Shown here piece after piece: positions 1 to 64,000 of a stretch of 64,000 nt of DNA (its first letter is position 1; every line of letters begins with the position of its first letter). The notes beneath the pieces are model-generated. The model was not told the DNA's origin. It was given only the letters and a program-made list of their open reading frames with translations, and did not search any database. Source of the stretch: Thermococcus sp. 21S7 (GTDB lineage Archaea; Methanobacteriota_B; Thermococci; Thermococcales; Thermococcaceae). The stretch is from positions 248,001-312,000 of the forward strand of contig NZ_SNUT01000001.1 of the NCBI RefSeq assembly GCF_012027615.1, given 5' to 3'. The position numbers and the translations under genes are program-made.

Positions 1-682
1 AGTACTGGCCTAGGATCGTGCCGAGGAGGGTTATAACGAACACCAGCCCCCAGCCCCGCGTGCTGAGCCTTCTGACGTCGTTCCTTATCTTTGGAACAAA
101 GGCGAACGAGGCCAGCGCACCGGAGCTTATTCTCAGTCCGATGACGGCAGAGGCGCTCCCCCCACTCACCAGCCAGTCCGTCACTATTACGGCAAAGGTC
201 CAGAGGAGCTGGGCAGAGAAGACGTAGGCGAGTCCCCTCCAGTCTATTCCGCCGCCCCTGGAACCCTCCGAGGCGGTAGCGACAACGGCCGCCACTATGA
301 AGAGAGCACCCAGGAGAAGGCCTCCTGTCAGGGGCCTGCCGAGGGTGTAGTGGGCTATGAACATCGTTATTATCGGATGTGCGGTGACGAGAATCGCCGC
401 GCGGGAGACGCCTAGGTGGTTCATGCCCTCAAGGAAGAACCAGTCGGCGAGGGTGAAACCGAGGACTCCCGAAACCACAAGGATAGCCCACTGCACGACC
501 GAAAACCTAGGGACGCCCAGATACAGAACCAGAGGAATGTAGAAGAGCGCGCTGAGTATTAGCCTGACCACATTCAGCGAGAGGGGGTTGATGTCCCTCA
601 TTGAGACCTTGGAGAGGACGGAAGCAAGGGCCCAGACGAAGGCCGCCGAAAGGGCAAGTATCACCCCGAGGGTTATGTTCAT
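1..682 (-). CDS. EamA/DMT-family transporter, 3' part cut off by window edge
   Basis: The frame opens with an ATG at 682 (MNITLGVILALSAAF) and stays open to the left edge, so about 227 N-terminal residues are visible. The translation is a series of hydrophobic helices with the EamA pattern: a first repeat with FVWALASVLSK near residue 15 and GFTLADWFFLEGMN near residue 75, then the start of a second repeat (LAYVFSAQLLWTFAVIVTDW). The family has ten membrane helices and exports or imports small metabolites; the substrate cannot be told. A TATA-like CTTATAACA on the minus strand (704-713) lies so close to the ATG that the transcript may be nearly leaderless. A palindrome, ACACG-CT-CGTGT at 695-706, sits between the two and could be an operator. 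Confidence 0.85.
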   Translation of the reverse strand, partial: MNITLGVILALSAAFVWALASVLSKVSMRDINPLSLNVVRLILSALFYIPLVLYLGVPRFSVVQWAILVVSGVLGFTLADWFFLEGMNHLGVSRAAILVTAHPIITMFIAHYTLGRPLTGGLLLGALFIVAAVVATASEGSRGGGIDWRGLAYVFSAQLLWTFAVIVTDWLVSGGSASAVIGLRISSGALASFAFVPKIRNDVRRLSTRGWGLVFVITLLGTILGQY

Positions 683-746
683 GGTATAACGAGGACACGC
701 TCGTGTTATAAGGCTAACGATTCGAGGTGGGTAGAAAAGAAGGAAA

Positions 747-1151
747 TCACCTCACAGGCGGCCTGAACTTGTAGCCGTAGAGGATTATTCCGTCCTCCTC
801 GAACTCCCTTATCTTCTTGGTGACGACCTCGACCTCCATTCCGAAGTCTATCTCCTCGGGGTCAACGTCGGTCAGCTGGGCGAGGACGACGGGTCCCTCC
901 TCAAGCTCTATCAGTGCCAGCGGGAAGGGCTTGTAGTACTCGAAGCCGCTCGGCGGGTTTCTGACTATCGTCCAGCTGATGACCTTGCCCTTTCCGCTCA
1001 GCTCGATTTCCTCGACGTTTCTTGAGCCGCAGACCGGGCAGATCGACCTCTTCGGGAAGTGGACGTGGCCGTTCTCGCACTTTCCGCCTATGAGCCTGTA
1101 CTTCTCACGGAAGTGCCTCCAGTAGCGGGAAACCTGCATCGGGCGCGCCAT
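747..1151 (-). CDS. DUF35 Zn-ribbon/OB-fold protein of the thiolase-HMG-CoA synthase complex
   Basis: This 134-residue protein has an N-terminal rubredoxin-like zinc ribbon (CENGH near residue 25, CPVCGSRN near 40) followed by an OB fold (GKGKVISWTIV onward), the architecture of DUF35 proteins. In archaea these bridge acetoacetyl-CoA thiolase and HMG-CoA synthase so that the unfavourable thiolase product is passed directly to the synthase; that role is family knowledge. It is the last gene of a three-gene operon, one base downstream of the thiolase stop, which fits a stoichiometric complex. The ATG at 1151 is preceded by GAGGGTCTGAA. Confidence 0.93.
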   Translation of the reverse strand: MARPMQVSRYWRHFREKYRLIGGKCENGHVHFPKRSICPVCGSRNVEEIELSGKGKVISWTIVRNPPSGFEYYKPFPLALIELEEGPVVLAQLTDVDPEEIDFGMEVEVVTKKIREFEEDGIILYGYKFRPPVR

Positions 1152-1152
1152 T

Positions 1153-2313
1153 TCAGACCCTCCTAAAGACGTTGACCGTTATGTTTGAACCGGTTCCACC
1201 AATGTTCTGGGTCAGGCCGATTTCCGCATCCGGCACCTGGCTCGGCGCCTCGCCGCGGAGCTGGAGGACAGCCTCAACCGTCTGGTAAACGCCTGTGGCT
1301 CCGACCGGATGACCGCGGGCCTTGAGTCCGCCCATCGTCTGTATCGGGTAGTCCGCGTCAATGGCTATCTGTCCCTCCTTGGCCAGCTTCGCTCCCTCCC
1401 CCTTCTTCGCGGCGCCGAGGGCTTCGAGGCTTAAAGCGGCCATGACGGTGAATGCATCGTGAACCTCGAAGAAGTCGATGTCCTTTGCCTCGACGCCCGC
1501 CATCTTGTAGGCCCTCTCTGCGGCGACCTTGGCCGCCTTGAGGGTGAGCAGGTCTTCCCTGCTGGCGAGGCTTATGGTGTCTATGGCGCGCCCCATTCCG
1601 GCAACCTCGACCCACTTCTCCTTCGGAACGCCAAGCTCCTCCGCCTTCTCAGGCGTGGTGATTATCACAGATGCCGCACCATCGCAGACCGGCGAAGCAT
1701 CAAACAGCTTGAGCGGGTCGGCAACATAGGGGCTCTTGAGGACGGTCTCGACCTTAATCGGGCGCTTGAACATGGCGTAGGGGTTCTTGGCGCCGTTGGC
1801 ATGGGCGTTGACCGCGAAGAGCGCCAAATCCTCCTCGGTGTAGCCGTAGGCCTTCATGTAGTAGCGCATGATGAGGGCGTTCAAAGCTACGAAGCTCGCC
1901 CCGTGGAAGAGCTCCCACTCGGCATCGGCAGCGTAGGCGAGGTAGCGCGTCGCGTCGCTCGGCCAGGCGTCGGTCATCTTCTCGACGCCGACGACGGCAA
2001 CCACATCTTCCAGCCCGCTGAGAACGGCCTTAACGCCCTCCTGAACAGCGGCACCACCGCTGGCACAGGCGGCCTCTATTTTAACGGCCGGGATGTTTCC
2101 AAGTCCGGCCCAGTCGGCTATGAGCGCGCCGAGGTTCTCCTGCTCCACGAAGGGGCCGGAAACCATGTTTCCAACGTAGAGTGAATCGACCCTGTCTATC
2201 CCGGCATCGTCCATCGCGTTGAGGAGCGCCTCGACGGCCAGGTCCCTCAATCCGAGCTTCCAGTGCTCACCAACCGGGGTCATACCGGCACCGATTATGA
2301 CTGCCTTCCTCAT
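1153..2313 (-). CDS. Acetoacetyl-CoA thiolase (thiolase-domain protein), mevalonate pathway
   Basis: A 386-residue archaeal thiolase that condenses two acetyl-CoA into acetoacetyl-CoA, the first step of isoprenoid lipid synthesis. The nucleophilic cysteine is in EAACASGGAAVQEG (about residue 85) and the active-site histidine in ARGHPVGATG near the C-terminus. The C-terminal segment reads NIGGTGSN, where bacterial thiolases have a second cysteine motif; this is normal for the archaeal complex-forming type. The start is taken at ATG 2313, behind GAGGTGG; a GTG three codons earlier (2322) lies inside that ribosome binding site. Packed between HMG-CoA synthase and the DUF35 gene. Confidence 0.93.
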   Translation of the reverse strand: MRKAVIIGAGMTPVGEHWKLGLRDLAVEALLNAMDDAGIDRVDSLYVGNMVSGPFVEQENLGALIADWAGLGNIPAVKIEAACASGGAAVQEGVKAVLSGLEDVVAVVGVEKMTDAWPSDATRYLAYAADAEWELFHGASFVALNALIMRYYMKAYGYTEEDLALFAVNAHANGAKNPYAMFKRPIKVETVLKSPYVADPLKLFDASPVCDGAASVIITTPEKAEELGVPKEKWVEVAGMGRAIDTISLASREDLLTLKAAKVAAERAYKMAGVEAKDIDFFEVHDAFTVMAALSLEALGAAKKGEGAKLAKEGQIAIDADYPIQTMGGLKARGHPVGATGVYQTVEAVLQLRGEAPSQVPDAEIGLTQNIGGTGSNITVNVFRRV

Positions 2314-2323
2314 CTCAACCACC

Positions 2324-3376
2324 TCACATGATGTACTTTCTCCTCGCCTTCGCGTAGAGGGCGTAGTCGATGTACTTCTTCCTGTTCACGTAGTCCATGG
2401 TCTTCGGAGCCAGCCCGCGCTTCTCCTCGATGGCGTCTTGAACGACTATGCTGAAGGCGTCGCTTCCCGCGCCGGAGCCAAAGCTGACCCACAGAATCCT
2501 GTCCCCGGGCTTGGCTATGTCGAGGACGGCGGAAATACCCACCATGGTCGCGCCGCTGTAGGTGTTTCCGATGATTCCGGTGAGCAGGCCGGGGAGAACC
2601 TTCTCCTTAGGAATGCCGAGGATTTTAGCAACGGTGAGCGGGAACTTGACGTTCGGCTGGTGGAAGACGGCGTAGTCGAAGTCGTCCACAGTGAGGCCGA
2701 GCTCCTCCATGAGGGTCTTGGCCGCGTTGACTATGTGGTGGAAGTAGGCAGGCTCGCCGGTGAACCTGTTGCCGTGCCTCGGGTAGTGTTCGTGCTGGCG
2801 CCTCCAGAAGTCGGGAGTATCAGTAACGTATGAATAGCTGCCCTCGAAGTAGGCGACGGTCTCGCTGCTCTTCTCGCCGACTATGAAGGCCGCTCCACCG
2901 GCACCGGCGGTGAACTCCAGGTGGTCGCCGGGCCTTCCCTGGGCGGTGTCCGCTCCAATGGCCATGGCGTAGTCGGCCATCTCCGAGCCGACAAAGCCTA
3001 TTGCCGTCTGCAGTGCCTCGGTTCCGGCCTTACACGCGAACTCAAAGTCGGCCGTGCTTACATCGGGGGTGGCGCCGATGGCCTCGGCTATGACCGTGCC
3101 GGTGGGCTTGACCGCGTAGGGCTTGCTCTCGCTTCCGAACCAGACGGCCCTGATGAGTGCCGGCTCTATCCGGGCTCTCCTGAGTGCGTTTCTCGCGGCC
3201 TCAATTCCTATCGTGAGCGCATCCTCGTCAAGACCGGGAACGGCCTTCTCCTGTATCGGGAAGCTGGAAACTCCCCAGACCCTTCCTATCTCTTCGGCCT
3301 TGATTCTATACATCGGGACGTAGGCACCGTAGCCGACGATGCCGACTTCGCGCCTTGGCTTCAGGAGCTTTCTCAT
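2324..3376 (-). CDS. Hydroxymethylglutaryl-CoA synthase
   Basis: This 350-residue protein condenses acetoacetyl-CoA with acetyl-CoA to give HMG-CoA. The catalytic cysteine lies in the [13 protein letters not shown] segment (about residue 110), and the histidine in [10 protein letters not shown]; the C-terminal [10 protein letters not shown] loop is also typical. First gene of the operon with thiolase and DUF35. The ATG at 3376 follows AGGTGATGCCCC, a textbook ribosome binding site. On the minus strand a TATA-like TTTTATAACT lies about 50 bases upstream of the start (near 3430-3439), the likely operon promoter. Confidence 0.95.
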
Positions 3377-3487
3377 GGGGCATCACCTACAAAAGCTGAA
3401 CGTAACTTCGGCTAAGGTTCATGAGCGAGTTATAAAAGCCTTTCGGTGAAAGTAAAAGGCTTTTTCGACGATTGGCGATAGAAACGT

Positions 3488-3931
3488 TCAGGACTTCACG
3501 GAGATAACTTCCTCCGTTTTCTCTTTAGCTTCCAGAGCTTTCAGGAGTTCATCCACGTTCTTGAAGGCGAGGAAGTAGTTCTTCCCCTCCCCACCCTCCA
3601 TTAGGATTCCCAAGTCAGAGGTGGCATACGACTCGACGTAGCCGTAGGGACCTTTGTAGAGGCCGAGCCGGTACTTCCCAAACGAGAGGCCGTTTATCCT
3701 GACCTCCAGAACCTCCTTTGAAGATGCTTTCCTGAAGTCCCTCACCGCCGTCTCAATGCGTTTCTTCCGGGTCTCTATCACAACTTTTCTGCTCCCCCCG
3801 TCCACCCTAATGGCAACCCTCATGGGGACGTATTCATCAAACTCCCTCTTTATCCTGAGGACCACAAAGAGGGTTATGAACAAAAAGGGCAGCAAAACGG
3901 GAAAGATGGGGGTAATCAAACCCCAATCCAT
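3488..3931 (-). CDS. Uncharacterised protein with one N-terminal membrane helix
   Basis: A 147-residue protein I do not recognise. Residues about 5-27 (LITPIFPVLLPFLFITLFVV) form a single membrane anchor; the rest is a soluble, mixed alpha/beta domain rich in charged residues that would face the cytoplasm or the outside depending on topology. The start ATG at 3931 follows GGGGGAGCAGGGA. It sits 19 bases upstream of the fibrillarin stop on the same strand and so is transcriptionally downstream of neither neighbour in an obvious operon; it may be read from the flpA-nop5 promoter. Confidence 0.75.
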   Translation of the reverse strand: MDWGLITPIFPVLLPFLFITLFVVLRIKREFDEYVPMRVAIRVDGGSRKVVIETRKKRIETAVRDFRKASSKEVLEVRINGLSFGKYRLGLYKGPYGYVESYATSDLGILMEGGEGKNYFLAFKNVDELLKALEAKEKTEEVISVKS

Positions 3932-3950
3932 TCCCTGCTCCCCCGAAGAA

Positions 3951-4631
3951 TCACGGTTTCCTCACAACGAACAGCGCGTGGTCCTTCTCGTAGGGTTCAA
4001 GCGAAAGCCTCTCAACGACTTCGAAATACTCAGAAAGCTCCCTCTCGACCTCCTTGAAGACCTGCTCGGGCTCCTTAGTGACGTCGATGCTCCTGCTCTT
4101 GACGCTTATCATGGCGTAGCCGCCGCTCTTCAGGAAGACCCTGGCGTTGTCTATGAGTATCTTCGCCTGCGTCGGCTGGGCGACGTCCTCGAAGATAACG
4201 TCGACCTTCGGCACGAGTGCGCGGTAACCTTCTGGCTTTGTTGCGTCTCCGAGTATCGGCACGATGTTCCTGCGCTCGTCAACAAGTGGGACGAGCTCCC
4301 TCAGAACCCTCGGCGAGAACTCCACGCCGAAGACCTTCCCCTCCCAGCCAACGATGTCGCTAACGTGGCTGGCAGTCGTTCCGCTCGCGACTCCAAGGTA
4401 GAGAACCTTTGAGCCGGGCTTTATCGGGAAGTTCTTAAGGCCGTTGAGTATGGCCGCACCGAGTTTCGAACGTCTCGGGTTCCAGACCCTGTACTCCTCG
4501 CCCTCGAACTTAATCAGCCTCTCGCCGTAGACCTTCTGGCCCGGAACGAGGTTCTTGGTGGCTATCTTCTCGCTACCATCCTCATCAACGAAGACGTAAA
4601 CACCGGGGAACCTGCCCTTCTTGATCCTCAT
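3951..4631 (-). CDS. flpA: Fibrillarin-like rRNA/tRNA 2'-O-methyltransferase
   Basis: This 226-residue enzyme is the catalytic subunit of box C/D ribonucleoproteins, methylating the 2'-O of rRNA and tRNA at guide-RNA-directed sites with S-adenosylmethionine. The SAM-binding loop [15 protein letters not shown] (about residue 75) and the downstream segments [15 protein letters not shown] and [14 protein letters not shown] match archaeal fibrillarin closely and across the full length. I start at ATG 4631 behind GAGGTGAGGTGG, which gives the usual family length; a GTG at 4640 is part of that site. Five bases downstream of nop5, with which it forms a complex. Confidence 0.96.
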
Positions 4632-4636
4632 CCACC

Positions 4637-5908
4637 TCACCTCTTGCCCTTCTTCTTTTTCTTTCCGCTTTTCTCGCCCTTCTTACCCTTTCCGGCTTTC
4701 TCCTTCTTCTTTCCACCGAAGCCCTTGCCCCGCTTTTCTTTCCCCTTGAACTTCTTCTTTTTCTTCTTTTCCGGCTTGGCCTTCCTCTTGGGCGGGTTCG
4801 GATACTTCTGCTTTATTTCCTGGATGCGCTGCTCTATCTCCTGCTTCAGCTCCTCAGCGATGTATTCGCCGGAGAAGTAGTCAACGCGCGCCGCTATGGC
4901 GAGCTTTCCTGCCAAAGCCCTCGCTATCTTACCCCTCTGCCACCACGGCGAGCGGTTTATGGCCGGGTACTGGAAGATGACGCCGTGCTTTGGCGGCTTT
5001 GCACCGCTCCTCAGGTGTCTGAAGAGCGCCTTCTCTGCACCTAAGACCTGTATGGTCGATGCCGGCATCATGGCGAGCTCCTTCAAGCCCCCTGCGAGGC
5101 TGAGCAGTCTGGCGCCGAGTTTTGCCCCAACGAGGGCCTTCAGGTTCGGTGCGACCTCGTCCATGGCGGTCTCAAGGTAGTCCTCTATCTCCTCCCTCAG
5201 CTTGTAGAGGTCGCTTATCTCACTCGCGAGCTTCATTATGATGCCCGCATCGAACTTGCCGAGGGGAGCGCCCATCGAGGTTTCCGCAGCCCTCAGAATC
5301 TTTTCCACCTTACCCTCTGGGAGGCCGAGGCTCTTGAGCTTCTCCTCGCTCACGTTCTCCCTCGGGCCGACGGCCTTGACGAAGGCAACGTACTGCCCGT
5401 GCTTGGGAAGTATCTCGTCGAGCTCCGGGAAGTGAAGGCTGTACCACTCCCTCAAGCGAGAAACGAGCAGGTTGATGACCTTGTCGATGTCGTCAAGGGC
5501 CTCGATGGCCTGAATTATCATCTTGTCGCGCGCGCCGCTCTGCTCCTGTATGCGGAGCCTGGTCAGGGCAACGCCGACGCTGAAGTACTCGTCGAACCAG
5601 TTCTCGCCGAGGAACTCCTCCGGGCTTGAGCGGAGCTTCTCTCCGGCGATGTTCGGGAACTCCGCGGTGGCGTTGTAGCCGAGCTCCTTCAGGTTCCTGC
5701 TCAGCTCCGAGTCCTCAAGGACGAACTCGTCGTAGCCCCTCTCCTTAAGCTCGTCGAGGAAAGAAACCAGCTCGTCGCTCGGCTCGCCCTTCAGAAGCCT
5801 GTCGAGGCTCACCTCCGGCCTTCCGGAGAAGGCCTTCTGATCAATGAGATTACCGCTCTCGTCAAAGGCATAGATGCCCCTGACGTTCTCAGCCACGTAA
5901 GCTTTCAT
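4637..5908 (-). CDS. Nop5/Nop56-type box C/D RNP scaffold protein
   Basis: A 423-residue scaffold that binds L7Ae-guide RNA through its Nop domain and fibrillarin through its N-terminal domain. The N-terminal domain (1-125), central coiled coil (about 125-240) and Nop domain ([40 protein letters not shown] near 290-330) are all visible. The C-terminal 60 residues are almost entirely lysine, glycine and arginine, a disordered basic tail common in the family. Four methionines stand in a row at the start; I choose the last (5908), which places GGGTGAT at the usual distance. A minus-strand CTTTTATAC near 5940 is a likely TATA box. Confidence 0.95.
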
Positions 5909-6020
5909 CATCATCACCCTCTCAGTTTTTGTTTCCGAAGTATAAAAGGGTTAGGCGTTTTAAACCCTTGCGGGCAAATTCTTAAATAACTTTGGACAGT
6001 AGGAGTTCAGGGGGAGAGAT

Positions 6021-7003
6021 ATGCTCACAAAGCTCATCATAGAGAACTACAAGTCAATAGAGAAGGCCGGGCTTGAGTTCTCAAAAATAAACCTTCTAAT
6101 TGGGCCGAATGGGAGCGGAAAGAGTTCTGTGCTTGAAGCTTATAAAATGCTCATCCTTCAATCGGGAGCCCCACGTACCAAGAGAGACTTTCTCAGGGTA
6201 GTACACAATCATGATACTACAAAGGAAATTGTGATTGAAGGCATGTTTTCCCAGGTCAATGTCTCGTATATTTACCTTTCATTTGGAATCGTTGAGGAAA
6301 CAGTGTTACCCTCTTGGAATTTTGAAGGTGAGTATGAAAAGGCCCGTAAATTCTTCCACGTGCTTGATGCAGACAGGAATATTGAGGCAAGATTGAAAGG
6401 AGTCCTTGCAACACCGGAGGATGCTACATCTTGGAATGCCCATCAACTCTTTTATTACACTGCTCTCCGCACGGAGTTTCAAGATAATATTCGGTTAATA
6501 AGGGAGTTTTATTCGAGATACGGTCTCAATAACATCAGGTGGGTTCCTACTGAAAGAGAAGGAGAGTACGAAATCATTGCAACAACACCTGAAGGAGTCG
6601 ATGTAAACATCGCCGATGCCGGTGCTGGTTTGGCGGCACTCTTCCCGATAGTCGTCGCCCTCTCCTTTTATCCAGAAGGGAGCACTATCTTCATTGAACA
6701 CCCTGAGATGCACCTCCATCCCAAGCTTCAGTACGAGCTAGCGGAGTTCTTCCTGATGGTATCGGAAAAGAGAGACTACCAGCTGATAATCGAAACTCAC
6801 TCGGAACACCTCCTTTACGGTCTGCTGAATGCAGTTGCCCAAAAACGCATGAAGCCAGAGGAACTCACGATATATTCCACAAGGAAGGAGAACGGTAAGT
6901 CGGTCTTCGAAAAGATGACCGTTCACGAAGACGGTAGCCTCGAAGGCAACATCTCAGACTTCCTTGAAGCCGACATAAACGCGTTCCTTGACTGGCTCAA
7001 GGC

Positions 7004-7007
<4 letters not shown>
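6021..7007 (+). CDS. AAA/ABC-type ATPase (SMC-like, AAA_21 family), first gene of a two-gene insert
   Basis: A 328-residue ATPase of the OLD/AAA_21 kind. Walker A is GPNGSGKSS at about residue 28, preceded by the typical IENYKSIEKAGLEF strand. The ABC-type signature region is around DAGAGLAALFPIV (about 200) and Walker B is TIFIEHPEMHLHP (about 222), followed by IETHSEHLLYGL. The middle of the gene is AT-richer than its neighbours. A TATA-like CTTAAATAAC precedes the ATG (near 5985) and GGGGGAGAGAT is the ribosome binding site. The next gene overlaps its stop codon, so the two are co-translated. Proteins of this kind often sense or gate a nuclease partner in defence modules; that role here is inference. 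Confidence 0.88.
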
Positions 7008-8577
<1,570 letters not shown>

Positions 8578-8640
8578 TTAAAAATACCTCTGCCGTACAG
8601 TTTACAAACGTAAATGGCACTAACGACCATTGCAGAAAGA

Positions 8641-8650
8641 TTTATAACCA
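8641..8650 (+). promoter_or_regulatory. TATA box of the aminotransferase gene
   Basis: TTTATAACCA at 8641-8650 is a good archaeal TATA box. Transcription about 25 bases downstream would begin near 8670, which excludes the in-frame GTG at 8669 as a start codon and leaves a leader of about 65 bases before ATG 8738. Confidence 0.6.
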
Positions 8651-8737
8651 ATCGCCGCTACTCTTTAAGTGTATAGATTTGGTGACGTGCTCAAAAGTGT
8701 GCATCTAATGGGGGGAACGGAAGTGGAGGAAAAACTT

Positions 8738-9979
8738 ATGCGCAAGCTGAGTTCAGGGTCACTGGATTTTGAAGCGTACTTCTCGGACAAGGCTCAGGGG
8801 ATGAAGGCTTCGGAGATTAGGGAGCTCCTCAAGCTCGTTGAGGCGGGGGACGTTATCTCCCTTGCCGGCGGTCTTCCCGCTCCCGAAACCTTCCCTGTCG
8901 AGACCATAAAGGAGATAGCCGCCGAGGTTCTCACCCACCACGCCGACAAGGCCCTGCAGTACGGAACCACCAAGGGCTTTACGCCGCTCCGCCTCGCTCT
9001 GGCAGACTGGATGGAGAAGCGCTACGGCATCCCGACCAGCAAGGTTGAGATAATGATGGTCGCCGGCTCGCAGCAGGCGCTCGACCTCATCGGAAGGGTC
9101 TTCATAAACCCCGGCGATATAGTCGTGGTCGAGGGGCCGACCTACCTCGCGGCACTCAACGCGTTCAAATACTACGACCCCGAGTTCCTCAGCATCCCCA
9201 TGGACGACGACGGTATGATGGTTGACCTCCTTGAGGAGAAGCTCAGGAAGCTCAACGCTGAGGGCAAGAAGATTAAGTTCGTCTACACCGTTTCGACCTT
9301 CCAGAACCCGATGGGCGTTACGATGAGCCTGGACAGAAGGAAGAGGCTCATAGAACTCGCCCGGGAATACGACTTCCTCATCGTTGAGGACAGCCCGTAC
9401 AGCGAGCTCAGGTATTCGGGCGAGCCCATACCGCCCATAAAGCACTTCGACGATGAGGGCCGCGTCATGTACCTCGGAACATTCTCGAAGATACTCTCCC
9501 CTGGAATGAGGCTCGGCTGGATAGCGGCTCACCCGCACTTCATCAGGAAGATAGAGATAGCCAAGCAGGCCGTCGACCTCTGCGCCAACACCCTCAGCCA
9601 GGTCATAGCCTGGAAGTACGTGGCGGACGGCCACCTCGACGAGCACATACCGAAGATAATAGAGTTCTACAAGCCGCGCAGGGACGCCATGCTGGAGGCA
9701 CTGGAGGAGTACATGCCGGAGGGCGTCAGGTGGACCAAACCGGACGGAGGAATGTTCATCTGGGTCACCCTCCCGGAGGGCATCGACACCAAGATGATGG
9801 CCGAGAAGGCCATAAGGATGGGCGTTGCCTACGTGCCGGGTGAGGCTTTCTTCGCCCACCGTGACGTCAAGAACACCATGCGCCTGAACTTCACCTACGT
9901 GCCGGAAGAGAAGATACACGAGGGCGTCAAGAGGCTTGCTGAGGTCATAGAACAGGAGATGAAGGCCCTCAAGGGCTGA
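8738..9979 (+). CDS. PLP-dependent class I/II aminotransferase (MocR/2-aminoadipate type)
   Basis: A 413-residue fold-type I aminotransferase that moves amino groups between amino acids and 2-oxoglutarate. The PLP lysine is in LGTFSKILSPGMRLGW (about residue 245) and the phosphate and ring contacts are in SQQALDL and VEDSPYSELRY; SLAGGLPAPETFP at the N-terminus is the usual substrate loop. Archaeal relatives act on aromatic, branched or 2-aminoadipate substrates; I cannot pick one. Start at ATG 8738 behind GTGGAGG; earlier in-frame GTG and ATG codons are weaker and the first is at the predicted transcription start. A pyrimidine-rich tract follows the stop. Confidence 0.9.
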   Translation: MRKLSSGSLDFEAYFSDKAQGMKASEIRELLKLVEAGDVISLAGGLPAPETFPVETIKEIAAEVLTHHADKALQYGTTKGFTPLRLALADWMEKRYGIPTSKVEIMMVAGSQQALDLIGRVFINPGDIVVVEGPTYLAALNAFKYYDPEFLSIPMDDDGMMVDLLEEKLRKLNAEGKKIKFVYTVSTFQNPMGVTMSLDRRKRLIELAREYDFLIVEDSPYSELRYSGEPIPPIKHFDDEGRVMYLGTFSKILSPGMRLGWIAAHPHFIRKIEIAKQAVDLCANTLSQVIAWKYVADGHLDEHIPKIIEFYKPRRDAMLEALEEYMPEGVRWTKPDGGMFIWVTLPEGIDTKMMAEKAIRMGVAYVPGEAFFAHRDVKNTMRLNFTYVPEEKIHEGVKRLAEVIEQEMKALKG

Positions 9980-10043
9980 CGTTTCTTCTTTTCTTCCCGC
10001 AAAGCTTTTTATTCTGTGAACGTATCACTGGGTGGTGATACTT

Positions 10044-10889
10044 ATGAGGCCATTGATAGGTATAATAGGTCAGGTTGACCCATCCAAAAACAGGCTTTTT
10101 CTTGACCGCAGGCACGTTGAGAAGGTCACCGCTGCCGGGGGCGTTCCGGCGGTTTTCAACATAAACTCCTCCCCGGAGGAGGTTCTTGAGCACGTGGACG
10201 GGGTGCTGCTCATAGAGGGCCCCGATGTTCATCCGCACTTCTACGGCGAAGACCCCTCAGGCGCGATAAAATACGTTGACGTTGAGAGGGACGAGTTCGA
10301 GATACGGCTCGTGAAGAGAGCCGTGGAAAGGGGCGTTCCGATACTCGGCATCTCCCGCGGGATGCACGTGATAAACGTTGCCCTCGGGGGAACGCTCTAT
10401 CAGGACTTGAACGACATTCCCAAGGCAATAAAGCACGACTGGGACGTCGAGCTGATAGGGCCGACCCAGAGGGTTCACGGCATCAGGATAAAGACCAGCT
10501 CCGCCCTCTACGAGATACTCAAGGACGAACTGGACATAGGGGGAACCAACGAGGTCTACCTCAGGGTCAACAGCTTCCATCACCAGGCCGTTAAGAGGGT
10601 CGGTGAGGGAATAAAGCCAGTCGCCTATGCCGTGGACGGGCTGATAGAGGCCATCGAGGGAACCGAGGGCTTCATAATGGGCCTGCAATGGCAGCCGGAG
10701 TACCTGCCCGAGATGGGCAGGGTCTTCGAGGCCTTCGTCAAAGCCGCCGCAGAATACCGCCTCGGCAAGCTTGAGCTGGAGAAGATAGAGATAGAGGCTG
10801 AGCTCAGGGAGGAGCTCACAAGGGAACTAGGTGAGAGCCATCACAGCTCGGAAACGAGTGATACTCCTCCCGACATGAGCCAAACGTAA
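10044..10889 (+). CDS. Class I glutamine amidotransferase-like protein (peptidase C26/PuuD family), catalytic residues replaced
   Basis: A 281-residue homologue of gamma-glutamyl-gamma-aminobutyrate hydrolase. The fold landmarks are present (PLIGIIGQ at the start, VDGVLLIEGPDV, PILGISRGMHVINVALGGTL). The nucleophile elbow that should read GICRG or GVCRG reads GISRG (TCC serine codon at about 10352), and the WHPE motif carrying the catalytic histidine reads WQPE (CAG codon). Both changes are unambiguous in the DNA. It may therefore be a non-catalytic binding or regulatory protein. Start at ATG 10044 behind GGTGGTGAT. Its last 74 bases overlap the end of the convergent radical SAM gene. Confidence 0.85.
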   Translation: MRPLIGIIGQVDPSKNRLFLDRRHVEKVTAAGGVPAVFNINSSPEEVLEHVDGVLLIEGPDVHPHFYGEDPSGAIKYVDVERDEFEIRLVKRAVERGVPILGISRGMHVINVALGGTLYQDLNDIPKAIKHDWDVELIGPTQRVHGIRIKTSSALYEILKDELDIGGTNEVYLRVNSFHHQAVKRVGEGIKPVAYAVDGLIEAIEGTEGFIMGLQWQPEYLPEMGRVFEAFVKAAAEYRLGKLELEKIEIEAELREELTRELGESHHSSETSDTPPDMSQT

Positions 10890-11658
10890 TTCCCCGTTCC
10901 AGAACCTTTTTCTTCGCTTCCCTTAATATCTCAAACCTCAGCTCGTGGGGCAGGTAGCGGTATCCCCCAATCTTTTCTCCCATCTCGTAAAGCGGCCACA
11001 GCTTTTCCATCAGCCCGGGAAATTTCGCGAACATTCTCTTCCTTGAGTCGGGCCTCAGCTTGAGGGTCGAGACGGTTATATGGCTCACGAAGCTCAGGGC
11101 ATCGAGGGTTTCATCAAAGTCCTCCCAGGTGTAGAACGGTATTATCGGGTCGATGCGGGCGTAAACGGGGATGCCCGATTCTTTAGCCTTCTCCAGCGCT
11201 TTAATCCTTGCCTTCGGCGACGGGGCGTTCGGCTCCAGAAGCTTTGCCTTCCGTTTATCCACCGTGGTCACAGTTATCCCGACGGCGCACTTCAATTCGC
11301 TCAGAACGTCCAGGTCGCGCACAAATACCTCCGACTTCGTGAGGAGCAGGCATCGGACGTCGTAGCGTTTGAAGAGCTTGAGAACGTTCCGTGTTATGCC
11401 CAGTTCGCGCTCGATCGTCGGATAGGGGTCTGATGAATAGGAGAGCGCTATTATGTGGCGCCTGTCAAGACGCCTCAGCTCCCTCTCCAGCTTCGGCAGG
11501 AGACCTTCCTTAATCCTCACCCTAAAGGCGTTGGGGATGTAGCTCGTTATGTAGCAGTAAACGCAGGCATGGTCGCAGCCGGTGTAGACGTTCAGCGTGT
11601 ACTTAAAGGGGCATGTGCAGAGCTTCGCCTTCCACGGGTCGAAGGGACGGATATACAT
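10816..11658 (-). CDS. Radical SAM protein of the spore photoproduct lyase-like (SplB) family
   Basis: A 280-residue radical SAM enzyme. The [4Fe-4S] cluster motif CDHACVYC lies at about residue 28 in the context LNVYTGCDHACVYCYI, typical of SPL-family archaeal proteins rather than MoaA or NrdG. Downstream IALSYSSDPYPTIE and AKLLEPNAPSP match the family barrel. The SPL name reflects homology only; the archaeal members' substrates are unknown to me. Starts at ATG 11658; the stop lies 74 bases inside the convergent amidotransferase-like gene. Confidence 0.85.
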   Translation of the reverse strand: MYIRPFDPWKAKLCTCPFKYTLNVYTGCDHACVYCYITSYIPNAFRVRIKEGLLPKLERELRRLDRRHIIALSYSSDPYPTIERELGITRNVLKLFKRYDVRCLLLTKSEVFVRDLDVLSELKCAVGITVTTVDKRKAKLLEPNAPSPKARIKALEKAKESGIPVYARIDPIIPFYTWEDFDETLDALSFVSHITVSTLKLRPDSRKRMFAKFPGLMEKLWPLYEMGEKIGGYRYLPHELRFEILREAKKKVLERGITFGSCREEYHSFPSCDGSHLVPL

Positions 11659-11716
11659 GTTTTTGCCTACGAAAAGCCCTTAAAAGGAATTGTGTTTACA
11701 CCTACGGGTGAAAAAT

Positions 11717-12124
11717 ATGACAGATGAAGTTAGGGGACGGGTTAAGTGGGTTGAGAACATGCAGTTCGTTGGAAAGATGGACACCGACCAGTGCGCGATA
11801 ATCCTGGGGGACGGAGGCATAAGCCCCATGAAGCTCCTCCTGCTGAGCGTAGCCGGCTGCACCGCCTACGACGTGGTCATGATTCTCCAGAAGATGCGCG
11901 AACCCATCGAGGGACTGGAGGTCGAAATATCCGGTGAGAGGCGCGATGAACACCCCAAGATGTACAGCAAGGTGCACCTTCATTACAGGATATACGGGGA
12001 CGTGAGGGAGGAGAAGGCTAAGCGCGCTATAGAATTGAGCCAGGACAAGTACTGCTCGGCCAGCGCACACGTGAAGCTCAGCGGCGCCGAAGTTACGTAC
12101 TCCTTCGAGGTAATCAAGGGTTAG
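11717..12124 (+). CDS. OsmC family peroxiredoxin-like protein
   Basis: A 135-residue OsmC/Ohr-type protein that, by family, reduces organic or inorganic hydroperoxides. The two conserved cysteines are in SVAGCTAYDVV (about residue 48) and DKYCSASA (about 112), and the substrate-side segment SPMKLLLLSVAGC is well preserved. Start ATG 11717 has GGGTGA upstream. The gene stands close to the divergent SPL-like gene, with an AT-rich gap that probably holds both promoters. Confidence 0.88.
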   Translation: MTDEVRGRVKWVENMQFVGKMDTDQCAIILGDGGISPMKLLLLSVAGCTAYDVVMILQKMREPIEGLEVEISGERRDEHPKMYSKVHLHYRIYGDVREEKAKRAIELSQDKYCSASAHVKLSGAEVTYSFEVIKG

Positions 12125-12163
12125 ATTTTTAACCCCCTCTTCTTCCCGCCTTTGGGTGGTGAC

Positions 12164-12805
12164 GTGATAGAGCTGGTAAAGCACTTCGTGATACTCTACG
12201 GCGGACTGTTCGCGATAACAAACCCTGTTGGAGCTGTTCCAGTGTTCCTCGGGATTACCCATGACCTTTCCAGGAAGGAAAGGCGGGAGATAGCGAGAAA
12301 GACTGCGATAACAGTGGTCGTTACGCTCGTAACCTTTGCCCTCATAGGGGAGTGGATATTCAGGTTTTTCGGCTCCAGCACGGACGCCTTCGCGATAGCC
12401 GGTGGGATACTGCTCTTCAAGATGGCGATGGACATGCTCTCCGGCCGGCTCTCGACGGTCAAGATAAGCAGAGAGGAGACGGAAGAGTTCAGTGAGGAAG
12501 TGGTCACCCTTGAGGAGGTCGCGGTGATTCCCCTGGCGATCCCCCTGATTTCGGGGCCCGGCGCGATAACGACCGTGATGCTCTACACCGCCAAGAGCAC
12601 ATCCATCCCCGAGAAAGCGGCCGTCATAGCCAGCATAGTTGCCATAGCGGTGACCGTCTGGTTTATCCTCTGTTCGTCCAACAGGATACAGGAGAGGCTC
12701 GGCAGGGTGGGGATAAAGGTTATGACGAGGATGATGGGTCTCATACTCACCTCGATGGCCGTTCAGATGATAATCAACGGCATCAAGGGGGCGTTTGGAA
12801 TTTAA
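12164..12805 (+). CDS. MarC family integral membrane protein
   Basis: A 213-residue MarC protein with about six membrane helices. NPVGAVPVFLG near residue 25 and the second-half repeat VIPLAIPLISGPGAITTVML (about residues 123-142) are the family signatures. MarC proteins were once linked to antibiotic resistance, but no activity is established. I use the GTG at 12164, directly behind GGGTGGTGAC; a TTG at 12152 would put that ribosome binding site inside the gene. Confidence 0.88.
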   Translation: MIELVKHFVILYGGLFAITNPVGAVPVFLGITHDLSRKERREIARKTAITVVVTLVTFALIGEWIFRFFGSSTDAFAIAGGILLFKMAMDMLSGRLSTVKISREETEEFSEEVVTLEEVAVIPLAIPLISGPGAITTVMLYTAKSTSIPEKAAVIASIVAIAVTVWFILCSSNRIQERLGRVGIKVMTRMMGLILTSMAVQMIINGIKGAFGI

Positions 12806-12901
12806 GCTCCCAGTGGGGTGGATTTCCGAAGGCAAGTACCGCGGGGCGGGAGATAATCACCCTTTTAAACTCCCGTTCCTAATTTTTTAATGGTGTTGAA
12901 G

Positions 12902-13183
12902 ATGCGCGGAGACTTAATCCGTGTTCTGAGCACAGTGGAGGAGAAGGCCAACGAGCTGAAGCTCGACGGCTACGAACCCGATGTGGTTCTCCTTGGAAAA
13001 GAGGCGTATGAGTTCATAAGGGCGCAGATAAACGAGGAGTTCGGCGGCGAGGAGGAGGTTTTCGAACTCTCCGGTCTGAAGATACGCACCCTCGACGAAC
13101 TCGGCGGCGATGCCGTCGTCATTGACAGCAAGGCGCTGGGCCTCGGTCTGGGCGGGGCGAAGCGCTTCAAGGTCGTCCTATAA
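12902..13183 (+). CDS. Small DUF1884-type protein, probable family 4B encapsulin shell protein
   Basis: A 93-residue alpha/beta protein starting MRGDLIRVLSTVEEKA, with YEPDVVLLGKEAYEFI, LSGLKIRTL and GDAVVIDSKALGLGLGGAKRF. It matches my memory of the small Pyrococcus/Thermococcus proteins classed as A-domain-only (family 4) encapsulins, which are related to the A domain of HK97-type capsid and shell proteins. The assignment rests on recall of the family and not on a search. ATG 12902 lies behind GGTGTTGAAG. The last 17 bases overlap the convergent CitG-like gene. No obvious cargo enzyme is next to it. Confidence 0.65.
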   Translation: MRGDLIRVLSTVEEKANELKLDGYEPDVVLLGKEAYEFIRAQINEEFGGEEEVFELSGLKIRTLDELGGDAVVIDSKALGLGLGGAKRFKVVL

Positions 13184-14093
13184 CTCCCCAGACCCTTCCG
13201 TTTCTCAATTCTATCCTCAATCCCCTGAGAACAAGCAGGCTGAGCGATACTGCCATGACGTCCGCCAGGCTGCCCGGGTTTCTCAGGTCGTCCCTCTCGC
13301 GCATAAAGGCATCGAACTCCTCAACGCCGAGCTCTCCGGCGAGAACCATCCCGGCCTTCTCCTGAACGAGCTTCGCCTCCTCAATGCCGGCCTTCCTGAT
13401 TATCAGCGTGTCGAGGTTGGTTGCGAGCAGCTCAATGAAGGCTCTCACGACGGCATCCTCCAGGGGGAGCTCCTTTATCAGCTCGTAGAGCCTTCCGAAG
13501 GTGGAGTAGCTCAGCTCGTATTCATTGAGCCACTCGCAGAATATCAGCTCGCGTTCACAGCTCATCTCGGCGAGCCTTGCGAGGTTGATCCCGTCCTGGA
13601 AAAGCTCCCTGAAGGAATCGTCGGAGTAGACGTCGTACTTGACCCCGCTGGGGATTCCCTTGGGGTTGGCTACCCTTATCGCCCGGTAGAGCTCCATCGC
13701 GTCCCTGACCGTTGATTCTTCTATCAGAAACCTCGCCTTTTTCCTCGCATCCAGCATGTTCCTCCCAATCGTCATTCCCATTATGAGGGGAAGCGAAAGG
13801 GCGATGATGCCAAAGTTGGGGTTGGCGTCCTGGGCCTCGCGCGATGCCTGAACGGCCCGCTTTATCAGCTCCCCGAGTCCAGCTTCCTCCGGCGCAAGGA
13901 TGCCCTTCCTCAGAAGCTCCGCCGTCTTCACTGCCTCGTAGTAAACCCCCGCGACGGCCGTGTCGGCGAAGAGGAAGTGGTAGAAGGTGAGGTCGTCGAA
14001 GTCCCTGAGGCGACTCACATTGCCCGGTTTCGGAACGGCCGCCTCAAGGAGCGGACCAAGGGTGAAGGCGCGGACTATTCTCCACCTCTCCAT
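13167..14093 (-). CDS. Triphosphoribosyl-dephospho-CoA synthase-like protein (CitG/MdcB family)
   Basis: A 308-residue CitG-family protein. PKPGNVSRLRDFDDLTFYHFL near residue 20 (here cited as PKPGNVSR and DLTFYHFL) and NPNFGIIALSLPL near 95 are the conserved nucleotide-binding segments. In bacteria the family makes the prosthetic group of citrate and malonate decarboxylases; archaea like this one have no such enzyme in view, so the physiological product is unknown. It is the last gene of a run that continues upstream with a small membrane protein and PspC; only one base separates its start from the upstream stop. Confidence 0.82.
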   Translation of the reverse strand: MERWRIVRAFTLGPLLEAAVPKPGNVSRLRDFDDLTFYHFLFADTAVAGVYYEAVKTAELLRKGILAPEEAGLGELIKRAVQASREAQDANPNFGIIALSLPLIMGMTIGRNMLDARKKARFLIEESTVRDAMELYRAIRVANPKGIPSGVKYDVYSDDSFRELFQDGINLARLAEMSCERELIFCEWLNEYELSYSTFGRLYELIKELPLEDAVVRAFIELLATNLDTLIIRKAGIEEAKLVQEKAGMVLAGELGVEEFDAFMRERDDLRNPGSLADVMAVSLSLLVLRGLRIELRNGRVWGVIGRP

Positions 14094-14321
14094 TCACACC
14101 ACCAGGTAGAGGAGCAGATATATCAGGTAGGCGATTAGGACGAGCTTCCTCGCCGTTTTCCGGGTCAGGAAGTACAGGCCTATCGCGATGAGGGTAACCC
14201 CTCCAAAAGCATCCTTGATGTAAGGGGCGTAGGGGTGGAGCCATCCCAGGAACGCGGGGTGGAACTCCCTGAGGAGGACGAGCAGGCCTATAAAAACGAG
14301 TATTATCCCGAAGGTTCTCAC
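14094..14321 (-). CDS. Small membrane protein downstream of PspC
   Basis: A 75-residue protein with three hydrophobic stretches (FGIILVFIGLLVLL, GGVTLIAIGLYFL, LVLIAYLIYLLLYLVV) and little else. I do not recognise a family. I start at GTG 14321, which has GGGGTGAT at the right distance; a GTG at 14330 would overlap the PspC stop and leave that site unused. Part of the envelope-stress-like operon 15513 to 13167. Confidence 0.65.
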   Translation of the reverse strand: MRTFGIILVFIGLLVLLREFHPAFLGWLHPYAPYIKDAFGGVTLIAIGLYFLTRKTARKLVLIAYLIYLLLYLVV

Positions 14322-14322
14322 C

Positions 14323-14754
14323 TCAATCACCCCTAACCAGCAGTATTATGCCTATCACGAGGAAGACGACCGCCAGGGCAGTTTTGGGGTCAACGACGGG
14401 CATTGCCAGCGGGAAGAACGGGCCCGCCACCAGCATTGCACCCAGGATTATGAGGATTATCGCAATGGCCCGAGTGTTCTCGCTTCCCGAGAAAACCTCC
14501 CCGAGCCGCTCCCCGGTCTCGTCCACGAGTTCACTGAACCTGTCGGAGAGGGGCTTTTCTTCCTCCGCCACATCCTCCGGTATTATCAGGGCAACAATAA
14601 AGTAGAGCAGTCCCATCGCCACCGGATTGAAGACGAAGAGCACCGCGAAGATAATCCTGACCAGAGTCGGGTCAACGTCCAGATGCTCAGCTATCCCTCC
14701 CAGAACTCCGAGGAGGATTCTGTCCTCTCGCGAGCGTGTGAGCTTTCTCGCCAT
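14323..14754 (-). CDS. PspC domain protein
   Basis: A 143-residue membrane protein whose first 65 residues are a complete PspC domain (LTRSREDRILLGVLGGIAEH, then VDPTLVRIIFAVLFVF and GLLYFIVALIIPE). A charged linker follows, then two further membrane helices near the C-terminus. In bacteria PspC senses envelope stress with Psp or Lia proteins; in archaea its partners are unclear, but the next gene upstream is a DUF4097 protein, a frequent partner. Start ATG 14754 with GGTGGAAACC upstream. Confidence 0.88.
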   Translation of the reverse strand: MARKLTRSREDRILLGVLGGIAEHLDVDPTLVRIIFAVLFVFNPVAMGLLYFIVALIIPEDVAEEEKPLSDRFSELVDETGERLGEVFSGSENTRAIAIILIILGAMLVAGPFFPLAMPVVDPKTALAVVFLVIGIILLVRGD

Positions 14755-14787
14755 GGTTTCCACCATAGATTAAGAAAATCCGGGGGC

Positions 14788-15513
14788 TTAAAAACTCATC
14801 CCCACGGTGATGTCGCCAACCACGTCCTTAACGGTGATCACGACGGTTCCATTCTTCCCGGTTGCAGTGTTGGTCACGTCTCCCACTATGTCCTCAGCGG
14901 TAAGCGCCGCCCCAAAGTCCTGGGGAACGGTTATGGTCACGTCGCCAACCACGTCGCTTATCGTCGCCCTTTCCACGACGTTGAGGTGCACATCGCCCAC
15001 GATGTCCGAGAGATCATAATCGTTCCAGGAGGTTCCCGTTACATCCCCAACAACGTCCGTAACGTCGACCTGGGTCGAGTTCGAGGCCACGAGGACGTCC
15101 CCAACAACATCGCGGACGTTCAAGCCCAGCAGCCTCCCCGGAACCTCGACTATAACGGTACCGTTCCGGTAATCGTTGCAGATGTTTCTGTGGGTAATGC
15201 CAACCTTTTTCGTTGGACAGTAAACCGTCAGAACCCCTTTCTCCAGGCTGACGTTTATCGGCAGGTTGCTCCTGACCACAATCCCGCTCACGTTGGCACC
15301 GACAACCGAGACGTTGCCGACGACGGCTTTTACCTCCAGCACGGAGGCGTTGAACTCCCCGATCTCGACGACCTTTCCCGCCACCTTCTTTGGGGTTATC
15401 CCGTGTATGCTGATGTCCCCTCTGATGGCCAGGATCGTGAGAACCGCACCGATCAGGAGAACCGCGATACCCACGCCAAGCACCACACTGACGAGACCGC
15501 CTTTCCGCCTCAT
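14788..15513 (-). CDS. DUF4097-type beta-helix protein with N-terminal membrane anchor
   Basis: A 241-residue protein with one N-terminal membrane helix (LVSVVLGVGIAVLLIGAVLT) and then an extracytoplasmic beta-helix. Six copies of the motif D(V/I)VGD(V/I) are spaced about 20 residues apart (DVVGDVLV, DVVGDVTG, DIVGDVHL, DVVGDVTI, DIVGDVTN, DVVGDITV), the ladder pattern of DUF4097 adhesin-like domains. Such proteins are commonly encoded next to PspC, as here. Start at ATG 15513, behind GGTGGGATGC; the ATG at 15540 lacks a site. A minus-strand AACTTTATAC near 15550 is the likely TATA box. Confidence 0.82.
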   Translation of the reverse strand: MRRKGGLVSVVLGVGIAVLLIGAVLTILAIRGDISIHGITPKKVAGKVVEIGEFNASVLEVKAVVGNVSVVGANVSGIVVRSNLPINVSLEKGVLTVYCPTKKVGITHRNICNDYRNGTVIVEVPGRLLGLNVRDVVGDVLVASNSTQVDVTDVVGDVTGTSWNDYDLSDIVGDVHLNVVERATISDVVGDVTITVPQDFGAALTAEDIVGDVTNTATGKNGTVVITVKDVVGDITVGMSF

Positions 15514-15590
15514 GCATCCCACCGATGAAAATATCCTCATTTTCCGTATAAAGTTTACGCCTGGTAAGAGTTACAAAGAAAAGCCGGAGG

Positions 15591-16091
15591 TCAGCGGAGG
15601 AGCCTCACGAACTCCCTCATCCAGGCGTAGAGGTCGCCTGGGTGCCTTGAGCTCACCCAGTTGCCGTCGACGACTACCTCCTCGTTCACCCATTCCGCCC
15701 CGGCGTTCCTCACGTCGTCCCTGATGGTTATCGTGCTGGTTCCCCTCCTGCCCCTCAGCACGCCGGCAGAGATGAGTATCTGCGGGCCGTGACAGATGCT
15801 GGCGACGGGCTTACCTGCCTCGAACATCCTCCTGGTTATCTCGATGGCCTTCTCATTGAGTCTGACCATCTCGGGCGCCTTTCCTCCGGGCAGAACCAGG
15901 GCGTCGAACTCGTCCGGGTCAGCCTCGTCAAAGGTCAGGTCAACGTTCACGGAATAGCCGTGTTTTCCGGTTATCTTTCCCCTCTCGAAGCTCGCCACGT
16001 AGACCTCATGGTTCTCCTCCCTGAGCCTGTGGAGGGGGTATATAAGCTCCAGGTCCTCGAAGCCGTCGGCACTCAGAAACAGTACCCGCAT
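15591..16091 (-). CDS. pfpI: PfpI/DJ-1 family protein (deglycase or intracellular protease)
   Basis: A 166-residue protein, exactly the length of Pyrococcus PfpI. The catalytic triad is visible: Glu in DGFEDLEL (residue 12), Cys in VASICHGPQ (about 100) and the adjacent His. PfpI was described as a large oligomeric protease; the family also removes glyoxal adducts from proteins and nucleotides. Start ATG 16091 is single and clear. It stands alone between the PspC operon and the FL11-like regulator, all on the minus strand. Confidence 0.94.
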   Translation of the reverse strand: MRVLFLSADGFEDLELIYPLHRLREENHEVYVASFERGKITGKHGYSVNVDLTFDEADPDEFDALVLPGGKAPEMVRLNEKAIEITRRMFEAGKPVASICHGPQILISAGVLRGRRGTSTITIRDDVRNAGAEWVNEEVVVDGNWVSSRHPGDLYAWMREFVRLLR

Positions 16092-16164
16092 TCAGAACAC
16101 CTCCATCCAAACGCTTAGAGAGAAATGGAAAGGAACATTTATAATCCTTTCTGGGCAGAAATGG

Positions 16165-16617
16165 TCAGAGAGGGAGCTCCGTGGTCTCCTTGTGAACTTT
16201 GAGAACAACCATCGTGTGGGTCGCCACGACGCCCTCGATCTCGCCGATGGTATCAAGGAACTCGTTGAGCTCCTCGCTTCCGCGGGTTCGTATCTTGACG
16301 AGCATGTCGTAATCGCCAGTGGTCTCGAATATCTCCACAATCTCCGGGTGCTTCCTGAGTTCGTTTGCAACGTACGAATACTTCCCCGCCTTGGCTTTTA
16401 TCAGTATAAACGCCAGAATCTTGAAGCCGAGGGATCCTGGATCCAGAATAACGGTGAACTTCTTTATTATTCCTCGCTCTTTCAGCTTTTTGATCCTCTC
16501 GTAAACGGTTGATTCGGCGAGATTGACCTCCTTGGATATCTCCCTAAGGGGCGTTCTGCTGTTCTTTTGGAGGATGGAGAGAATCTTCCTGTCTACATCG
16601 TCCAAACCCGTTCGCAT
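16165..16617 (-). CDS. Lrp/AsnC family transcriptional regulator, FL11-like
   Basis: A 150-residue feast/famine regulator. The N-terminal helix-turn-helix reads LDDVDRKILSILQKNSRTPL to ESTVYERIKKLKERGIIKKF, and the C-terminal RAM domain includes IEGVVATHTMVVLKVHKETT. The C-terminal ending KETTELPL and the helix-turn-helix match Pyrococcus FL11, which senses lysine and represses its own and many other genes. Start ATG 16617 behind GGCGGTGAT; an upstream ATG at 16626 lacks a site. A TATA box and a degenerate FL11-type box lie just upstream (16633-16645). Confidence 0.88.
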   Translation of the reverse strand: MRTGLDDVDRKILSILQKNSRTPLREISKEVNLAESTVYERIKKLKERGIIKKFTVILDPGSLGFKILAFILIKAKAGKYSYVANELRKHPEIVEIFETTGDYDMLVKIRTRGSEELNEFLDTIGEIEGVVATHTMVVLKVHKETTELPL

Positions 16618-16632
16618 GAGTATCACCGCCTG

Positions 16633-16645
16633 TAAAAAATTTTCG
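16633..16645. promoter_or_regulatory. Candidate FL11-type operator in the regulator's own promoter
   Basis: TAAAAAATTTTCG matches the FL11 consensus TGAAA-WWW-TTTCA at 11 of 13 positions. It lies between the minus-strand TATA-like element (AATCTCCCG...TTTATAAAATC region, about 16650-16658) and the start codon at 16617, where a bound dimer would block transcription. Autoregulation is known for FL11; occupancy here is inference. Confidence 0.35.
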
Positions 16646-16733
16646 GGAGATTTTATAAACTTGCCGATTTTAGAACCACAGCGTTTATAAAACGCCGCTC
16701 ACCTCTTACTTCAGAGCTTCTGGGGGGTCAGGG

Positions 16734-17900
16734 ATGCCAACCAACGTAACAGCGGAATACCTAGCGGCTGAGGAGGAGTACAGAAACGCCAAGACTATTC
16801 CGGAGAAGATTCGAGCCCTCGAAAAGATGTACGCCACCGTCCCCAAGCACAAGGGAACGGAGAAGCTCAGGCTCCAGATAAAGAGAAAGCTCGCCGAGCT
16901 GAGAAAGGAGCTTGAGAAGCAGCGCCAGATGAAGAAGGGCGGCGGCGGGCCGTCGATGAGCGTTAGAAAGGAGGGTGCGGCACAGATTGTTCTCGCCGGC
17001 CTCCCGAACGTTGGAAAGAGCTCACTCATGAAGGCATTGACCAACGTGGACATAGACGTCGCAGATTATGCCTTCACGACCGTGGAGCCTATTCCCGGCA
17101 TGATGCACCACAGAGACGTTCAGATTCAGCTCGTCGAGGTTCCCGGACTCGTTGAGGGGGCAGCCCTCGGAAAGGGCATGGGGCCCCAGCTGCTGAGCGT
17201 CATAAGGAACGCCGATGCGATAGCCATCGTCGTTGACCTCTCCCAGGATCCTGTGAAGCAGATGGAGGTTCTTCTCAAGGAGTTTGAGAGGGCGGGGATA
17301 AAGCTCAACAAGCGCCGCCCGAGGGTCGAGATAAAGAGGACCGCCATGGGCGGAATCGTCATCAACGGCCAGGAGAACATCAAGGGGGAGGTAAGCGAGG
17401 TCATGAAGATGCTCCGCGAGGAGCGCATTCACTCCGCCGAGATAACGGTGAAAGAGCCCGTAACGCTGGAGGAGTTCGCCGATGCCCTTGACGAAAGCCT
17501 CGTCTGGAGGAGGGCGATAATCATAGCCAACAAGGGCGACGCCCCCGGGAGCAGGGAGAACTACGAGAAACTCGTTGAAGCCTACGGCGACCGGTTTAAG
17601 ATAATCCCCGTCTCGGCGAAGAGGAAGATTCAGCTGGATAAACTGAAGGACGAACTCTATGACCTGGCCGGAATCATCCGCGTCTTCACCAAGAGCCCCG
17701 GGGAGGAGCCGGCCTACCCGCCGGTGCCGCTGAAGAAGGGCTCAACCGTCATGGATTTGGCGGAAAGGATACACAAGGACTTCGCCAAGAACTTCCGCTA
17801 TGCCAGAGTCTGGGGCAAGAGCGTCAAGTTCCCTGGCCAGCGCGTTGGAGCCGACCACGTGCTTGAGGACGGGGATATAGTGGAGATTCACGCGAGGTAA
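16734..17900 (+). CDS. DRG-type Obg-related GTPase with TGS domain
   Basis: A 388-residue developmentally-regulated GTP-binding protein (DRG). G1 is GLPNVGKSSL (about residue 88), G2/G3 region TTVEPIPGMM and EVPGLVEGA, G4 NKGD (about 263), G5 VSAK. The C-terminal 70 residues (VFTKSPGEEPAYPPVPL onward) form a TGS domain. The N-terminal 65 residues are a helical, basic extension usual for DRG. In archaea and eukaryotes DRGs bind ribosomes. ATG 16734 is preceded by GGGGGGTCAGGG, and GCGTTTATAAAACGC at 16681-16695 supplies a TATA box in a short palindrome. Confidence 0.93.
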   Translation: MPTNVTAEYLAAEEEYRNAKTIPEKIRALEKMYATVPKHKGTEKLRLQIKRKLAELRKELEKQRQMKKGGGGPSMSVRKEGAAQIVLAGLPNVGKSSLMKALTNVDIDVADYAFTTVEPIPGMMHHRDVQIQLVEVPGLVEGAALGKGMGPQLLSVIRNADAIAIVVDLSQDPVKQMEVLLKEFERAGIKLNKRRPRVEIKRTAMGGIVINGQENIKGEVSEVMKMLREERIHSAEITVKEPVTLEEFADALDESLVWRRAIIIANKGDAPGSRENYEKLVEAYGDRFKIIPVSAKRKIQLDKLKDELYDLAGIIRVFTKSPGEEPAYPPVPLKKGSTVMDLAERIHKDFAKNFRYARVWGKSVKFPGQRVGADHVLEDGDIVEIHAR

Positions 17901-17919
17901 GGTTCTTTTTCTCGATACA

Positions 17920-19020
17920 TCAGGCAATTCTCAGTGCCGCTTCCCGATAAAACTCATATTTAAACCGGTAGATGCTCACCACCTTGCTTTTGGACTGTTT
18001 TTCAACTATCCCCATGTCAAGAAGGGTCTCAAGCGTGTTAACGACGCTGACCTCAGTCAGTCCGGAGAGCCTCGCGAGGGACGAGGGTCTGGAAACGCCC
18101 TCACCCATGGCGTTTAGGAGCGCTGTCACTTTTCTCTGATACTCCCTCTGCGGACGCAAATTGACAAAGCTCCTAAGTTCGCTCATGGCCCTTTTAATGG
18201 CCTCCTCGCGGGCACTTTTAAGGGCTCTCCCATGGGTAAGGCCGTCAATCCTTCCCCTGCCGTAAGATGAGAGGTAGCCCGGGAAACCGCCGAGTTCGGC
18301 AGACGCTTCCTGAAGCTCTTCGGGGGAGAAATCCACGTTTCCTGCCGCAAGCAGGCCGCTCTTTAAAAACTCAACCCCGGTTTGAACGTCCCACGGCTCG
18401 ACGTCAACCCTAACCGGGGCGCGTCCATAGAGGTAGTCATCGTATTCCGGACTCAGGAGTTTTTTAAAGAGGCCCATGGCGGAACCCGTAAAGATTATTG
18501 TGTGCCTTCTATCTGCGAGAACGTTGTGAAGCCTCCAAAGTGCGGCGAGGAGCTTGTTCCTTTCCGTCCGAATGTCCTGAACTTCGTCCCATACGAGCAG
18601 AGTGCCCTCGGGCAGGGCCCTCATAACCTCGTCAAAGATGGCTCCAGAGTTCTTGGGGGCTATGGAAACCCCGCCTTCTTTCTCCAAAACCGCCTCGAAG
18701 AACTTTACACCCATGGATATTCTTTTAAGCCTGAGTTTGTCCTCGTGAACGAGGTTCGCAACGTCCAGTCCGAACCTCTCAACGAATTCTGTGAAGTTGT
18801 GAATGCCGGCGAAGTTTGAATAGACCACAGGTTTGCCGGTTTCAGAGAAGTAGTAAGAAGCGAATGCCCTCGCGAGGCTGGTCTTTCCAACGGCCCTCGG
18901 CCCTATGAGTGCAACCCAGCGTCTCTTTTCGATGACAAGTTGACGCAGCCGGGAAACTTCATTCCCTCTCCCGTAAAGTTCATCGACCCTGACTATTGGT
19001 GTCTCCGGAAAGGGCTCCAT
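17920..19020 (-). CDS. Archaeal-type ATPase (ATPase_2 family) with winged-helix C-terminus
   Basis: A 366-residue STAND-like archaeal ATPase. Walker A is GPRAVGKTSLARAF (about residue 37), Walker B LLVWDEVQD (about 155), and a sensor segment IIFTGSAMGLF follows. The C-terminal 90 residues contain a winged helix (SSLARLSGLTEVSVVNTLET). These proteins are expanded in Thermococcales with no settled role; some are linked to mobile elements. Start ATG 19020 behind GGTGGGTATC; a GTG at 19032 is inside the site. Confidence 0.87.
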   Translation of the reverse strand: MEPFPETPIVRVDELYGRGNEVSRLRQLVIEKRRWVALIGPRAVGKTSLARAFASYYFSETGKPVVYSNFAGIHNFTEFVERFGLDVANLVHEDKLRLKRISMGVKFFEAVLEKEGGVSIAPKNSGAIFDEVMRALPEGTLLVWDEVQDIRTERNKLLAALWRLHNVLADRRHTIIFTGSAMGLFKKLLSPEYDDYLYGRAPVRVDVEPWDVQTGVEFLKSGLLAAGNVDFSPEELQEASAELGGFPGYLSSYGRGRIDGLTHGRALKSAREEAIKRAMSELRSFVNLRPQREYQRKVTALLNAMGEGVSRPSSLARLSGLTEVSVVNTLETLLDMGIVEKQSKSKVVSIYRFKYEFYREAALRIA

Positions 19021-19230
19021 GATACCCACCACATTTTTTAAGATTAAAAAATCTCATATTTAAGCCTTTTGGAAGCATTAAAAGCGGGATAAATGCGATA
19101 GAAGGGCCGAATATAACGGGCTTTTCCGTGTCCGAAAAAATTGGGTAATATTGAACATAAGGTGACATTAAATCCGCAGGAAATGAGACAATCCCTAAAT
19201 ATTCACGTCCCACGTTCGCTGGTGATGTCG

Positions 19231-19430
19231 TGTCGGTCTGACCTCCTCCCCGTCCTGAAGGGCGGGGCTTTCAAAAGAAAAATGTAACCGCTGGGTATTG
19301 CCCTCGTGAGGTGTATGGCGGGAGGTCCCCCTAGACCCTTCACAACTACAGCCACCGGTATCCGAGAGAGCGATGTGGTATCACAACTTGCTCAGACGGT
19401 ACACGAACGCCTAGTTTTCTAATCCCTTTT
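19231..19430. mobile_element. Probable solo end of an IS200/IS605-type element
   Basis: A 200-base noncoding stretch with a strong hairpin at 19248-19267 (CCCCGTCC, loop TGAA, GGGCGGGG) in the context GACCTCCTCCCCG, followed by a GC-rich segment (CCGCTGGGTATTGCCCTCGT, then GGCGGGAGGTCCCCCTAGAC). This resembles the terminal sequences of IS200/IS605 insertion sequences I recall from Thermococcus genomes. No transposase or TnpB frame is attached, so it would be a remnant or a passively mobilised end. Limits are approximate. Confidence 0.45.
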
Positions 19431-19529
19431 GTGAGTCGAATTATTCCAACGTCTTTTGCGCCGGAATAAGATTCAACATCATGCAGGCGAATTTTCTGGG
19501 GGTGAAGGGCAGAGCTCCCTGTCTTTCGT

Positions 19530-19997
19530 CTAGCGGCAGAATGGCCCCCTGCACTTCCTCCCGCCCTTTCCGGTCACCGCGTCGAGGCTGAACTCCTTTC
19601 CGTCGAGGCTGTCCAGGAGGAGCTTCTCCCCATCCTTTTCGAAAATCCAGAACACCTTGTACGCCCGGGCCTCCCGGATTATCTCTATCCTCGGGAGCCA
19701 CCACGAGACGACCCTTGAGTTTCCCCATGTTATCGCGCTCTCAAAGGCTTTCATCCTCGCCTCCTCGTAGTCCACCAGAGCCTCCATAATCTTTTTCTCA
19801 TCGACGTCCCACTCGTGGAGGTCTATGAACCCGTCCCCCCTCTCCGCTCCAAGGCGGTACAGATCGACGTAGGCGAAGTAATCAAAGACCCTGTCGCTTC
19901 TGCCCAGGCGCTTGTAGAACAGCTTCAGGTGGAATATGTGGTAGGGGTACAGAACGAAGTCGGCATCCGGCACCTCGGGTTTGAATATAGGCCTCAT
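19530..19997 (-). CDS. Uncharacterised protein
   Basis: A 155-residue protein with no domain I can name. It is rich in aromatic residues in the first half (DADFVLYPYHIFHLKLFYKR) and ends KCRGPFCR with two cysteines. ATG 19997 lies behind GAGGGT; ATG 20012 is an in-frame alternative. The region between its stop and the IS-like hairpin contains further out-of-frame open sequence of similar composition, so the C-terminus may have been altered by the insertion or a frameshift. Confidence 0.6.
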   Translation of the reverse strand: MRPIFKPEVPDADFVLYPYHIFHLKLFYKRLGRSDRVFDYFAYVDLYRLGAERGDGFIDLHEWDVDEKKIMEALVDYEEARMKAFESAITWGNSRVVSWWLPRIEIIREARAYKVFWIFEKDGEKLLLDSLDGKEFSLDAVTGKGGRKCRGPFCR

Positions 19998-20191
19998 GAC
20001 GTTGACCCTCATATTTCAGCCCCGGACCTATATGTCCTTATCCCCTATTAACTGTTACCCTTTGTTTGTCACAGCGGCTCAACATCCCGTTCTCGACGGG
20101 GAACTGTTAAACCAATATGTTTATATTTTCAAATACCTATACTGTGGACTGATGTCCTTTAGTTTACACCAATGAATTGAGGTGGAGTAAG

Positions 20192-20371
20192 ATGGGCTTG
20201 AGTGGTTCAGCTTGGGCAACACTTTTGGTGCCAACACTTTTGGGTATTTTGACGATGCTGCTGTACGGCTTTTGGGACAGGATAACCGGCAAGGAGTACT
20301 ACGTGGACGACGAGATTCTAGCCTACGACGAAGACCTCATGACAACTCTCAAGGAGGAGGGTAAGCTATGA
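20192..20371 (+). CDS. Small single-span membrane protein, likely partner of the sodium symporter
   Basis: A 59-residue protein: one membrane helix (ATLLVPTLLGILTMLLYGF), then a cytoplasmic tail DRITGKEYYVDDEILAYDED. ATG 20192 follows GAGGTGGAG. Its stop codon overlaps the symporter ATG (ATGA at 20368-20371), so the two are translationally coupled. Several sodium:solute symporters are encoded with a small membrane subunit; I infer the same here, without recognising the family. Confidence 0.72.
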   Translation: MGLSGSAWATLLVPTLLGILTMLLYGFWDRITGKEYYVDDEILAYDEDLMTTLKEEGKL

Positions 20372-21987
20372 ACAGCGGGATACTGTTCGGTTTTCTGGTG
20401 TATCTCGCACTGCTGGCTTACATAGGCTGGTGGGCCAACAGGTATACCAAGACCGAAGACCAGTACTTCGTCGGGGGCAGGAGGGTTCACGTCTTGGCTG
20501 CGACCCTCTCAGACAAGGCGAGCGACTTCTCGGGATGGCTGATGCTCGGTTATCCGGGTGCAGCATTCTCCAGCGGTCTCGGTGCTTTCTGGGCAGGAAT
20601 CGGCTGTCTCTTTGGTACCCTGGCCGATTACGTCCTTATTGGGCCGAGGTTGAGGATATACGCAGGTAAATTCAGGGCCATAACCGTACCGGACTACCTG
20701 GAGGCAAGGCTCAAGGACGATACCAAGATGATAAGGGTTCTGAGCGCGCTGATAATCATAATCTTCATGACCGCCTACGTTGCAGCGCAGTTCACAGCTG
20801 GAGGAAAGACCTTCGCCGAGGGCTTCGGCATAAGCGACAACATGGGAATCCTCATAACCGTCATCATCCTGACGGCCTACGTTATCACCGGTGGGTTCTT
20901 CGCCGTCGTCTGGACCGACGTCGTTCAGGCAATGTTCATGCTGCTGACCCTTCTGGTAGTTCCGTTCCTCGCGCTCTCGGAGATAGGTGGCTTCGATAAG
21001 GCAACACAGATAATAGGCAGCGCCGACCCGGCGAAGCTGCACCCGTTCGGAGGCGCAACGGGAGTGGCGGCGATAGTCTTCGCCATAGGCTACGCTTCGT
21101 GGATAGTCGGCTACCTCGGCCAGCCCCACATCGTCACCCGCTACATGAGCGTTGAGGACCCGAGGAAGCTCAGGAGGCCGGGTATCTTCATCAGCGGCAC
21201 CTGGACCATCCTTGTCCTCTGGGGAGCGTTCTTCGCGGGCTTCCTCGGCTTCGCCATGTACCAGGCAGGAATCCTGAGCGTCAGCGACCCGGAGAAGGTC
21301 ATCCCTGCCATGGCCGTTGAGCTGATGCCCGGCTGGCTCGCAGGCTTTGTGATAGCGGGCATAATCTCGGCCGTTATGAGTACCGCGGATTCACAGCTGC
21401 TCGTCGCCTCCTCGGCAATAGCTAGGGACTTCTACCACAAGGTCCTCGGCAAGGAAATTGGCAAGAAGCAGATGGTCAACATATCGAGGCTCGTCGTTGC
21501 CGGCGTTGCCCTTGTGGGACTCTGGTTCGCCATCAGCGGCCCGAAGGTCATCTACCAGATGGTCGCTACCGCTTGGGGTGGCCTGGCCGTTGGCTTCGGC
21601 CCGATACTCACTCTGAGCCTCTGGTGGAAGAGAGCCACCAAGGAGGGCGCCATCGTCGGCATGGCTTACGGCCTCATCAGTGAGGTCATCTTCGAGGCAA
21701 AGATATACGGCTGGGCGTTCAACCCGGACGCTCCGGGCTTCTTCGGAACGATAGGCGGCTGGTTCAACGGCATACCGGTGTTCTTCATCAACTTCTTCGT
21801 GACGCTGGTGGTCATAATAATCGTCAGCCTCCTCACCAAGCCGCCTGAGGACATCGTCAAGCTCCATGAGGAGATATTCAGGAAGGTTCCCGTCGAGGGA
21901 ACCGGCAAGAAGAGCATCACCGAGACCAGGGCCAAGAGCCAGGTCGAGAACGTCGCCGAGTTCGTCCTCGCCAAGGGAATCGCCTGA
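20368..21987 (+). CDS. putP: Sodium/proline symporter, SSS family
   Basis: A 539-residue sodium:solute symporter with about 13 membrane helices. Family landmarks: YFVGGRRVHVLAATLSDKAS near residue 32, GRDF-type segment replaced by AIARDFYHKVLG near 355, and AVMSTADSQLLVASS near 335, the PutP/sodium-site region. It is followed by a two-subunit proline dehydrogenase, which makes L-proline the probable substrate. Translationally coupled to the 59-residue gene upstream. A T-rich tract (CCCTTTTCTTTCC) follows the stop. Confidence 0.9.
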   Translation: MNSGILFGFLVYLALLAYIGWWANRYTKTEDQYFVGGRRVHVLAATLSDKASDFSGWLMLGYPGAAFSSGLGAFWAGIGCLFGTLADYVLIGPRLRIYAGKFRAITVPDYLEARLKDDTKMIRVLSALIIIIFMTAYVAAQFTAGGKTFAEGFGISDNMGILITVIILTAYVITGGFFAVVWTDVVQAMFMLLTLLVVPFLALSEIGGFDKATQIIGSADPAKLHPFGGATGVAAIVFAIGYASWIVGYLGQPHIVTRYMSVEDPRKLRRPGIFISGTWTILVLWGAFFAGFLGFAMYQAGILSVSDPEKVIPAMAVELMPGWLAGFVIAGIISAVMSTADSQLLVASSAIARDFYHKVLGKEIGKKQMVNISRLVVAGVALVGLWFAISGPKVIYQMVATAWGGLAVGFGPILTLSLWWKRATKEGAIVGMAYGLISEVIFEAKIYGWAFNPDAPGFFGTIGGWFNGIPVFFINFFVTLVVIIIVSLLTKPPEDIVKLHEEIFRKVPVEGTGKKSITETRAKSQVENVAEFVLAKGIA

Positions 21988-22070
21988 TTCCCTTTTCTTT
22001 CCACGCTGTTTTTCAGTCGCACTGGGTGGTTATTAAACAAAAGGTTTTAAACCTTTTTTGGCCAACCTAA

Positions 22071-22098
22071 CATTTATAAGCATTGGTGTATAAATAAG
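22071..22098 (+). promoter_or_regulatory. TATA boxes ahead of the two-subunit proline dehydrogenase
   Basis: CATTTATAAG (22071-22080) and GTATAAATAAG (22088-22098) are two archaeal TATA-like elements 33 and more bases before the alpha-subunit ATG at 22131. They show that the dehydrogenase genes can be transcribed separately from the symporter upstream. Confidence 0.5.
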
Positions 22099-22130
22099 GG
22101 CGTCCCTTGTAAAATCTTCGAGGTGGGAGC

Positions 22131-23630
22131 ATGAGACCGCTCGACCTGACGGAAAAAGACCCTTCTAGGCGGATTACAATCTACTTTGAGGGTCAACCTC
22201 TGGAGGCCTACGAAGGGGAAAAGCTCACCGTTGCACTTTTGGCCAACGGGGTGTACTGGCTCACAACGAGCACCGAGGGAAGAAAGCGCGGGGCCTTCAC
22301 CTTCGGCCCCGTCCCGGTTGTGGTTGACGGCGTTAAAAACGTCAACGGAAGGAAGACCAAGGTCAAGGACGGCATGAGGATAGAGCGCCAGAACTACGGA
22401 GAGTTCCAAGAAACCGTGGAGATCGACGAGGGCAAGCCCGTTAAGAGGCTGGTCGTTGACGTGGCAGTCATTGGCGGGGGCCCTGCCGGGATAGGTGCCG
22501 TACTTGAGGTTCAGGAGCACCTAACCGCGGCAATAATCGAGGAGAAGGGCTGGCTCGGAGGAGACCTGTGGCTCAAGGGCCTGCCTCAGGAGGGATTCGG
22601 TGACCCAAAGAAGGCCGTTAAAGAGCTCACCGGAAAATTCAATGGAAACGTCAGGGTGTTTAAAGGCACGATAGCCCTCGGCGTCTTCGACAAGGGTGAG
22701 TATTTCCTGGTGCCGATAGTTACAGGGAAGAACCAGCTCATCGAGCTGATGGCCAAGCGCGTCGTTCTTGCCGTTGGTGCTGTTGACAACATCCTCCTCT
22801 TCGAGAACAACGAGTTCCCGGGTGTTTTCAGGCGCGATTTCGCCCTTGAGGTCATGAACGTCTGGGGCGTCGCCCCGGGGAGGAAGGTGGCCGTGGTAGG
22901 TAGCAGGCCTGAAGACATCGTCCCGGAACTGGAGCGCTGGGGAATTGAGTACGTGATAGTGCCCAATCCAAAGCGCGTTGAGGGAAGGGAGAAGGTGGAA
23001 AGGCTCATTGACATGAACGGACACGTTTACGACGTTGACGCTGTCATCGTGTCGGACGGGAGGAGGCCCGACATCAACCCGATAACCCAGGCCGGGGGGA
23101 AGCTGAAGTTCAAGCGCGGCTACTACATGCCCATCCTCGATTCCCAGCACAGGATACGCGACGGAATATACGTCGCCGGGAGCGCGGTTTCCATAAAGCC
23201 GCACTACGCTAATTACCTTGAGGGAAGGCTCGTTGGAGCATACATCCTGCGTGAGTTTGGATTTGACGCCGAGCCGTGCGTTTACGAGGAGAAACTCAGG
23301 GACTACGAGCCCGTTCCGATGGCGGTTCACCAGATACCCTTCGAGAGCTTCAACCTTGAGGACGTCCAGATATGCGGCTGTGACGTCTCCCTGAAGAAGG
23401 TCGACGACGTGGTCAGGAGCGGAATAACCGACCTGCAGATAATCAAGCGCCTGACCCATCTAGCGATGGGCTTCTGCCAGGGGCGCTTCTGTCTCTTCAA
23501 CGGGGCAGTGGTGGTCTCGCAGAGAACGGGCTCAGATATGAGCCGCATCGACCTTCCGGTGGCCCGGCCGCCGCTGAAGAACGTGAGGATGAAGGTCACC
23601 GCCGAGGGGGTGGAGGAATATGCCGAGTAA
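22131..23630 (+). CDS. Proline dehydrogenase alpha subunit (two-subunit PDH type), FAD/NAD(P)-fold oxidoreductase
   Basis: A 499-residue flavin-dependent oxidoreductase. The first 95 residues form the ferredoxin-like domain seen in sarcosine oxidase and PDH alpha chains, yet contain no cysteine at all, so no [2Fe-2S] cluster can bind there. The Rossmann motif VIGGGPAGIGA is at about residue 112. The second nucleotide site is degenerate (VVGSRPED). Near the C-terminus a BFD-like iron-binding domain (CGCDVS and GFCQGRFC) is fused on; the four-subunit enzyme of this window carries it as a separate gene. This matches the Pyrococcus alpha4-beta4 PDH1. Start ATG 22131 behind GAGGTGGGAG. Confidence 0.88.
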   Translation: MRPLDLTEKDPSRRITIYFEGQPLEAYEGEKLTVALLANGVYWLTTSTEGRKRGAFTFGPVPVVVDGVKNVNGRKTKVKDGMRIERQNYGEFQETVEIDEGKPVKRLVVDVAVIGGGPAGIGAVLEVQEHLTAAIIEEKGWLGGDLWLKGLPQEGFGDPKKAVKELTGKFNGNVRVFKGTIALGVFDKGEYFLVPIVTGKNQLIELMAKRVVLAVGAVDNILLFENNEFPGVFRRDFALEVMNVWGVAPGRKVAVVGSRPEDIVPELERWGIEYVIVPNPKRVEGREKVERLIDMNGHVYDVDAVIVSDGRRPDINPITQAGGKLKFKRGYYMPILDSQHRIRDGIYVAGSAVSIKPHYANYLEGRLVGAYILREFGFDAEPCVYEEKLRDYEPVPMAVHQIPFESFNLEDVQICGCDVSLKKVDDVVRSGITDLQIIKRLTHLAMGFCQGRFCLFNGAVVVSQRTGSDMSRIDLPVARPPLKNVRMKVTAEGVEEYAE

Positions 23631-24780
23631 AGAGCTCCCAGAGAGGAGCGAGATAGTTATCATCGGCGGGGGGATCGTCGGCGTAACCCTCGCCCACGAG
23701 CTTGCCAAGCGCGGTGAGGAGGTCACGGTAATAGAGAAGCGTTTCATCGGTTCCGGCTCGACCTTCCGCTGTGGAACGGGAATAAGGCAGCAGTTCAACG
23801 ACGAAGCCAATGTCCAGGTCATGAAGCGCTCCGTCGAGCTGTGGAAGCGCTATAGCGAGGAGTACGGCTTCTCCTTCGAGCAGACCGGCTACCTCTTCCT
23901 GCTCTACGACGACGATGAGGTTGAGGAGTTCAAGCGCAACATCGCGATACAGAACCGCTTCGGCGTCCCCACGAGGCTCATAACGCCGGAGGAGGCCAGG
24001 GAGATAGTCCCGCTCCTCGACATCAGCGAGGTTATAGCGGCATCATGGAACCCCACCGACGGAAAGGCCGACCCGTTCTACGCAACAGCGGCCTTCGCCC
24101 TCAACGCCGAGCGCTTTGGGGCGAAACTCGTTGAGTACACCGAGGTCAAGGACTTCATAATCGAGAACGGCGAGATTAAGGGGCTGAAGACGAGCAGGGG
24201 AGTTATAAACACCGGCATCGTCGTGAACGCCACCAACGCCTGGGCCAAGCTCATCAACGCGATGGCCGGGATAAAGACCCACATTCCGATAGAGCCCTAC
24301 AAGCACCAGGCGGTCATTACACAGCCCATCAGGAAAGGGGCCATCAAGCCGATGGTCATCTCCTTCAAGTACGGCCACGCATACCTCACCCAGACGGCCC
24401 ACGGCGGCATCGTCGGCGGAGTTGGCTATGAGCTCGGCCCGACCTACGACCTGAACCCGACCTACGAGTTCATGCGCGAGGTGAGCTACTACTTCACCAA
24501 GATAGTTCCCGCCCTGAGGGAGCTCCTCATACTGAGGACCTGGGCCGGCTACTACGCGAAGACACCGGACAGCAACCCGGCGATAGGAAGAATCAAGGAG
24601 CTGGGCGACTACTACATAGCGGCGGGCTTCAGCGGGCACGGCTTCATGATGGCGCCGGCGGTGGCTGAGATGGTCGCCGACCTCATCACCAAGGACAGAA
24701 CCGACCTCCCCGTGGACTGGTACGACCCGTACCGCTTCGAGCGCGGAGAACTTCGCGGAGAGGCGCTCCAGATGGGCTGA
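23620..24780 (+). CDS. Proline dehydrogenase beta (catalytic) subunit, two-subunit PDH type
   Basis: A 386-residue DAO-type FAD enzyme that oxidises L-proline to pyrroline-5-carboxylate. The FAD motif VIIGGGIVGVTLAHELAKRG lies at residue 11 and the ribityl-binding C-terminal segment IAAGFSGHGFMMAPA near 335. It overlaps the alpha gene by 11 bases and so is translationally coupled. Very similar to the beta subunit at 39035-40201, down to the endings YDPYRFERGELR. Confidence 0.92.
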   Translation: MPSKELPERSEIVIIGGGIVGVTLAHELAKRGEEVTVIEKRFIGSGSTFRCGTGIRQQFNDEANVQVMKRSVELWKRYSEEYGFSFEQTGYLFLLYDDDEVEEFKRNIAIQNRFGVPTRLITPEEAREIVPLLDISEVIAASWNPTDGKADPFYATAAFALNAERFGAKLVEYTEVKDFIIENGEIKGLKTSRGVINTGIVVNATNAWAKLINAMAGIKTHIPIEPYKHQAVITQPIRKGAIKPMVISFKYGHAYLTQTAHGGIVGGVGYELGPTYDLNPTYEFMREVSYYFTKIVPALRELLILRTWAGYYAKTPDSNPAIGRIKELGDYYIAAGFSGHGFMMAPAVAEMVADLITKDRTDLPVDWYDPYRFERGELRGEALQMG

Positions 24781-24840
24781 GGCTTTCTCGTTTCTCGCTA
24801 ATCTTAAATATTTTCGAGTCTAACCCCTCTGGGTGGAATC

Positions 24841-25902
24841 GTGTACCGCGTTGATTCTCCCGGAAGGGTCAATCTGATTGGAGAGCACACAGACTACGCC
24901 CTCGGCTACGTGATGCCGATGGCGATAGACCTCTACACGGTCCTGCACGCCCAGAAGAACGAGAGGGTAAGGGTCTACTCCCAGATATCCCGTGAGGTGA
25001 AGGAGTTCGGCCTCGATGAACTCAGAAAAGCCGGCGACTGGGCAGACTACGTCAGGGGAATATTCTGGGTTCTGAAGGAGGAGGGCCACGCCATCGGGGG
25101 AATGAAGGGAATCCTCGGCGGGGACCTGCCGATAGGTTCCGGACTGAGCTCCTCGGCGAGCCTTGAGCTGGCAGTTTTAGCCTTCCTGAACGAGGCCTAT
25201 AAGCTAAACCTCCTGCCGGTGGAGATGGCCCTTCTCGCCCAGAAAGCGGAGAACGAGTTCGTCGGTGTCCCCTGCGGCATACTCGACCAGTTCGCGGTTG
25301 TCCACGGCAGGAAAGACCACGTGATGTTTCTCGATACGGACACGTTGAGGCACGAGTACCTACGGTTCCCGAGCGATGTTCAGGTTCTGGTGTTCTACAC
25401 GGGGGTTAAGAGGGAACTCTCGGGATCGGCCTACGCGGAAAGGAGGAAGGTCGCGGAGGAAGCCCTCCGGTTCCTCGGAAGGAGAACTTCCAAGGAGGTT
25501 GAGGAGAGCGACCTCAGAAGCCTCCCCTCACTCTACCGGCGATTCTTCGGCTACATAGTGCGGGAGAACCGGCGCGTCCTTGAGGCGAGGGACGCCCTGC
25601 GGGGCGGCGACGTTGGAACCTTCGGCGAGCTGATGACGGCCTCACACTGGGATTTGGCCAGAAACTACGAGGTCTCAAGCGAGGAGCTGGACTTCTTCGT
25701 GAGAAAGGCGGTTGAACTCGGCGCCTACGGCGCCAAACTGACCGGCGCCGGATTTGGCGGCTCGGCGGTGGCCATAGTGCCCGAGGGGCTGGCCCCGGAC
25801 ATCGCGATGAGGATCACCGACGAGTACGTCAGGCACTTCAACTGGGAGCCTGACTACCACCTCGTGAGCCCGAGCGACGGGGTGAGCGTGAGGAGGGTTT
25901 GA
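24841..25902 (+). CDS. galK: Galactokinase
   Basis: A 353-residue GHMP kinase that phosphorylates galactose at C1. PGRVNLIGEHTDYALGYVMP (residue 8) is the galactokinase signature, PIGSGLSSSASLELAVL (about 97) the ATP-binding GHMP motif, and LTGAGFGGSAVAIV (about 300) motif 3. The start is the GTG at 24841, spaced correctly from GGGTGGAA. It would feed galactose released by the GH1 glycosidase at 28 kb into central metabolism; that link is inference. Confidence 0.95.
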   Translation: MYRVDSPGRVNLIGEHTDYALGYVMPMAIDLYTVLHAQKNERVRVYSQISREVKEFGLDELRKAGDWADYVRGIFWVLKEEGHAIGGMKGILGGDLPIGSGLSSSASLELAVLAFLNEAYKLNLLPVEMALLAQKAENEFVGVPCGILDQFAVVHGRKDHVMFLDTDTLRHEYLRFPSDVQVLVFYTGVKRELSGSAYAERRKVAEEALRFLGRRTSKEVEESDLRSLPSLYRRFFGYIVRENRRVLEARDALRGGDVGTFGELMTASHWDLARNYEVSSEELDFFVRKAVELGAYGAKLTGAGFGGSAVAIVPEGLAPDIAMRITDEYVRHFNWEPDYHLVSPSDGVSVRRV

Positions 25903-26170
25903 ACTTCGCCTGGCCACTGATTCCGTAATGAGAAGAATGGGCTGATGTGTATAACACGAACGAGGAAAGAAGGGTCAAGAAGCTCCAGGGGGCGATAAAC
26001 GTCCCAACAGAGGTTACATAGACCTTCCAGATGAGTTATTGTGGTAACGTAGGGCACTGTATCCCATCATTGATTATCCACATGTTGGCAAGCAATTAAA
26101 CAACTTTATACAGTAAAGTTTATAAGATATGAACTTTAAAAATTAATCGAAAACTATACAAGGTGATATC
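25903..26170. other. Intergenic region with promoter of the orphan secreted protein
   Basis: No gene is visible. The base composition shifts sharply toward A+T after about 25930. Two TATA-like elements, CTTTATACAG (about 26104-26113) and GTTTATAAG (about 26118-26126), precede the ATG at 26171, with AGGTGATATC as ribosome binding site. Confidence 0.5.
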
Positions 26171-27562
26171 ATGAAACTCAAAATCGTGGGAGTCTTGTTG
26201 CTAACCCTATTGTTAACCTCCGCCCTCGGCATGGCGGCAACGGACTTTCTGAGTGTCGAAAGAACTTATCTCCAGGGAAATGCTAAAGTCCTTATATTCC
26301 AGCCCTCTCCAGAGGGAGGAGTAAAGCTCCTCAAACAGGGACACCTCAGGGGTCTCGTGACTCTGAGGACGGAAAGCAAAAAGTGGCGCGAAGTCGGGAC
26401 TACTGGAAACCTGCACACTGTACCCACCCCACTTGCAATATACTTCACAAAAGACGGAAAGATTGGGGTAAAAAGCATTCAGCCCGGAAAACCCCTCGAA
26501 TTGAAGGGGATGTTCCCAATCGAGGAAGTTGCGGAACCCTCTACCAAGCCGGGGCTGAGACTCCCGATAACGGCAAGATTGAAATACAAACTGCGCTCGC
26601 TTTTGGGCACATCGTCCTGTCCGTGGGGCTATGAGGAGCTCAATGATAGATACTGCATAATCGAAAACTGGGAGTACCTCAAGGACTCATATTATGCAGA
26701 CTCGAAAACTTTCACGGAATGGATCCCCTTCATGGGATTGAAAGTTAAAACTGGAGGGTATAAAGAAATAAGAAGCATCAGCGCTTCATGGGGGATTCAA
26801 TTAACAACAAGTACAAACTCAATGTGGAGTCTAAGCATGGACGGAATACCTGTCCTCGACTTTGGAACTTCATACTCGGGTTCAACGCTGAAGGTTAGCT
26901 ATGCGCCAGAACACGTAATAGAAACTAAGGACGGTTATTTGGATAGGTACTTAAATCTCCCACTGAAGTACGTGGTCGTTGTTTACAACATTCCTGTATA
27001 CGACAAATGGAGGAAGGAATACGCCAGCATTCCCATTGCCGGAGTTTATCCTCTAGAAGTTATGATGAGCGGAGAATATAACGTTAGGGAAAGCGACCTG
27101 AACAGAAACTACTTGCTAACAGATTATCTCCTGAAGTCTCGCTTTCCAACAAGCGATATTGAGGCAAAAGTAAAATTGGCTAAAACGGATTTCCGTGGTT
27201 CGTATCCAAACCTTGTGTTTGATTTCCAAGGGAGCTCCGGATATAAATTCTATTCGACTCCTCTTGGAGGTTCCGCCGCCAACTGGCTCTGGAGCAAGCT
27301 TCCTGTGGTTGGTGCATTGTCAATAACGTTCAGCTACTCCTCAACGTCTCAATCAGTCGCAACGTATCGCATTGATATAGAGGAAGGAGCACCCAACCGG
27401 GTTTATTACGCCTCAATACTCAAAAGGAACCTTAAACTCACGAACAGCAACAACGTGGAAGCGGCAATGTACTTTACCACCATAGATGACGGCCAGGATT
27501 CACTGCCCCCATGCATTGGAAACTTCTGTCCTAACTCACATGATGCAAACACTGAGAGGTGA
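26171..27562 (+). CDS. Uncharacterised secreted protein, AT-rich orphan gene
   Basis: A 463-residue protein with a clear signal peptide (MKLKIVGVLLLTLLLTSALG, cleaved near AMA-A). No domain is recognised. It has a cysteine pair in SSCPWGYEELNDRYC (about residue 157) and another near the C-terminus (PPCIGNFC), possibly disulfides. Codon use is distinctly AT-richer than the flanking galK and GH1 genes, which suggests recent acquisition. It stands alone with its own promoter, and a T-run follows the stop. Confidence 0.75.
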   Translation: MKLKIVGVLLLTLLLTSALGMAATDFLSVERTYLQGNAKVLIFQPSPEGGVKLLKQGHLRGLVTLRTESKKWREVGTTGNLHTVPTPLAIYFTKDGKIGVKSIQPGKPLELKGMFPIEEVAEPSTKPGLRLPITARLKYKLRSLLGTSSCPWGYEELNDRYCIIENWEYLKDSYYADSKTFTEWIPFMGLKVKTGGYKEIRSISASWGIQLTTSTNSMWSLSMDGIPVLDFGTSYSGSTLKVSYAPEHVIETKDGYLDRYLNLPLKYVVVVYNIPVYDKWRKEYASIPIAGVYPLEVMMSGEYNVRESDLNRNYLLTDYLLKSRFPTSDIEAKVKLAKTDFRGSYPNLVFDFQGSSGYKFYSTPLGGSAANWLWSKLPVVGALSITFSYSSTSQSVATYRIDIEEGAPNRVYYASILKRNLKLTNSNNVEAAMYFTTIDDGQDSLPPCIGNFCPNSHDANTER

Positions 27563-27569
27563 CTTCCCT

Positions 27570-27580
27570 TTCTTTTTTGC
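27570..27580 (+). terminator. T-rich terminator tract after the orphan secreted protein
   Basis: TTCTTTTTTGC immediately after the stop region, without a hairpin, as expected for archaeal factor-assisted termination. Confidence 0.4.
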
Positions 27581-27616
27581 TTTGTATTAAGAAGGAAAAG
27601 AAATATAAATGGGAGA

Positions 27617-28879
27617 CTAAAAACATCGGGGGGATTTTATAGAGTAGCCCTCAAGCAGCTCGTCGCCTATCTCCCCTTTCTTAGCGATTTCTCCGTAGAT
27701 GTGGGCACTCCCCCTCGGCTTCCTCTCGAAGGTCTCGTAGTCGACCTCTACCAGCCCAAAGCGCGGCCTGAAACCCTCGGCCCACTCGTAGTTGTCTACC
27801 AGCGACCAGTAGAAGTAGCCCCTTACGTCGATGCCCTCTTTTAGGGCTTTGTGGACGTACTGGAGGTGCTGGACTATGAACTCCACCCGCCACTCATCGT
27901 CAAGCGTTGCTATGCCGTTCTCGGTGACGTAGAGCGGAAGACCGTACTCCGAAAAGGCCTTCAGCCCCTCGTAGATGCCCTTCGGATAGACGCTCCAGCC
28001 CATGTCGGTCTTTCTGCTCACACCGGCATCCTCGACGGCGAAGCGTCTGAGCGGGTTTCGCACTGCCCTAACCTTCATGATGTTGTAGTAGTTCATCCCG
28101 AGCCAGTCGAGGCCGCTCGCGGGAACGTCGAAGGTTCTCATGAAACCCCTGAATTTCCCGGTCAGGATTCCATCCAGTATGGAGCGGTTGAAGGTGTAGT
28201 CTATCTCTTCTGTCGCTTTCCTGTCCCTCTCGGAATCGCTCGCCGGAATGAAGTGCGGGCGGTTTTTCACCATCCCGACCCTGAACTTGCCGTGAAGAAT
28301 CTCGTAGGCGATGGCGTGGGCCCTGATCAGGTTTGCCGCGACCTTCTCGGCCTTCAGCGGGTTCTTCCTGAATGGCGGCCACATCCCCTCGACGTATGAG
28401 GCCACGACGTAGACCATCGGCTCGTTGAAGGTCGCCACCAGCTCAACGCCCTCGATGTTGTCGGCTATCATCTCAACGTAGCTCCTCCAGTGCTCCAGGT
28501 TCTCCTCCCTTTCGAAGCCACCCCTGAGGGCGAACCACGTGGGCAGAGTGAAGTGGTGGAGCGTGAGCATCGGGGTAATCCCGTTCTCGTTGAGAAGGTC
28601 GATTATCCCCTGGTAGCGCATTAACGCCTCCTCGTTCGGTTTTCCCTCCTCCGGAAAGACCCTGCCCCATTCTATGGAGAAGCGGTAGGCCGCATAACCC
28701 AGCCCGGCCATCAGTTCGATGTCCTTCTCGTACAGCTCCCAGGAGTTGCAGGCCTTTCCGGCGGGGGGAAGCTTTCCTTTTTCGGCCCAGTACCACCAGT
28801 CACTCCAGACGTTGTCGCCCTCTATCTGGTAGGAAGACGTTGCCGTTCCGAGGAGAAATCCATCCGGAAACCTGAACAT
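27617..28879 (-). CDS. Family 1 beta-glycosidase (BGPh-like)
   Basis: A 420-residue GH1 enzyme that hydrolyses beta-glucosides, galactosides or mannosides. The acid/base glutamate is in VATFNEPMVYV (about residue 150) and the nucleophile in LYVTENGIATLDDEWR (about 320). Length and sequence (FLLGTATSSYQIEGDNVWSD near the start, GLVEVDYETFERKPR near the end) match the Pyrococcus horikoshii 423-residue BGPh, which has a hydrophobic surface and prefers alkyl glycosides. I start at ATG 28879, seven bases after GGAGGG; a TTG at 28885 overlaps the upstream stop. Confidence 0.92.
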   Translation of the reverse strand: MFRFPDGFLLGTATSSYQIEGDNVWSDWWYWAEKGKLPPAGKACNSWELYEKDIELMAGLGYAAYRFSIEWGRVFPEEGKPNEEALMRYQGIIDLLNENGITPMLTLHHFTLPTWFALRGGFEREENLEHWRSYVEMIADNIEGVELVATFNEPMVYVVASYVEGMWPPFRKNPLKAEKVAANLIRAHAIAYEILHGKFRVGMVKNRPHFIPASDSERDRKATEEIDYTFNRSILDGILTGKFRGFMRTFDVPASGLDWLGMNYYNIMKVRAVRNPLRRFAVEDAGVSRKTDMGWSVYPKGIYEGLKAFSEYGLPLYVTENGIATLDDEWRVEFIVQHLQYVHKALKEGIDVRGYFYWSLVDNYEWAEGFRPRFGLVEVDYETFERKPRGSAHIYGEIAKKGEIGDELLEGYSIKSPRCF

Positions 28880-28881
28880 CC

Positions 28882-30156
28882 TCAACCCTCCAGCCTGAAT
28901 CCAGCCTCCTCGTTAATCTTTCTCCAGCTCCGCCCGAAGAGGAGGGGAAGCCTTCCGGGCCTCACAATCTTCTCCCACCTTTCGAGGAGCCTGGCCTCCT
29001 CCCTGAAGGCCCACTCCGTTAAAGCTTTCAAATCTTCCTGGGTTCTCTCAATCTCCCCCGCCTTCTCGATTATCTCGGCCTGCAGTCGGTCCCTCTCGCG
29101 GGCGAAGTCATCGATGTAGCTCCGGTAGTTCGTCAGGAACCTCCTGTGGAAAGCCTCGAAGCGCCACCAGTAGGTCTCCGGGTCGTACCTGTCCGTTGGA
29201 TTCCTCCCAAGGTCTGGGAGGCCGCCCTCGAAGGTCACCGGCTTGAAAATGCCCATGCAGGGGTTTGACGTGCCCGTGAACCAGTGAATGCCCTTTCCAA
29301 GCTCGGAGATCTGAGAAGAGGCGGTCTGGGAGGGCCTCGTTAGGCCGCCGTAGTGCATGCAGATATCCCTCATCGAGCCCTTCTCCGGGCGGTAGGGCTC
29401 AAAGGAGTGGGAGCGCAGAAGGGACATCATGTATTCGAGCGTTATCTCACCCTCCATCTCCTTTAGTTTTGCCAGCGTGAAGGCCCTCCGCTCCCTGCCG
29501 TGGGCGAAGTGGGTGTAAAAGCGGTCCGAGAAGTGTTTCGCGAAGCTGAAGGAGCCCTTTCTCGCGAGCCTCTCGACGCCCTCGGATGCCATATCCCAGT
29601 CATTCTCAATCATCAGCGCATTGGAGATTGAGTAAACGCCCTCTATCTTCCTTGCGGCCCACTCCTTTCCAACGGTCTCAAGAACCCAGGCCTCTTTGGG
29701 GTCAGCTATTATGAAGGAGCTGAAGTAGTAAAGCTTGTGGCTTTTGCTTCCGTTCCCGCCCTGCAAACCCTGCTCGACGATGCCGGTTATGAACTCCAGG
29801 GCCTCCCTTGCGCTCTTAGTCCTCTCAAGCGCCAAACGTATCATGTCCATTCCGGTTATCCCTCTCTCCGGCACCTTGGCCTTTGTGAAGACTGCGGTGT
29901 TGCCTATCGCCAGCTCGAACTCGTTCACGCCCATCTCCGCCCCCCACATCCACCAGGGGCGGGAGAGGATTACCGCGTAGGTCTCTTTCACCTGCGGGAA
30001 CTCCACATAGGTGAGCTTGACATTCTCCTCCCCGTGCTTAGTTCTCGGTATGAACTCAAGAATCTGAGCCTCGTTCGGCTCGCGGTCGCTGTTCTTGGCA
30101 AAGAGAGTTATTCCCTCCCTGGTGGCCTCGGGAGTGGCCACGAGAATATCGCACAT
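28882..30156 (-). CDS. C69 family dipeptidase
   Basis: A 424-residue N-terminal-nucleophile hydrolase of the U34/C69 family. It begins MCDILVATPEATREGI; removal of Met1 would expose the catalytic Cys2, and FAKNSDREPNEAQ with WWMWGAEMGVNE are family signatures. Members cleave dipeptides. The stop codon is adjacent to the GH1 start, suggesting co-transcription although the functions differ. Start ATG 30156. Confidence 0.9.
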   Translation of the reverse strand: MCDILVATPEATREGITLFAKNSDREPNEAQILEFIPRTKHGEENVKLTYVEFPQVKETYAVILSRPWWMWGAEMGVNEFELAIGNTAVFTKAKVPERGITGMDMIRLALERTKSAREALEFITGIVEQGLQGGNGSKSHKLYYFSSFIIADPKEAWVLETVGKEWAARKIEGVYSISNALMIENDWDMASEGVERLARKGSFSFAKHFSDRFYTHFAHGRERRAFTLAKLKEMEGEITLEYMMSLLRSHSFEPYRPEKGSMRDICMHYGGLTRPSQTASSQISELGKGIHWFTGTSNPCMGIFKPVTFEGGLPDLGRNPTDRYDPETYWWRFEAFHRRFLTNYRSYIDDFARERDRLQAEIIEKAGEIERTQEDLKALTEWAFREEARLLERWEKIVRPGRLPLLFGRSWRKINEEAGFRLEG

Positions 30157-30215
30157 GCTTCCACCCGTAAACCATTGGGAGAAGTTTTATAAGAGGCTTT
30201 CCATAGGGGCAGCCT

Positions 30216-31451
30216 ATGAAGAGGCAACGGACGGTCCTTCAGGGGCGCAGAGAGAGGGCGGGAAAGCTTAAAAAGCTCCGGGTTAAGCGGAGGAACGTTT
30301 TAGTTCTCGCGGCGGCCATGTTCATCGCTAACGTATCCTTTGGAATGGCGTTCCCATACCTGAGCGTCTACATGCGCCTCCTCGGCGCGAGCATGTTCAT
30401 GGTCGGCCTCCTAAGCGTTGCCTTTAACCTGACCTCGACGGTTTTCCAGTACCCCTTCGGCTGGCTCTCCGACTCGACCGGCAACAGGAAAGGCTTCATA
30501 GCCTTCGGCGTGGCCTCGATAGGTCTCTTTTATGCTGCGATGGCATTCGTCGGCTCCGCCACCGGCGTCCTGCTCCTGAGAACCCTCCAGGGCGTCTTTG
30601 GTTCTGCCATGACACCGGCCCACTCGGCGCTCATCTCCGAGCTCTCCACGAGGGCCGGCTCGATATTCGGCCTATTCAACTCCATCGAGAACGCTGGCTA
30701 CATGGTGGGCAACTTCCTCGGCTCCGCGATAGTCGGCTACCTCGGCGTCAGAAAGCTCTTTCTGATTTCCGGACTTCTCCTCTTCGTATCTGCCGGGATA
30801 GTTCTCCTAATCAGCGAACGCCCGACGGGAAGGCGCTCCATCCTCGGGATGATTCTCGTACAGGAAGGCAGGGAGAGCTGGCGGGCAACGGTTAAGGGCT
30901 CGGCCTTCAAAAAGCTCATGCGCGGGCACCTGGGGCTGTTCTACGTTACCGTCTTCCTCGTTATGGTCGCCAGCGGGCAGTTCTACGGCGTTGTCTCGGT
31001 CTACTTCAAGGAGGCCTTTGGCGAGTGGAGCGTAGGGGTAATCTTCGGCATCGAGAGCCTGGCCGCGGCCCTGACCGGCTACTTCCTCGGGAAGCTGATA
31101 GACAGGCACGGGGCGAAGAGGTTCTACCTCATAGCCATAGCCGGCTACGGTTTGGCTTTCCTGCTCTACGCGCTCGTTAAAAACGTCTGGCTCGTCTTTG
31201 GAATAGCGTTCCTCTCGGGCGTCAAGTGGGTTCTAACCATAAACTCGACCTCCGCCTACGTGGCCCAGAACGTCAGGGTGAGCGAGAGGGCCCAGGGAAT
31301 GGGCCTGCTCAACGCCATGATGAGCCTCGGCTGGGTCATCGGGCCCCTCCTCGGTGGTTACATCTCTGGAATAAGCTTCCAGCTGAACTTCATGAGCACG
31401 CTGATTCCCCTCGGGCTGGCCTTTATCTTAGCACTCAGACTGCCAGGGTGA
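30216..31451 (+). CDS. MFS transporter
   Basis: A 411-residue major facilitator with twelve predicted helices and a basic N-terminal extension of about 28 residues. The loop 2-3 motif reads [14 protein letters not shown] (about residue 90) and the matching second-half loop [14 protein letters not shown] (about 290). Substrate unknown. Divergent from the C69 gene; TTTTATAAG at 30186-30194 is the probable TATA box. Its last 17 bases overlap the convergent kptA. Confidence 0.85.
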
Positions 31452-31974
31452 TGCACTCGGGCGGAACGCGCTCGACGATTCTCACGTTCTTTCCTGCCTT
31501 GTAGACTTTCAAGCCCTTCCTCCTCAGGCAGTCCGCGTCGATGATGAGTAGAACGACGTCCCTCCCGTGCCTCCTGCCGGTTTCGAGGGCCTCGCTCCCG
31601 CTCGTGCTCAGGTGAACGAACTGCCTCCTCATCGGCCTGAGTCCCTCGCGCATAATCCTCTCAAGGTTCCTCCGCGGCGTGCCGTGGTAGAGAACCCTTG
31701 ACTCGGTATCCTCCTCGTGGTTCAAAGAGACTGGAAAGCTGTGGCCGTAACGGGCGCGAATTTTGCCGTCCCTAATCTCGTAGCGCCCCTTCGCGTCCCT
31801 CTCTACGATCTCCCGCACAAAATCCTCGGCAACGTCCGGATAAACCTTTTGGAGCGCTCTGACGAGTTCACTCAGTGGCACGAAGCCCTCAACGTCGGGT
31901 TTAAGCCCGAACTCCTCCGGCGAGTGGCGGAGGATGTAGGCCATCAGCCTGCTCACTTTAACCCTCGACGGCAT
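31435..31974 (-). CDS. kptA: RNA 2'-phosphotransferase (Tpt1/KptA)
   Basis: A 179-residue KptA protein, which removes the 2'-phosphate left at tRNA splice junctions using NAD. The N-terminal winged-helix part ([20 protein letters not shown]) and the C-terminal ADP-ribosyltransferase part ([32 protein letters not shown]) are complete. Family function is well established; in archaea its natural substrate is less certain. Confidence 0.94.
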
Positions 31975-32005
31975 GGAGAAAAGTGACGGAGGGAAATAAA
32001 AAACC

Positions 32006-33751
32006 TCACGGCAGTTCGATAACCGCCCACACAGGCCTGTGATCAGAGGCGGAAACGTCGCAGAGACAGCCGTAGTCCTTGACCTCCGCAGGCCAGTCTT
32101 TCTTCAGCAGTATGTAGTCGATGTTCTCCGCGTCCCTGACGCCGTTGCGCTCCCAGAGGAAGGTGTAGGGCGGTCTCTCGGGGAAGGCGTCGCGGTAGTC
32201 TCGGGTGAGTACCTCTATCGCCCTCTCGTCCGGCTCGGCGTTTGTGTCGCCGGCTATTACCTGGGCCACCGGCGAGGCCTCTGCGAACTTCAAAAGCTCC
32301 TCGGCCTGCATTGCCCTCTCTTCCTCGCTGAGGCCCATATGGACGTTCACGAGAACGAGGTTTAACTCCTCGACGGAGACCTTCTGTGCCGGCCTCGCCT
32401 GCCCCACGCTCTCAAGGTTGAGTTCACTTTCCGTCTTCATGTGCCAGTGGGAGAAGACCGCTATTCCGTAAGTGCCCCCTATGGCCTGCTTGTACTCGTA
32501 GGCATAACCCATGTGGGCCGAGATTAGGAGCGGGAGGTCAACGTAGGCGCTCCCTATCATGCCGCCGGCGACCTCCTGGGCCACCAGGATGTCAGGCTTC
32601 TGCCCCTCAAGCAGGCCCAAAAGCTCGCGGCCGTTGAATGTTCCGTCGTAGGGGCCGAGCCCCTGGTGGAGGTTGTATGTCCAGAGGAGAACGTCCTTCC
32701 TGCCCCCAGTGTAGCTCGGCCCGGTGTGGAAGGCAGCGAGAACGACGAGCGAGACGAGGAGGATGCCCAGCAGAGAGGCAACTGTTTCTCTGGCGCTCGG
32801 GAGCTTAACCTCCGCGCTCTTTCCGTAGGCGCTGAGGGCATAGACGGCCGAGGCACCCAATATTAGGGCCCCCATGTTGTTCTCCATGAAGGGCACCCCG
32901 ATGTCCCTGCCGACGTAGACGCCGAGCCCGAGGAAGCCGATAAGGATGAAGTACACCGAGCCGAGGATTCCTCCCCTGCTTCCCTTCGCGTTTTCGACGA
33001 GGGCCGTGGCAGAGGCGAGGCCAAGGGGCAGGCCTATAAGCGGGAGAGGTTTGATGAAGAGCGTGGCGGAGCCAGCCACGAGAACCAGGGCCGCTAAGTT
33101 CGGTTTTCGTGCCATGTATGGTCCCAAAAGGATGGCGGCGGCCAGAATTACCGAAACGCCGATGAACTGGGGGAGGTAATAGACGCTGATTCCGGAGTAG
33201 CGCAGCACGGCGTTGGGGTATATGAGGCCAAGTTCGAGAAGAATCGCAAAGGCGTAGAGCCCAAAGCCGGGCTTCTTAAGCGTCCCCGGTTCGTGCCAGA
33301 GGACATAGGCTCCCAAAAGCAGGAAGACGGCCAGAACAACTGCCGTGTGCGAGAAGTCTATTGGCTCCCCTCCAACGGCCAGGACGCGGAGCGCTAAATC
33401 CGCGACCAGCCCGAGGGAGAGGTACTTGACGTTCAGCTCCTTGACGAGCGCCAGGGAGATGGGCAGGGCGAAGGCCGCTATGAGGTGGAGGTATTCGGTC
33501 GCGTCTGTGAGGATGAGAGCCAGGGCGTAGATGCCCATTATGACCGCCCCAGCTTTTCTGCTCAGCCGTCCTACCAGGAACGACGCAGTTATCAGAAGAA
33601 CCAGTCCCAGGAACGACGGGAAGGTTATTCCGTAGAAGAACGTCTTTTCGACGCTTGAGTACGCCCCAGCGACAAAGATTCGCATGCTCGAAGCGAGAAG
33701 CACTCCGGTTCCAAGACCGAGGAGAAGTCTATCCTTCTCAGAGACCTTCAT
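32006..33751 (-). CDS. Membrane protein with C-terminal endonuclease/exonuclease/phosphatase domain
   Basis: A 581-residue fusion. Residues 1-335 hold ten or more membrane helices; the remainder is an EEP (DNase I-like) phosphodiesterase domain. Its metal and catalytic residues are visible: N in WTYNLHQG (about 353), E in VAQEV (about 388), DTN in [11 protein letters not shown] (about 505) and the terminal SDHRP. Relatives cleave phosphodiesters in lipids, nucleic acids or inositol phosphates, so a membrane-lipid or extracellular substrate is plausible. Start ATG 33751. Confidence 0.85.
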
Positions 33752-33814
33752 GGGATCACCTAAAAAGGAAGTTGGTCTTTGGGGACTTAAAGTTTGCCAA
33801 AAGAGGGAAAAGAA

Positions 33815-35134
33815 TCACCGGAACCTCCTCAGCGCCATCTCGGCCGCAACGCTTATCGGGTCTATCGTCGGGCTCACCGGCGGAGCGTAGGCGGTCTCAA
33901 GGTAAACGACGTCCTCAACGGTCGCTCCCTTCTGGGCAAGGGCCGAGAGGGTCATTATCCTGCCCCAGACGCGCTCGCCGCCGACTATCTGCGCTCCGAT
34001 GAGCTTCCTGTCTGACTTCCTGAAGATAACCTTGACCGTTATCGGCTTTCCACCCGGGTAGTACTCCGGCTTGGTGGAGCCCTTGAACTTACCGACGGCT
34101 ATCTCAACCCCCTCCTTCTTCGCCCGCTCCTCGGTTATTCCGAAGGTGCCTATCTCAAGGCCGAAGAGCTCGGTTATTGCGGTGTTGAATACCGGCCTGA
34201 AGGAGACGTCCTTTCCGGCTATGTGTTCCGCTGCCACCTTAGCCATCCTCACCGCGCTCGTTCCGAGCTGGCTGAGCGTCCTCTCGCCGGTTACCGCATC
34301 GATGACCTCTGCGCAGTCGCCTATCGCGTAGATGTCAGGGTCGCTGGTCTGGAGGTGCTCGTTCACGACAATTCCCCAGTGCACGTCTAGACCGGCCGCC
34401 TTTGCGAGGTCGGTGTTGGCCCTCACGCCGGTGGCGACGAGGACGAGGTCGGCAGGGACTTCCTCCTCGCCTATCCTAACCGCCTCAACGGGACTGCCGA
34501 TTATCTCGCTGACCCCAGCGCCGAAGCGGAAGGAGACACCGTGATCTTCCATCTCGGCCTGAACGAGCCTAGCGGTGTCTTTGTCGAGCATCGTTGGCAT
34601 AAGCCTGTCCATAAGCTCGACGACCAGAACCTCCATGCCGAGCTTGGCAAAAGCCTCGGCCCCTTCGAGGCCGATTAAACCGGCGCCGATGACGACGGCC
34701 TTCTTCGGCTTCCTCTCGGCGACGTAGGCCCTGATTCTGCGCACGTCGTCGAGGCTCTTGAGGGTGAACACTCCCTCGTTCTCAACGCCCTTTATCGGCG
34801 GGACGAAGGCCTTCGAGCCAACCGCCAGAACGAGCTTGTCGTAGGGAACCTCGCCCTTATCGGTGACCACGACCTTCCTCTCGCGGTCGATGAATTTGAC
34901 CTCCGTTCCGAGCAGGAGGTTGATTTTCTGCCTCTCGTAGAACTCGTTCGGGAAGACGATAACATCTTCGGGCTTCTCGATCGTGCCGCTGATGACGTGC
35001 GGCAGGGCGCAGGGGGAGTACTGCATGGTATCCTCCTTTCCGATGACGGTTATCTCGGCTTTCCTGTCGAGCTTGCGCATGAACAGCGCGAAGTTGCTTC
35101 CCGCTGTACCAGAACCGACGACCACGATTTTCAT
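33815..35134 (-). CDS. NADH oxidase/CoA-disulfide reductase-family flavoprotein (NOX1-like)
   Basis: A 439-residue member of the single-cysteine pyridine nucleotide-disulfide reductase family. FAD motif VVVGSGTAGSNFA (residue 4), redox-active cysteine in QYSPCALPHVI (about residue 42), NAD motif VIGAGLIGLEGAEAFAKLG (about 150), and the GDCAEV FAD segment (about 275). It matches Pyrococcus furiosus NOX1 closely from memory; members reduce O2, CoA disulfide or polysulfide. I start at ATG 35134 behind GGTGGTGC; the GTG at 35143 is inside the site. Confidence 0.9.
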   Translation of the reverse strand: MKIVVVGSGTAGSNFALFMRKLDRKAEITVIGKEDTMQYSPCALPHVISGTIEKPEDVIVFPNEFYERQKINLLLGTEVKFIDRERKVVVTDKGEVPYDKLVLAVGSKAFVPPIKGVENEGVFTLKSLDDVRRIRAYVAERKPKKAVVIGAGLIGLEGAEAFAKLGMEVLVVELMDRLMPTMLDKDTARLVQAEMEDHGVSFRFGAGVSEIIGSPVEAVRIGEEEVPADLVLVATGVRANTDLAKAAGLDVHWGIVVNEHLQTSDPDIYAIGDCAEVIDAVTGERTLSQLGTSAVRMAKVAAEHIAGKDVSFRPVFNTAITELFGLEIGTFGITEERAKKEGVEIAVGKFKGSTKPEYYPGGKPITVKVIFRKSDRKLIGAQIVGGERVWGRIMTLSALAQKGATVEDVVYLETAYAPPVSPTIDPISVAAEMALRRFR

Positions 35135-35194
35135 GAGCACCACCGAAGGAAGAAGGACGAGGAGGTATAAAAAGTTGGCTTTAACCTTAGGTTG

Positions 35195-35461
35195 TCAGCG
35201 ATAGGCCCTTTCGCGGGGTTCGACCTTCAAAATAACAATGATGTCTTTATCCCAGCGGACTGTGTAAAGAACCCGGTAATTGCCAAGTCTAACTCGGTAA
35301 GCCCTCTCAGAACCACGCATCTTTCTGACGTCAAAACTTTCCACTAGAACTGGGTTGATTTTCAGCGTCTCAACGAGTTCAGCAAAACGCTTTAGGTGGG
35401 CGGGAGGAAGATTTCGTATTCCATTCTCGGCCCTTTTACCGATGATGACCCTAAAGCTCAT
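35195..35461 (-). CDS. RelE/ParE-family toxin
   Basis: An 88-residue RelE-fold protein (FRVIIGKRAENGIRNLPPAH, VRKMRGSERAYRVRLGNYRVLYTV), ending in a basic REYR-like tail. RelE toxins cleave mRNA on the ribosome. The ATG overlaps the antitoxin stop (ATGA at 35458-35461), the usual toxin-antitoxin coupling. Confidence 0.87.
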   Translation of the reverse strand: MSFRVIIGKRAENGIRNLPPAHLKRFAELVETLKINPVLVESFDVRKMRGSERAYRVRLGNYRVLYTVRWDKDIIVILKVEPRERAYR

Positions 35462-35667
35462 AGTCCGAGCTCCCTCTTCAGCTCTTCCCACTCCTTCCCG
35501 CTCTCAAGCGCTTCTCTTTCGAGAGCCTCGATTTCTTCGGGGCTTTCGCCCTCTTCCTCCTCAATTAGCCTCGCCTTGAGCATCAGGAGGGCCTTTTCCA
35601 TCTCGTCGAGTCTTTTCCTCATCTCGCGGATATCGTAGAGGAGAACGTTTATCGGGTCGGCTTCCAT
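35458..35667 (-). CDS. RelB-like antitoxin
   Basis: A 69-residue acidic, helical protein (DIREMRKRLDEMEKALLMLK then a glutamate-rich stretch and LESGKEWEELKREL). It precedes and overlaps the RelE toxin, which it should neutralise. Start ATG 35667 behind GGTGGGAAG. A minus-strand TATA-like CTTTTATATT near 35697-35706 lies about 30 bases upstream. Confidence 0.8.
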   Translation of the reverse strand: MEADPINVLLYDIREMRKRLDEMEKALLMLKARLIEEEEGESPEEIEALEREALESGKEWEELKRELGL

Positions 35668-35713
35668 CTTCCCACCGTTTCTAACTATGTGCAGGGAATA
35701 TAAAAGGATTGAG

Positions 35714-37486
35714 TCAGCGCATCCATTTACGGGCAATCACCGCAACGATGAGCGCCATGAAGACTGCTCCGGTTAGGGCTTCGATTGCACTCAAAGCTTT
35801 AAGCCAGCCGGTCGGGTGCATGTCGCCGTAGCCGAGGGTGGTGAAGGTGACGAGGGAGTAGTAGAGGGCGTTGAGGAAACGGACAACGATGTTTGAAGTT
35901 TCTGGGAATCCGTCAATTTTGTGACTCCAGATGGTGTATGGAACTGCGGTTCCAATAATTACAAGCAACGAAAATAGGAACAGTCGAACCCAATTCGTGC
36001 CGTATTCTGAAGGCAAATCTGCCAGTAGCCATTCCACGAAATTATGAACATAGGCTTTAACTTTGCTTAACTTGTCTCGTGCGTTTTTTAGCCGAGCCCT
36101 ACACTTAGCGCGCATTTCGAGGACGAACATCCTATCTGCTTCCTCTCGTTTGCCTTCTTTTTCGTAGCTGAGGCGTTGAACTCGCCGAGCTTCGATTTCA
36201 GATTCTGGGAGCTTGAACCATTCACTTGGAATGTCAATGTCAATGCTCTTGCGAATGTCTACGTGGGAGAAGTCTATTTCGCCATAGAATTTGTATTCTT
36301 CCTTTTCGAGCTTCCCTTGAAAAGAAACAGGTTCGTTAAATGAGGTTCCTTCAAAGAAGACATCTTTCTTAAAAATGGTTCCCTCAAAATGGGCATAACC
36401 ATTAAATACTACCGCGGAGAAGTCTGCTAAAGCATCAAAAACCACCGGCAAATCTCGATCTTTTTTGATTGTTATTCCGTGGTCTTCGAGCACTGCTACC
36501 ATTCCGCTACTCAGGTGGCCAAATATTGAAAGTGCCCGGAATATAGTCTCGCTAAAACTAGCATAATCACGAAACACAACATTAGAGAAAACTATCCTAC
36601 TATTGAACTCTGAAGTATCGAATGAAACTTCTTTCTTGAACTCAACCCGGTGAAGGTGAAATGGGAGGTTAAATGTGCATTCATCAAACCTTACTCCCTT
36701 TGAAAATACCACATTTGAAAGATTCACCCAACTTTCAAGATTGGAGGATTCTCCAAATTTGGAACCTGCAAATGAAACAGTTTCAAAGAAATTGGCATCT
36801 GTGACAACGAAATCTCTCAAAAACGAGCATTCACTAAAATCTGTTTCTCCTTTGAAGGTGGCACCATAAAGTTTAACCCATCCGTCGAATGTACTCCGGG
36901 AGAAATAAGCTGTTTTGTGAAAAATCGTGTCGCGAGAATCAACATTTCCCCTAAAAGAGCAGTTATGAAAATAAGCATCACCCTTGAATCGAACCCACAT
37001 GAAATTAAGATATTTTTCTGAACCCTTGGAAAAGATGGTGCGATCAAAGTGAACATCATCTAAAAATACCGAAGCAAAAAAACTAACCCCTTCAAGAAAC
37101 GTAACAAAAGGAAAGTATGCGTTTCTCTTAAACGTTACGTGGTCAAACTTTGCATTTCCCATAAATATGGATTCCATAAAGGATACTCCTGATTCGAAGA
37201 TTCCATGTGAAAAATTAACATCCTCCTTGAAGGTAGTATATTCAAATGAAAATCCTACTGAACGTGGAATCTTCGGAAACACAAAACCTCTCGCATCTAC
37301 AGGTCTCTCAAAAACCAATGTAGTCCCATCAACTTCAATCTCCTCAACCCTTGGCTTGAACCTCTCCAGAAACTTCCTGTAAAACTCCCTCGCTTCCTCC
37401 TCGCTCTTGTTCGGCTTGTGGAAAATACAGTACTCCTGATCGGCCGTCTCAGGGTCGCAGTTCCCAAAGCGTTCCATCCTGCACAT
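35714..37486 (-). CDS. Pentapeptide-repeat protein fused to a two-helix potassium-type ion channel
   Basis: A 590-residue fusion of three parts. Residues 1-30 have a zinc-knuckle-like C-x7-C-x9-C-x2-H arrangement (CRMERFGNC, EYCIFH). Residues about 70-415 are phenylalanine-rich pentapeptide repeats forming a beta-helix (FKEDVNFSHGIFESGVSFME and similar). The C-terminal 110 residues are an ion channel: helix WVRLFLFSLLVIIGTAV, pore loop with selectivity filter TLGYGD, and helix ALTGAVFMALIVAV. The repeat part is AT-rich. The beta-helix probably acts as a cytoplasmic gating or sensing domain; that is inference. Confidence 0.87.
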   Translation of the reverse strand: MCRMERFGNCDPETADQEYCIFHKPNKSEEEAREFYRKFLERFKPRVEEIEVDGTTLVFERPVDARGFVFPKIPRSVGFSFEYTTFKEDVNFSHGIFESGVSFMESIFMGNAKFDHVTFKRNAYFPFVTFLEGVSFFASVFLDDVHFDRTIFSKGSEKYLNFMWVRFKGDAYFHNCSFRGNVDSRDTIFHKTAYFSRSTFDGWVKLYGATFKGETDFSECSFLRDFVVTDANFFETVSFAGSKFGESSNLESWVNLSNVVFSKGVRFDECTFNLPFHLHRVEFKKEVSFDTSEFNSRIVFSNVVFRDYASFSETIFRALSIFGHLSSGMVAVLEDHGITIKKDRDLPVVFDALADFSAVVFNGYAHFEGTIFKKDVFFEGTSFNEPVSFQGKLEKEEYKFYGEIDFSHVDIRKSIDIDIPSEWFKLPESEIEARRVQRLSYEKEGKREEADRMFVLEMRAKCRARLKNARDKLSKVKAYVHNFVEWLLADLPSEYGTNWVRLFLFSLLVIIGTAVPYTIWSHKIDGFPETSNIVVRFLNALYYSLVTFTTLGYGDMHPTGWLKALSAIEALTGAVFMALIVAVIARKWMR

Positions 37487-37505
37487 AGACGCTCACAAAA
37501 AGGCA

Positions 37506-37973
37506 TTACACATCCAAGTTTTTATCCCTTTCGACGACCTCAAGGAACTCCGCCGGTGTCAGGATTAGAAACTCGTGCCCGTTTAATACGAATCTCTTTT
37601 CCCCATCCCTCAGCTTCAGCACGTGCTTCTTGTCCAGACTTATCAGGAAGCCGGCCTTGGCTGAATATACAACGTCAAACAGTTTGTTGTCGTCGGGATC
37701 AGGTGAAACCTCAAAATGCTCGCTTGGGTCCACAATGATAGATGAGACCCGAAAAACTCTGTAAACCCAGAGCGCATAAACCTGACTCTCAAGATATTTA
37801 AGAACCTTCTCGCTCGTCAGCTTGAAGCGGAGCTCCTCAAGTATTGCCTCAGAAGTGCAGGAGAGAACCTTCTTCCCAACAACTAAATCCATGACCTTCC
37901 CAGAGCTCCCGAAGGGATTTATCGCGGCCGTTATGACGACGTTGGTGTCTAAGACGACCTTGAGCGCTTCCAT
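37506..37973 (-). CDS. PIN-family toxin of a type II toxin-antitoxin pair
   Basis: A 155-residue PIN domain: VVLDTNVVITAAI (residue 8), conserved glutamate in SEAILEELRFKL (about 45), and SPDPDDNKLFDVVYSAKAGF (about 95-115) with the acidic cluster, then LISLDKKHVL. Likely an RNase toxin. It overlaps the RHH antitoxin gene by 25 bases. Confidence 0.87.
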   Translation of the reverse strand: MEALKVVLDTNVVITAAINPFGSSGKVMDLVVGKKVLSCTSEAILEELRFKLTSEKVLKYLESQVYALWVYRVFRVSSIIVDPSEHFEVSPDPDDNKLFDVVYSAKAGFLISLDKKHVLKLRDGEKRFVLNGHEFLILTPAEFLEVVERDKNLDV

Positions 37974-38215
37974 TCCTTGTCCACTTCCTCAAGGAGCTTT
38001 TCGATTTCCTCCTCCGATGGAATCCTCCGCTCCCTCGCGAGGAGCTTGTATGTCTCCCACAGCTCTTCGGGGGATTCGTAGTGGAGCAGGAAGAACCTCA
38101 CGGCTTCCTTGATGAGTTCGCTCCGGCTTGAGAACTCACCGCTCTCCACAAGTTCGTCAATTTCCCGCATTAGGCCCTGAGGAAAGCGAACCGAAACCTT
38201 CTCGGTTGTGGACAT
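37949..38215 (-). CDS. Ribbon-helix-helix antitoxin
   Basis: An 88-residue protein with an N-terminal ribbon-helix-helix (KVSVRFPQGLMREIDELVES, SSRSELIKEAVRFFLL) that would bind its own promoter, and an acidic helical C-terminus that would wrap the PIN toxin encoded next. Start ATG 38215; ACCACCG complement gives a CGGTGG ribosome binding site. TATATATTTTG lies just upstream on the minus strand. Confidence 0.87.
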   Translation of the reverse strand: MSTTEKVSVRFPQGLMREIDELVESGEFSSRSELIKEAVRFFLLHYESPEELWETYKLLARERRIPSEEEIEKLLEEVDKEWKRSRSS

Positions 38216-38266
38216 TCAACCACCGTAGGACAATAGTCGGACAAAATATATAAGGGTTGCGAAGAT

Positions 38267-39034
<768 letters not shown>

Positions 39035-40201
39035 TCAGCCGATCTGGAAGGCGCTCGTGCGGAGCTCGCCGCGCTCGAAGCGGTACGGGTCGTACCACTC
39101 CCAGTCGAGTGGAACCTTCGAGCGGCCCTTTGAAATCAGCTCAGCCATCGCCTCCCCAACGGCCGGCGCCATCATGAAGCCGTGCCCGCTGAAGCCTGCC
39201 GCTATATAGAAGTTTTCGAGGAGCCTTCCGATGGCCGGGTTGCTGTCCGGTGTCTTTGCATAGAAACCGGCCCACTGTCTGACGACGTGAGCGTAGCGCA
39301 GCGGCGGGGCGATTCTGACGGCATAATCCAGGACGCCGCGCAGGAAGTCGTAGGTGGGCTCAAAATCGTTCAGGCTCTTGGCTTTGTACTCTATCCCGGC
39401 ACCGCAGATTATCCCTCCGTCTTCACCGTCCTGGATTATATAGGCGTCGTTCCAGCTCGGCGGGCAGACCAGCGGTTCGGCCTGTCCCGGTTCCAGCGGT
39501 TCGGTCTTGACGAGCTGGTGCTTGTATGCCGTGATCGGTATGAGGTCGCGCTTCAGGCCTGCCATCTCGTTGATGAGCGGCGCCCAGGCGTTGGCCGCGT
39601 TCAAAACGGCATCGACCTTAACGCTCTCGATCCTCCCGTTGCTCCTGAACTTCACGGCGGTTATGGCATCTCCCTCGCGCTCGAAGCCAACCACTTCCGT
39701 ATGCTCCCTCGCATCAACGCCGAACTCCTTAGCCTTGAAAAGGTAGGCAAAGAGCGTCTTGAAGGGGTTCGCCTTGCCGTCCTTCGGGTTCCACGCTCCA
39801 GCTAAGAAAGGCTCGGTGTTGAGGATTGGCACTATATCCCTGGCCTCGTCCATATCGATGAGCCTCGTTGGGACGCCAAACTTGTTCTGGAGCCTGATGT
39901 TCGCCTTAAACGCCTCGACCTCCTCCTCACTCGCGGCGAGGAACAGGTAGCCGGTCTGCCTGAAGACGATGTCGCTCTCCAGCTCCTCCTCAAGCTTCTC
40001 CCATCTCTCAACGGAGTGCTTCATCAGCCGAATGTTGGCCTCGTCAGTAAACTGGGCGCGGATTCCCGTTGCACAGCGGAAGGTGGAACCCGAGCCGAAG
40101 TAGTTCTTCTCGAAGAGGATTACCTCCTCGCCGAGCTTCGCCAGTTCGTAGGCGGTGACAACGCCTATTATTCCGCCGCCTATGATGGCTATTTTACTCA
40201 T
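39035..40201 (-). CDS. pdhB: Proline dehydrogenase beta subunit (four-subunit PDH complex)
   Basis: A 388-residue FAD enzyme, the L-proline-oxidising subunit. FAD motif IAIIGGGIIGVVTAYELAKLG at residue 3 (cited in part) and C-terminal FYIAAGFSGHGFMMAPAVG. It is the last gene of the four-gene operon read leftward from 42415, overlapping the small iron-sulfur gene by 8 bases. ATG 40201 follows GGTGGTGCCG. Close paralogue of the protein at 23620-24780. Confidence 0.92.
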   Translation of the reverse strand: MSKIAIIGGGIIGVVTAYELAKLGEEVILFEKNYFGSGSTFRCATGIRAQFTDEANIRLMKHSVERWEKLEEELESDIVFRQTGYLFLAASEEEVEAFKANIRLQNKFGVPTRLIDMDEARDIVPILNTEPFLAGAWNPKDGKANPFKTLFAYLFKAKEFGVDAREHTEVVGFEREGDAITAVKFRSNGRIESVKVDAVLNAANAWAPLINEMAGLKRDLIPITAYKHQLVKTEPLEPGQAEPLVCPPSWNDAYIIQDGEDGGIICGAGIEYKAKSLNDFEPTYDFLRGVLDYAVRIAPPLRYAHVVRQWAGFYAKTPDSNPAIGRLLENFYIAAGFSGHGFMMAPAVGEAMAELISKGRSKVPLDWEWYDPYRFERGELRTSAFQIG

Positions 40202-40466
40202 CGGCACCACCCACTATGACCTCTACGCGAACGGGCCTCGTGGGGACCCTCGCCTTCGGAAGCGGTATCTCCTCCTGCCTCCTTCCGGTCTTCCTCGCGA
40301 GGATCGACAGCACTATGGGAATGCAGGTCCTTCCCTGGCAGGGGCCCATTCCTATGCGGAGAAGCCTCTTGAGCTCTTCGATGTCCGTGACGCCGGAATC
40401 GATGAGCGCCTCGACTTCCTCAACGGTGACGTCGTTACAGCGACAGACGATTTTCTTTCCGGCCAT
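40194..40466 (-). CDS. pdhX: BFD-like [2Fe-2S] protein of the proline dehydrogenase complex
   Basis: A 90-residue protein with the bacterioferritin-associated-ferredoxin motif CRCNDVTVEEVEAL near residue 8 and GPCQGRTC near 43, giving four cysteine ligands (CxC plus Cx4C). It transfers electrons within the complex. The same domain is fused to the C-terminus of the alpha subunit at 22131-23630. ATG 40466 follows GGGGGGAGTGAA. Confidence 0.88.
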   Translation of the reverse strand: MAGKKIVCRCNDVTVEEVEALIDSGVTDIEELKRLLRIGMGPCQGRTCIPIVLSILARKTGRRQEEIPLPKARVPTRPVRVEVIVGGADE

Positions 40467-40467
40467 T

Positions 40468-40977
40468 TCACTCCCCCCTATCAACCCTCACCGCCCGGAC
40501 GTCCCAGGCCAGCTCTACCGGCACCTCGACGATGAGTATCGGCGTGTCTCCCTTGCTCTTCTCCCTAGGCACAACTGTGAGCACCTTCCCCTTTCCAACA
40601 GGCTCGCCGACCCTGTTGAGAAGAACGACCTCCTCGCCCTTCTCTGGAACCGGAAGGAGTTCGTGGGGCATAGTTATCCTCGCTTTGTCGCCGACGTAGT
40701 GAACCATGAAGAAGGCCAGACCTGGACAGATTTGGACGCAGAGAGAGCAGCCGATGCACTTGTCGTAATCGACTATCGGCAGGTCGTTCGGGGTGGGCAT
40801 GCTTATGGCCCCGGTGGGACATATCTCCCTGCACGGGGCGCAGGGTATCTCCTGCGGGCACTCCGGAACGGCAACGGGCCTTTTTCTGAGCCTCTCCTCG
40901 CTCGGCAGGGGGATGAACTTTTCAAGCTCCTCAGGGGTGATGTAACCGTTTCTGAGGTAGGCGGGGATTTCACTCAC
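40468..40977 (-). CDS. pdhF: Ferredoxin-type subunit of the proline dehydrogenase complex
   Basis: A 169-residue protein with two [4Fe-4S] sites: CPQEIPCAPCREICP (about residue 40; first ligand spacing is unusual) and CIGCSLCVQICP (about 73). A C-terminal beta-rich half (MPHELLPVPEKGEEVVLLNR) follows. It relays electrons between the flavin subunits. I start at GTG 40977, correctly placed after GGAGGTG; this overlaps the alpha stop by 8 bases. Confidence 0.87.
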   Translation of the reverse strand: MSEIPAYLRNGYITPEELEKFIPLPSEERLRKRPVAVPECPQEIPCAPCREICPTGAISMPTPNDLPIVDYDKCIGCSLCVQICPGLAFFMVHYVGDKARITMPHELLPVPEKGEEVVLLNRVGEPVGKGKVLTVVPREKSKGDTPILIVEVPVELAWDVRAVRVDRGE

Positions 40978-42415
40978 TGGCGACACCTCCAATAAGGGCC
41001 TTCTTTATGCCCTCAAGCACGTGCCTGCCGAAGGGCCCGGAGCGGAACTCCAGGAGGTCTTTCTGGGCCTTCTCCATCTCCTTGAGCCAGCCTTCGTCCG
41101 CTATGCCCAGCCGAAGCGCGGCGGCGATTCCGGCGACCTTACCCTCAAGCATAGCGGTCGTTGCCTCCTCTATTCCGGCCGAGTCTCCGGCGACGAATAT
41201 TCCCCTGACGGTGGTCTCCATCCATTCGTCGCGGACGGCCACGTGGCCGCTGAGTTCACGGACGTACCTTATCTGACAGCCGGCCTGGTGGAGGAGCTCG
41301 ATGCTGGGCCTCAAACCAACGGCGAGGGCTATGACGTCGACCTCAAAGGTTCTCTCCGTTCCGGGGATGACCTGCCAGTTCTCATCGAGCTGGGCAACGA
41401 TTGCCCTTTCGACCTTCTCCTTTCCCTCGGCGCGCAGGATGGTGTGCCTCGTGAGTATCGGAACGCCCAGGCGCCTAACCTTGGCCGCGTGGACGAAGTA
41501 GCCGCCGACCTTTGGCATGGCCTCGACTATCGCCTTCACCTCAACGCCGGCCTGGATGAGTTGATACGCCAGAATAAGCCCCACGTTTCCGGCTCCAACG
41601 ATTAGAACCTTATCGCCGGGCTTGACGCCGTAAGTGTTCATGAGCGTCTGAATCGCACCTGCGCCGTAGATTCCAGGCAGATCGTTGTTCTCAAAGGGTA
41701 TCATCTTCTCCATCGCGCCTGTTGCCACGATAACCGCCCTTCCGCGGAACTCCATCAGCTTGCGGTTGTTCTTTACGGCCAGGACGAGCTTCTCGTCGCC
41801 TTCCTGAAAGATGCCGACGGCGGACGTTTCAAGGAAGATTTCAACGTTCTCCCTCTTCCTGGCTTCGTCCTCAAGGATTTTCGCTATCTCCACGCCCCTG
41901 ACTCCCGCGAACTGCTCGCGCTTGCCGAAGAACTTGTGGGTCTGCTTGACGAGCTGACCGCCTAGCAGGGGGTTCTCATCGAGAAGAACAACGCTCGCTC
42001 CTGCATCGGCCGCATGGATGGCCGCCATTAGCCCCGCAGGACCGCCGCCCACTATAACGACGTCCGCCCTGACGACCTTTGCGTCCTTAAACTCAGGCGG
42101 CTTTGCCTCCTTCGGCAGCTTGGCCTTTCCGTGCTGGGGCTCGATCCTCATGCCGTCCTCGACGAGGGTTATGCAGGTTCTAACGTTGGGTATTCCGTTT
42201 ACAACCATCAAACACGAGGAACATTTGCCAATGGCGCAGAAGAGCCCCCTGGGTCGCTTCTCGTTGGCGGAATAGTTCAAAACCCTCACACCTGCGGCGT
42301 GAAGGGCCGTCGCTATAGTTTCTCCCTCGTATGCCTTGATCGGCCGGCCCTCAAAGTATATTGTAACCTCCCTACCGCGCTCAAAACGCAGAACAGGATG
42401 TTCAGTTAAGCGCAT
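40970..42415 (-). CDS. pdhA: Proline dehydrogenase alpha subunit (four-subunit complex)
   Basis: A 481-residue NADH:acceptor-type flavoprotein. The N-terminal ferredoxin-like domain keeps its cluster ligands (FCAIGKCSSC near residue 60, then RTC), unlike the paralogue at 22131. FAD motif VVIVGGGPAGLMAAIHAADAG near 118 (cited in part), NAD-type motif VLIVGAGNVGLILAYQL near 275, and GDSAGIEEATTAM. First gene of the operon, ATG 42415 behind GGTGATACACC. Confidence 0.92.
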   Translation of the reverse strand: MRLTEHPVLRFERGREVTIYFEGRPIKAYEGETIATALHAAGVRVLNYSANEKRPRGLFCAIGKCSSCLMVVNGIPNVRTCITLVEDGMRIEPQHGKAKLPKEAKPPEFKDAKVVRADVVIVGGGPAGLMAAIHAADAGASVVLLDENPLLGGQLVKQTHKFFGKREQFAGVRGVEIAKILEDEARKRENVEIFLETSAVGIFQEGDEKLVLAVKNNRKLMEFRGRAVIVATGAMEKMIPFENNDLPGIYGAGAIQTLMNTYGVKPGDKVLIVGAGNVGLILAYQLIQAGVEVKAIVEAMPKVGGYFVHAAKVRRLGVPILTRHTILRAEGKEKVERAIVAQLDENWQVIPGTERTFEVDVIALAVGLRPSIELLHQAGCQIRYVRELSGHVAVRDEWMETTVRGIFVAGDSAGIEEATTAMLEGKVAGIAAALRLGIADEGWLKEMEKAQKDLLEFRSGPFGRHVLEGIKKALIGGVASE

Positions 42416-42506
42416 GGTGTATCACCCATGCACCTATTCGTTCATGTATTTATGAAAATTTTTCAATCCGAAGGTTCTTCACCTTTGGTTTCAAGGATTA
42501 CCAAAG

Positions 42507-42517
42507 CTTTATATATT
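42507..42517 (+). promoter_or_regulatory. TATA box of the SRP RNA gene
   Basis: CTTTATATATT, about 28 bases upstream of the predicted RNA 5' end at 42536, with an AT-rich purine stretch before it as BRE. A strong archaeal promoter for a stable RNA. Confidence 0.75.
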
Positions 42518-42535
42518 GGGTGGGGGATAAGTTAG

Positions 42536-42857
42536 CTGGCGGCGGGCTAGGCCGGGGGGTTCGGCGTCCCCTGCAACCGGAAACCGTCGATATGCCGGGG
42601 CCGAAGCCCGGGGGGCGGTTCCCAAAGCCGTCCCCGGAAGCCGGGGCACAACGGTGATCCCTCGTCCCACGGGGCCGGCGGTGGGCGGGGTCCGGCTGGA
42701 GGGCCGGGCTAACGCCCTTTGCCCGCCGAACCCCGCCAGGCCCGGAAGGGAGCAGCGGTAGGCGGGACGTTCGGCGCTCGTGGGGTAGCGGGGGTGAGCG
42801 AGCCCCGGTGGAAGGGGACGGTGGAGGGTTCCCACCCCCGGGCGCGCCCGCCGCCGC
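42536..42857 (+). ncRNA. Signal recognition particle (7S) RNA
   Basis: A GC-rich noncoding transcript of about 320 bases. The ends pair as the archaeal 5'/3' helix (GGCGGCGGGC at 42538-42547 with GCCCGCCGCC near 42846-42855). The SRP54-binding helix 8 is recognisable at about 42736-42770: GCCAGGCCCGGAAGGGAGCA with the GGAAG tetraloop and AGCAGCGGTAGGCGGG. It binds SRP19 and SRP54 and targets ribosomes to the membrane. Ends are set from the helix and the TATA distance and may be off by a few bases. Confidence 0.93.
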
Positions 42858-42900
42858 TAAACTTTTGAACGGTTCTATGGAAATCTTAACGGTGGTTCCA

Positions 42901-43899
42901 ATGCACCCGAAGATAGGTTCCGTTCTTGCGAAGTTCCCGCGGGTCGAGCTGATAAAGTGGGAGACCCCGATTCAGTACCTTCCGAAGATAAGCTCGATGG
43001 TCGGCGCTGACGTCTACGTCAAGCGCGATGACCTCACAGGCTTTGGAATCGGCGGGAACAAGATAAGAAAGCTTGAATTCCTCCTGGGCGATGCAATAGC
43101 CAAGGGTGCCGATACGGTGATAACACTCGGTGCGGTTCATTCGAACCATGCCTTCGTGACGGCCCTGGCCGCAAAGAGCTTAGGTCTGGATGCCCTCCTC
43201 GTTCTTCGCGGGAGGGAAGAGCCCAGGGGCAACTACCTCCTTGACAAACTTGTTGGGATAGAGACGAGGGTCTTCGAGGCCGAGAAGACGACCGACCTGA
43301 TTCCAATGGCGGAGGAGATAGCCGAGGAGCTGAGGGCAGAGGGCAGAAAGCCATACATAATCCCGATAGGCGGCGCTTCCCCAGTCGGGACCCTCGGGTA
43401 CGTGAGGGGGGTTGGAGAAATCGCTTCGCAAGCGAACGGGTTTGGCCTGGGATTCGACACGGTGGTTGACGCCGTCGGCAGCGGCGGCACTTTGGCGGGG
43501 ATAACCCTAGGCCTGAGCCTCATTGGGGCGGAAACGGAGCCCGTGGGAATGGGCGTCGGGATATTCGCCGGTGACATGGAGGAGAGGGTCGCGGGCCTGG
43601 CCGAGGAGACGAGGAAGCTCCTGGGAATCAAGTGCAGGATCAAAAAGCCGAGGATACACGACTACAGCTTCGGCGCCTACGGGAAAATCGTGAGAGAGGT
43701 GGGAGAAACGATAAGGCTCGTGGCGAAGCTTGAGGGAATACTACTCGACCCGGTTTACACTGGAAAAGCCTTCCACGGCCTCATGGAGATGGCCCGGGCC
43801 GGCGAGCTCGGCGAAACCGTGCTCTTCATCCACACCGGCGGCTTCCCAGGAGTCTTCCACTACGGCGAGGAGATGCTCAGGCTCATGGAAAAGCCTTAA
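42901..43899 (+). CDS. PLP-dependent ACC deaminase/D-cysteine desulfhydrase family enzyme
   Basis: A 332-residue fold-type II PLP enzyme. The PLP lysine is in GIGGNKIRKLEFLLGDA (about residue 54), HSNHAFVTALAAKSLGLDAL follows, and the phosphate-binding loop is AVGSGGTLAGITLGLSL (about 190). The family includes ACC deaminase homologues that act as D-cysteine or D-serine/threonine lyases; the exact substrate is not decidable by eye. ATG 42901 behind GGTGGTTCCA; upstream sequence belongs to the SRP RNA. Confidence 0.88.
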   Translation: MHPKIGSVLAKFPRVELIKWETPIQYLPKISSMVGADVYVKRDDLTGFGIGGNKIRKLEFLLGDAIAKGADTVITLGAVHSNHAFVTALAAKSLGLDALLVLRGREEPRGNYLLDKLVGIETRVFEAEKTTDLIPMAEEIAEELRAEGRKPYIIPIGGASPVGTLGYVRGVGEIASQANGFGLGFDTVVDAVGSGGTLAGITLGLSLIGAETEPVGMGVGIFAGDMEERVAGLAEETRKLLGIKCRIKKPRIHDYSFGAYGKIVREVGETIRLVAKLEGILLDPVYTGKAFHGLMEMARAGELGETVLFIHTGGFPGVFHYGEEMLRLMEKP

Positions 43900-43935
43900 A
43901 GCCATCCTCCACCTTTTTGCCTTCGGGGTGTCAAG

Positions 43936-45539
<1,604 letters not shown>

Positions 45540-45543
<4 letters not shown>

Positions 45544-46259
45544 AGCGTGCCCTAGTGTTGTTCTCTGGTGGGCTTGACTCGACGGCCTGCCTTTATTGGG
45601 CGAAGAGGAACTACGACGAGGTCATCATGCTCACCGTGAACTACGGAAGCAACGAGGAAAGGGTCACGAACAGGGTCGCAGAGTTCTTCTCGAAGGAGCT
45701 GGACGTCCCGCTGAAGATAGTCAGGCTGGACTTCCTTGAGGAGTTCTCGAAGCTCATGGGGACGACCCTTGTGGGTGGTGAGACGCCGAAGGTTACGGCG
45801 GAAGAGCTTGAGGACATGAGCGTCGCTCAGGAGACGGCGAAGAGCGTCTGGGTTCCAGCTCGTAACGTCGTCCTGATAAGCGTCGCCGCTTCGCTCTTGG
45901 ATGCCCTCGGAGGTGGGGACATAGTAGTTGGCTTCAACGCAGAGGAGGGGGCAACATTCCCGGACAACACCCCGGAGTTCGTCGAGAGGATGAACGAGAT
46001 GCTGAAGTACGGAACCATGGCAGAGGTTAAGGTCGTCGCCCCGCTCATAGACCTCGACAAGAGGGGCATAGCGAAGCTCCTTAAGGAGCTGGACGCGAAG
46101 TACGAGTACTCCAACTCCTGCTACATGCCGAAGGGCTTCACAGAGGACGGAAAGCCAATACACTGCGGCGAGTGTGAAAGCTGTGTGAGGCGGCACCGCG
46201 GTCTGATTGATGCCATCGGTGAGGACGAGACCGTTTACGCCGTTAAGCCAAGGGTATGA
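45540..46259 (+). CDS. queC: 7-cyano-7-deazaguanine synthase
   Basis: A 239-residue PP-loop ATPase making preQ0, the precursor of archaeosine in tRNA. The PP-loop is [14 protein letters not shown] (residue 7) and the zinc site is built from [15 protein letters not shown] (Cys residues near 198 and 214-220). The ATG overlaps the stop of the PIN toxin gene (ATGA), so this essential tRNA-modification gene appears translationally coupled to a toxin-antitoxin pair. Confidence 0.95.
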
Positions 46260-46310
46260 CCTTCTCCCGACTTCCCCTGCCGTGACGGCCCTGCCTCTCT
46301 GCCACCGCAA

Positions 46311-46320
46311 GATTTATAAA
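46311..46320 (+). promoter_or_regulatory. TATA box of the tRNA-Phe gene
   Basis: TTTATAAATC, roughly 30-38 bases upstream of the mature tRNA 5' end at 46349; consistent with a short 5' leader removed by RNase P. It probably also drives tRNA-Gly, which follows after 13 bases. Confidence 0.6.
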
Positions 46321-46348
46321 TCTCTGCCTGCCCCTTATCTTTGGGCAT

Positions 46349-46425
46349 GGGGCGGTAGCTCAGCCTGGGAGAGCGCCGGACTGAAGATCCGGGTGTCGGG
46401 GGTTCAAATCCCCCTCGCCCCACCA
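46349..46425 (+). tRNA. tRNA-Phe (GAA)
   Basis: Complete cloverleaf. Acceptor GGGGCGG (46349-46355) pairs with TCGCCCC (46415-46421, one G-T), discriminator A, encoded CCA at 46423-46425. Anticodon loop ACTGAAGAT with anticodon GAA; T arm GGGGGTTCAAATCCCCC. Confidence 0.97.
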
Positions 46426-46438
46426 CTTTCTCAGCAGC

Positions 46439-46516
46439 GCGGTGGTAGTCTAGCCTGGTCTAGGACACCGGCCTTCCAAGCCGGTGACCCGGGTTCAAAT
46501 CCCGGCCACCGCACCA
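46439..46516 (+). tRNA. tRNA-Gly (TCC), attachment site of the integrated element
   Basis: Acceptor GCGGTGG (46439-46445) pairs with CCACCGC (46506-46512), discriminator A, encoded CCA. Anticodon loop CTTCCAA gives TCC; T arm CCGGGTTCAAATCCCGG. The tRNA stays intact because integration restores its 3' part. An integrase fragment reads antisense through the entire gene. Confidence 0.97.
46452..46516. other. attL region of the integrated element (approximate)
   Basis: The integrase-like reading frame on the minus strand crosses the whole tRNA-Gly without a stop and ends two codons beyond its 5' end, in host DNA. In SSV-type integration the attachment core is the 3' half of the tRNA, from around the anticodon to the CCA. 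A second copy of this 3' half should mark attR beyond the right edge of the window. Limits are inferred, not observed. Confidence 0.6.
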
Positions 46517-46780
46517 CAATCTGTTTCTGAAGCCTTGAAAGAGCATCTTCCTGCGAAACAACCGCCGCAAGAATCATATTGACCACCTGCGACAAGTTGT
46601 AGCCCCTACTGCGAACTTCCTCGACCAAACCCTCATACAAGTAAAGATGAACCCGTTTCTTCTGCCAGTAATCGGCCAAATCTCGATTGAGAGCCTTACT
46701 TTTTTCATGGGCTTCTTGTCCCAAAATGACCCACCCGTTGAAATGTGACCGTGGAGAGATATTAAGACTGCGGTCATGGT

Positions 46781-46987
46781 TCACACCCTCACGAAGTCGT
46801 AGAACTCTTTCAGCGCGTCGGGAAGCGTGTACTCGCGCTTGCTCAGCTTTACGGCAACGTAGTGCTTTCCATCGCTGCCTTCTAGGAGGATGTAGAAGTT
46901 TCTCGCCGACTCTGCGAGAGCGTACTTATCTTCAATCTCGATAACCTTTGCGGGCTCGCCGTCGATCATAATATATTCCACGAACAT
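46781..46987 (-). CDS. Small uncharacterised protein next to the integrase fragment
   Basis: A 68-residue protein, mixed beta and alpha (FVEYIMIDGEPAKVIEIEDK, HYVAVKLSKREYTLPDALKE). No family recognised. ATG 46987 follows GAGGTGACGGCC. Its stop overlaps the intN start, and its own start lies seven bases after the stop of the HicB-like gene, so the four genes 47571 to 46431 form one operon. Confidence 0.65.
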   Translation of the reverse strand: MFVEYIMIDGEPAKVIEIEDKYALAESARNFYILLEGSDGKHYVAVKLSKREYTLPDALKEFYDFVRV

Positions 46988-46992
46988 GGCCG

Positions 46993-47211
46993 TCACCTCA
47001 GCCAATCGAGTAGGGCATAGCGGAGGGCTATGGCAGAAATGTGGAACCTGCCGAGGTCGTTATCTTCAACATACTCCTCCATGGCGGCCTCAAGATTCTC
47101 CCCAAAGTTCTTGAAGGCCTCGGCGATCGTCCTGCCACAACCCACTACGTAGCCGGCTGGATCCTCCACACACCAGACGCCGTCTTCTTTGTAGATCTTG
47201 AGCTTGAGCAT
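46993..47211 (-). CDS. HicB-like small protein
   Basis: A 72-residue protein whose first 50 residues follow the HicB antitoxin fold: KIYKEDGVWCVEDPAGYVVG, then CGRTIAEAFKNFGENLEAAM. No HicA-type toxin is adjacent. A short helical tail follows. It may be a stand-alone regulator on the element; the HicB match is by pattern only. Confidence 0.62.
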   Translation of the reverse strand: MLKLKIYKEDGVWCVEDPAGYVVGCGRTIAEAFKNFGENLEAAMEEYVEDNDLGRFHISAIALRYALLDWLR

Positions 47212-47217
47212 GTGCCC

Positions 47218-47571
47218 TCACCATAATTCAGCAACTTTCCCGATCTCAAACTTCCACATTTTGGCGAGGTTTTCCATGCGTTCGGAGAAGCGGTCGGAGA
47301 GCCTGTACATTCCTCTATCCTCGTAAATCATGCCGATTGCTAAGAGTTTCTTCACGACTCTGAAGTAGAGGACCTTATCAGCGCCCTCAATGTCAAGGGC
47401 TTCCTGATATTCATCCTTGAAGAGGGCTCCGTTCTTCTTCAGGTATTCAATAAGGCGTTTTGCTATGTCGAGGGTCTTACCCTCGAAGAGGAGTTCCAAG
47501 ACAGAGGTGGGTGGTTGGTAGACTGGAACCCTTATCTCAACATAGTCTGGAAACTTCCTTTTGCGAGGCAT
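47218..47571 (-). CDS. Winged-helix-like DNA-binding protein
   Basis: A 117-residue protein with a basic N-terminus (PRKRKFPDYVEIRVPVY), then a helical region with winged-helix character (LIEYLKKNGALFKDEYQEAL, VVKKLLAIGMIYEDRGMYRL). It heads the integrase-side operon and could regulate it. ATG 47571 follows GGGGTGGT; the minus-strand TATA box is at 47604-47612. Confidence 0.68.
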   Translation of the reverse strand: MPRKRKFPDYVEIRVPVYQPPTSVLELLFEGKTLDIAKRLIEYLKKNGALFKDEYQEALDIEGADKVLYFRVVKKLLAIGMIYEDRGMYRLSDRFSERMENLAKMWKFEIGKVAELW

Positions 47572-47603
47572 TATACCACCCCTGTTACTTCGTTAGCAAG
47601 TCG

Positions 47604-47612
47604 TATATTTTT
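47604..47612 (-). promoter_or_regulatory. TATA box of the intN-side operon
   Basis: AAAAATATA on the minus strand, about 37 bases before the ATG at 47571, so transcription would begin about 10 bases before that start. The rest of the gap 47613-47775 shows no convincing gene; a 42-codon frame there overlaps this promoter. Confidence 0.5.
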
Positions 47613-47775
47613 CAGGTGCCAGGACGCTTCGTAAGTTGGGGTGGATAAGTACAGGTGGTGTATATTTGGCCGGGTTTTCCGGCGTTTGGGTTTGGTCATA
47701 CGGGAAAGGTCCTTCTGAAAGATGGATAATATACAGGAGGCGTTAGTATCCCGAACGTTAACATCCATACGAAAG

Positions 47776-48384
47776 TTAACAGCCATGGCTGACCCTCCTT
47801 AGTTCTTTTTTGAACCACTTAATGTAAGCTGTTAATCCCTCCTCATTCCTCAAGCGAATTGCCTCGTTAGCAAGCTCATAAACCTCATACGGGTCAGCCT
47901 CAGCAGGAATTGGAATATAACTGCCGCGTCCAGGAACGACTAAATCAGGGTCTCTAGCGTAGGTGTAGAGGTCACAGCTTTCCTCTCCTTTTGGGAATGG
48001 CTTGGTGTAAAGGATTGGAAAGTATTGAACGCCAACCTGCTTGAGAATCCTGTAGTTATATTGTACAAGGTGTGTTAACTCGTGGGCTATTATGTGCCTC
48101 ACGTACTCAACCGGAAACTTATCGAGGAGTTCAGGGTTTAGGGCGAGGTTGTAAGGATAACCAATAGTCTGATATCTTCCATGTGCTGTATATGTAGCAT
48201 GTAACCGGAATGTGAATCCCCTAAGCTCAGGGAAATAGTTTTCCACAACTTCAACGACGAGTGGAACGTATTCCTTTCTTAACGTCTCCCTGTCCTTCTC
48301 ATCCCTAACTCTAACCTCGACAGTTGTTCTTGGTTTGGAATTGAACCAGCGGTCGAGCCTAATGACAGTTTCACTCACGGCCAT
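47776..48384 (-). CDS. SprT-like zinc metallopeptidase-domain protein
   Basis: A 202-residue protein with the zinc motif HIIAHELTHLVQY (HExxH, about residue 110) following strands and helices that fit the SprT/gluzincin-like minimal protease fold. A third ligand may be in EESCDLYTYARD (about 145). SprT-like proteins cleave DNA-protein crosslinks; the function on this element is unknown. ATG 48384 lies in a 21-base repeat shared with the start of the next upstream gene. Confidence 0.72.
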   Translation of the reverse strand: MAVSETVIRLDRWFNSKPRTTVEVRVRDEKDRETLRKEYVPLVVEVVENYFPELRGFTFRLHATYTAHGRYQTIGYPYNLALNPELLDKFPVEYVRHIIAHELTHLVQYNYRILKQVGVQYFPILYTKPFPKGEESCDLYTYARDPDLVVPGRGSYIPIPAEADPYEVYELANEAIRLRNEEGLTAYIKWFKKELRRVSHGC

Positions 48385-48838
48385 CACGCTCCTTTTCGAG
48401 TTCTTCGAGCTTGCGCTTTGCTCTCAAAAACTCAGCCTTCGTGAAGAGGTACTCCATCTCCTTTGCGAACTTCTCGTTCTCCTTCAATTCAATGATACCA
48501 TAATCCTTTGAGATGAGCCAGCTACCTTTGTGCCCTTCGACCTCTGAAGAGAAAACCACCAATGCCCATCCCTCATACGCGTATGCTAAGAGCTTCGCAA
48601 ACTCGAAAGCCGCTTCGAACTCTTCCCCAATGGCATCATAGTCGTGGTTTATGAACGCAAAGAATTTGTCGTCTTTGAGGAGTTGGCCCGCGAGAATGCT
48701 CACCACGTCCAATTTCGTTTTTTCAGTATCGTGAAGCTCCTTGAATGCATTTGCCGCCTTCTTGACCCTCCCCTCGTGTATTTTCAAGCTCGTATCAGAA
48801 TGATAAACCGAAATGTATGAACTAATGCTCACGGCCAT
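48371..48838 (-). CDS. Uncharacterised helical protein of the element
   Basis: A 155-residue alpha-rich protein (EGRVKKAANAFKELHDTEKT near residue 20, EEFEAAFEFAKLLAYAYEGW near 75, and a C-terminal coiled coil EFLRAKRKLEELEKERDGRE). No family recognised. ATG 48838 with GGAGCG upstream; overlaps the 97-codon gene by 17 bases and the peptidase gene by 14. Confidence 0.65.
   Translation of the reverse strand: MAVSISSYISVYHSDTSLKIHEGRVKKAANAFKELHDTEKTKLDVVSILAGQLLKDDKFFAFINHDYDAIGEEFEAAFEFAKLLAYAYEGWALVVFSSEVEGHKGSWLISKDYGIIELKENEKFAKEMEYLFTKAEFLRAKRKLEELEKERDGRE
48374..48394 (-). repeat. 21-base direct repeat, copy A (gene-start region)
   Basis: Identical over 21 bases to 48828-48848. On the minus strand each copy holds AAGGAGCGTG, then the ATG and GCCGTGAG of a gene. 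The flanks differ, so the identity is confined to the ribosome binding site and first codons. Confidence 0.8.
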
Positions 48839-49115
48839 CACGCTCCTTGATGAATTCGAACAACTGTTTCTGCTGTTTATCATTGTTGTTCCAAACCGCA
48901 TAGAGGTAATCAGCAGAGACAGGAACTGGAACTTCTTCGAAAGACACCACTCTCAGCACCCCCTTTTGTTCGAGATAAGAAATTGCATCTTTCACAGGAC
49001 CAGGACATCTAATTATTGTCTCAGCGACTACTTTTGCTAGAGTCACTTTGTCAAGCTCTGACTCAACTAAGAAAATGATCTCACGACGAAACACGTTCAA
49101 CAAGTACAACGCCAC
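48822..49115 (-). CDS. Uncharacterised small protein, possible winged helix
   Basis: A 97-residue protein (LYLLNVFRREIIFLVESELD, TLAKVVAETIIRCPGPVKDA, ISYLEQKGVLRVVSFEEVPV) whose helix-helix-helix-hairpin order suggests a winged helix. The start is a GTG at 49115 behind GGTGACGGGGC. Its last codons (KERDGREH) resemble those of the next gene downstream because of the 21-base repeat. Confidence 0.62.
   Translation of the reverse strand: MALYLLNVFRREIIFLVESELDKVTLAKVVAETIIRCPGPVKDAISYLEQKGVLRVVSFEEVPVPVSADYLYAVWNNNDKQQKQLFEFIKERDGREH
48828..48848 (-). repeat. 21-base direct repeat, copy B (gene-start region)
   Basis: Second copy of the repeat at 48374-48394, again centred on a start codon (ATG 48838) and on the final codons (KERDGRE) of the upstream gene. 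Confidence 0.8.
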
Positions 49116-49121
49116 GCCCCG

Positions 49122-49697
49122 TCACCTCCCCCTCACATAGGCCGGAACGAACGGTCTTGTCTGAGCCGGCTTCACACCGAGCAAAAGCTCCAAATCATCC
49201 CGCAACTCCTCAACACTCTTCGAGACGATGGCCTCCTTGAGGTCAATGACAGCGTAGTAATCCCTCGCGGATCCACCGCGGCGGTACTCAAAGCTCGGCT
49301 CAACGTGCGCCACGTTGAACATCACAAACCGCTCCTCGCCCACTTGAATGAAATAATAGAGCGGGAGCGCAAAGACTTCAGAGAGGGCCCTGAGCCGCTG
49401 GAACTGCCAGCCATTCACGAGAAGCTCGCCCTTCGCCCACGACTCCTTGGCCACGCGCCAGCTAATGAACTTCAGCTCGAACGCCGCGAGAGGCACGTCA
49501 GAGCGCTTCCTGAAGAGTACTGAGTCGATGTCGTAAATCGAGAACATCTCCGGCATGGCGGCTTCAATGAGGGAGCTGAAGATGTACTTGTTTTCCGCGT
49601 TCTTTATCTCGCGCTCCATGTAATCAAAGAAGGGCTTGTAGACTGACGGCCCGTAGCGGGCCGCCTGGCGAATCATTGCTGCCCTCGCGGCCACCAT
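49122..49697 (-). CDS. PD-(D/E)XK nuclease-like protein
   Basis: A 191-residue protein with the PD-(D/E)XK active-site pattern: Asp in YDIDSVLFRKR (about residue 56) and E-x-K in PLAAFELKFISW (about 74), preceded by a helix with Glu (SSLIEAAMPEMF). The length and single domain suggest a resolvase, restriction-type or recombination nuclease. ATG 49697 overlaps the upstream stop (TGATG). Confidence 0.68.
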   Translation of the reverse strand: MVAARAAMIRQAARYGPSVYKPFFDYMEREIKNAENKYIFSSLIEAAMPEMFSIYDIDSVLFRKRSDVPLAAFELKFISWRVAKESWAKGELLVNGWQFQRLRALSEVFALPLYYFIQVGEERFVMFNVAHVEPSFEYRRGGSARDYYAVIDLKEAIVSKSVEELRDDLELLLGVKPAQTRPFVPAYVRGR

Positions 49698-49867
49698 CAG
49701 CCCTCACCTCCGAGGAGGACGGCGATCACGTCCTTCATGATGTCCTTGTGGTAAGTCTTCTGGAAGGCTTCAACGTGCTTTTTCAGCCCTCTCGCCGCTG
49801 CCAGGATTTTCCGCCGTTCCTTGCGCTCGTTCTCGGAAAAAATTTCAAGAGCAGTCTGGAAAGTCAT
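49697..49867 (-). CDS. 56-residue uncharacterised helical protein
   Basis: A short frame with strong context support: ATG 49867 overlaps the end of the upstream gene by four bases and follows GGTGAAGGC, and its TGA overlaps the next ATG. The product is basic and helical (NERKERRKILAAARGLKKHV, EAFQKTYHKDIMKDVIAVLL). No family recognised. Confidence 0.6.
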   Translation of the reverse strand: MTFQTALEIFSENERKERRKILAAARGLKKHVEAFQKTYHKDIMKDVIAVLLGGEG

Positions 49868-50196
49868 GCCTTCACCTCCACGGCCTGGCCGGCCTTGGCT
49901 TTCTTCAGCACGGCGCGGCGAAGCTTGCCGGCCCGGCGCGTCCAGGCGACATAGAAGTTCCCCGTCAGCTCATCAGTATCCGCAACGCGGATCGTTGCCG
50001 GGCGGCTGTGCAGCTCAATGTAGAAGCCCTTATACCAGCCAGCCACGTCGCCGTCGTCGTAGACCTTCAAGACCTTGAACACCTTTGCGAACTCGGAAGG
50101 CCTCATGCTGAGGATTTCGAACGCCATTTCCCTGAGTACTTCCTGTCCCGGCAAAGGGCCCATTTCGCGGTATACGCCGAGTTCCATTGCCTTCAT
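49864..50196 (-). CDS. Uncharacterised protein of the element
   Basis: A 110-residue protein with a helical first half (EVLREMAFEILSMRPSEFAK), a beta-rich middle (GWYKGFYIELHSRPATIRVA) and a basic tail (RRAGKLRRAVLKKAKAG). No family recognised. ATG 50196 follows GAGGTGAGAAC. Part of the tightly packed run downstream of rep. Confidence 0.62.
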   Translation of the reverse strand: MKAMELGVYREMGPLPGQEVLREMAFEILSMRPSEFAKVFKVLKVYDDGDVAGWYKGFYIELHSRPATIRVADTDELTGNFYVAWTRRAGKLRRAVLKKAKAGQAVEVKA

Positions 50197-50205
50197 GTTC
50201 TCACC

Positions 50206-50472
50206 TCACCAGTCACCGTCGCGGTGTTTGATGTCATAGAATTCAACGCACATCTTGTATCCACTCTGGTGGATGTGGACTTTGAGGTCGTGCTTCCTCG
50301 CGAAGTTCTGAATCCGCTCTATGTGCTCGAGGTACAGGTCCGTTGCGAAAACCTGCAACGTATAGCTGTCATCAGCCGGCCAGTAGTTGTTGCCAATCCC
50401 CGGCGTCAGGCCGAGGTCACCAAGCTCCTCATAGAGGTTCCTCATCAGCTCAACAACTTCCTCACGCCTCAT
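50206..50472 (-). CDS. Uncharacterised small protein of the element
   Basis: An 88-residue protein: N-terminal helix (REEVVELMRNLYEELGDLGL), then a possible ferredoxin-like alpha/beta part (LQVFATDLYLEHIERIQNFA, KVHIHQSGYKMCVEFYDI). No family recognised. ATG 50472 overlaps the upstream stop and follows GGAGGTGAGGGC. Confidence 0.62.
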   Translation of the reverse strand: MRREEVVELMRNLYEELGDLGLTPGIGNNYWPADDSYTLQVFATDLYLEHIERIQNFARKHDLKVHIHQSGYKMCVEFYDIKHRDGDW

Positions 50473-50726
50473 GCCCTCACCTCCCTCTTCTGGATCTTTC
50501 TCTGCAGGGTCTCCAGCGCGTCAGCCCAACCTGACCAGTACTCCGCGCCGTTCTCCCTGCGCGCCATTGCCGAGAAAGCCGCTTCCCTGGCTTCTGCAAT
50601 CTCCCGCTCAAGCCACTCCAACAGCGTGGGCACTTCCGCGTAGGCCTCCTTGGCCTGCTCCCTCCACCTGGCCTCGGCCACAAGGGCCGCCAGGGTGTCT
50701 CCAGCATACACCAACGTCCTAACCAT
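50469..50726 (-). CDS. Uncharacterised helical protein downstream of rep
   Basis: An 85-residue all-helical protein (TLAALVAEARWREQAKEAYA, LEWLEREIAEAREAAFSAMA). No family recognised. ATG 50726 follows GGTGGTAGCC, 11 bases after the rep stop. Confidence 0.62.
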   Translation of the reverse strand: MVRTLVYAGDTLAALVAEARWREQAKEAYAEVPTLLEWLEREIAEAREAAFSAMARRENGAEYWSGWADALETLQRKIQKREVRA

Positions 50727-50736
50727 GGCTACCACC

Positions 50737-52830
50737 TCATGCGCGCGATACGCCCGAATAAACCACGTTCAGACCAGCCTCAACCGCCTTCTTCCTGTCC
50801 AAAACCAGCTTATCGTCCGCCTCAAAGACCACGCTCTTGGCCTTCAGAATGTCCAGAGCCGTCCTGAGGACCGTCTCAGGAATCCCCGTCTGCTCAGCCA
50901 ACTCCTCAAAAGAAACCGGTTGCATCGCCAGAACATTCACAACCTCGTCCAGAACACTGAAGACTTCCTGCTCGTACTCCTCCCTCTCCATCGGCGCGAC
51001 CTGGTCAAGGAAATCCTGGAGCGGGACGACAGCAACCCATGTCTGCCTACCATTGAACCGCTTCTGTTTGTAGCCCCAATTCATCAATCTCCTAAGGTCA
51101 GCAAAGCTGTAGATGTCCAAATCCCTCTTATCAGCCTTCAAAGCATCAAGCAGGCTCCTGAAGATGATGACCTCTCCGTCCCTCAGGTAGAAGTACTCGC
51201 TGTAATTGGCCCTGAGAACATACTCGACCCTCTCGCGGATGTAATCAGCCCTGTCCTCGCTCTTCTTGACGTTCTTGAGGTAGAGCTCGTTGAAGTGCCT
51301 CCTGAGCCAGGTCGTAACGTACTCGACCTTCTCAGCCTCAAGCTCCTCGATGAAGTCCTCCTCCAGCGATGCTTCCCTGAACCACTGCGGAACCGGTAGG
51401 CCGGCGTAGGAATAGAGGGCCTCGACGAGAAGCTCAGCGAGGTCAATCCAGTGGTTGTCGAGGAGCTTGGGGTCGGCCTTCACGAGGTTGAAAACAAACC
51501 TGCCGATTGCAGAGAGGACACCCATCTTTGGCACAATCTCGCGCTCAAACCTTCCCTGAGCCTCCTTCGGAATCTTGTCCACCTTCGTGAACTCGACGGT
51601 GAGAAAACGCCTCCTGATGGCCTCGTTCCGAGGAGCGCTCATGTTAGCCGTGAAAACGAAGGTAGCCAGCGACGGATAGATTTTGATTGAACCCTTGTAG
51701 CTCTTGAAGCGGAAGAGGTACTGCTCCGGAGCGTTCTTGAGCAGGTTGAACAGGTTGTCGTCCTCGTCTCCCCTGTTGAGCGAGCGAAAGAGGTTGGCCG
51801 CTTCATTCAGAATTAGGACGCTCGCCCTGGAGGCAATCAGCTCGCTGAGGGTGTAGAGGCTCCACGACGCTCCAGAGGAAGTGAACGGAGAGGACCACAT
51901 CTCCGCGATGACTCTTCCAACGCTGTGAGTCTTACCCGTCTGAGACTCTCCTATTAATAGTAGGTAAGGAATCCATCTCCGCTTTTCGTTATAGACCTTG
52001 TAGGCGTATCCAAGGCCACCCACGAGGGCCCACTTAATGGCCCTGCCGAACTTGTAGGGCCAGCTCTCACGCCACGAGGTTTTGTTCACAGTCCTCGTTA
52101 TCTCGTCGAGCAAAAGGAGGGCTTCCCTGACTTCTTCAGGTGAAGGCATGCTCGTGTCAAAGTCATACGCCTCAAGCTGGCCCGTGTTCGGGTTCCAGTA
52201 GATGCCAGGAGCCATCGGCCTGTCCTCAAAACGCACCGCGTTGAGGTAGCGGGCGAGGGTTAGAATCGTGTCAATGGCCTCCTTTGCCAGAGGCTCGCTG
52301 GAGAACAGGCCACCGATTTCCTTCAGCCTGTCGAGGAGTTCCACCGCTAAAACAGGCTCAAGCTCCTGAACCACCGGACCTTTCCAGCTGTTCAAAGCGA
52401 CGGTCCACTGGTAAAGGACTGGCGGGCTCCTTCCAAGTTCCCTCGCGGCAAGCTCAAGAGTGAAGTCCCTGAAGGCCCTTATCTCGACCGGCACGAGGTT
52501 TAGGATTGTTTGCTCGTGGATTGGGACTTCTTCAACCACTGGCTCACCGGTAGCCTCGTCCTTTACGGGCTTGCCTTCCTCGTCCACGACCTTTCTCCTG
52601 ATGACCCTGTGGAGGACCACGCGGGGGCGGTGGTAATCAAGGATCCAATAGTACCTCCCCCTGCGCTTGAATATGACTGTGTAAAAGTCAATGTAGTCCA
52701 AGGGGTAGCCTCTGAACTCAGCTGGAAGGTAGTTTTCGTCCTCCAAAGTTCTGGCTTCCTTGAGCAGTTCCTGGAAGGCCATGAGAAGCGGTGAAGTTTC
52801 AATGTAGATTCTGACTTCCTCCTGGTCCAT
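50737..52830 (-). CDS. Replication-type P-loop ATPase/helicase (Rep) of the element
   Basis: A 697-residue protein. N-terminal 230 residues: uncharacterised, with an extended hairpin near residue 85. Central AAA+ core: Walker A LLIGESQTGKTHSVG (about 295), Walker B ASVLILNEAANLF (about 340), sensor ATFVFTANMSAP (about 390) followed by NEAIRRRFLTVEF with the arginine-finger region. C-terminal 80 residues: winged helix (SFEELAEQTGIPETVLRTAL). This is the layout of plasmid and virus replicative helicases (D5- or MCM-like) and recalls the pT26-2 Rep protein. The origin-like repeats lie just upstream at 53.1-53.5 kb. Confidence 0.8.
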   Translation of the reverse strand: MDQEEVRIYIETSPLLMAFQELLKEARTLEDENYLPAEFRGYPLDYIDFYTVIFKRRGRYYWILDYHRPRVVLHRVIRRKVVDEEGKPVKDEATGEPVVEEVPIHEQTILNLVPVEIRAFRDFTLELAARELGRSPPVLYQWTVALNSWKGPVVQELEPVLAVELLDRLKEIGGLFSSEPLAKEAIDTILTLARYLNAVRFEDRPMAPGIYWNPNTGQLEAYDFDTSMPSPEEVREALLLLDEITRTVNKTSWRESWPYKFGRAIKWALVGGLGYAYKVYNEKRRWIPYLLLIGESQTGKTHSVGRVIAEMWSSPFTSSGASWSLYTLSELIASRASVLILNEAANLFRSLNRGDEDDNLFNLLKNAPEQYLFRFKSYKGSIKIYPSLATFVFTANMSAPRNEAIRRRFLTVEFTKVDKIPKEAQGRFEREIVPKMGVLSAIGRFVFNLVKADPKLLDNHWIDLAELLVEALYSYAGLPVPQWFREASLEEDFIEELEAEKVEYVTTWLRRHFNELYLKNVKKSEDRADYIRERVEYVLRANYSEYFYLRDGEVIIFRSLLDALKADKRDLDIYSFADLRRLMNWGYKQKRFNGRQTWVAVVPLQDFLDQVAPMEREEYEQEVFSVLDEVVNVLAMQPVSFEELAEQTGIPETVLRTALDILKAKSVVFEADDKLVLDRKKAVEAGLNVVYSGVSRA

Positions 52831-52844
52831 GGAGCTCGCCTCGG

Positions 52845-53003
52845 CTAAGTTTTTATCTCAGGCAGGACGTGGGCGAGGAGCTCGCGGAGGGTTTCATCCT
52901 CCGTTACCTTCCTGCCCTTCTCCATGAACAGCTTCCCGCGGTAGCGCTGGAAGAGCTGGTACGTGTCCTCACGAACCACAATCTGTTTCCAAGTTGCTGG
53001 CAT
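52845..53003 (-). CDS. Small ribbon-helix-helix-like protein upstream of rep
   Basis: A 52-residue protein (PATWKQIVVREDTYQLFQRY, RGKLFMEKGRKVTEDETLRE) with the strand-helix-helix spacing of RHH regulators. ATG 53003 follows GGTGAGCAAA. It lies between the repeat region and rep and would be well placed as copy-number or rep repressor, by analogy with CopG; that is inference. Confidence 0.68.
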   Translation of the reverse strand: MPATWKQIVVREDTYQLFQRYRGKLFMEKGRKVTEDETLRELLAHVLPEIKT

Positions 53004-53213
53004 TTTGCTCACCTTCAATTATATTGAAGTTTTCAAATAATTTGAAGAACTTAGATTATTTAAAGCTTGCGTGGGCAAAAGTTGGAAATGTTACTCAAAA
53101 ATGGGTAACTAAAGATAAGGTGTCACACTACCAGTCACATCTTGTAGAGTGTGACGCAATGTGACGGGGGTTAGAGGTCTCTATTCGGCTAAAAAAGGCA
53201 GGAGAAAGCTCCG

Positions 53214-53234
53214 TTAATGTCACAATGTCACACT
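53214..53234 (+). repeat. Left arm of a perfect 21-base inverted repeat in the origin region
   Basis: Starts TTAATGTCACAATG and ends TCACACT; contains two GTCACA hexamers eight bases apart. Its exact reverse complement is at 53352-53372. Confidence 0.9.
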
Positions 53235-53351
53235 CCAAAAAACATACCCCCTATATTTTGTTTTTCATGAATTTTCTCTTTGAAATTGAACATCTGTTCA
53301 AAATTAGGTTAATCTAACCAAGAAAAAACACATATAGGGTGTTTTTATATA

Positions 53352-53372
53352 AGTGTGACATTGTGACATTAA
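53352..53372 (-). repeat. Right arm of the 21-base inverted repeat
   Basis: Starts AGTGTGACATTG and ends TGACATTAA, the exact reverse complement of 53214-53234, 117 bases away. A TATA-like TTTTTATATAAG (53342-53353) abuts it. Confidence 0.9.
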
Positions 53373-53464
53373 AGAAGGAAGGAGAATGCTTTATTTCAAA
53401 AATAAAGCGAAAAAACCCTGCGTCACAACCGTCACATAGCGTCACATTGCAAGTTAGTGTGACG

Positions 53465-53884
53465 TCATTGCCTAAAAGAGTGAAGCATAATCTCTCTTTC
53501 TAAACTAGGATCTAAAAACACAAATCCTTTTGCATGGACCTCTCCAACGATATTGGGTGGGATACCTTCTATGAGAATTTGCGGAGTATGGATGACTTTT
53601 AATAGAATAACCTCTATAATCTCACCTTTGCTTAGGTTTAGCTTTCTTACAAGTTCCACCGGAAGAGGAGTCACGCCCTGGCTACTGACTCTCAAAATTA
53701 CCAGCGCTCTTTTGATAGGTTCAGAGTTTCTGAGCTTTCTTAGAATTACGATAACATAATCCTTGGCATTTATAGAATAAACCTCTCGTGTCTCTTTAGG
53801 TAACGTAATCCTATTTTGAGATAGCACTCGTGTGTGGAACTTTGCTAATGGTTCTATTAGCTCAATATTGTCCGATGAGTCCAA
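53465..53884 (-). CDS. AbrB-like double-domain regulator, third of three tandem paralogues
   Basis: A 139-residue protein with two swapped-hairpin AbrB-type units: FHTRVLSQNRITLPKETREV (about residue 20) and VSSQGVTPLPVELVRKLNLS (about 70), each followed by a short beta-hairpin. It aligns by eye with the two genes upstream, beginning IEPLAKF in each. I start at TTG 53884, seven bases after GGAGGTG; an ATG at 53899 would contain that site. It overlaps the upstream gene by 23 bases. Probably a transcription regulator of the element. Confidence 0.72.
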   Translation of the reverse strand: MDSSDNIELIEPLAKFHTRVLSQNRITLPKETREVYSINAKDYVIVILRKLRNSEPIKRALVILRVSSQGVTPLPVELVRKLNLSKGEIIEVILLKVIHTPQILIEGIPPNIVGEVHAKGFVFLDPSLEREIMLHSFRQ

Positions 53885-54314
53885 GGTATACACCTCCATA
53901 ACTATCGAATCCGATTGTGCTCTCGTCATCTTCGGAAATTATAGCATATCCCCGTCTTAGCAGTTGGGTCTTGTATTTAGAAAAGACGACCTTATCCGTT
54001 AGAATGTCCTCCGGCTTGAAAAAGTTGAGTAGAAGGGCCTCGATTATATCCTGTTTTAGTTGTATCCCCATCATTCTGGATAATTCCGATGGTATAACTA
54101 CTCTCCCATTCACCCCCACCTTAGCTATCAGTACGGCCCTTTTCGTGGGTTTTTTGGTCTGTGGGTCGAGTTTGCGTATCAGGAGTTCTGCGTAGTCGCC
54201 TTCTTCGATGTTGTAGAGTTTGCGGGTTTCTTTTGGTATGGTGATTCGGCCTTTGGTGGTGGGTTGTGCGTGGAATTTAGCTAGAGGTTCCATGATTTTA
54301 GCTTTACCAGTCAT
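53862..54314 (-). CDS. AbrB-like double-domain regulator, second of three tandem paralogues
   Basis: A 150-residue protein: MEPLAKF, first hairpin unit AQPTTKGRITIPKETRKLYN, second unit VGVNGRVVIPSELSRMMGI, and a C-terminal tail of about 45 residues (VVFSKYKTQLLRRGYAIISE). ATG 54314 follows GGGGGCACGGCC and overlaps the first paralogue by 11 bases. Confidence 0.78.
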   Translation of the reverse strand: MTGKAKIMEPLAKFHAQPTTKGRITIPKETRKLYNIEEGDYAELLIRKLDPQTKKPTKRAVLIAKVGVNGRVVIPSELSRMMGIQLKQDIIEALLLNFFKPEDILTDKVVFSKYKTQLLRRGYAIISEDDESTIGFDSYGGVYLGLIGQY

Positions 54315-54726
54315 TGGCCGTGCCCCCTAGGGTTGTTAGGAGTGTGGCTTCCTCGTCAATCTCGTTGAATTGGACTTTCGGGGTGAGGATAGGTCCAACC
54401 TTGCTTTCCAGCTGTGAGCGAACGAGAATATAATCAATGAGGAGAATCTCCACAAAATCACCCACTTTTAGCCCATATTTATCCCGAACCTTCTTTGGGA
54501 TTGTAAAAACGCCTCTATCATAAACCTTAGCCACCGCAAAAATCCGCCCGCGAATCCTCTTGGATTCATCTGGAACTCTTATTATGACAACCACAAAATC
54601 CCCATCCTGAATTCCATAATATTCTCTAATATAGATAGGAATCATGACCTTACCTTGTGGTCTGAGTTTGCTTTGGAATTTCGCCAGTGGCTCGATTACC
54701 CTGGTCTCGCTGTCTTGGTCGGGCAT
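54304..54726 (-). CDS. AbrB-like double-domain regulator, first of three tandem paralogues
   Basis: A 140-residue protein: IEPLAKF, first hairpin unit SKLRPQGKVMIPIYIREYYG, second unit VYDRGVFTIPKKVRDKYGL and a divergent tail. ATG 54726 follows GGAGGACC. An inverted repeat at 54745-54763 in the promoter region is a candidate binding site for one of these proteins. Confidence 0.78.
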   Translation of the reverse strand: MPDQDSETRVIEPLAKFQSKLRPQGKVMIPIYIREYYGIQDGDFVVVIIRVPDESKRIRGRIFAVAKVYDRGVFTIPKKVRDKYGLKVGDFVEILLIDYILVRSQLESKVGPILTPKVQFNEIDEEATLLTTLGGTANDW

Positions 54727-54744
54727 GAGAGGTCCTCCGGTATT

Positions 54745-54763
54745 TTCCGTATTTATTACGGAA
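54745..54763. promoter_or_regulatory. Inverted repeat, candidate operator of the AbrB-like operon
   Basis: TTCCGTA-TTTAT-TACGGAA, seven-base perfect arms around five bases, located 19 bases upstream of the ATG at 54726 near the expected transcription start. AbrB-type proteins bind such symmetric AT-rich sites; the pairing with these proteins is inference. Confidence 0.45.
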
Positions 54764-54839
54764 CTAATATGGCGTTGGCTAAATAAGGTTTATCTTTTCA
54801 GAGAGATATTCTAAGAAAGAGTAAGAACCGGAAAGCCTA

Positions 54840-55343
54840 TTAGAGTCTCAGGTTATTCATAATTCCTGACTGGACGTTCTCCAAGAAGTCGTCCCAAATT
54901 TTGTCTTGGGTGTCTTGTGGGAGAGTTTTCAGAGCTTTATCAAGTGCTTTGTCATTGAAGTCGTCGAGTTTTCTTAATATCTTGAATATTTGGGTTAGGT
55001 GCTTGTAATCTTGTGGTTCTACATGTATAGAATAGAGCGTGCTGCATTCTTTGTTCTGCGATTTGCAATAATACTTAGTGGCCTTTAGTATGTAGTAGAG
55101 GCTGTTTCCGAGGCATTGTATTTCCATGAGGTAGAATATGTATTTGCCTCCGGAGGTTCCATCGGGGTTTTGTGCTGTTCCTAAGAGCTCGGCGCGGGCT
55201 ATTTGCTCTGAGATTAGGGTGATGTAGTCTTCGTAGGGTTCGTCAAATTCCCATTCGATTAATTGTCTTAGGTGGTCCACGATGTCAATGGTGTATCTTT
55301 TGGACTTGGAGATTTGGGCCCATACCTCAAATATTTTCCTCAT
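54840..55343 (-). CDS. Uncharacterised protein of the element
   Basis: A 167-residue alpha-helical protein with several aromatic residues and three cysteines in the middle (EIQCLGNSLYYILKATKYYC). No family recognised. ATG 55343 follows GAGGTGAAACC. It lies 9 bases after the stop of the 76-codon gene, probably in one transcript with it. Confidence 0.62.
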   Translation of the reverse strand: MRKIFEVWAQISKSKRYTIDIVDHLRQLIEWEFDEPYEDYITLISEQIARAELLGTAQNPDGTSGGKYIFYLMEIQCLGNSLYYILKATKYYCKSQNKECSTLYSIHVEPQDYKHLTQIFKILRKLDDFNDKALDKALKTLPQDTQDKIWDDFLENVQSGIMNNLRL

Positions 55344-55352
55344 GGTTTCACC

Positions 55353-55583
55353 TCATTCCCTTAGCTTTCTGAACCTAATTGCGAGGCTGTCGCTGTTTCT
55401 GTGGTAGTATATTCTGTCTAAGACCAGCCCACCTTTCCAGGCCGTGTTTTCTATCTCTCTGAATTCTTGGCCGGAAAGGCCTCCGTGGATGTGGATCTCT
55501 ATGCCTCCGTCCCGAACTCCTACATGCCCTTTGGTAGAGACTATATGGGAGATTATATCTTGAACATCTCGTATAGAATACAT
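55353..55583 (-). CDS. Uncharacterised small protein
   Basis: A 76-residue alpha/beta protein (IRDVQDIISHIVSTKGHVGV, GGIEIHIHGGLSGQEFREIE). No family recognised. ATG 55583 follows GAGGTGAC. The promoter used seems to be that of a decayed AbrB-like gene directly upstream (55649-55699). Confidence 0.6.
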   Translation of the reverse strand: MYSIRDVQDIISHIVSTKGHVGVRDGGIEIHIHGGLSGQEFREIENTAWKGGLVLDRIYYHRNSDSLAIRFRKLRE

Positions 55584-55648
55584 AGTGTCACCTCAACCCA
55601 AAGTAATACTTTTGAGGTTAATAAGATTTTGGGCTCACTATCTCCTCA

Positions 55649-55699
55649 TCAGCAGAATAATCTCGCCAGTGGCTCAATGATCTTGCTGTCCGGCCCCAT
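55649..55699 (-). pseudogene. Vestigial start of a fourth AbrB-like paralogue
   Basis: A 16-codon frame, M-GPDSKIIEPLARLFC-stop, whose IIEPLARL matches the IEPLAKF that opens the three AbrB-like genes at 53465-54726. It keeps a ribosome binding site (GGCGGTG) and a TATA-like CCCTATAAGC about 60 bases upstream. The rest of the gene is missing. It may survive as a leader peptide or simply be a deletion scar. Confidence 0.55.
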
Positions 55700-55812
55700 G
55701 GTCGCACCGCCGTGGTGTTATGACATTGCCCATATTTTCTATGGTGATTTGCTTATAGGGTTTGCGAAAAAATTTAGCAGGCTGTGGGAAACTGAAAGGT
55801 AGAAGAGAGTGC
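55700..55812. other. Promoter-containing gap before the Clp-fold protease stop
   Basis: No gene seen on either strand. On the minus strand CCCTATAAGC (about 55751-55760) is a TATA-like element for the vestigial and 76-codon frames downstream. Confidence 0.4.
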
Positions 55813-56718
55813 TTACCTTTTGACTCTTACGATTGATTCCCCATTATGGTTATCGAAGATCTTTATTACTGAGGTCTGGTCAAAGGTGAGGGTCACTGTG
55901 TGATATAGTGTCATGGCCATTTCGTAGAAGTCAGGATCCCGCTCAAGTGGCTGAACGTTTAGGCCGAGTTTCATAGCTTTTTTCCTCGTGATGTGCCTAT
56001 CGTGTACTTTAGTATCTTCATGGCTAGACAAAAATTCTGCAATCTTGTGAGCTTTTTCTTCAGCATCTGGTTGCCCATGGAACATGTATTCTGCAAGCCA
56101 CTCCTCTACGAGTTCCTTGGCAAGTGCCATAGCGTTCTGACATTCTATCAGAATTCCGGGCGGATATTGTTTAAGTATTGGCATCCATGCTGCGAGGACG
56201 TTAGGGTTCTGAGAGCACTCCTGCTTGGCTTGCTCGAATTGCTTTAGGATAGCTTCTGCTGAGACCATTTGGTAGCCGTTTTCCGTAGGTATCATGAACT
56301 GTGGGTCTATAGGTCCGAGGGTTGCATGTGGAGCCATTAAAATTTCATCTGCTGCCAGTGCTATCATGGTAGCAGCAGACATGGCTGCTTGCGGAATAAT
56401 GACTCTAATGTAGTCATACCTATCACGGAGATAATCTACGAGGTTTTCTGCTACAGTTAACGAACCTCCAGGACTGTGAAGGATAAAGTTGAGGGTTTCT
56501 CCGTTGAGGGTTCTGGTCACCTCAACGAAACCTTCTAAGTCAGCATCAACAAGTGAGACTAAGTGGGCAGGATTTGTTGGATCTGTCCACGCAGTAGCGT
56601 ACAGAACAACATCCGAGGACGTATGTTTATGAATATCATTTAGAACATTTCTCCGAGTGTGATCATATGGGTTTGGGAAGTTTTCAATATGGTTGAGAAC
56701 TTGGTGCCATGTGGGCAC
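55813..56718 (-). CDS. SDH-family Clp-fold serine protease
   Basis: A 301-residue member of the serine dehydrogenase proteinase (ClpP/crotonase-like) family. FILHSPGGSLTVAENLVDYL forms the oxyanion region (about residue 85), and the nucleophile serine is in IPQAAMSAATMIALAADEIL (about 115); HATLGPIDPQF follows. The domain is complete, with no signal peptide, so it is cytoplasmic. Relatives are linked to SppA and to membrane-protein quality control. Carriage on a mobile element is unusual. ATG 56718. Confidence 0.85.
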   Translation of the reverse strand: MPTWHQVLNHIENFPNPYDHTRRNVLNDIHKHTSSDVVLYATAWTDPTNPAHLVSLVDADLEGFVEVTRTLNGETLNFILHSPGGSLTVAENLVDYLRDRYDYIRVIIPQAAMSAATMIALAADEILMAPHATLGPIDPQFMIPTENGYQMVSAEAILKQFEQAKQECSQNPNVLAAWMPILKQYPPGILIECQNAMALAKELVEEWLAEYMFHGQPDAEEKAHKIAEFLSSHEDTKVHDRHITRKKAMKLGLNVQPLERDPDFYEMAMTLYHTVTLTFDQTSVIKIFDNHNGESIVRVKR

Positions 56719-56732
56719 CTTAGACTCCCCCT

Positions 56733-56915
56733 TTAGAGTGACCTAGAACTAAAAACATACCTTGGTTCCTGTTTAGGGATATGTTCCACCTTGTGGAGAT
56801 TCAAGTACAGTTTGTTAATCTTATCTAACCGTTCATAAAGTCCTATAATGTTCTCCGTGTTCTTGGGAGCTTTCCTGAATAATTCATCCATATCTATCTC
56901 GACTTTTGGCAACAT
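56733..56915 (-). CDS. Small protein upstream of the Clp-fold protease
   Basis: A 60-residue, charged helical protein (PKVEIDMDELFRKAPKNTEN, IIGLYERLDKINKLYLNLHK). No family recognised. ATG 56915 follows GAGGGATAG; ATG 56948 is an alternative. It is 14 bases upstream of the protease and probably co-transcribed, so it may be a partner or substrate adaptor; this is speculation from position. Confidence 0.55.
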   Translation of the reverse strand: MLPKVEIDMDELFRKAPKNTENIIGLYERLDKINKLYLNLHKVEHIPKQEPRYVFSSRSL

Positions 56916-57117
56916 CACTATCCCTCGTTCCACCTTACGGTGATTCATTTAAAAATGTTATAGTATTTTAATATGCCACAGAAGCGTGAAAAGAAAGATA
57001 GTCCTGCAGGTTACCCAACTTCTCGCAGTTTTTTCCAACGGAGCGCGGCGTAAGCTTAAAATACTTTGTGGTAATAAGTGTATTGCCTTGTCAAAAAGAG
57101 CTGAGGAGGGCCTTGTA

Positions 57118-58863
57118 ATGCGTAAGCCGGTTATAACTTCCCTTGGAGTCGTACTCTTAGTGCTTTTGGGGGTTTTGGCGTCGGCCTGCATTCAGAGGGA
57201 TTCTGTATCTACTTCGAGTGCTCCAAGTCCAACGGTTTCATCTTTACCTGATGGTAGAGAGCAGGAGACCACAACCACCGAGAGCTTAGATTCCGATGGA
57301 GATGGCCTCAAGGATGAAAGCGAAATTTATGTTTACAAGACTGACCCACAGAAGGCAGATACTGACGGCGATGGACTGAATGATGGGGTTGAGGTTCTGG
57401 AAACTGGCACTGACCCGCTCAAGAGCGATACTGATGGAGATGGCATTCCTGACGGTGAAGAGAAGGAAATGCATCTGAACCCTTTGTCTGCAGATGCCGA
57501 CAATGATGGTATTTCTGATTATGATGAGGTGTTTGTGTTTAATACTAGCCCACTACGCGCCGACTCGGATTCGGACGGCCTTTACGATCCAGAGGAGCTT
57601 TCAAATGGTACCAATCCACTGGTCCCTGATTCAGACGGAGACGGGCTGACTGATGGGGAGGAGGTTCTTAAGTTTTATACTGACCCGCTCGTCAATGATA
57701 CTGATGGTGATGGCCTTCTGGATGGTGTAGAAGTTGAGACTTACTACTCGGATCCTCTGAGTACTGATACTGACCATGACTACCTGCCAGACGGTTATGA
57801 AGTTCAGATTGGCACGGATCCGGCGTGGGACTGGAGATATAGCTTTGATGAAGAGGCCGTAAAGGCAGGCCTAAGCAAACTGCTCAGGAGTAGAGTCCAT
57901 GGCCTCGCGGAGAGTTTTATTGTATACAACTCAACGCTTGACAGGGCGTGGGCGATTTTGGAATGGATTGACGGGAACATTGAGTATAACCACACCAAGG
58001 CCGAGTATGTGGAGGAGGAAGTGCAGTATTGGGACACCTGGACAGAAGATGCTAAATTGAGATACATGAACCTCACGCGATTGCAGGCGGCAAATGATAC
58101 TGCTTTTGGACTCCACTCCGGCATCTGTGGAGATTACGCGTTTCTTACTGCAGCATTACTTTTGGAAGCCAATATCAGCCCGGTATATATGCTTGACATT
58201 GATTATTGGAACGAGTCGATTGGCCACGCAACAGTTGCGATTAAGGTGAATGGCACGTATCTTGTTTTGGATCAGCATCTCCCATTTATCCCTCTTGGAA
58301 ACTATTATTGGTATTCGATCCACAACATGAAAAAGGAGATTGAGAATGCAACTTTTTACAAGGTGGAAGTTGATGAAAATGGGGAAATCAAAGTTTCGAG
58401 CTGGACATGGACCGGAACCAGACTTAGGGGCATGGCATATACTATGACAGAAGAGGATGTAAGGCTTGTTCAGAACCTGGCAAAGCAGTTACTCGTTGAA
58501 CTTTACCCTCAGTACAAGGAAGATGCGCGTTTGAGGGCGTCCGCGGAGGCCGATTTTGATTCACTGGTAGAGTCAGGTGAGTTTTCACACCACTTCCTCC
58601 CGTCAGGATTTAGAAAAGGATGGTCCCTTGCAAGTTGGAGGTATCTTGGATGGTACTATCATCCAGTTATTGCCAAGAAGCTTGTAATGTCATACTGGCC
58701 AAGAAAAGCCCTTGAAGATGAGGATTGGATAGAAGTATTGGAGGTCTCAGATAAATACTATTTGAAGCTCTGGTGGACAGGGGATAAGATTGAGGTTGCA
58801 GCGCGGGATGGAAGTTCCTGGACAGTACCAGAGTTGCTCCTGGCGTTGGAGGTGGGTTCGTGA
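57118..58863 (+). CDS. Lipoprotein with eight DxDxDG calcium-type repeats and a transglutaminase-like domain
   Basis: A 581-residue protein on the strand opposite to the rest of the element. A lipobox (GVLASAC, Cys 22) follows the signal helix. A Ser/Thr-rich linker leads to eight thrombospondin-3-type repeats (DSDGDGLKDESE, DTDGDGLNDG and so on, residues about 60-240). Then comes a transglutaminase-like core with Cys in HSGICGDYAFL (about 340), His in GHATVAI (about 368) and Asp in YLVLDQHLP. It should sit on the outer face of the membrane and act on surface proteins as peptidase or cross-linker. ATG 57118 behind GAGGAGGG. Confidence 0.85.
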   Translation: MRKPVITSLGVVLLVLLGVLASACIQRDSVSTSSAPSPTVSSLPDGREQETTTTESLDSDGDGLKDESEIYVYKTDPQKADTDGDGLNDGVEVLETGTDPLKSDTDGDGIPDGEEKEMHLNPLSADADNDGISDYDEVFVFNTSPLRADSDSDGLYDPEELSNGTNPLVPDSDGDGLTDGEEVLKFYTDPLVNDTDGDGLLDGVEVETYYSDPLSTDTDHDYLPDGYEVQIGTDPAWDWRYSFDEEAVKAGLSKLLRSRVHGLAESFIVYNSTLDRAWAILEWIDGNIEYNHTKAEYVEEEVQYWDTWTEDAKLRYMNLTRLQAANDTAFGLHSGICGDYAFLTAALLLEANISPVYMLDIDYWNESIGHATVAIKVNGTYLVLDQHLPFIPLGNYYWYSIHNMKKEIENATFYKVEVDENGEIKVSSWTWTGTRLRGMAYTMTEEDVRLVQNLAKQLLVELYPQYKEDARLRASAEADFDSLVESGEFSHHFLPSGFRKGWSLASWRYLGWYYHPVIAKKLVMSYWPRKALEDEDWIEVLEVSDKYYLKLWWTGDKIEVAARDGSSWTVPELLLALEVGS

Positions 58864-58875
58864 GGCAAAGGTTCG

Positions 58876-58897
58876 TTCTTCCGCTTCTTTTTCTTCT
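58876..58897 (+). terminator. Pyrimidine-rich terminator tract
   Basis: A run of T and C (CGCTTCTTTTTCTTCTTCCG) just downstream of the lipoprotein stop, marking the end of the only plus-strand transcript in the element. Confidence 0.4.
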
Positions 58898-58938
58898 TCC
58901 GCTTCCCCACCTCAGACCCTCCCAAAAGATGAAAAGAG

Positions 58939-59247
58939 TTAGCGCTGGTCTTTCCTAAACCTTTCGGCCCTCAACGCAAACTGGATTTGGTGTTTTGTCG
59001 TCGTGTCGAGCTCCTGGTAAGCGTGAGTGTGGGTGAACTTCCTCAGCGTGTTGGTGTTCACCTCACCGTCTCTTGTCCAGACGGGCCTTTTTGTTGCGCC
59101 CACCACCACGCGCCCGAGTTTTCCATGGAGTTTTCTTTTTAGCTCGCCGGGCCGTTTTACCGCGTGTTGCACCCAATTTCTGCTTTTGCTTTTCTTTCTT
59201 GATGCGCCAGCTCGCCCACTTCGCGTAGACCGGCTTTTCCGTCCCAT
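58939..59247 (-). CDS. Basic protein, overlapping frame B
   Basis: A 102-residue protein, strongly basic in its first 65 residues (GRKSRSTRSGRAGASRKKSK), with a less biased C-terminal part (RDGEVNTNTLRKFTHTHAYQ). ATG 59247 has GGAGGTG seven bases upstream, as good a site as any here. It overlaps the 81-codon frame at 59063-59308 over 185 bases in another frame. Possibly a nucleic-acid-binding virion or chromatin-like protein. Confidence 0.55.
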   Translation of the reverse strand: MGRKSRSTRSGRAGASRKKSKSRNWVQHAVKRPGELKRKLHGKLGRVVVGATKRPVWTRDGEVNTNTLRKFTHTHAYQELDTTTKHQIQFALRAERFRKDQR

Positions 59248-59308
59248 TCCGCCACACCTCCTCTAAATCAATATAATATGTATACTTGGGCGGTTTGAGG
59301 AAGCGCAT
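59063..59308 (-). CDS. Basic protein, overlapping frame A
   Basis: An 81-residue protein: a short ordered start (MRFLKPPKYTYYIDLEEVWR) then a lysine/arginine-rich tail (KKEKQKQKLGATRGKTARRA). ATG 59308 follows GAGGTGGGAAA and lies 10 bases after the stop of the membrane protein upstream. The ribosome binding site of frame B is inside it. Either both frames are used or a frameshift joins them. Confidence 0.6.
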   Translation of the reverse strand: MRFLKPPKYTYYIDLEEVWRNGTEKPVYAKWASWRIKKEKQKQKLGATRGKTARRAKKKTPWKTRARGGGRNKKARLDKRR

Positions 59309-59317
59309 TTTCCCACC

Positions 59318-60328
59318 TCACGTTTCCCTCGCGTAGTTGTAGAAGAGGTCCCATAACGTCCAGGCGACTAGGAAGACTATCAGCGCGAAGGTAACTCCGG
59401 AGTTCCTGAGGTTGGGGGGCTCGTCCAGAACGAGCGACCACATCGCCTGCATGATTAACGCTCCGGCGAGGGCCGCGAGCGGGCTCTGTGTCTGCCAGAA
59501 CACGATGATCACGACGGCAAATATCATCAATTGCGGGAGGATGAGTTTGACGAGTTCGTCCCCTTTAATCGCGAGTTTCACCGTGTCCCCAAAGCTCCCG
59601 CCGCTGTCGAGGAGCGCTTTCGCGTACGGGTTGATTGGAGTAATGTTGAGGCCGGGGAGTTGGGAAATTGGCAGGCTAATATCATCCCCACCTTCCCATT
59701 TTGACCACAGGTACAGGCTTCCTCCCGGCTTCAGGAAGTATACGTAGAGGGTCATGTCGCCGTCGAGGTTTATTTGAGCGGTGGCGTTAGTGTAGCCTTC
59801 TTTGACGAAAGTGAACTTGTACGTGCCGAATGCGAGTGTAGTACTGTCGCCGTCATTGAAGACGCCGAAGAGGGTCATGTTCTCGGAAGTGGAGTTCTGG
59901 ACGTAAACCTCAACGCCGTTCAGAGTGTTGCCCGCAGAATCCTGAAAGTGGAAGATGACGGTCGCGTTGGTTTTAGTAACTCCTATCTTCTTGTAGAAGA
60001 CAAAGCTCCCTGAGAACGGCAGTATGAATGTCCAGTTTACGTTGTCTCCCGACGAGACGTTGTTGATTGTTGGCGTGCCCTCAGTCCAGTTCATGGCCAA
60101 AATAGTAGGCTCTGGCATCTGGATAACCGGCGACCACGAGTCTGAGATAGTGTAGGGCGTGGGGAAGGTCGCAGTGGAGTTCCAAGACATTCCCAAAGTG
60201 TACGGGGAAGGTAACTTCGACACAGGGCTCCACGAGGCTGTAATGTTGTATTCTGTCGCCACGACGCCTGGCGTGGTGAGAAAACCGAGAAACAAAAGAA
60301 AAAGCACTGCAACACTGGCCTTTCTCAC
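59318..60328 (-). CDS. Secreted/membrane protein with N-terminal repeats and C-terminal membrane helices
   Basis: A 336-residue protein. Signal peptide (ASVAVLFLLFLGFLTTPGVVA), then about three tandem repeats of 18-20 residues (SWSPVSKLPSPYTLGMSW, SWSPVIQMPEPTILAMNW), an Ig-like/carboxypeptidase-regulatory-like beta-domain (FHFQDSAGNTLNGVEVYV), and two or three C-terminal helices (LILPQLMIFAVVIIVFW, ALAGALIMQAMWSLVL). I start at GTG 60328 behind GAGGTGAT. Likely a surface component of the element's envelope or export machinery. Confidence 0.72.
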   Translation of the reverse strand: MRKASVAVLFLLFLGFLTTPGVVATEYNITASWSPVSKLPSPYTLGMSWNSTATFPTPYTISDSWSPVIQMPEPTILAMNWTEGTPTINNVSSGDNVNWTFILPFSGSFVFYKKIGVTKTNATVIFHFQDSAGNTLNGVEVYVQNSTSENMTLFGVFNDGDSTTLAFGTYKFTFVKEGYTNATAQINLDGDMTLYVYFLKPGGSLYLWSKWEGGDDISLPISQLPGLNITPINPYAKALLDSGGSFGDTVKLAIKGDELVKLILPQLMIFAVVIIVFWQTQSPLAALAGALIMQAMWSLVLDEPPNLRNSGVTFALIVFLVAWTLWDLFYNYARET

Positions 60329-60338
60329 TCTTATCACC

Positions 60339-61256
60339 TCACTGCACGTTGATTGTAATGTCTAGCACTACCGCATCGCCGTTATTGACCGTAATTGGGT
60401 TCACAAAGTCAATGTGCCCGTAGTCCATGTTAGCGAACTTCAATACTATCCTCTTCAGCACAAATGATGATGAGCCGGTATAAGTGAAGACTATCTTCAT
60501 TTTTGCTGTGTATGTGTCAATTCTCTGCTGGAAGTACTGCACGCCAAAACTTGTCGTGGACGTTACAAGGTCAGTAGTGTACCACGTCCACGAGGGGTCT
60601 TGAGCGTTGCCGAACGGGCGTAAGAGGAAGAGGTAGCTGGAGTTGTCGATGTTGGGGTCGTCAAAACGAACCCCATAATCCACCATCTGCAAGTGAATGA
60701 CATCTCCAGTGTTGATGCCGCCCTCAACGGGGATATACAGAGAAGCGTATGCATCACCATCCAACGTAGGTTTGTCAGAGGTTGCACCGCTATACTCGTG
60801 GTCGCAGGGTATAATTGCATTTCCAGCCCACCCCGCGATGAAAGTCCAGGTCGTGGTGATATTGTCGGGAATGCTGTATTTTGTAGTTTTAGTTCCCGTG
60901 CTAGTGCCGATGCTCTTTCCACCAGTTGCGGTTGTCCCATCGACGGTGCCGAGGAACAGTTGATGGTGATAGTTCTTGAAGTCATATATCGTGAAACTCG
61001 ACAGACGCCAGTACGAACCTGTGAGGAAAGGGTCTTCCACGAGCTCGCCGTTCACGAAAATTTTGTAGTTCCAGCTGGCTTTGATGACATTCGGGTTCTT
61101 CTCTACGTGGTAGGAAATCCTTGCGCTGTTGGGCGCCTGCCCTTCTGTCATTGCGGGTTTTTCCACAGGCTTTTCTACTGCCGGGCTCTCTATCGGGGCG
61201 GCAACGAGGAACGCCGCCGCCAGGAGCAAAACCAGCACCAGACCGAGCTTTCTCAT
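60339..61256 (-). CDS. Secreted beta-rich protein of the element
   Basis: A 305-residue protein with a signal peptide (GLVLVLLLAAAFLVAAPIES) and a long beta-rich body (ISYHVEKNPNVIKASWNYKI, FVLKRIVLKFANMDYGHIDF). No membrane anchor at the C-terminus. No family recognised; candidate virion or surface protein. ATG 61256 follows GAGGTGGTGAAAA. Confidence 0.68.
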   Translation of the reverse strand: MRKLGLVLVLLLAAAFLVAAPIESPAVEKPVEKPAMTEGQAPNSARISYHVEKNPNVIKASWNYKIFVNGELVEDPFLTGSYWRLSSFTIYDFKNYHHQLFLGTVDGTTATGGKSIGTSTGTKTTKYSIPDNITTTWTFIAGWAGNAIIPCDHEYSGATSDKPTLDGDAYASLYIPVEGGINTGDVIHLQMVDYGVRFDDPNIDNSSYLFLLRPFGNAQDPSWTWYTTDLVTSTTSFGVQYFQQRIDTYTAKMKIVFTYTGSSSFVLKRIVLKFANMDYGHIDFVNPITVNNGDAVVLDITINVQ

Positions 61257-61267
61257 TTTTCACCACC

Positions 61268-61615
61268 TCACAATACTCTTCCGAACAGGATTGCAATCAT
61301 CACTATGATGTAGCTGAGGTAAGTGAGGAGCTGAAGTGCGCGGGCCCACGCGGGATCCACCCCAAGGGCACGCCAGAGGTAGTAGTTCCCCCCAACGACG
61401 TTCGAAAAGAATGTTCTCACCATGTCATACGCGCTCCACTGGAGGGGAGTGTTGGGGTTCACGTTCTCGATTTTTTCCAGGCTCTCGTCTATCTGTGGGG
61501 ACTGTCCGGTGTCCACGTAGGAGAACTGAGGATACGCACTCGCCACTAGGGAGATTGCCATGTTGAGGATGAAGATGAAGTACATGAAGTTGAGTCCTGC
61601 GTTCGTCAGTCCCAT
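61268..61615 (-). CDS. Small membrane protein with two helices
   Basis: A 115-residue protein: helix 1 NFMYFIFILNMAISLVASA, a loop of about 60 residues (probably outside), helix 2 LQLLTYLSYIIVMIAILFG. ATG 61615 follows GAGGTGAGGAGG. Its size and position between secreted proteins fit a small envelope protein. No family recognised. Confidence 0.7.
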   Translation of the reverse strand: MGLTNAGLNFMYFIFILNMAISLVASAYPQFSYVDTGQSPQIDESLEKIENVNPNTPLQWSAYDMVRTFFSNVVGGNYYLWRALGVDPAWARALQLLTYLSYIIVMIAILFGRVL

Positions 61616-61620
61616 CCTCC

Positions 61621-63579
61621 TCACCTCGATGAGGGTCTGTATATGATTAGACTCAGGATTGAGATGCCCATGAGGGTTCCAATCAGCCAGGCTGGAGAGG
61701 TGAATATCTCGGCCAGGTTCGCAAAGCTGAGAACTGCTGTCGCGAGCAGGGGACTGAGGAATTTGTAGCGGGCTGGAGCGATGAGTAGGCCGCCGATGCC
61801 AAAGAGTCCGAGCAGAAGCCATGCTGGAAAGACTGTTGAAGGGATTGTGTAGACGTTTTCTCCGGCCAGGTAGACTGTCATCGTCTTGTAGAAGCCACCA
61901 CTTCCATGTATTGTGAGAGCGGCCATGTCCGCCCCCTGCGGGGGCACAAACGTTCCGATGTAGTGGGATGCATTCGTCGTCATTGAGAAGTTCGCTATCC
62001 TCTCACCGTTAGCGTAGTAGTCTATAGTGAAATTCCAAGTAGGATCCGGGTTCAGCGTGTCCACGAGCTCTAGTTTCAGCGAGGTGTTCTCCAGCCAAGC
62101 GTCAGCGAACACTCCCTCTTTGTCCTGAAGGTTTGATTTCAGCATGAGTGTGATTCCCTGCCCTGTGAAGGAGAACCATCCGGCGGCCCTGACTGTTGTG
62201 TTTTGCTTGAACTCAATGTAGTATTTGTTCCCATAAACCCCAATCACGTCCGCTTGAGATGTTTTTTTACAGTACACTGTTTTGCCCGCCGCGTTCTTGA
62301 CAGTTAGAACGCCCTCCTCTGAGGGGAGGATTGAGATGTGTTCTATCACTCCTCTAGCGTCGGGAGAAATAACTGCTATGTCTGAAGTGAGGTAGAGGAT
62401 TTCAAATATTGTCGAGCCCGAACCTGTGCTGATGATAATTTTTTCAGTTGAGTTTGGGGCAATTACCTGTTCTTTCGACCCAAACCAGGGTGTCGTCTGA
62501 AGGAAGGCGTTGTCTGCTGTAAAGAACGAGAATGTAAGTGGGATTGCCAGAGTATTCCCGCCGTCGGGCGTGACGAGTATTTTTCTGTCCCCAATGAGGA
62601 GTTCTACGGTGTCTGTTTGACTTGGGTTCAGGATGTAGTCCTCTGCAGTGTAGCTGTCCAAGAGTGTGAATTCGTCGAGTATTGTGCTGCTTTCAGTTGA
62701 GTCGTCTCCAATCTCTGAAAAGTTAACTGTCCCCTGCCAGTTGAGGCGGAGGAGTGTGTTTGAGACGACAATATAACCATAGCCGGGTTTCCAGCTGATT
62801 ACGACTGGAACGTAAGTTCCGGCAGGGACTTGGGCGCCCTGTGTTGTGTAGGTTGTGGTTGAGGTTTTCACATAGAGCTGGCCGCTTGAGTCAATGCCAA
62901 TGCTGTCAGTTAGTTTGATGTTTTTTGTACCGTCCCATTTCAGCCAGAACTTGACCGTTCCAGAGGGGAGGGAATATGTCTGCTTGAACTGTAATTTCGT
63001 CCTGTTGAGCATAAAACCCCTTTTGGTTCTGTCTGCTCCTTCAGGAATTGTGCCGGTGTTCAGGTTGTAAGACAGGATTGGGGTGTCCTTCTCAGACGTG
63101 TATGCCACAACCTGTTTAATCGTGATTTTGACAGTGCTGTTGACGTTTGAAGTATACTTAGCGTACACATCTACCACGAAAGAAGTCCCCTGAGCTCCCG
63201 AGATTGGTAAGGCTTCTATGTGAGAGGTATTTTGAGTCGTAACATACTCGTTAAGGGTTGTATTCACGTTGGCAGCAGAGACGATGACCCTCAACTGAGT
63301 CCTCAGTTCTGGCGTCACGTTTGAGGCGTTGTAAGTCCACTCCTGTGCCCACGCTATCGTTATTCCATTCAGGTACATCTGTGAGGGAGGAACTACGACA
63401 TAGGAAGCCACCTTGACGAAAGTTCCGTTATCGTTCTGATTGAGGATTGCTGTATCCCCCTCAGAGAACGTTGTTGCAATCATGTCCTCAAAGCGGAACT
63501 GGAGGTATAGCTCCGAATGGGCTAATGGAAGTGGAGAAAGAAGAAACAGTACTAACACCGCCGCGATGGCCTTTTTCAT
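61621..63579 (-). CDS. Large secreted protein with LamG-like domain and C-terminal membrane helices
   Basis: A 652-residue protein: signal peptide (AIAAVLVLFLLSPLPLAHS), a beta-rich N-terminal part, a LamG/concanavalin-like segment (GTVKFWLKWDGTKNIKLTDS, VPVVISWKPGYGYIVVSNTL, about residues 215-275), more beta-rich sequence, and at least two C-terminal helices (FPAWLLLGLFGIGGLLIAP). The plan recalls large virion or surface proteins of Thermococcales viruses and pT26-2-like elements. ATG 63579 overlaps the upstream stop (TGATG). Confidence 0.75.
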   Translation of the reverse strand: MKKAIAAVLVLFLLSPLPLAHSELYLQFRFEDMIATTFSEGDTAILNQNDNGTFVKVASYVVVPPSQMYLNGITIAWAQEWTYNASNVTPELRTQLRVIVSAANVNTTLNEYVTTQNTSHIEALPISGAQGTSFVVDVYAKYTSNVNSTVKITIKQVVAYTSEKDTPILSYNLNTGTIPEGADRTKRGFMLNRTKLQFKQTYSLPSGTVKFWLKWDGTKNIKLTDSIGIDSSGQLYVKTSTTTYTTQGAQVPAGTYVPVVISWKPGYGYIVVSNTLLRLNWQGTVNFSEIGDDSTESSTILDEFTLLDSYTAEDYILNPSQTDTVELLIGDRKILVTPDGGNTLAIPLTFSFFTADNAFLQTTPWFGSKEQVIAPNSTEKIIISTGSGSTIFEILYLTSDIAVISPDARGVIEHISILPSEEGVLTVKNAAGKTVYCKKTSQADVIGVYGNKYYIEFKQNTTVRAAGWFSFTGQGITLMLKSNLQDKEGVFADAWLENTSLKLELVDTLNPDPTWNFTIDYYANGERIANFSMTTNASHYIGTFVPPQGADMAALTIHGSGGFYKTMTVYLAGENVYTIPSTVFPAWLLLGLFGIGGLLIAPARYKFLSPLLATAVLSFANLAEIFTSPAWLIGTLMGISILSLIIYRPSSR

Positions 63580-63839
63580 CACATCACCCTCCGCTGCTGG
63601 CTTTCTGCGTAGAATGCCGCGACGAGCATGGCGATGAACGCCCCGAAGATAAGCACGAGTGGAGTCCTGTTCCAGAGGGCGATGAACTGTTGTACTATGC
63701 CTCCAAAAGTTGAGTCCTGTTGGGCTGGAGCGATGATGTCAGGGTACATTGCGCTGAGCACCATAGAGACTACGCTGAACACGAAGATTATGAAGAAAAT
63801 GAAGAGGATTCCGAGGAGGGCTTCACGGAAGAACCCCAT
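63579..63839 (-). CDS. Small membrane protein with two helices
   Basis: An 86-residue protein: helix 1 GILFIFFIIFVFSVVSMVLS, an extracytoplasmic loop of about 25 residues, helix 2 VLIFGAFIAMLVAAFYAES. Starts and ends both overlap neighbouring genes by TGATG, so the cassette is translationally chained. No family recognised. Confidence 0.72.
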   Translation of the reverse strand: MGFFREALLGILFIFFIIFVFSVVSMVLSAMYPDIIAPAQQDSTFGGIVQQFIALWNRTPLVLIFGAFIAMLVAAFYAESQQRRVM

Positions 63840-64000
63840 CAGCGCCCCCTCCTGTTTGTTTTTCTCTTCGTTCTCTTTGCCTTTGATTTTGTTTTGACTT
63901 GTGTCCTGCTGCGGGTTTTGGTCTTGGATTTCCTGCTTTTCTTGGCGGGTTGGACTAGCGCTGAGGCAAAGGGGTTCTTTGGATTCGGCAGGAGGGAGAA
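63839..64000 (-). CDS. C-terminal part of a protein with a lysine/arginine-rich tail, cut by the window edge
   Basis: A frame open from the right edge to a TGA at 63839-63841 that overlaps the next ATG. The visible 53 residues begin FSLLPNPKNPFASALVQPAK and then become almost purely basic (KSRKSKTKTRSRTQVKTKSK). Such a tail suggests nucleic acid or membrane-phosphate contact. No more can be said from this part. Confidence 0.65.
   Translation of the reverse strand, partial: FSLLPNPKNPFASALVQPAKKSRKSKTKTRSRTQVKTKSKAKRTKRKTNRRGR

Follow-up and report, generated by a model that had tools for sequence, protein, structure and literature searches.

A cluster of twelve TGTGAC/GTCACA words in a gap between genes of the 64-kb stretch of DNA analysed here (the window) is likely to be a replication origin of the Rep/iteron type. 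In this origin, the large ATPase encoded next to the gap (Rep) would read the words and open an AT-rich core, a small RHH-like protein would act as repressor, and the iteron word and its reader would switch together. The evidence comes from the arrangement of the words in the window, from their counterparts at homologous rep loci, from the variation of the two candidate DNA-binding proteins and from GC skew.

Iteron cluster and host element

The gap at 53004-53470 has a GC content of 35.6% and is bordered on one side by an AbrB/MazE-like gene (53465..53929) and on the other by a 52-aa RHH-like ORF (52845..53003; homologue of t26-21p, 85% identical), which is followed by the intact 697-aa ORF of Rep (50737..52830), all on the minus strand. 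Rep is a P-loop ATPase homologous to t26-22p of pT26-2 (93.6% identity); its identity to the pGE2 protein is 62%. Over the window as a whole, TGTGAC/GTCACA occurs at chance level, with 19 copies against 19.9 expected, and 12 of the 19 are concentrated in the 342 bp at 53122-53463. In 2000 dinucleotide shuffles of the gap the word was found 0.3 times on average and 3 times at most, while the top count for any 6-mer with at least three different letters was 7. The preliminary description, which reported twelve such hexamers in about 345 bases, at a density far above chance and mostly in pairs 8-12 bases apart, the gap being AT-rich and followed downstream by a small RHH gene and a Rep-type ATPase, is confirmed in these points, the spacing applying to steps in the same direction. 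The next base is G in six of the twelve words and A in five, giving the iteron TGTGACR.

The iterons are arranged as opposed arrays with fixed spacing, words of the same orientation following each other at steps of 8-12 bp. On the side of the AbrB/MazE-like gene, the outer array A (53422..53463) consists of one inverted word (53458, plus strand) and three direct words (53441, 53431, and 53422, minus strand). It is separated by an AT-rich spacer of 54 bp (53368..53421), containing the inverted repeat GCTTTATTT-TTG-AAATAAAGC, from the inner pair B (53354 and 53362; 53354..53367, plus strand). The AT-rich core of 121 bp (53233..53353), which contains the dyad TTGAACAGATGTTCAA and is the probable unwinding region, leads to the inner pair C (53227 and 53219; 53219..53232, minus strand), a spacer of 53 bp (53166..53218), the outer pair D (53150 and 53160; 53150..53165, plus strand), and the distal pair E (53134 and 53122; 53122..53139, minus strand). 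Further along, the TATA-like box TTTAAATAAT (53055..53064, minus strand) would belong to the RHH-rep promoter, and two palindromes (53013-53029 and 53032-53046; together 53013..53046) between this box and the RHH start are the likely operator.

The host of the origin is a 25-kb virus- or plasmid-like element integrated at a tRNA-Gly gene (46439-46516), as had been supposed. The 46-bp 3' part of this gene (attL, 46471..46516, plus strand) is repeated exactly 25.1 kb away, beyond the window (attR, G000:C1:319570-319615), and an SSV-type integrase gene is split between the ends of the element, its N-terminal part lying at 46517..46784 (minus strand) and its C-terminal part at L020:6735-7628; the gene reads through once the ends are joined. 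Good matches to pT26-2 were obtained for five proteins of the element (t26-20, 21, 22, 27, and 28), and the integrase matches at 40%. The element differs from pT26-2 in having no detectable core genes (t26-5, 6, 7, 11, 13, 14, and 15 were sought by tblastn at E 1e-3) except for a weak, partial match to t26-5 (31%). The order of AbrB gene, gap, RHH-like gene, and t26-22p-like Rep is that of the t26-22p replication module, which has been kept in the element. Because only this module is pT26-2-like, we take it to have been acquired from, or to be shared with, a different element family; replication-module exchange has been described among Thermococcales spindle-shaped viruses (PMC12934983). The other genes fall into PHROG families without assigned function or into a membrane protein family.

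Three further features of the element may be mentioned here. Next to the gap there are three tandem AbrB/MazE-like genes (53465-53929, 53862-54314, and 54304-54726), of which the third is 92% identical to t26-20p; pT26-2 has one. The gene at 55813-56718 encodes a ClpP-like/SDH-type protease, for which the nearest phage relatives within the collection come from bacteriophages (Gordonia, Porphyromonas, and Shewanella), with identities of up to 40% across the full length. Downstream of rep, the product of the gene at 49122-49697 has a match in a PHROG family whose annotation is Holliday junction resolvase, and is homologous to t26-28p (42%).

Layout and words of the homologous origins

Eight origins were compared, namely those of the window, pT26-2, pGE2, L007, L003, L009 (probably TKV3 of Thermococcus kodakarensis), and two loci cut off by contig ends, G090a and G090b. 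A repeat cluster of this kind is present upstream of the RHH-rep genes at each of the five homologous rep loci, as well as at the two contig-end loci. The expectation in the preliminary description that related Thermococcales elements would carry the same hexamer was only partly borne out: the cluster is there in every case, but what is conserved is the layout and the general form TGTNAYN rather than the word itself. Each of the eight gaps holds 11-13 iterons, with one word per origin and different words between origins: TGTGACR in the window and L009, TGTGACC in L007, TGTTACC in L003 and G090a, TGTAACC in pGE2, TGTCATA in pT26-2, and TGTCATG in G090b. Position 4 takes all four bases across the origins and a single base within each. 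The homologous gap of L009 contains 12 copies of TGTGAC, the same 6-mer as in the window, despite the distant relationship.

The layout shared by these origins runs from an outer array over 52-54 bp to a facing inner array, then through the AT-rich core to the other inner array and over 52-54 bp to its facing outer array, usually followed by one or two extra words. The spacer between convergent arrays is 52-54 bp long in 16 of 16 cases, the core measures 78-151 bp, and the same-direction steps are mostly 8-12 bp. When the layout pattern was searched with TGTTACC in 94 Thermococcaceae genomes, the matches were only the two origins already known for this word, and the controls gave none. The core of the window origin resembles those of L007, L003, and pT26-2 and not that of L009, whereas the flank of its array A is nearly identical to L009, so that the window origin is a mosaic.

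The two contig-end loci, G090a (L034:1-535) and G090b (L035:9814-10315), apparently come from one genome in spite of their different iterons. Their RHH strands differ as well, and both contigs end in an identical 3' part of the RHH-like gene. The corresponding Rep genes, including the Rep segment that they share, were absent from the G090 assembly.

The window origin is an added member of a replicon type whose origin location was already predicted. For pT26-2, an origin had been predicted from GC skew in the interval separating t26-20p from t26-21p (Soler 2010, cited in PMC6972569), which is the gap equivalent to that of the window. The origins of pT26-2 and pGE2 resemble the window origin in their homologous Rep and RHH-like genes, in the position of the gap, and in the array layout, and differ from it in the word (TGTCATA and TGTAACC, respectively, vs TGTGACR). 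According to PMC6972569, a comparison of all origins of the pT26-2 family found no conserved consensus, and the text examined gives no word or spacing rule. In a literature scan for the iteron words, the term iteron was absent from the best-ranked matches. The location of the origin is not new. Neither the layout rule nor the joint switching of word and reader seems to have been described in the literature examined.

Candidate readers of the iterons

Rep is the most likely candidate both for recognizing the iterons and for opening the core. Its ATPase region is common to the primase-helicases of pORA1 and HAV2 (28-30% identity). Among the 94%-identical Reps of the window, pT26-2, and L007, 11-13 of the 42-50 differences fall within one stretch of 20 residues, a concentration seen in 0 of 5000 permutations. 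This hypervariable patch (residues 579-598; codons at 51037..51096, minus strand) has a pN of 0.35-0.43, compared to 0.03-0.07 elsewhere, i.e., about 10-fold higher. The synonymous difference is also raised (0.54-0.92 vs 0.38-0.51 elsewhere), and recombination is therefore likely part of the divergence; positive selection alone is not claimed.

AlphaFold2 models of Rep, which were made from two sequences and whose confidence is low to moderate (mean pLDDT 43 and 75, locally 50-83), predict helices at 559-567, 569-573, and 576-583 and a hairpin at 586-603, which together make up a winged helix, and a second winged helix at ~616-684. The variable patch coincides with the end of the predicted recognition helix and the wing of the first of these. 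A scan of all Rep columns in six Reps returned column 591, located in the wing, as the sole fully ungapped column matching the iteron classes: it is R in the window and L009, K in L007, L003, and pGE2, and T in pT26-2. The window agrees only with L009 in four columns, three of them being 569, 584, and 591. To judge from this covariation among six sequences, the iteron word apparently changes together with the DNA-reading part of Rep. No solved structure matching Rep was found among PDB sequences (E 10). The fold search with the full-length model, which is too poor for the purpose, gave no significant match, and that with the C-terminal model gave generic winged-helix matches only.

Other Rep-like genes are accompanied by other words. 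For pORA1 and the other Thermococcales primase-helicases sharing the last Rep domain, the densest 6-mer clusters contain no TGTNAC. Another large Rep-like gene (L047:5451-9231), which lies in the same genome ~46 kb away from the window on its right side, and its counterpart in G087 (L048:7367-11150) have the last winged-helix domain in common with Rep, and ATTCCC occurs 7 times close to their start. In G016, eight GCTACC words within 450 bp (L049:11101-11800) are located directly downstream of a split Rep-like gene (8559-11253).

The best-surviving alternative, which we nevertheless consider unlikely, is that the RHH-like protein and not Rep reads the iterons, the array being an operator or copy-control region on which RHH dimers occupy the tandem words. 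RHH proteins can bind tandem short words, as do, e.g., the omega repressor and MetJ. The variation of the RHH-like protein is concentrated in its N-terminal strand (6-7 of 11 columns vs 1-2 of 42 in the conserved remainder, among the closest three), and in each of the eight origins the strand class (Y-K-S or W) corresponds to whether or not the iteron ends in CC. However, identical strands are paired with different words in two instances: L009 and pT26-2 share the strand SEGWRAVYVRE, yet have TGTGACR and TGTCATA, and L007 and G090a share GYKSIAV, yet have TGTGACC and TGTTACC. The strand was rejected as iteron reader on the basis of these two pairs. In addition, the promoter palindromes are available as a separate RHH site, and the RHH assignment itself, made from the sequence pattern alone, was not recognized by Pfam or PDB sequences.

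With Rep as the preferred reader, the RHH-like protein probably represses the promoter of its own operon, and thus of rep, through the palindromes just upstream. The promoter palindromes of the window are replaced by other palindromes in its relatives; they are alike within L009/G090b, L003/L007, and pGE2/G090a and otherwise different. The argument for the RHH site from the match between strand and palindrome is weakened by pT26-2, which breaks this match.

Similar arrays in viruses and origin function

Arrays of this kind were also sought in IMG/VR with a pattern of two words, a gap of 50-56 bp, and a facing word, reversed words serving as controls. The contigs matched numbered 63 for TGTTACC, 110 for TGTAACC, 4 for TGTGACC, and 2 for TGTCATG, with 5 and 8 for the reversed controls. 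At least five copies within 420 bp were present in 60 of 63, 108 of 110, and 3 of 4 contigs for the first three words, compared to 1 of 13 controls. The 171 array regions fall into 51 independent groups, and the opposed TGTTACC, TGTAACC, and TGTGACC arrays of these contigs (L052-L118 and L131-L240) are mostly non-coding and belong to apparently unrelated viruses. Of 22 arrays inspected, 16 adjoin a D5, DUF5906, VapE, DUF927, or other primase-helicase gene, a fraction that is not unbiased, as the genes were picked by size.

The viral TGTNACC arrays are similar to the window origin in the form of the word, in steps of 8-10 bp, and in the placement of opposed arrays around a core. They differ in that the convergent spacer is often shorter (20-56 bp) and that the array is in several cases situated at the 3' end of the primase-helicase gene. 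No Rep relatives were found in the viral contigs by protein or profile search, and hhalign gave no significant similarity between the Thermococcales Reps and three viral primase groups; against D5- and DUF927-type phage proteins it gave E ~0.07, which is not significant, with both best alignments on the Rep wing. The word arrangement suggests that in numerous other viruses, too, TGTNACC arrays denote origins next to primase-helicase genes, and that the window origin represents a strict, local version of an origin type that is widespread. It is conceivable, albeit not the reading we would favor at present, that opposed TGTNACC arrays represent one origin code of viral and plasmid primase-helicases in archaea and bacteria. 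This code would be read by a winged helix behind the helicase, and base 4 and the last bases would switch with the helix and wing, creating incompatibility groups while the rest of the replicon stays unchanged.

The cumulative GC skew has its minimum at 5848 in pGE2, inside the gap (5529-5985), at 54144 in the window element, ~0.7 kb from the gap (53004-53470), and at 16719 in pT26-2, ~1.4 kb from the gap (14843-15342). In three elements, the skew switch suggested as a check in the preliminary description is thus located within the gap or close to it. The reading given there, an iteron origin of plasmid or virus type, is supported by the repeat clusters at homologous rep loci, by the integrated element and, indirectly, by these minima. 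The two minima off the gap, and the presence of the rep promoter within it, would also be compatible with an array that only regulates the flanking AbrB and rep genes, the origin being elsewhere in the element. We regard this as very unlikely, given the symmetry around the core, the 11-13 copies over ~350 bp, which exceed the usual needs of promoter control, the pGE2 minimum within the gap, and the similar viral arrays adjoining primase-helicase genes, since those at the 3' end of a gene cannot hold its promoter. Least probable of all is a centromere, i.e., a ParR/parC-type partition site, with the RHH protein on iterons beside a motor gene: the arrangement found here, in which iterons precede the genes of a small RHH-like protein and a P-loop ATPase, does resemble parC-parR layouts, but the ATPase groups with helicases and the primase-helicases of pORA1 and HAV2, and not with ParA/ParM, the skew minima fit an origin, and the RHH strand and the iterons do not track.

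For the Rep/iteron origin, the mechanism that we propose is as follows. The first of the two predicted C-terminal winged-helix domains of Rep would read each iteron, its recognition helix and wing (~576-603) setting the word. Rep bound to the inner and outer arrays would form helicase rings over the AT-rich core and open it, so that the excised circle would replicate by the theta mode. The iteron number, being nearly constant, might, as a guess, fit two hexamers.

The origins of phage P4 (alpha protein) and of the SaPIs (Rep) have an initiator of helicase type that carries a C-terminal winged helix, their iterons lie by or around an AT-rich region, and each SaPI Rep has its own iteron. The window origin is similar in both respects, the winged helix being predicted here, and is unlike them in its strict convergent spacer of 52-54 bp, its archaeal host, and the small RHH-like gene before rep; no homology between the P4 and SaPI initiators and Rep was evident from the sequence tests run. 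In the geminivirus Rep/iteron and lambdoid O protein/ori systems, short iterons differ between close relatives and change along with the DNA-reading segment of the initiator, although the initiators, replication modes, and hosts are unrelated to those of the window origin.

The comparison gives explicit and testable layout and word rules for origins earlier called consensus-free, and the sequence pattern is usable for origin finding in uncultivated viruses. It also provides nearly identical natural replicons that differ in iteron and reader, which are suited to studying residue-base reading and to tests of word switching and compatibility, as well as candidate compatible origins for Thermococcus vectors. 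If word and reader indeed change together, close relatives would neither fire nor titrate each other's origin, and the initiation of replication would be specific to each element.
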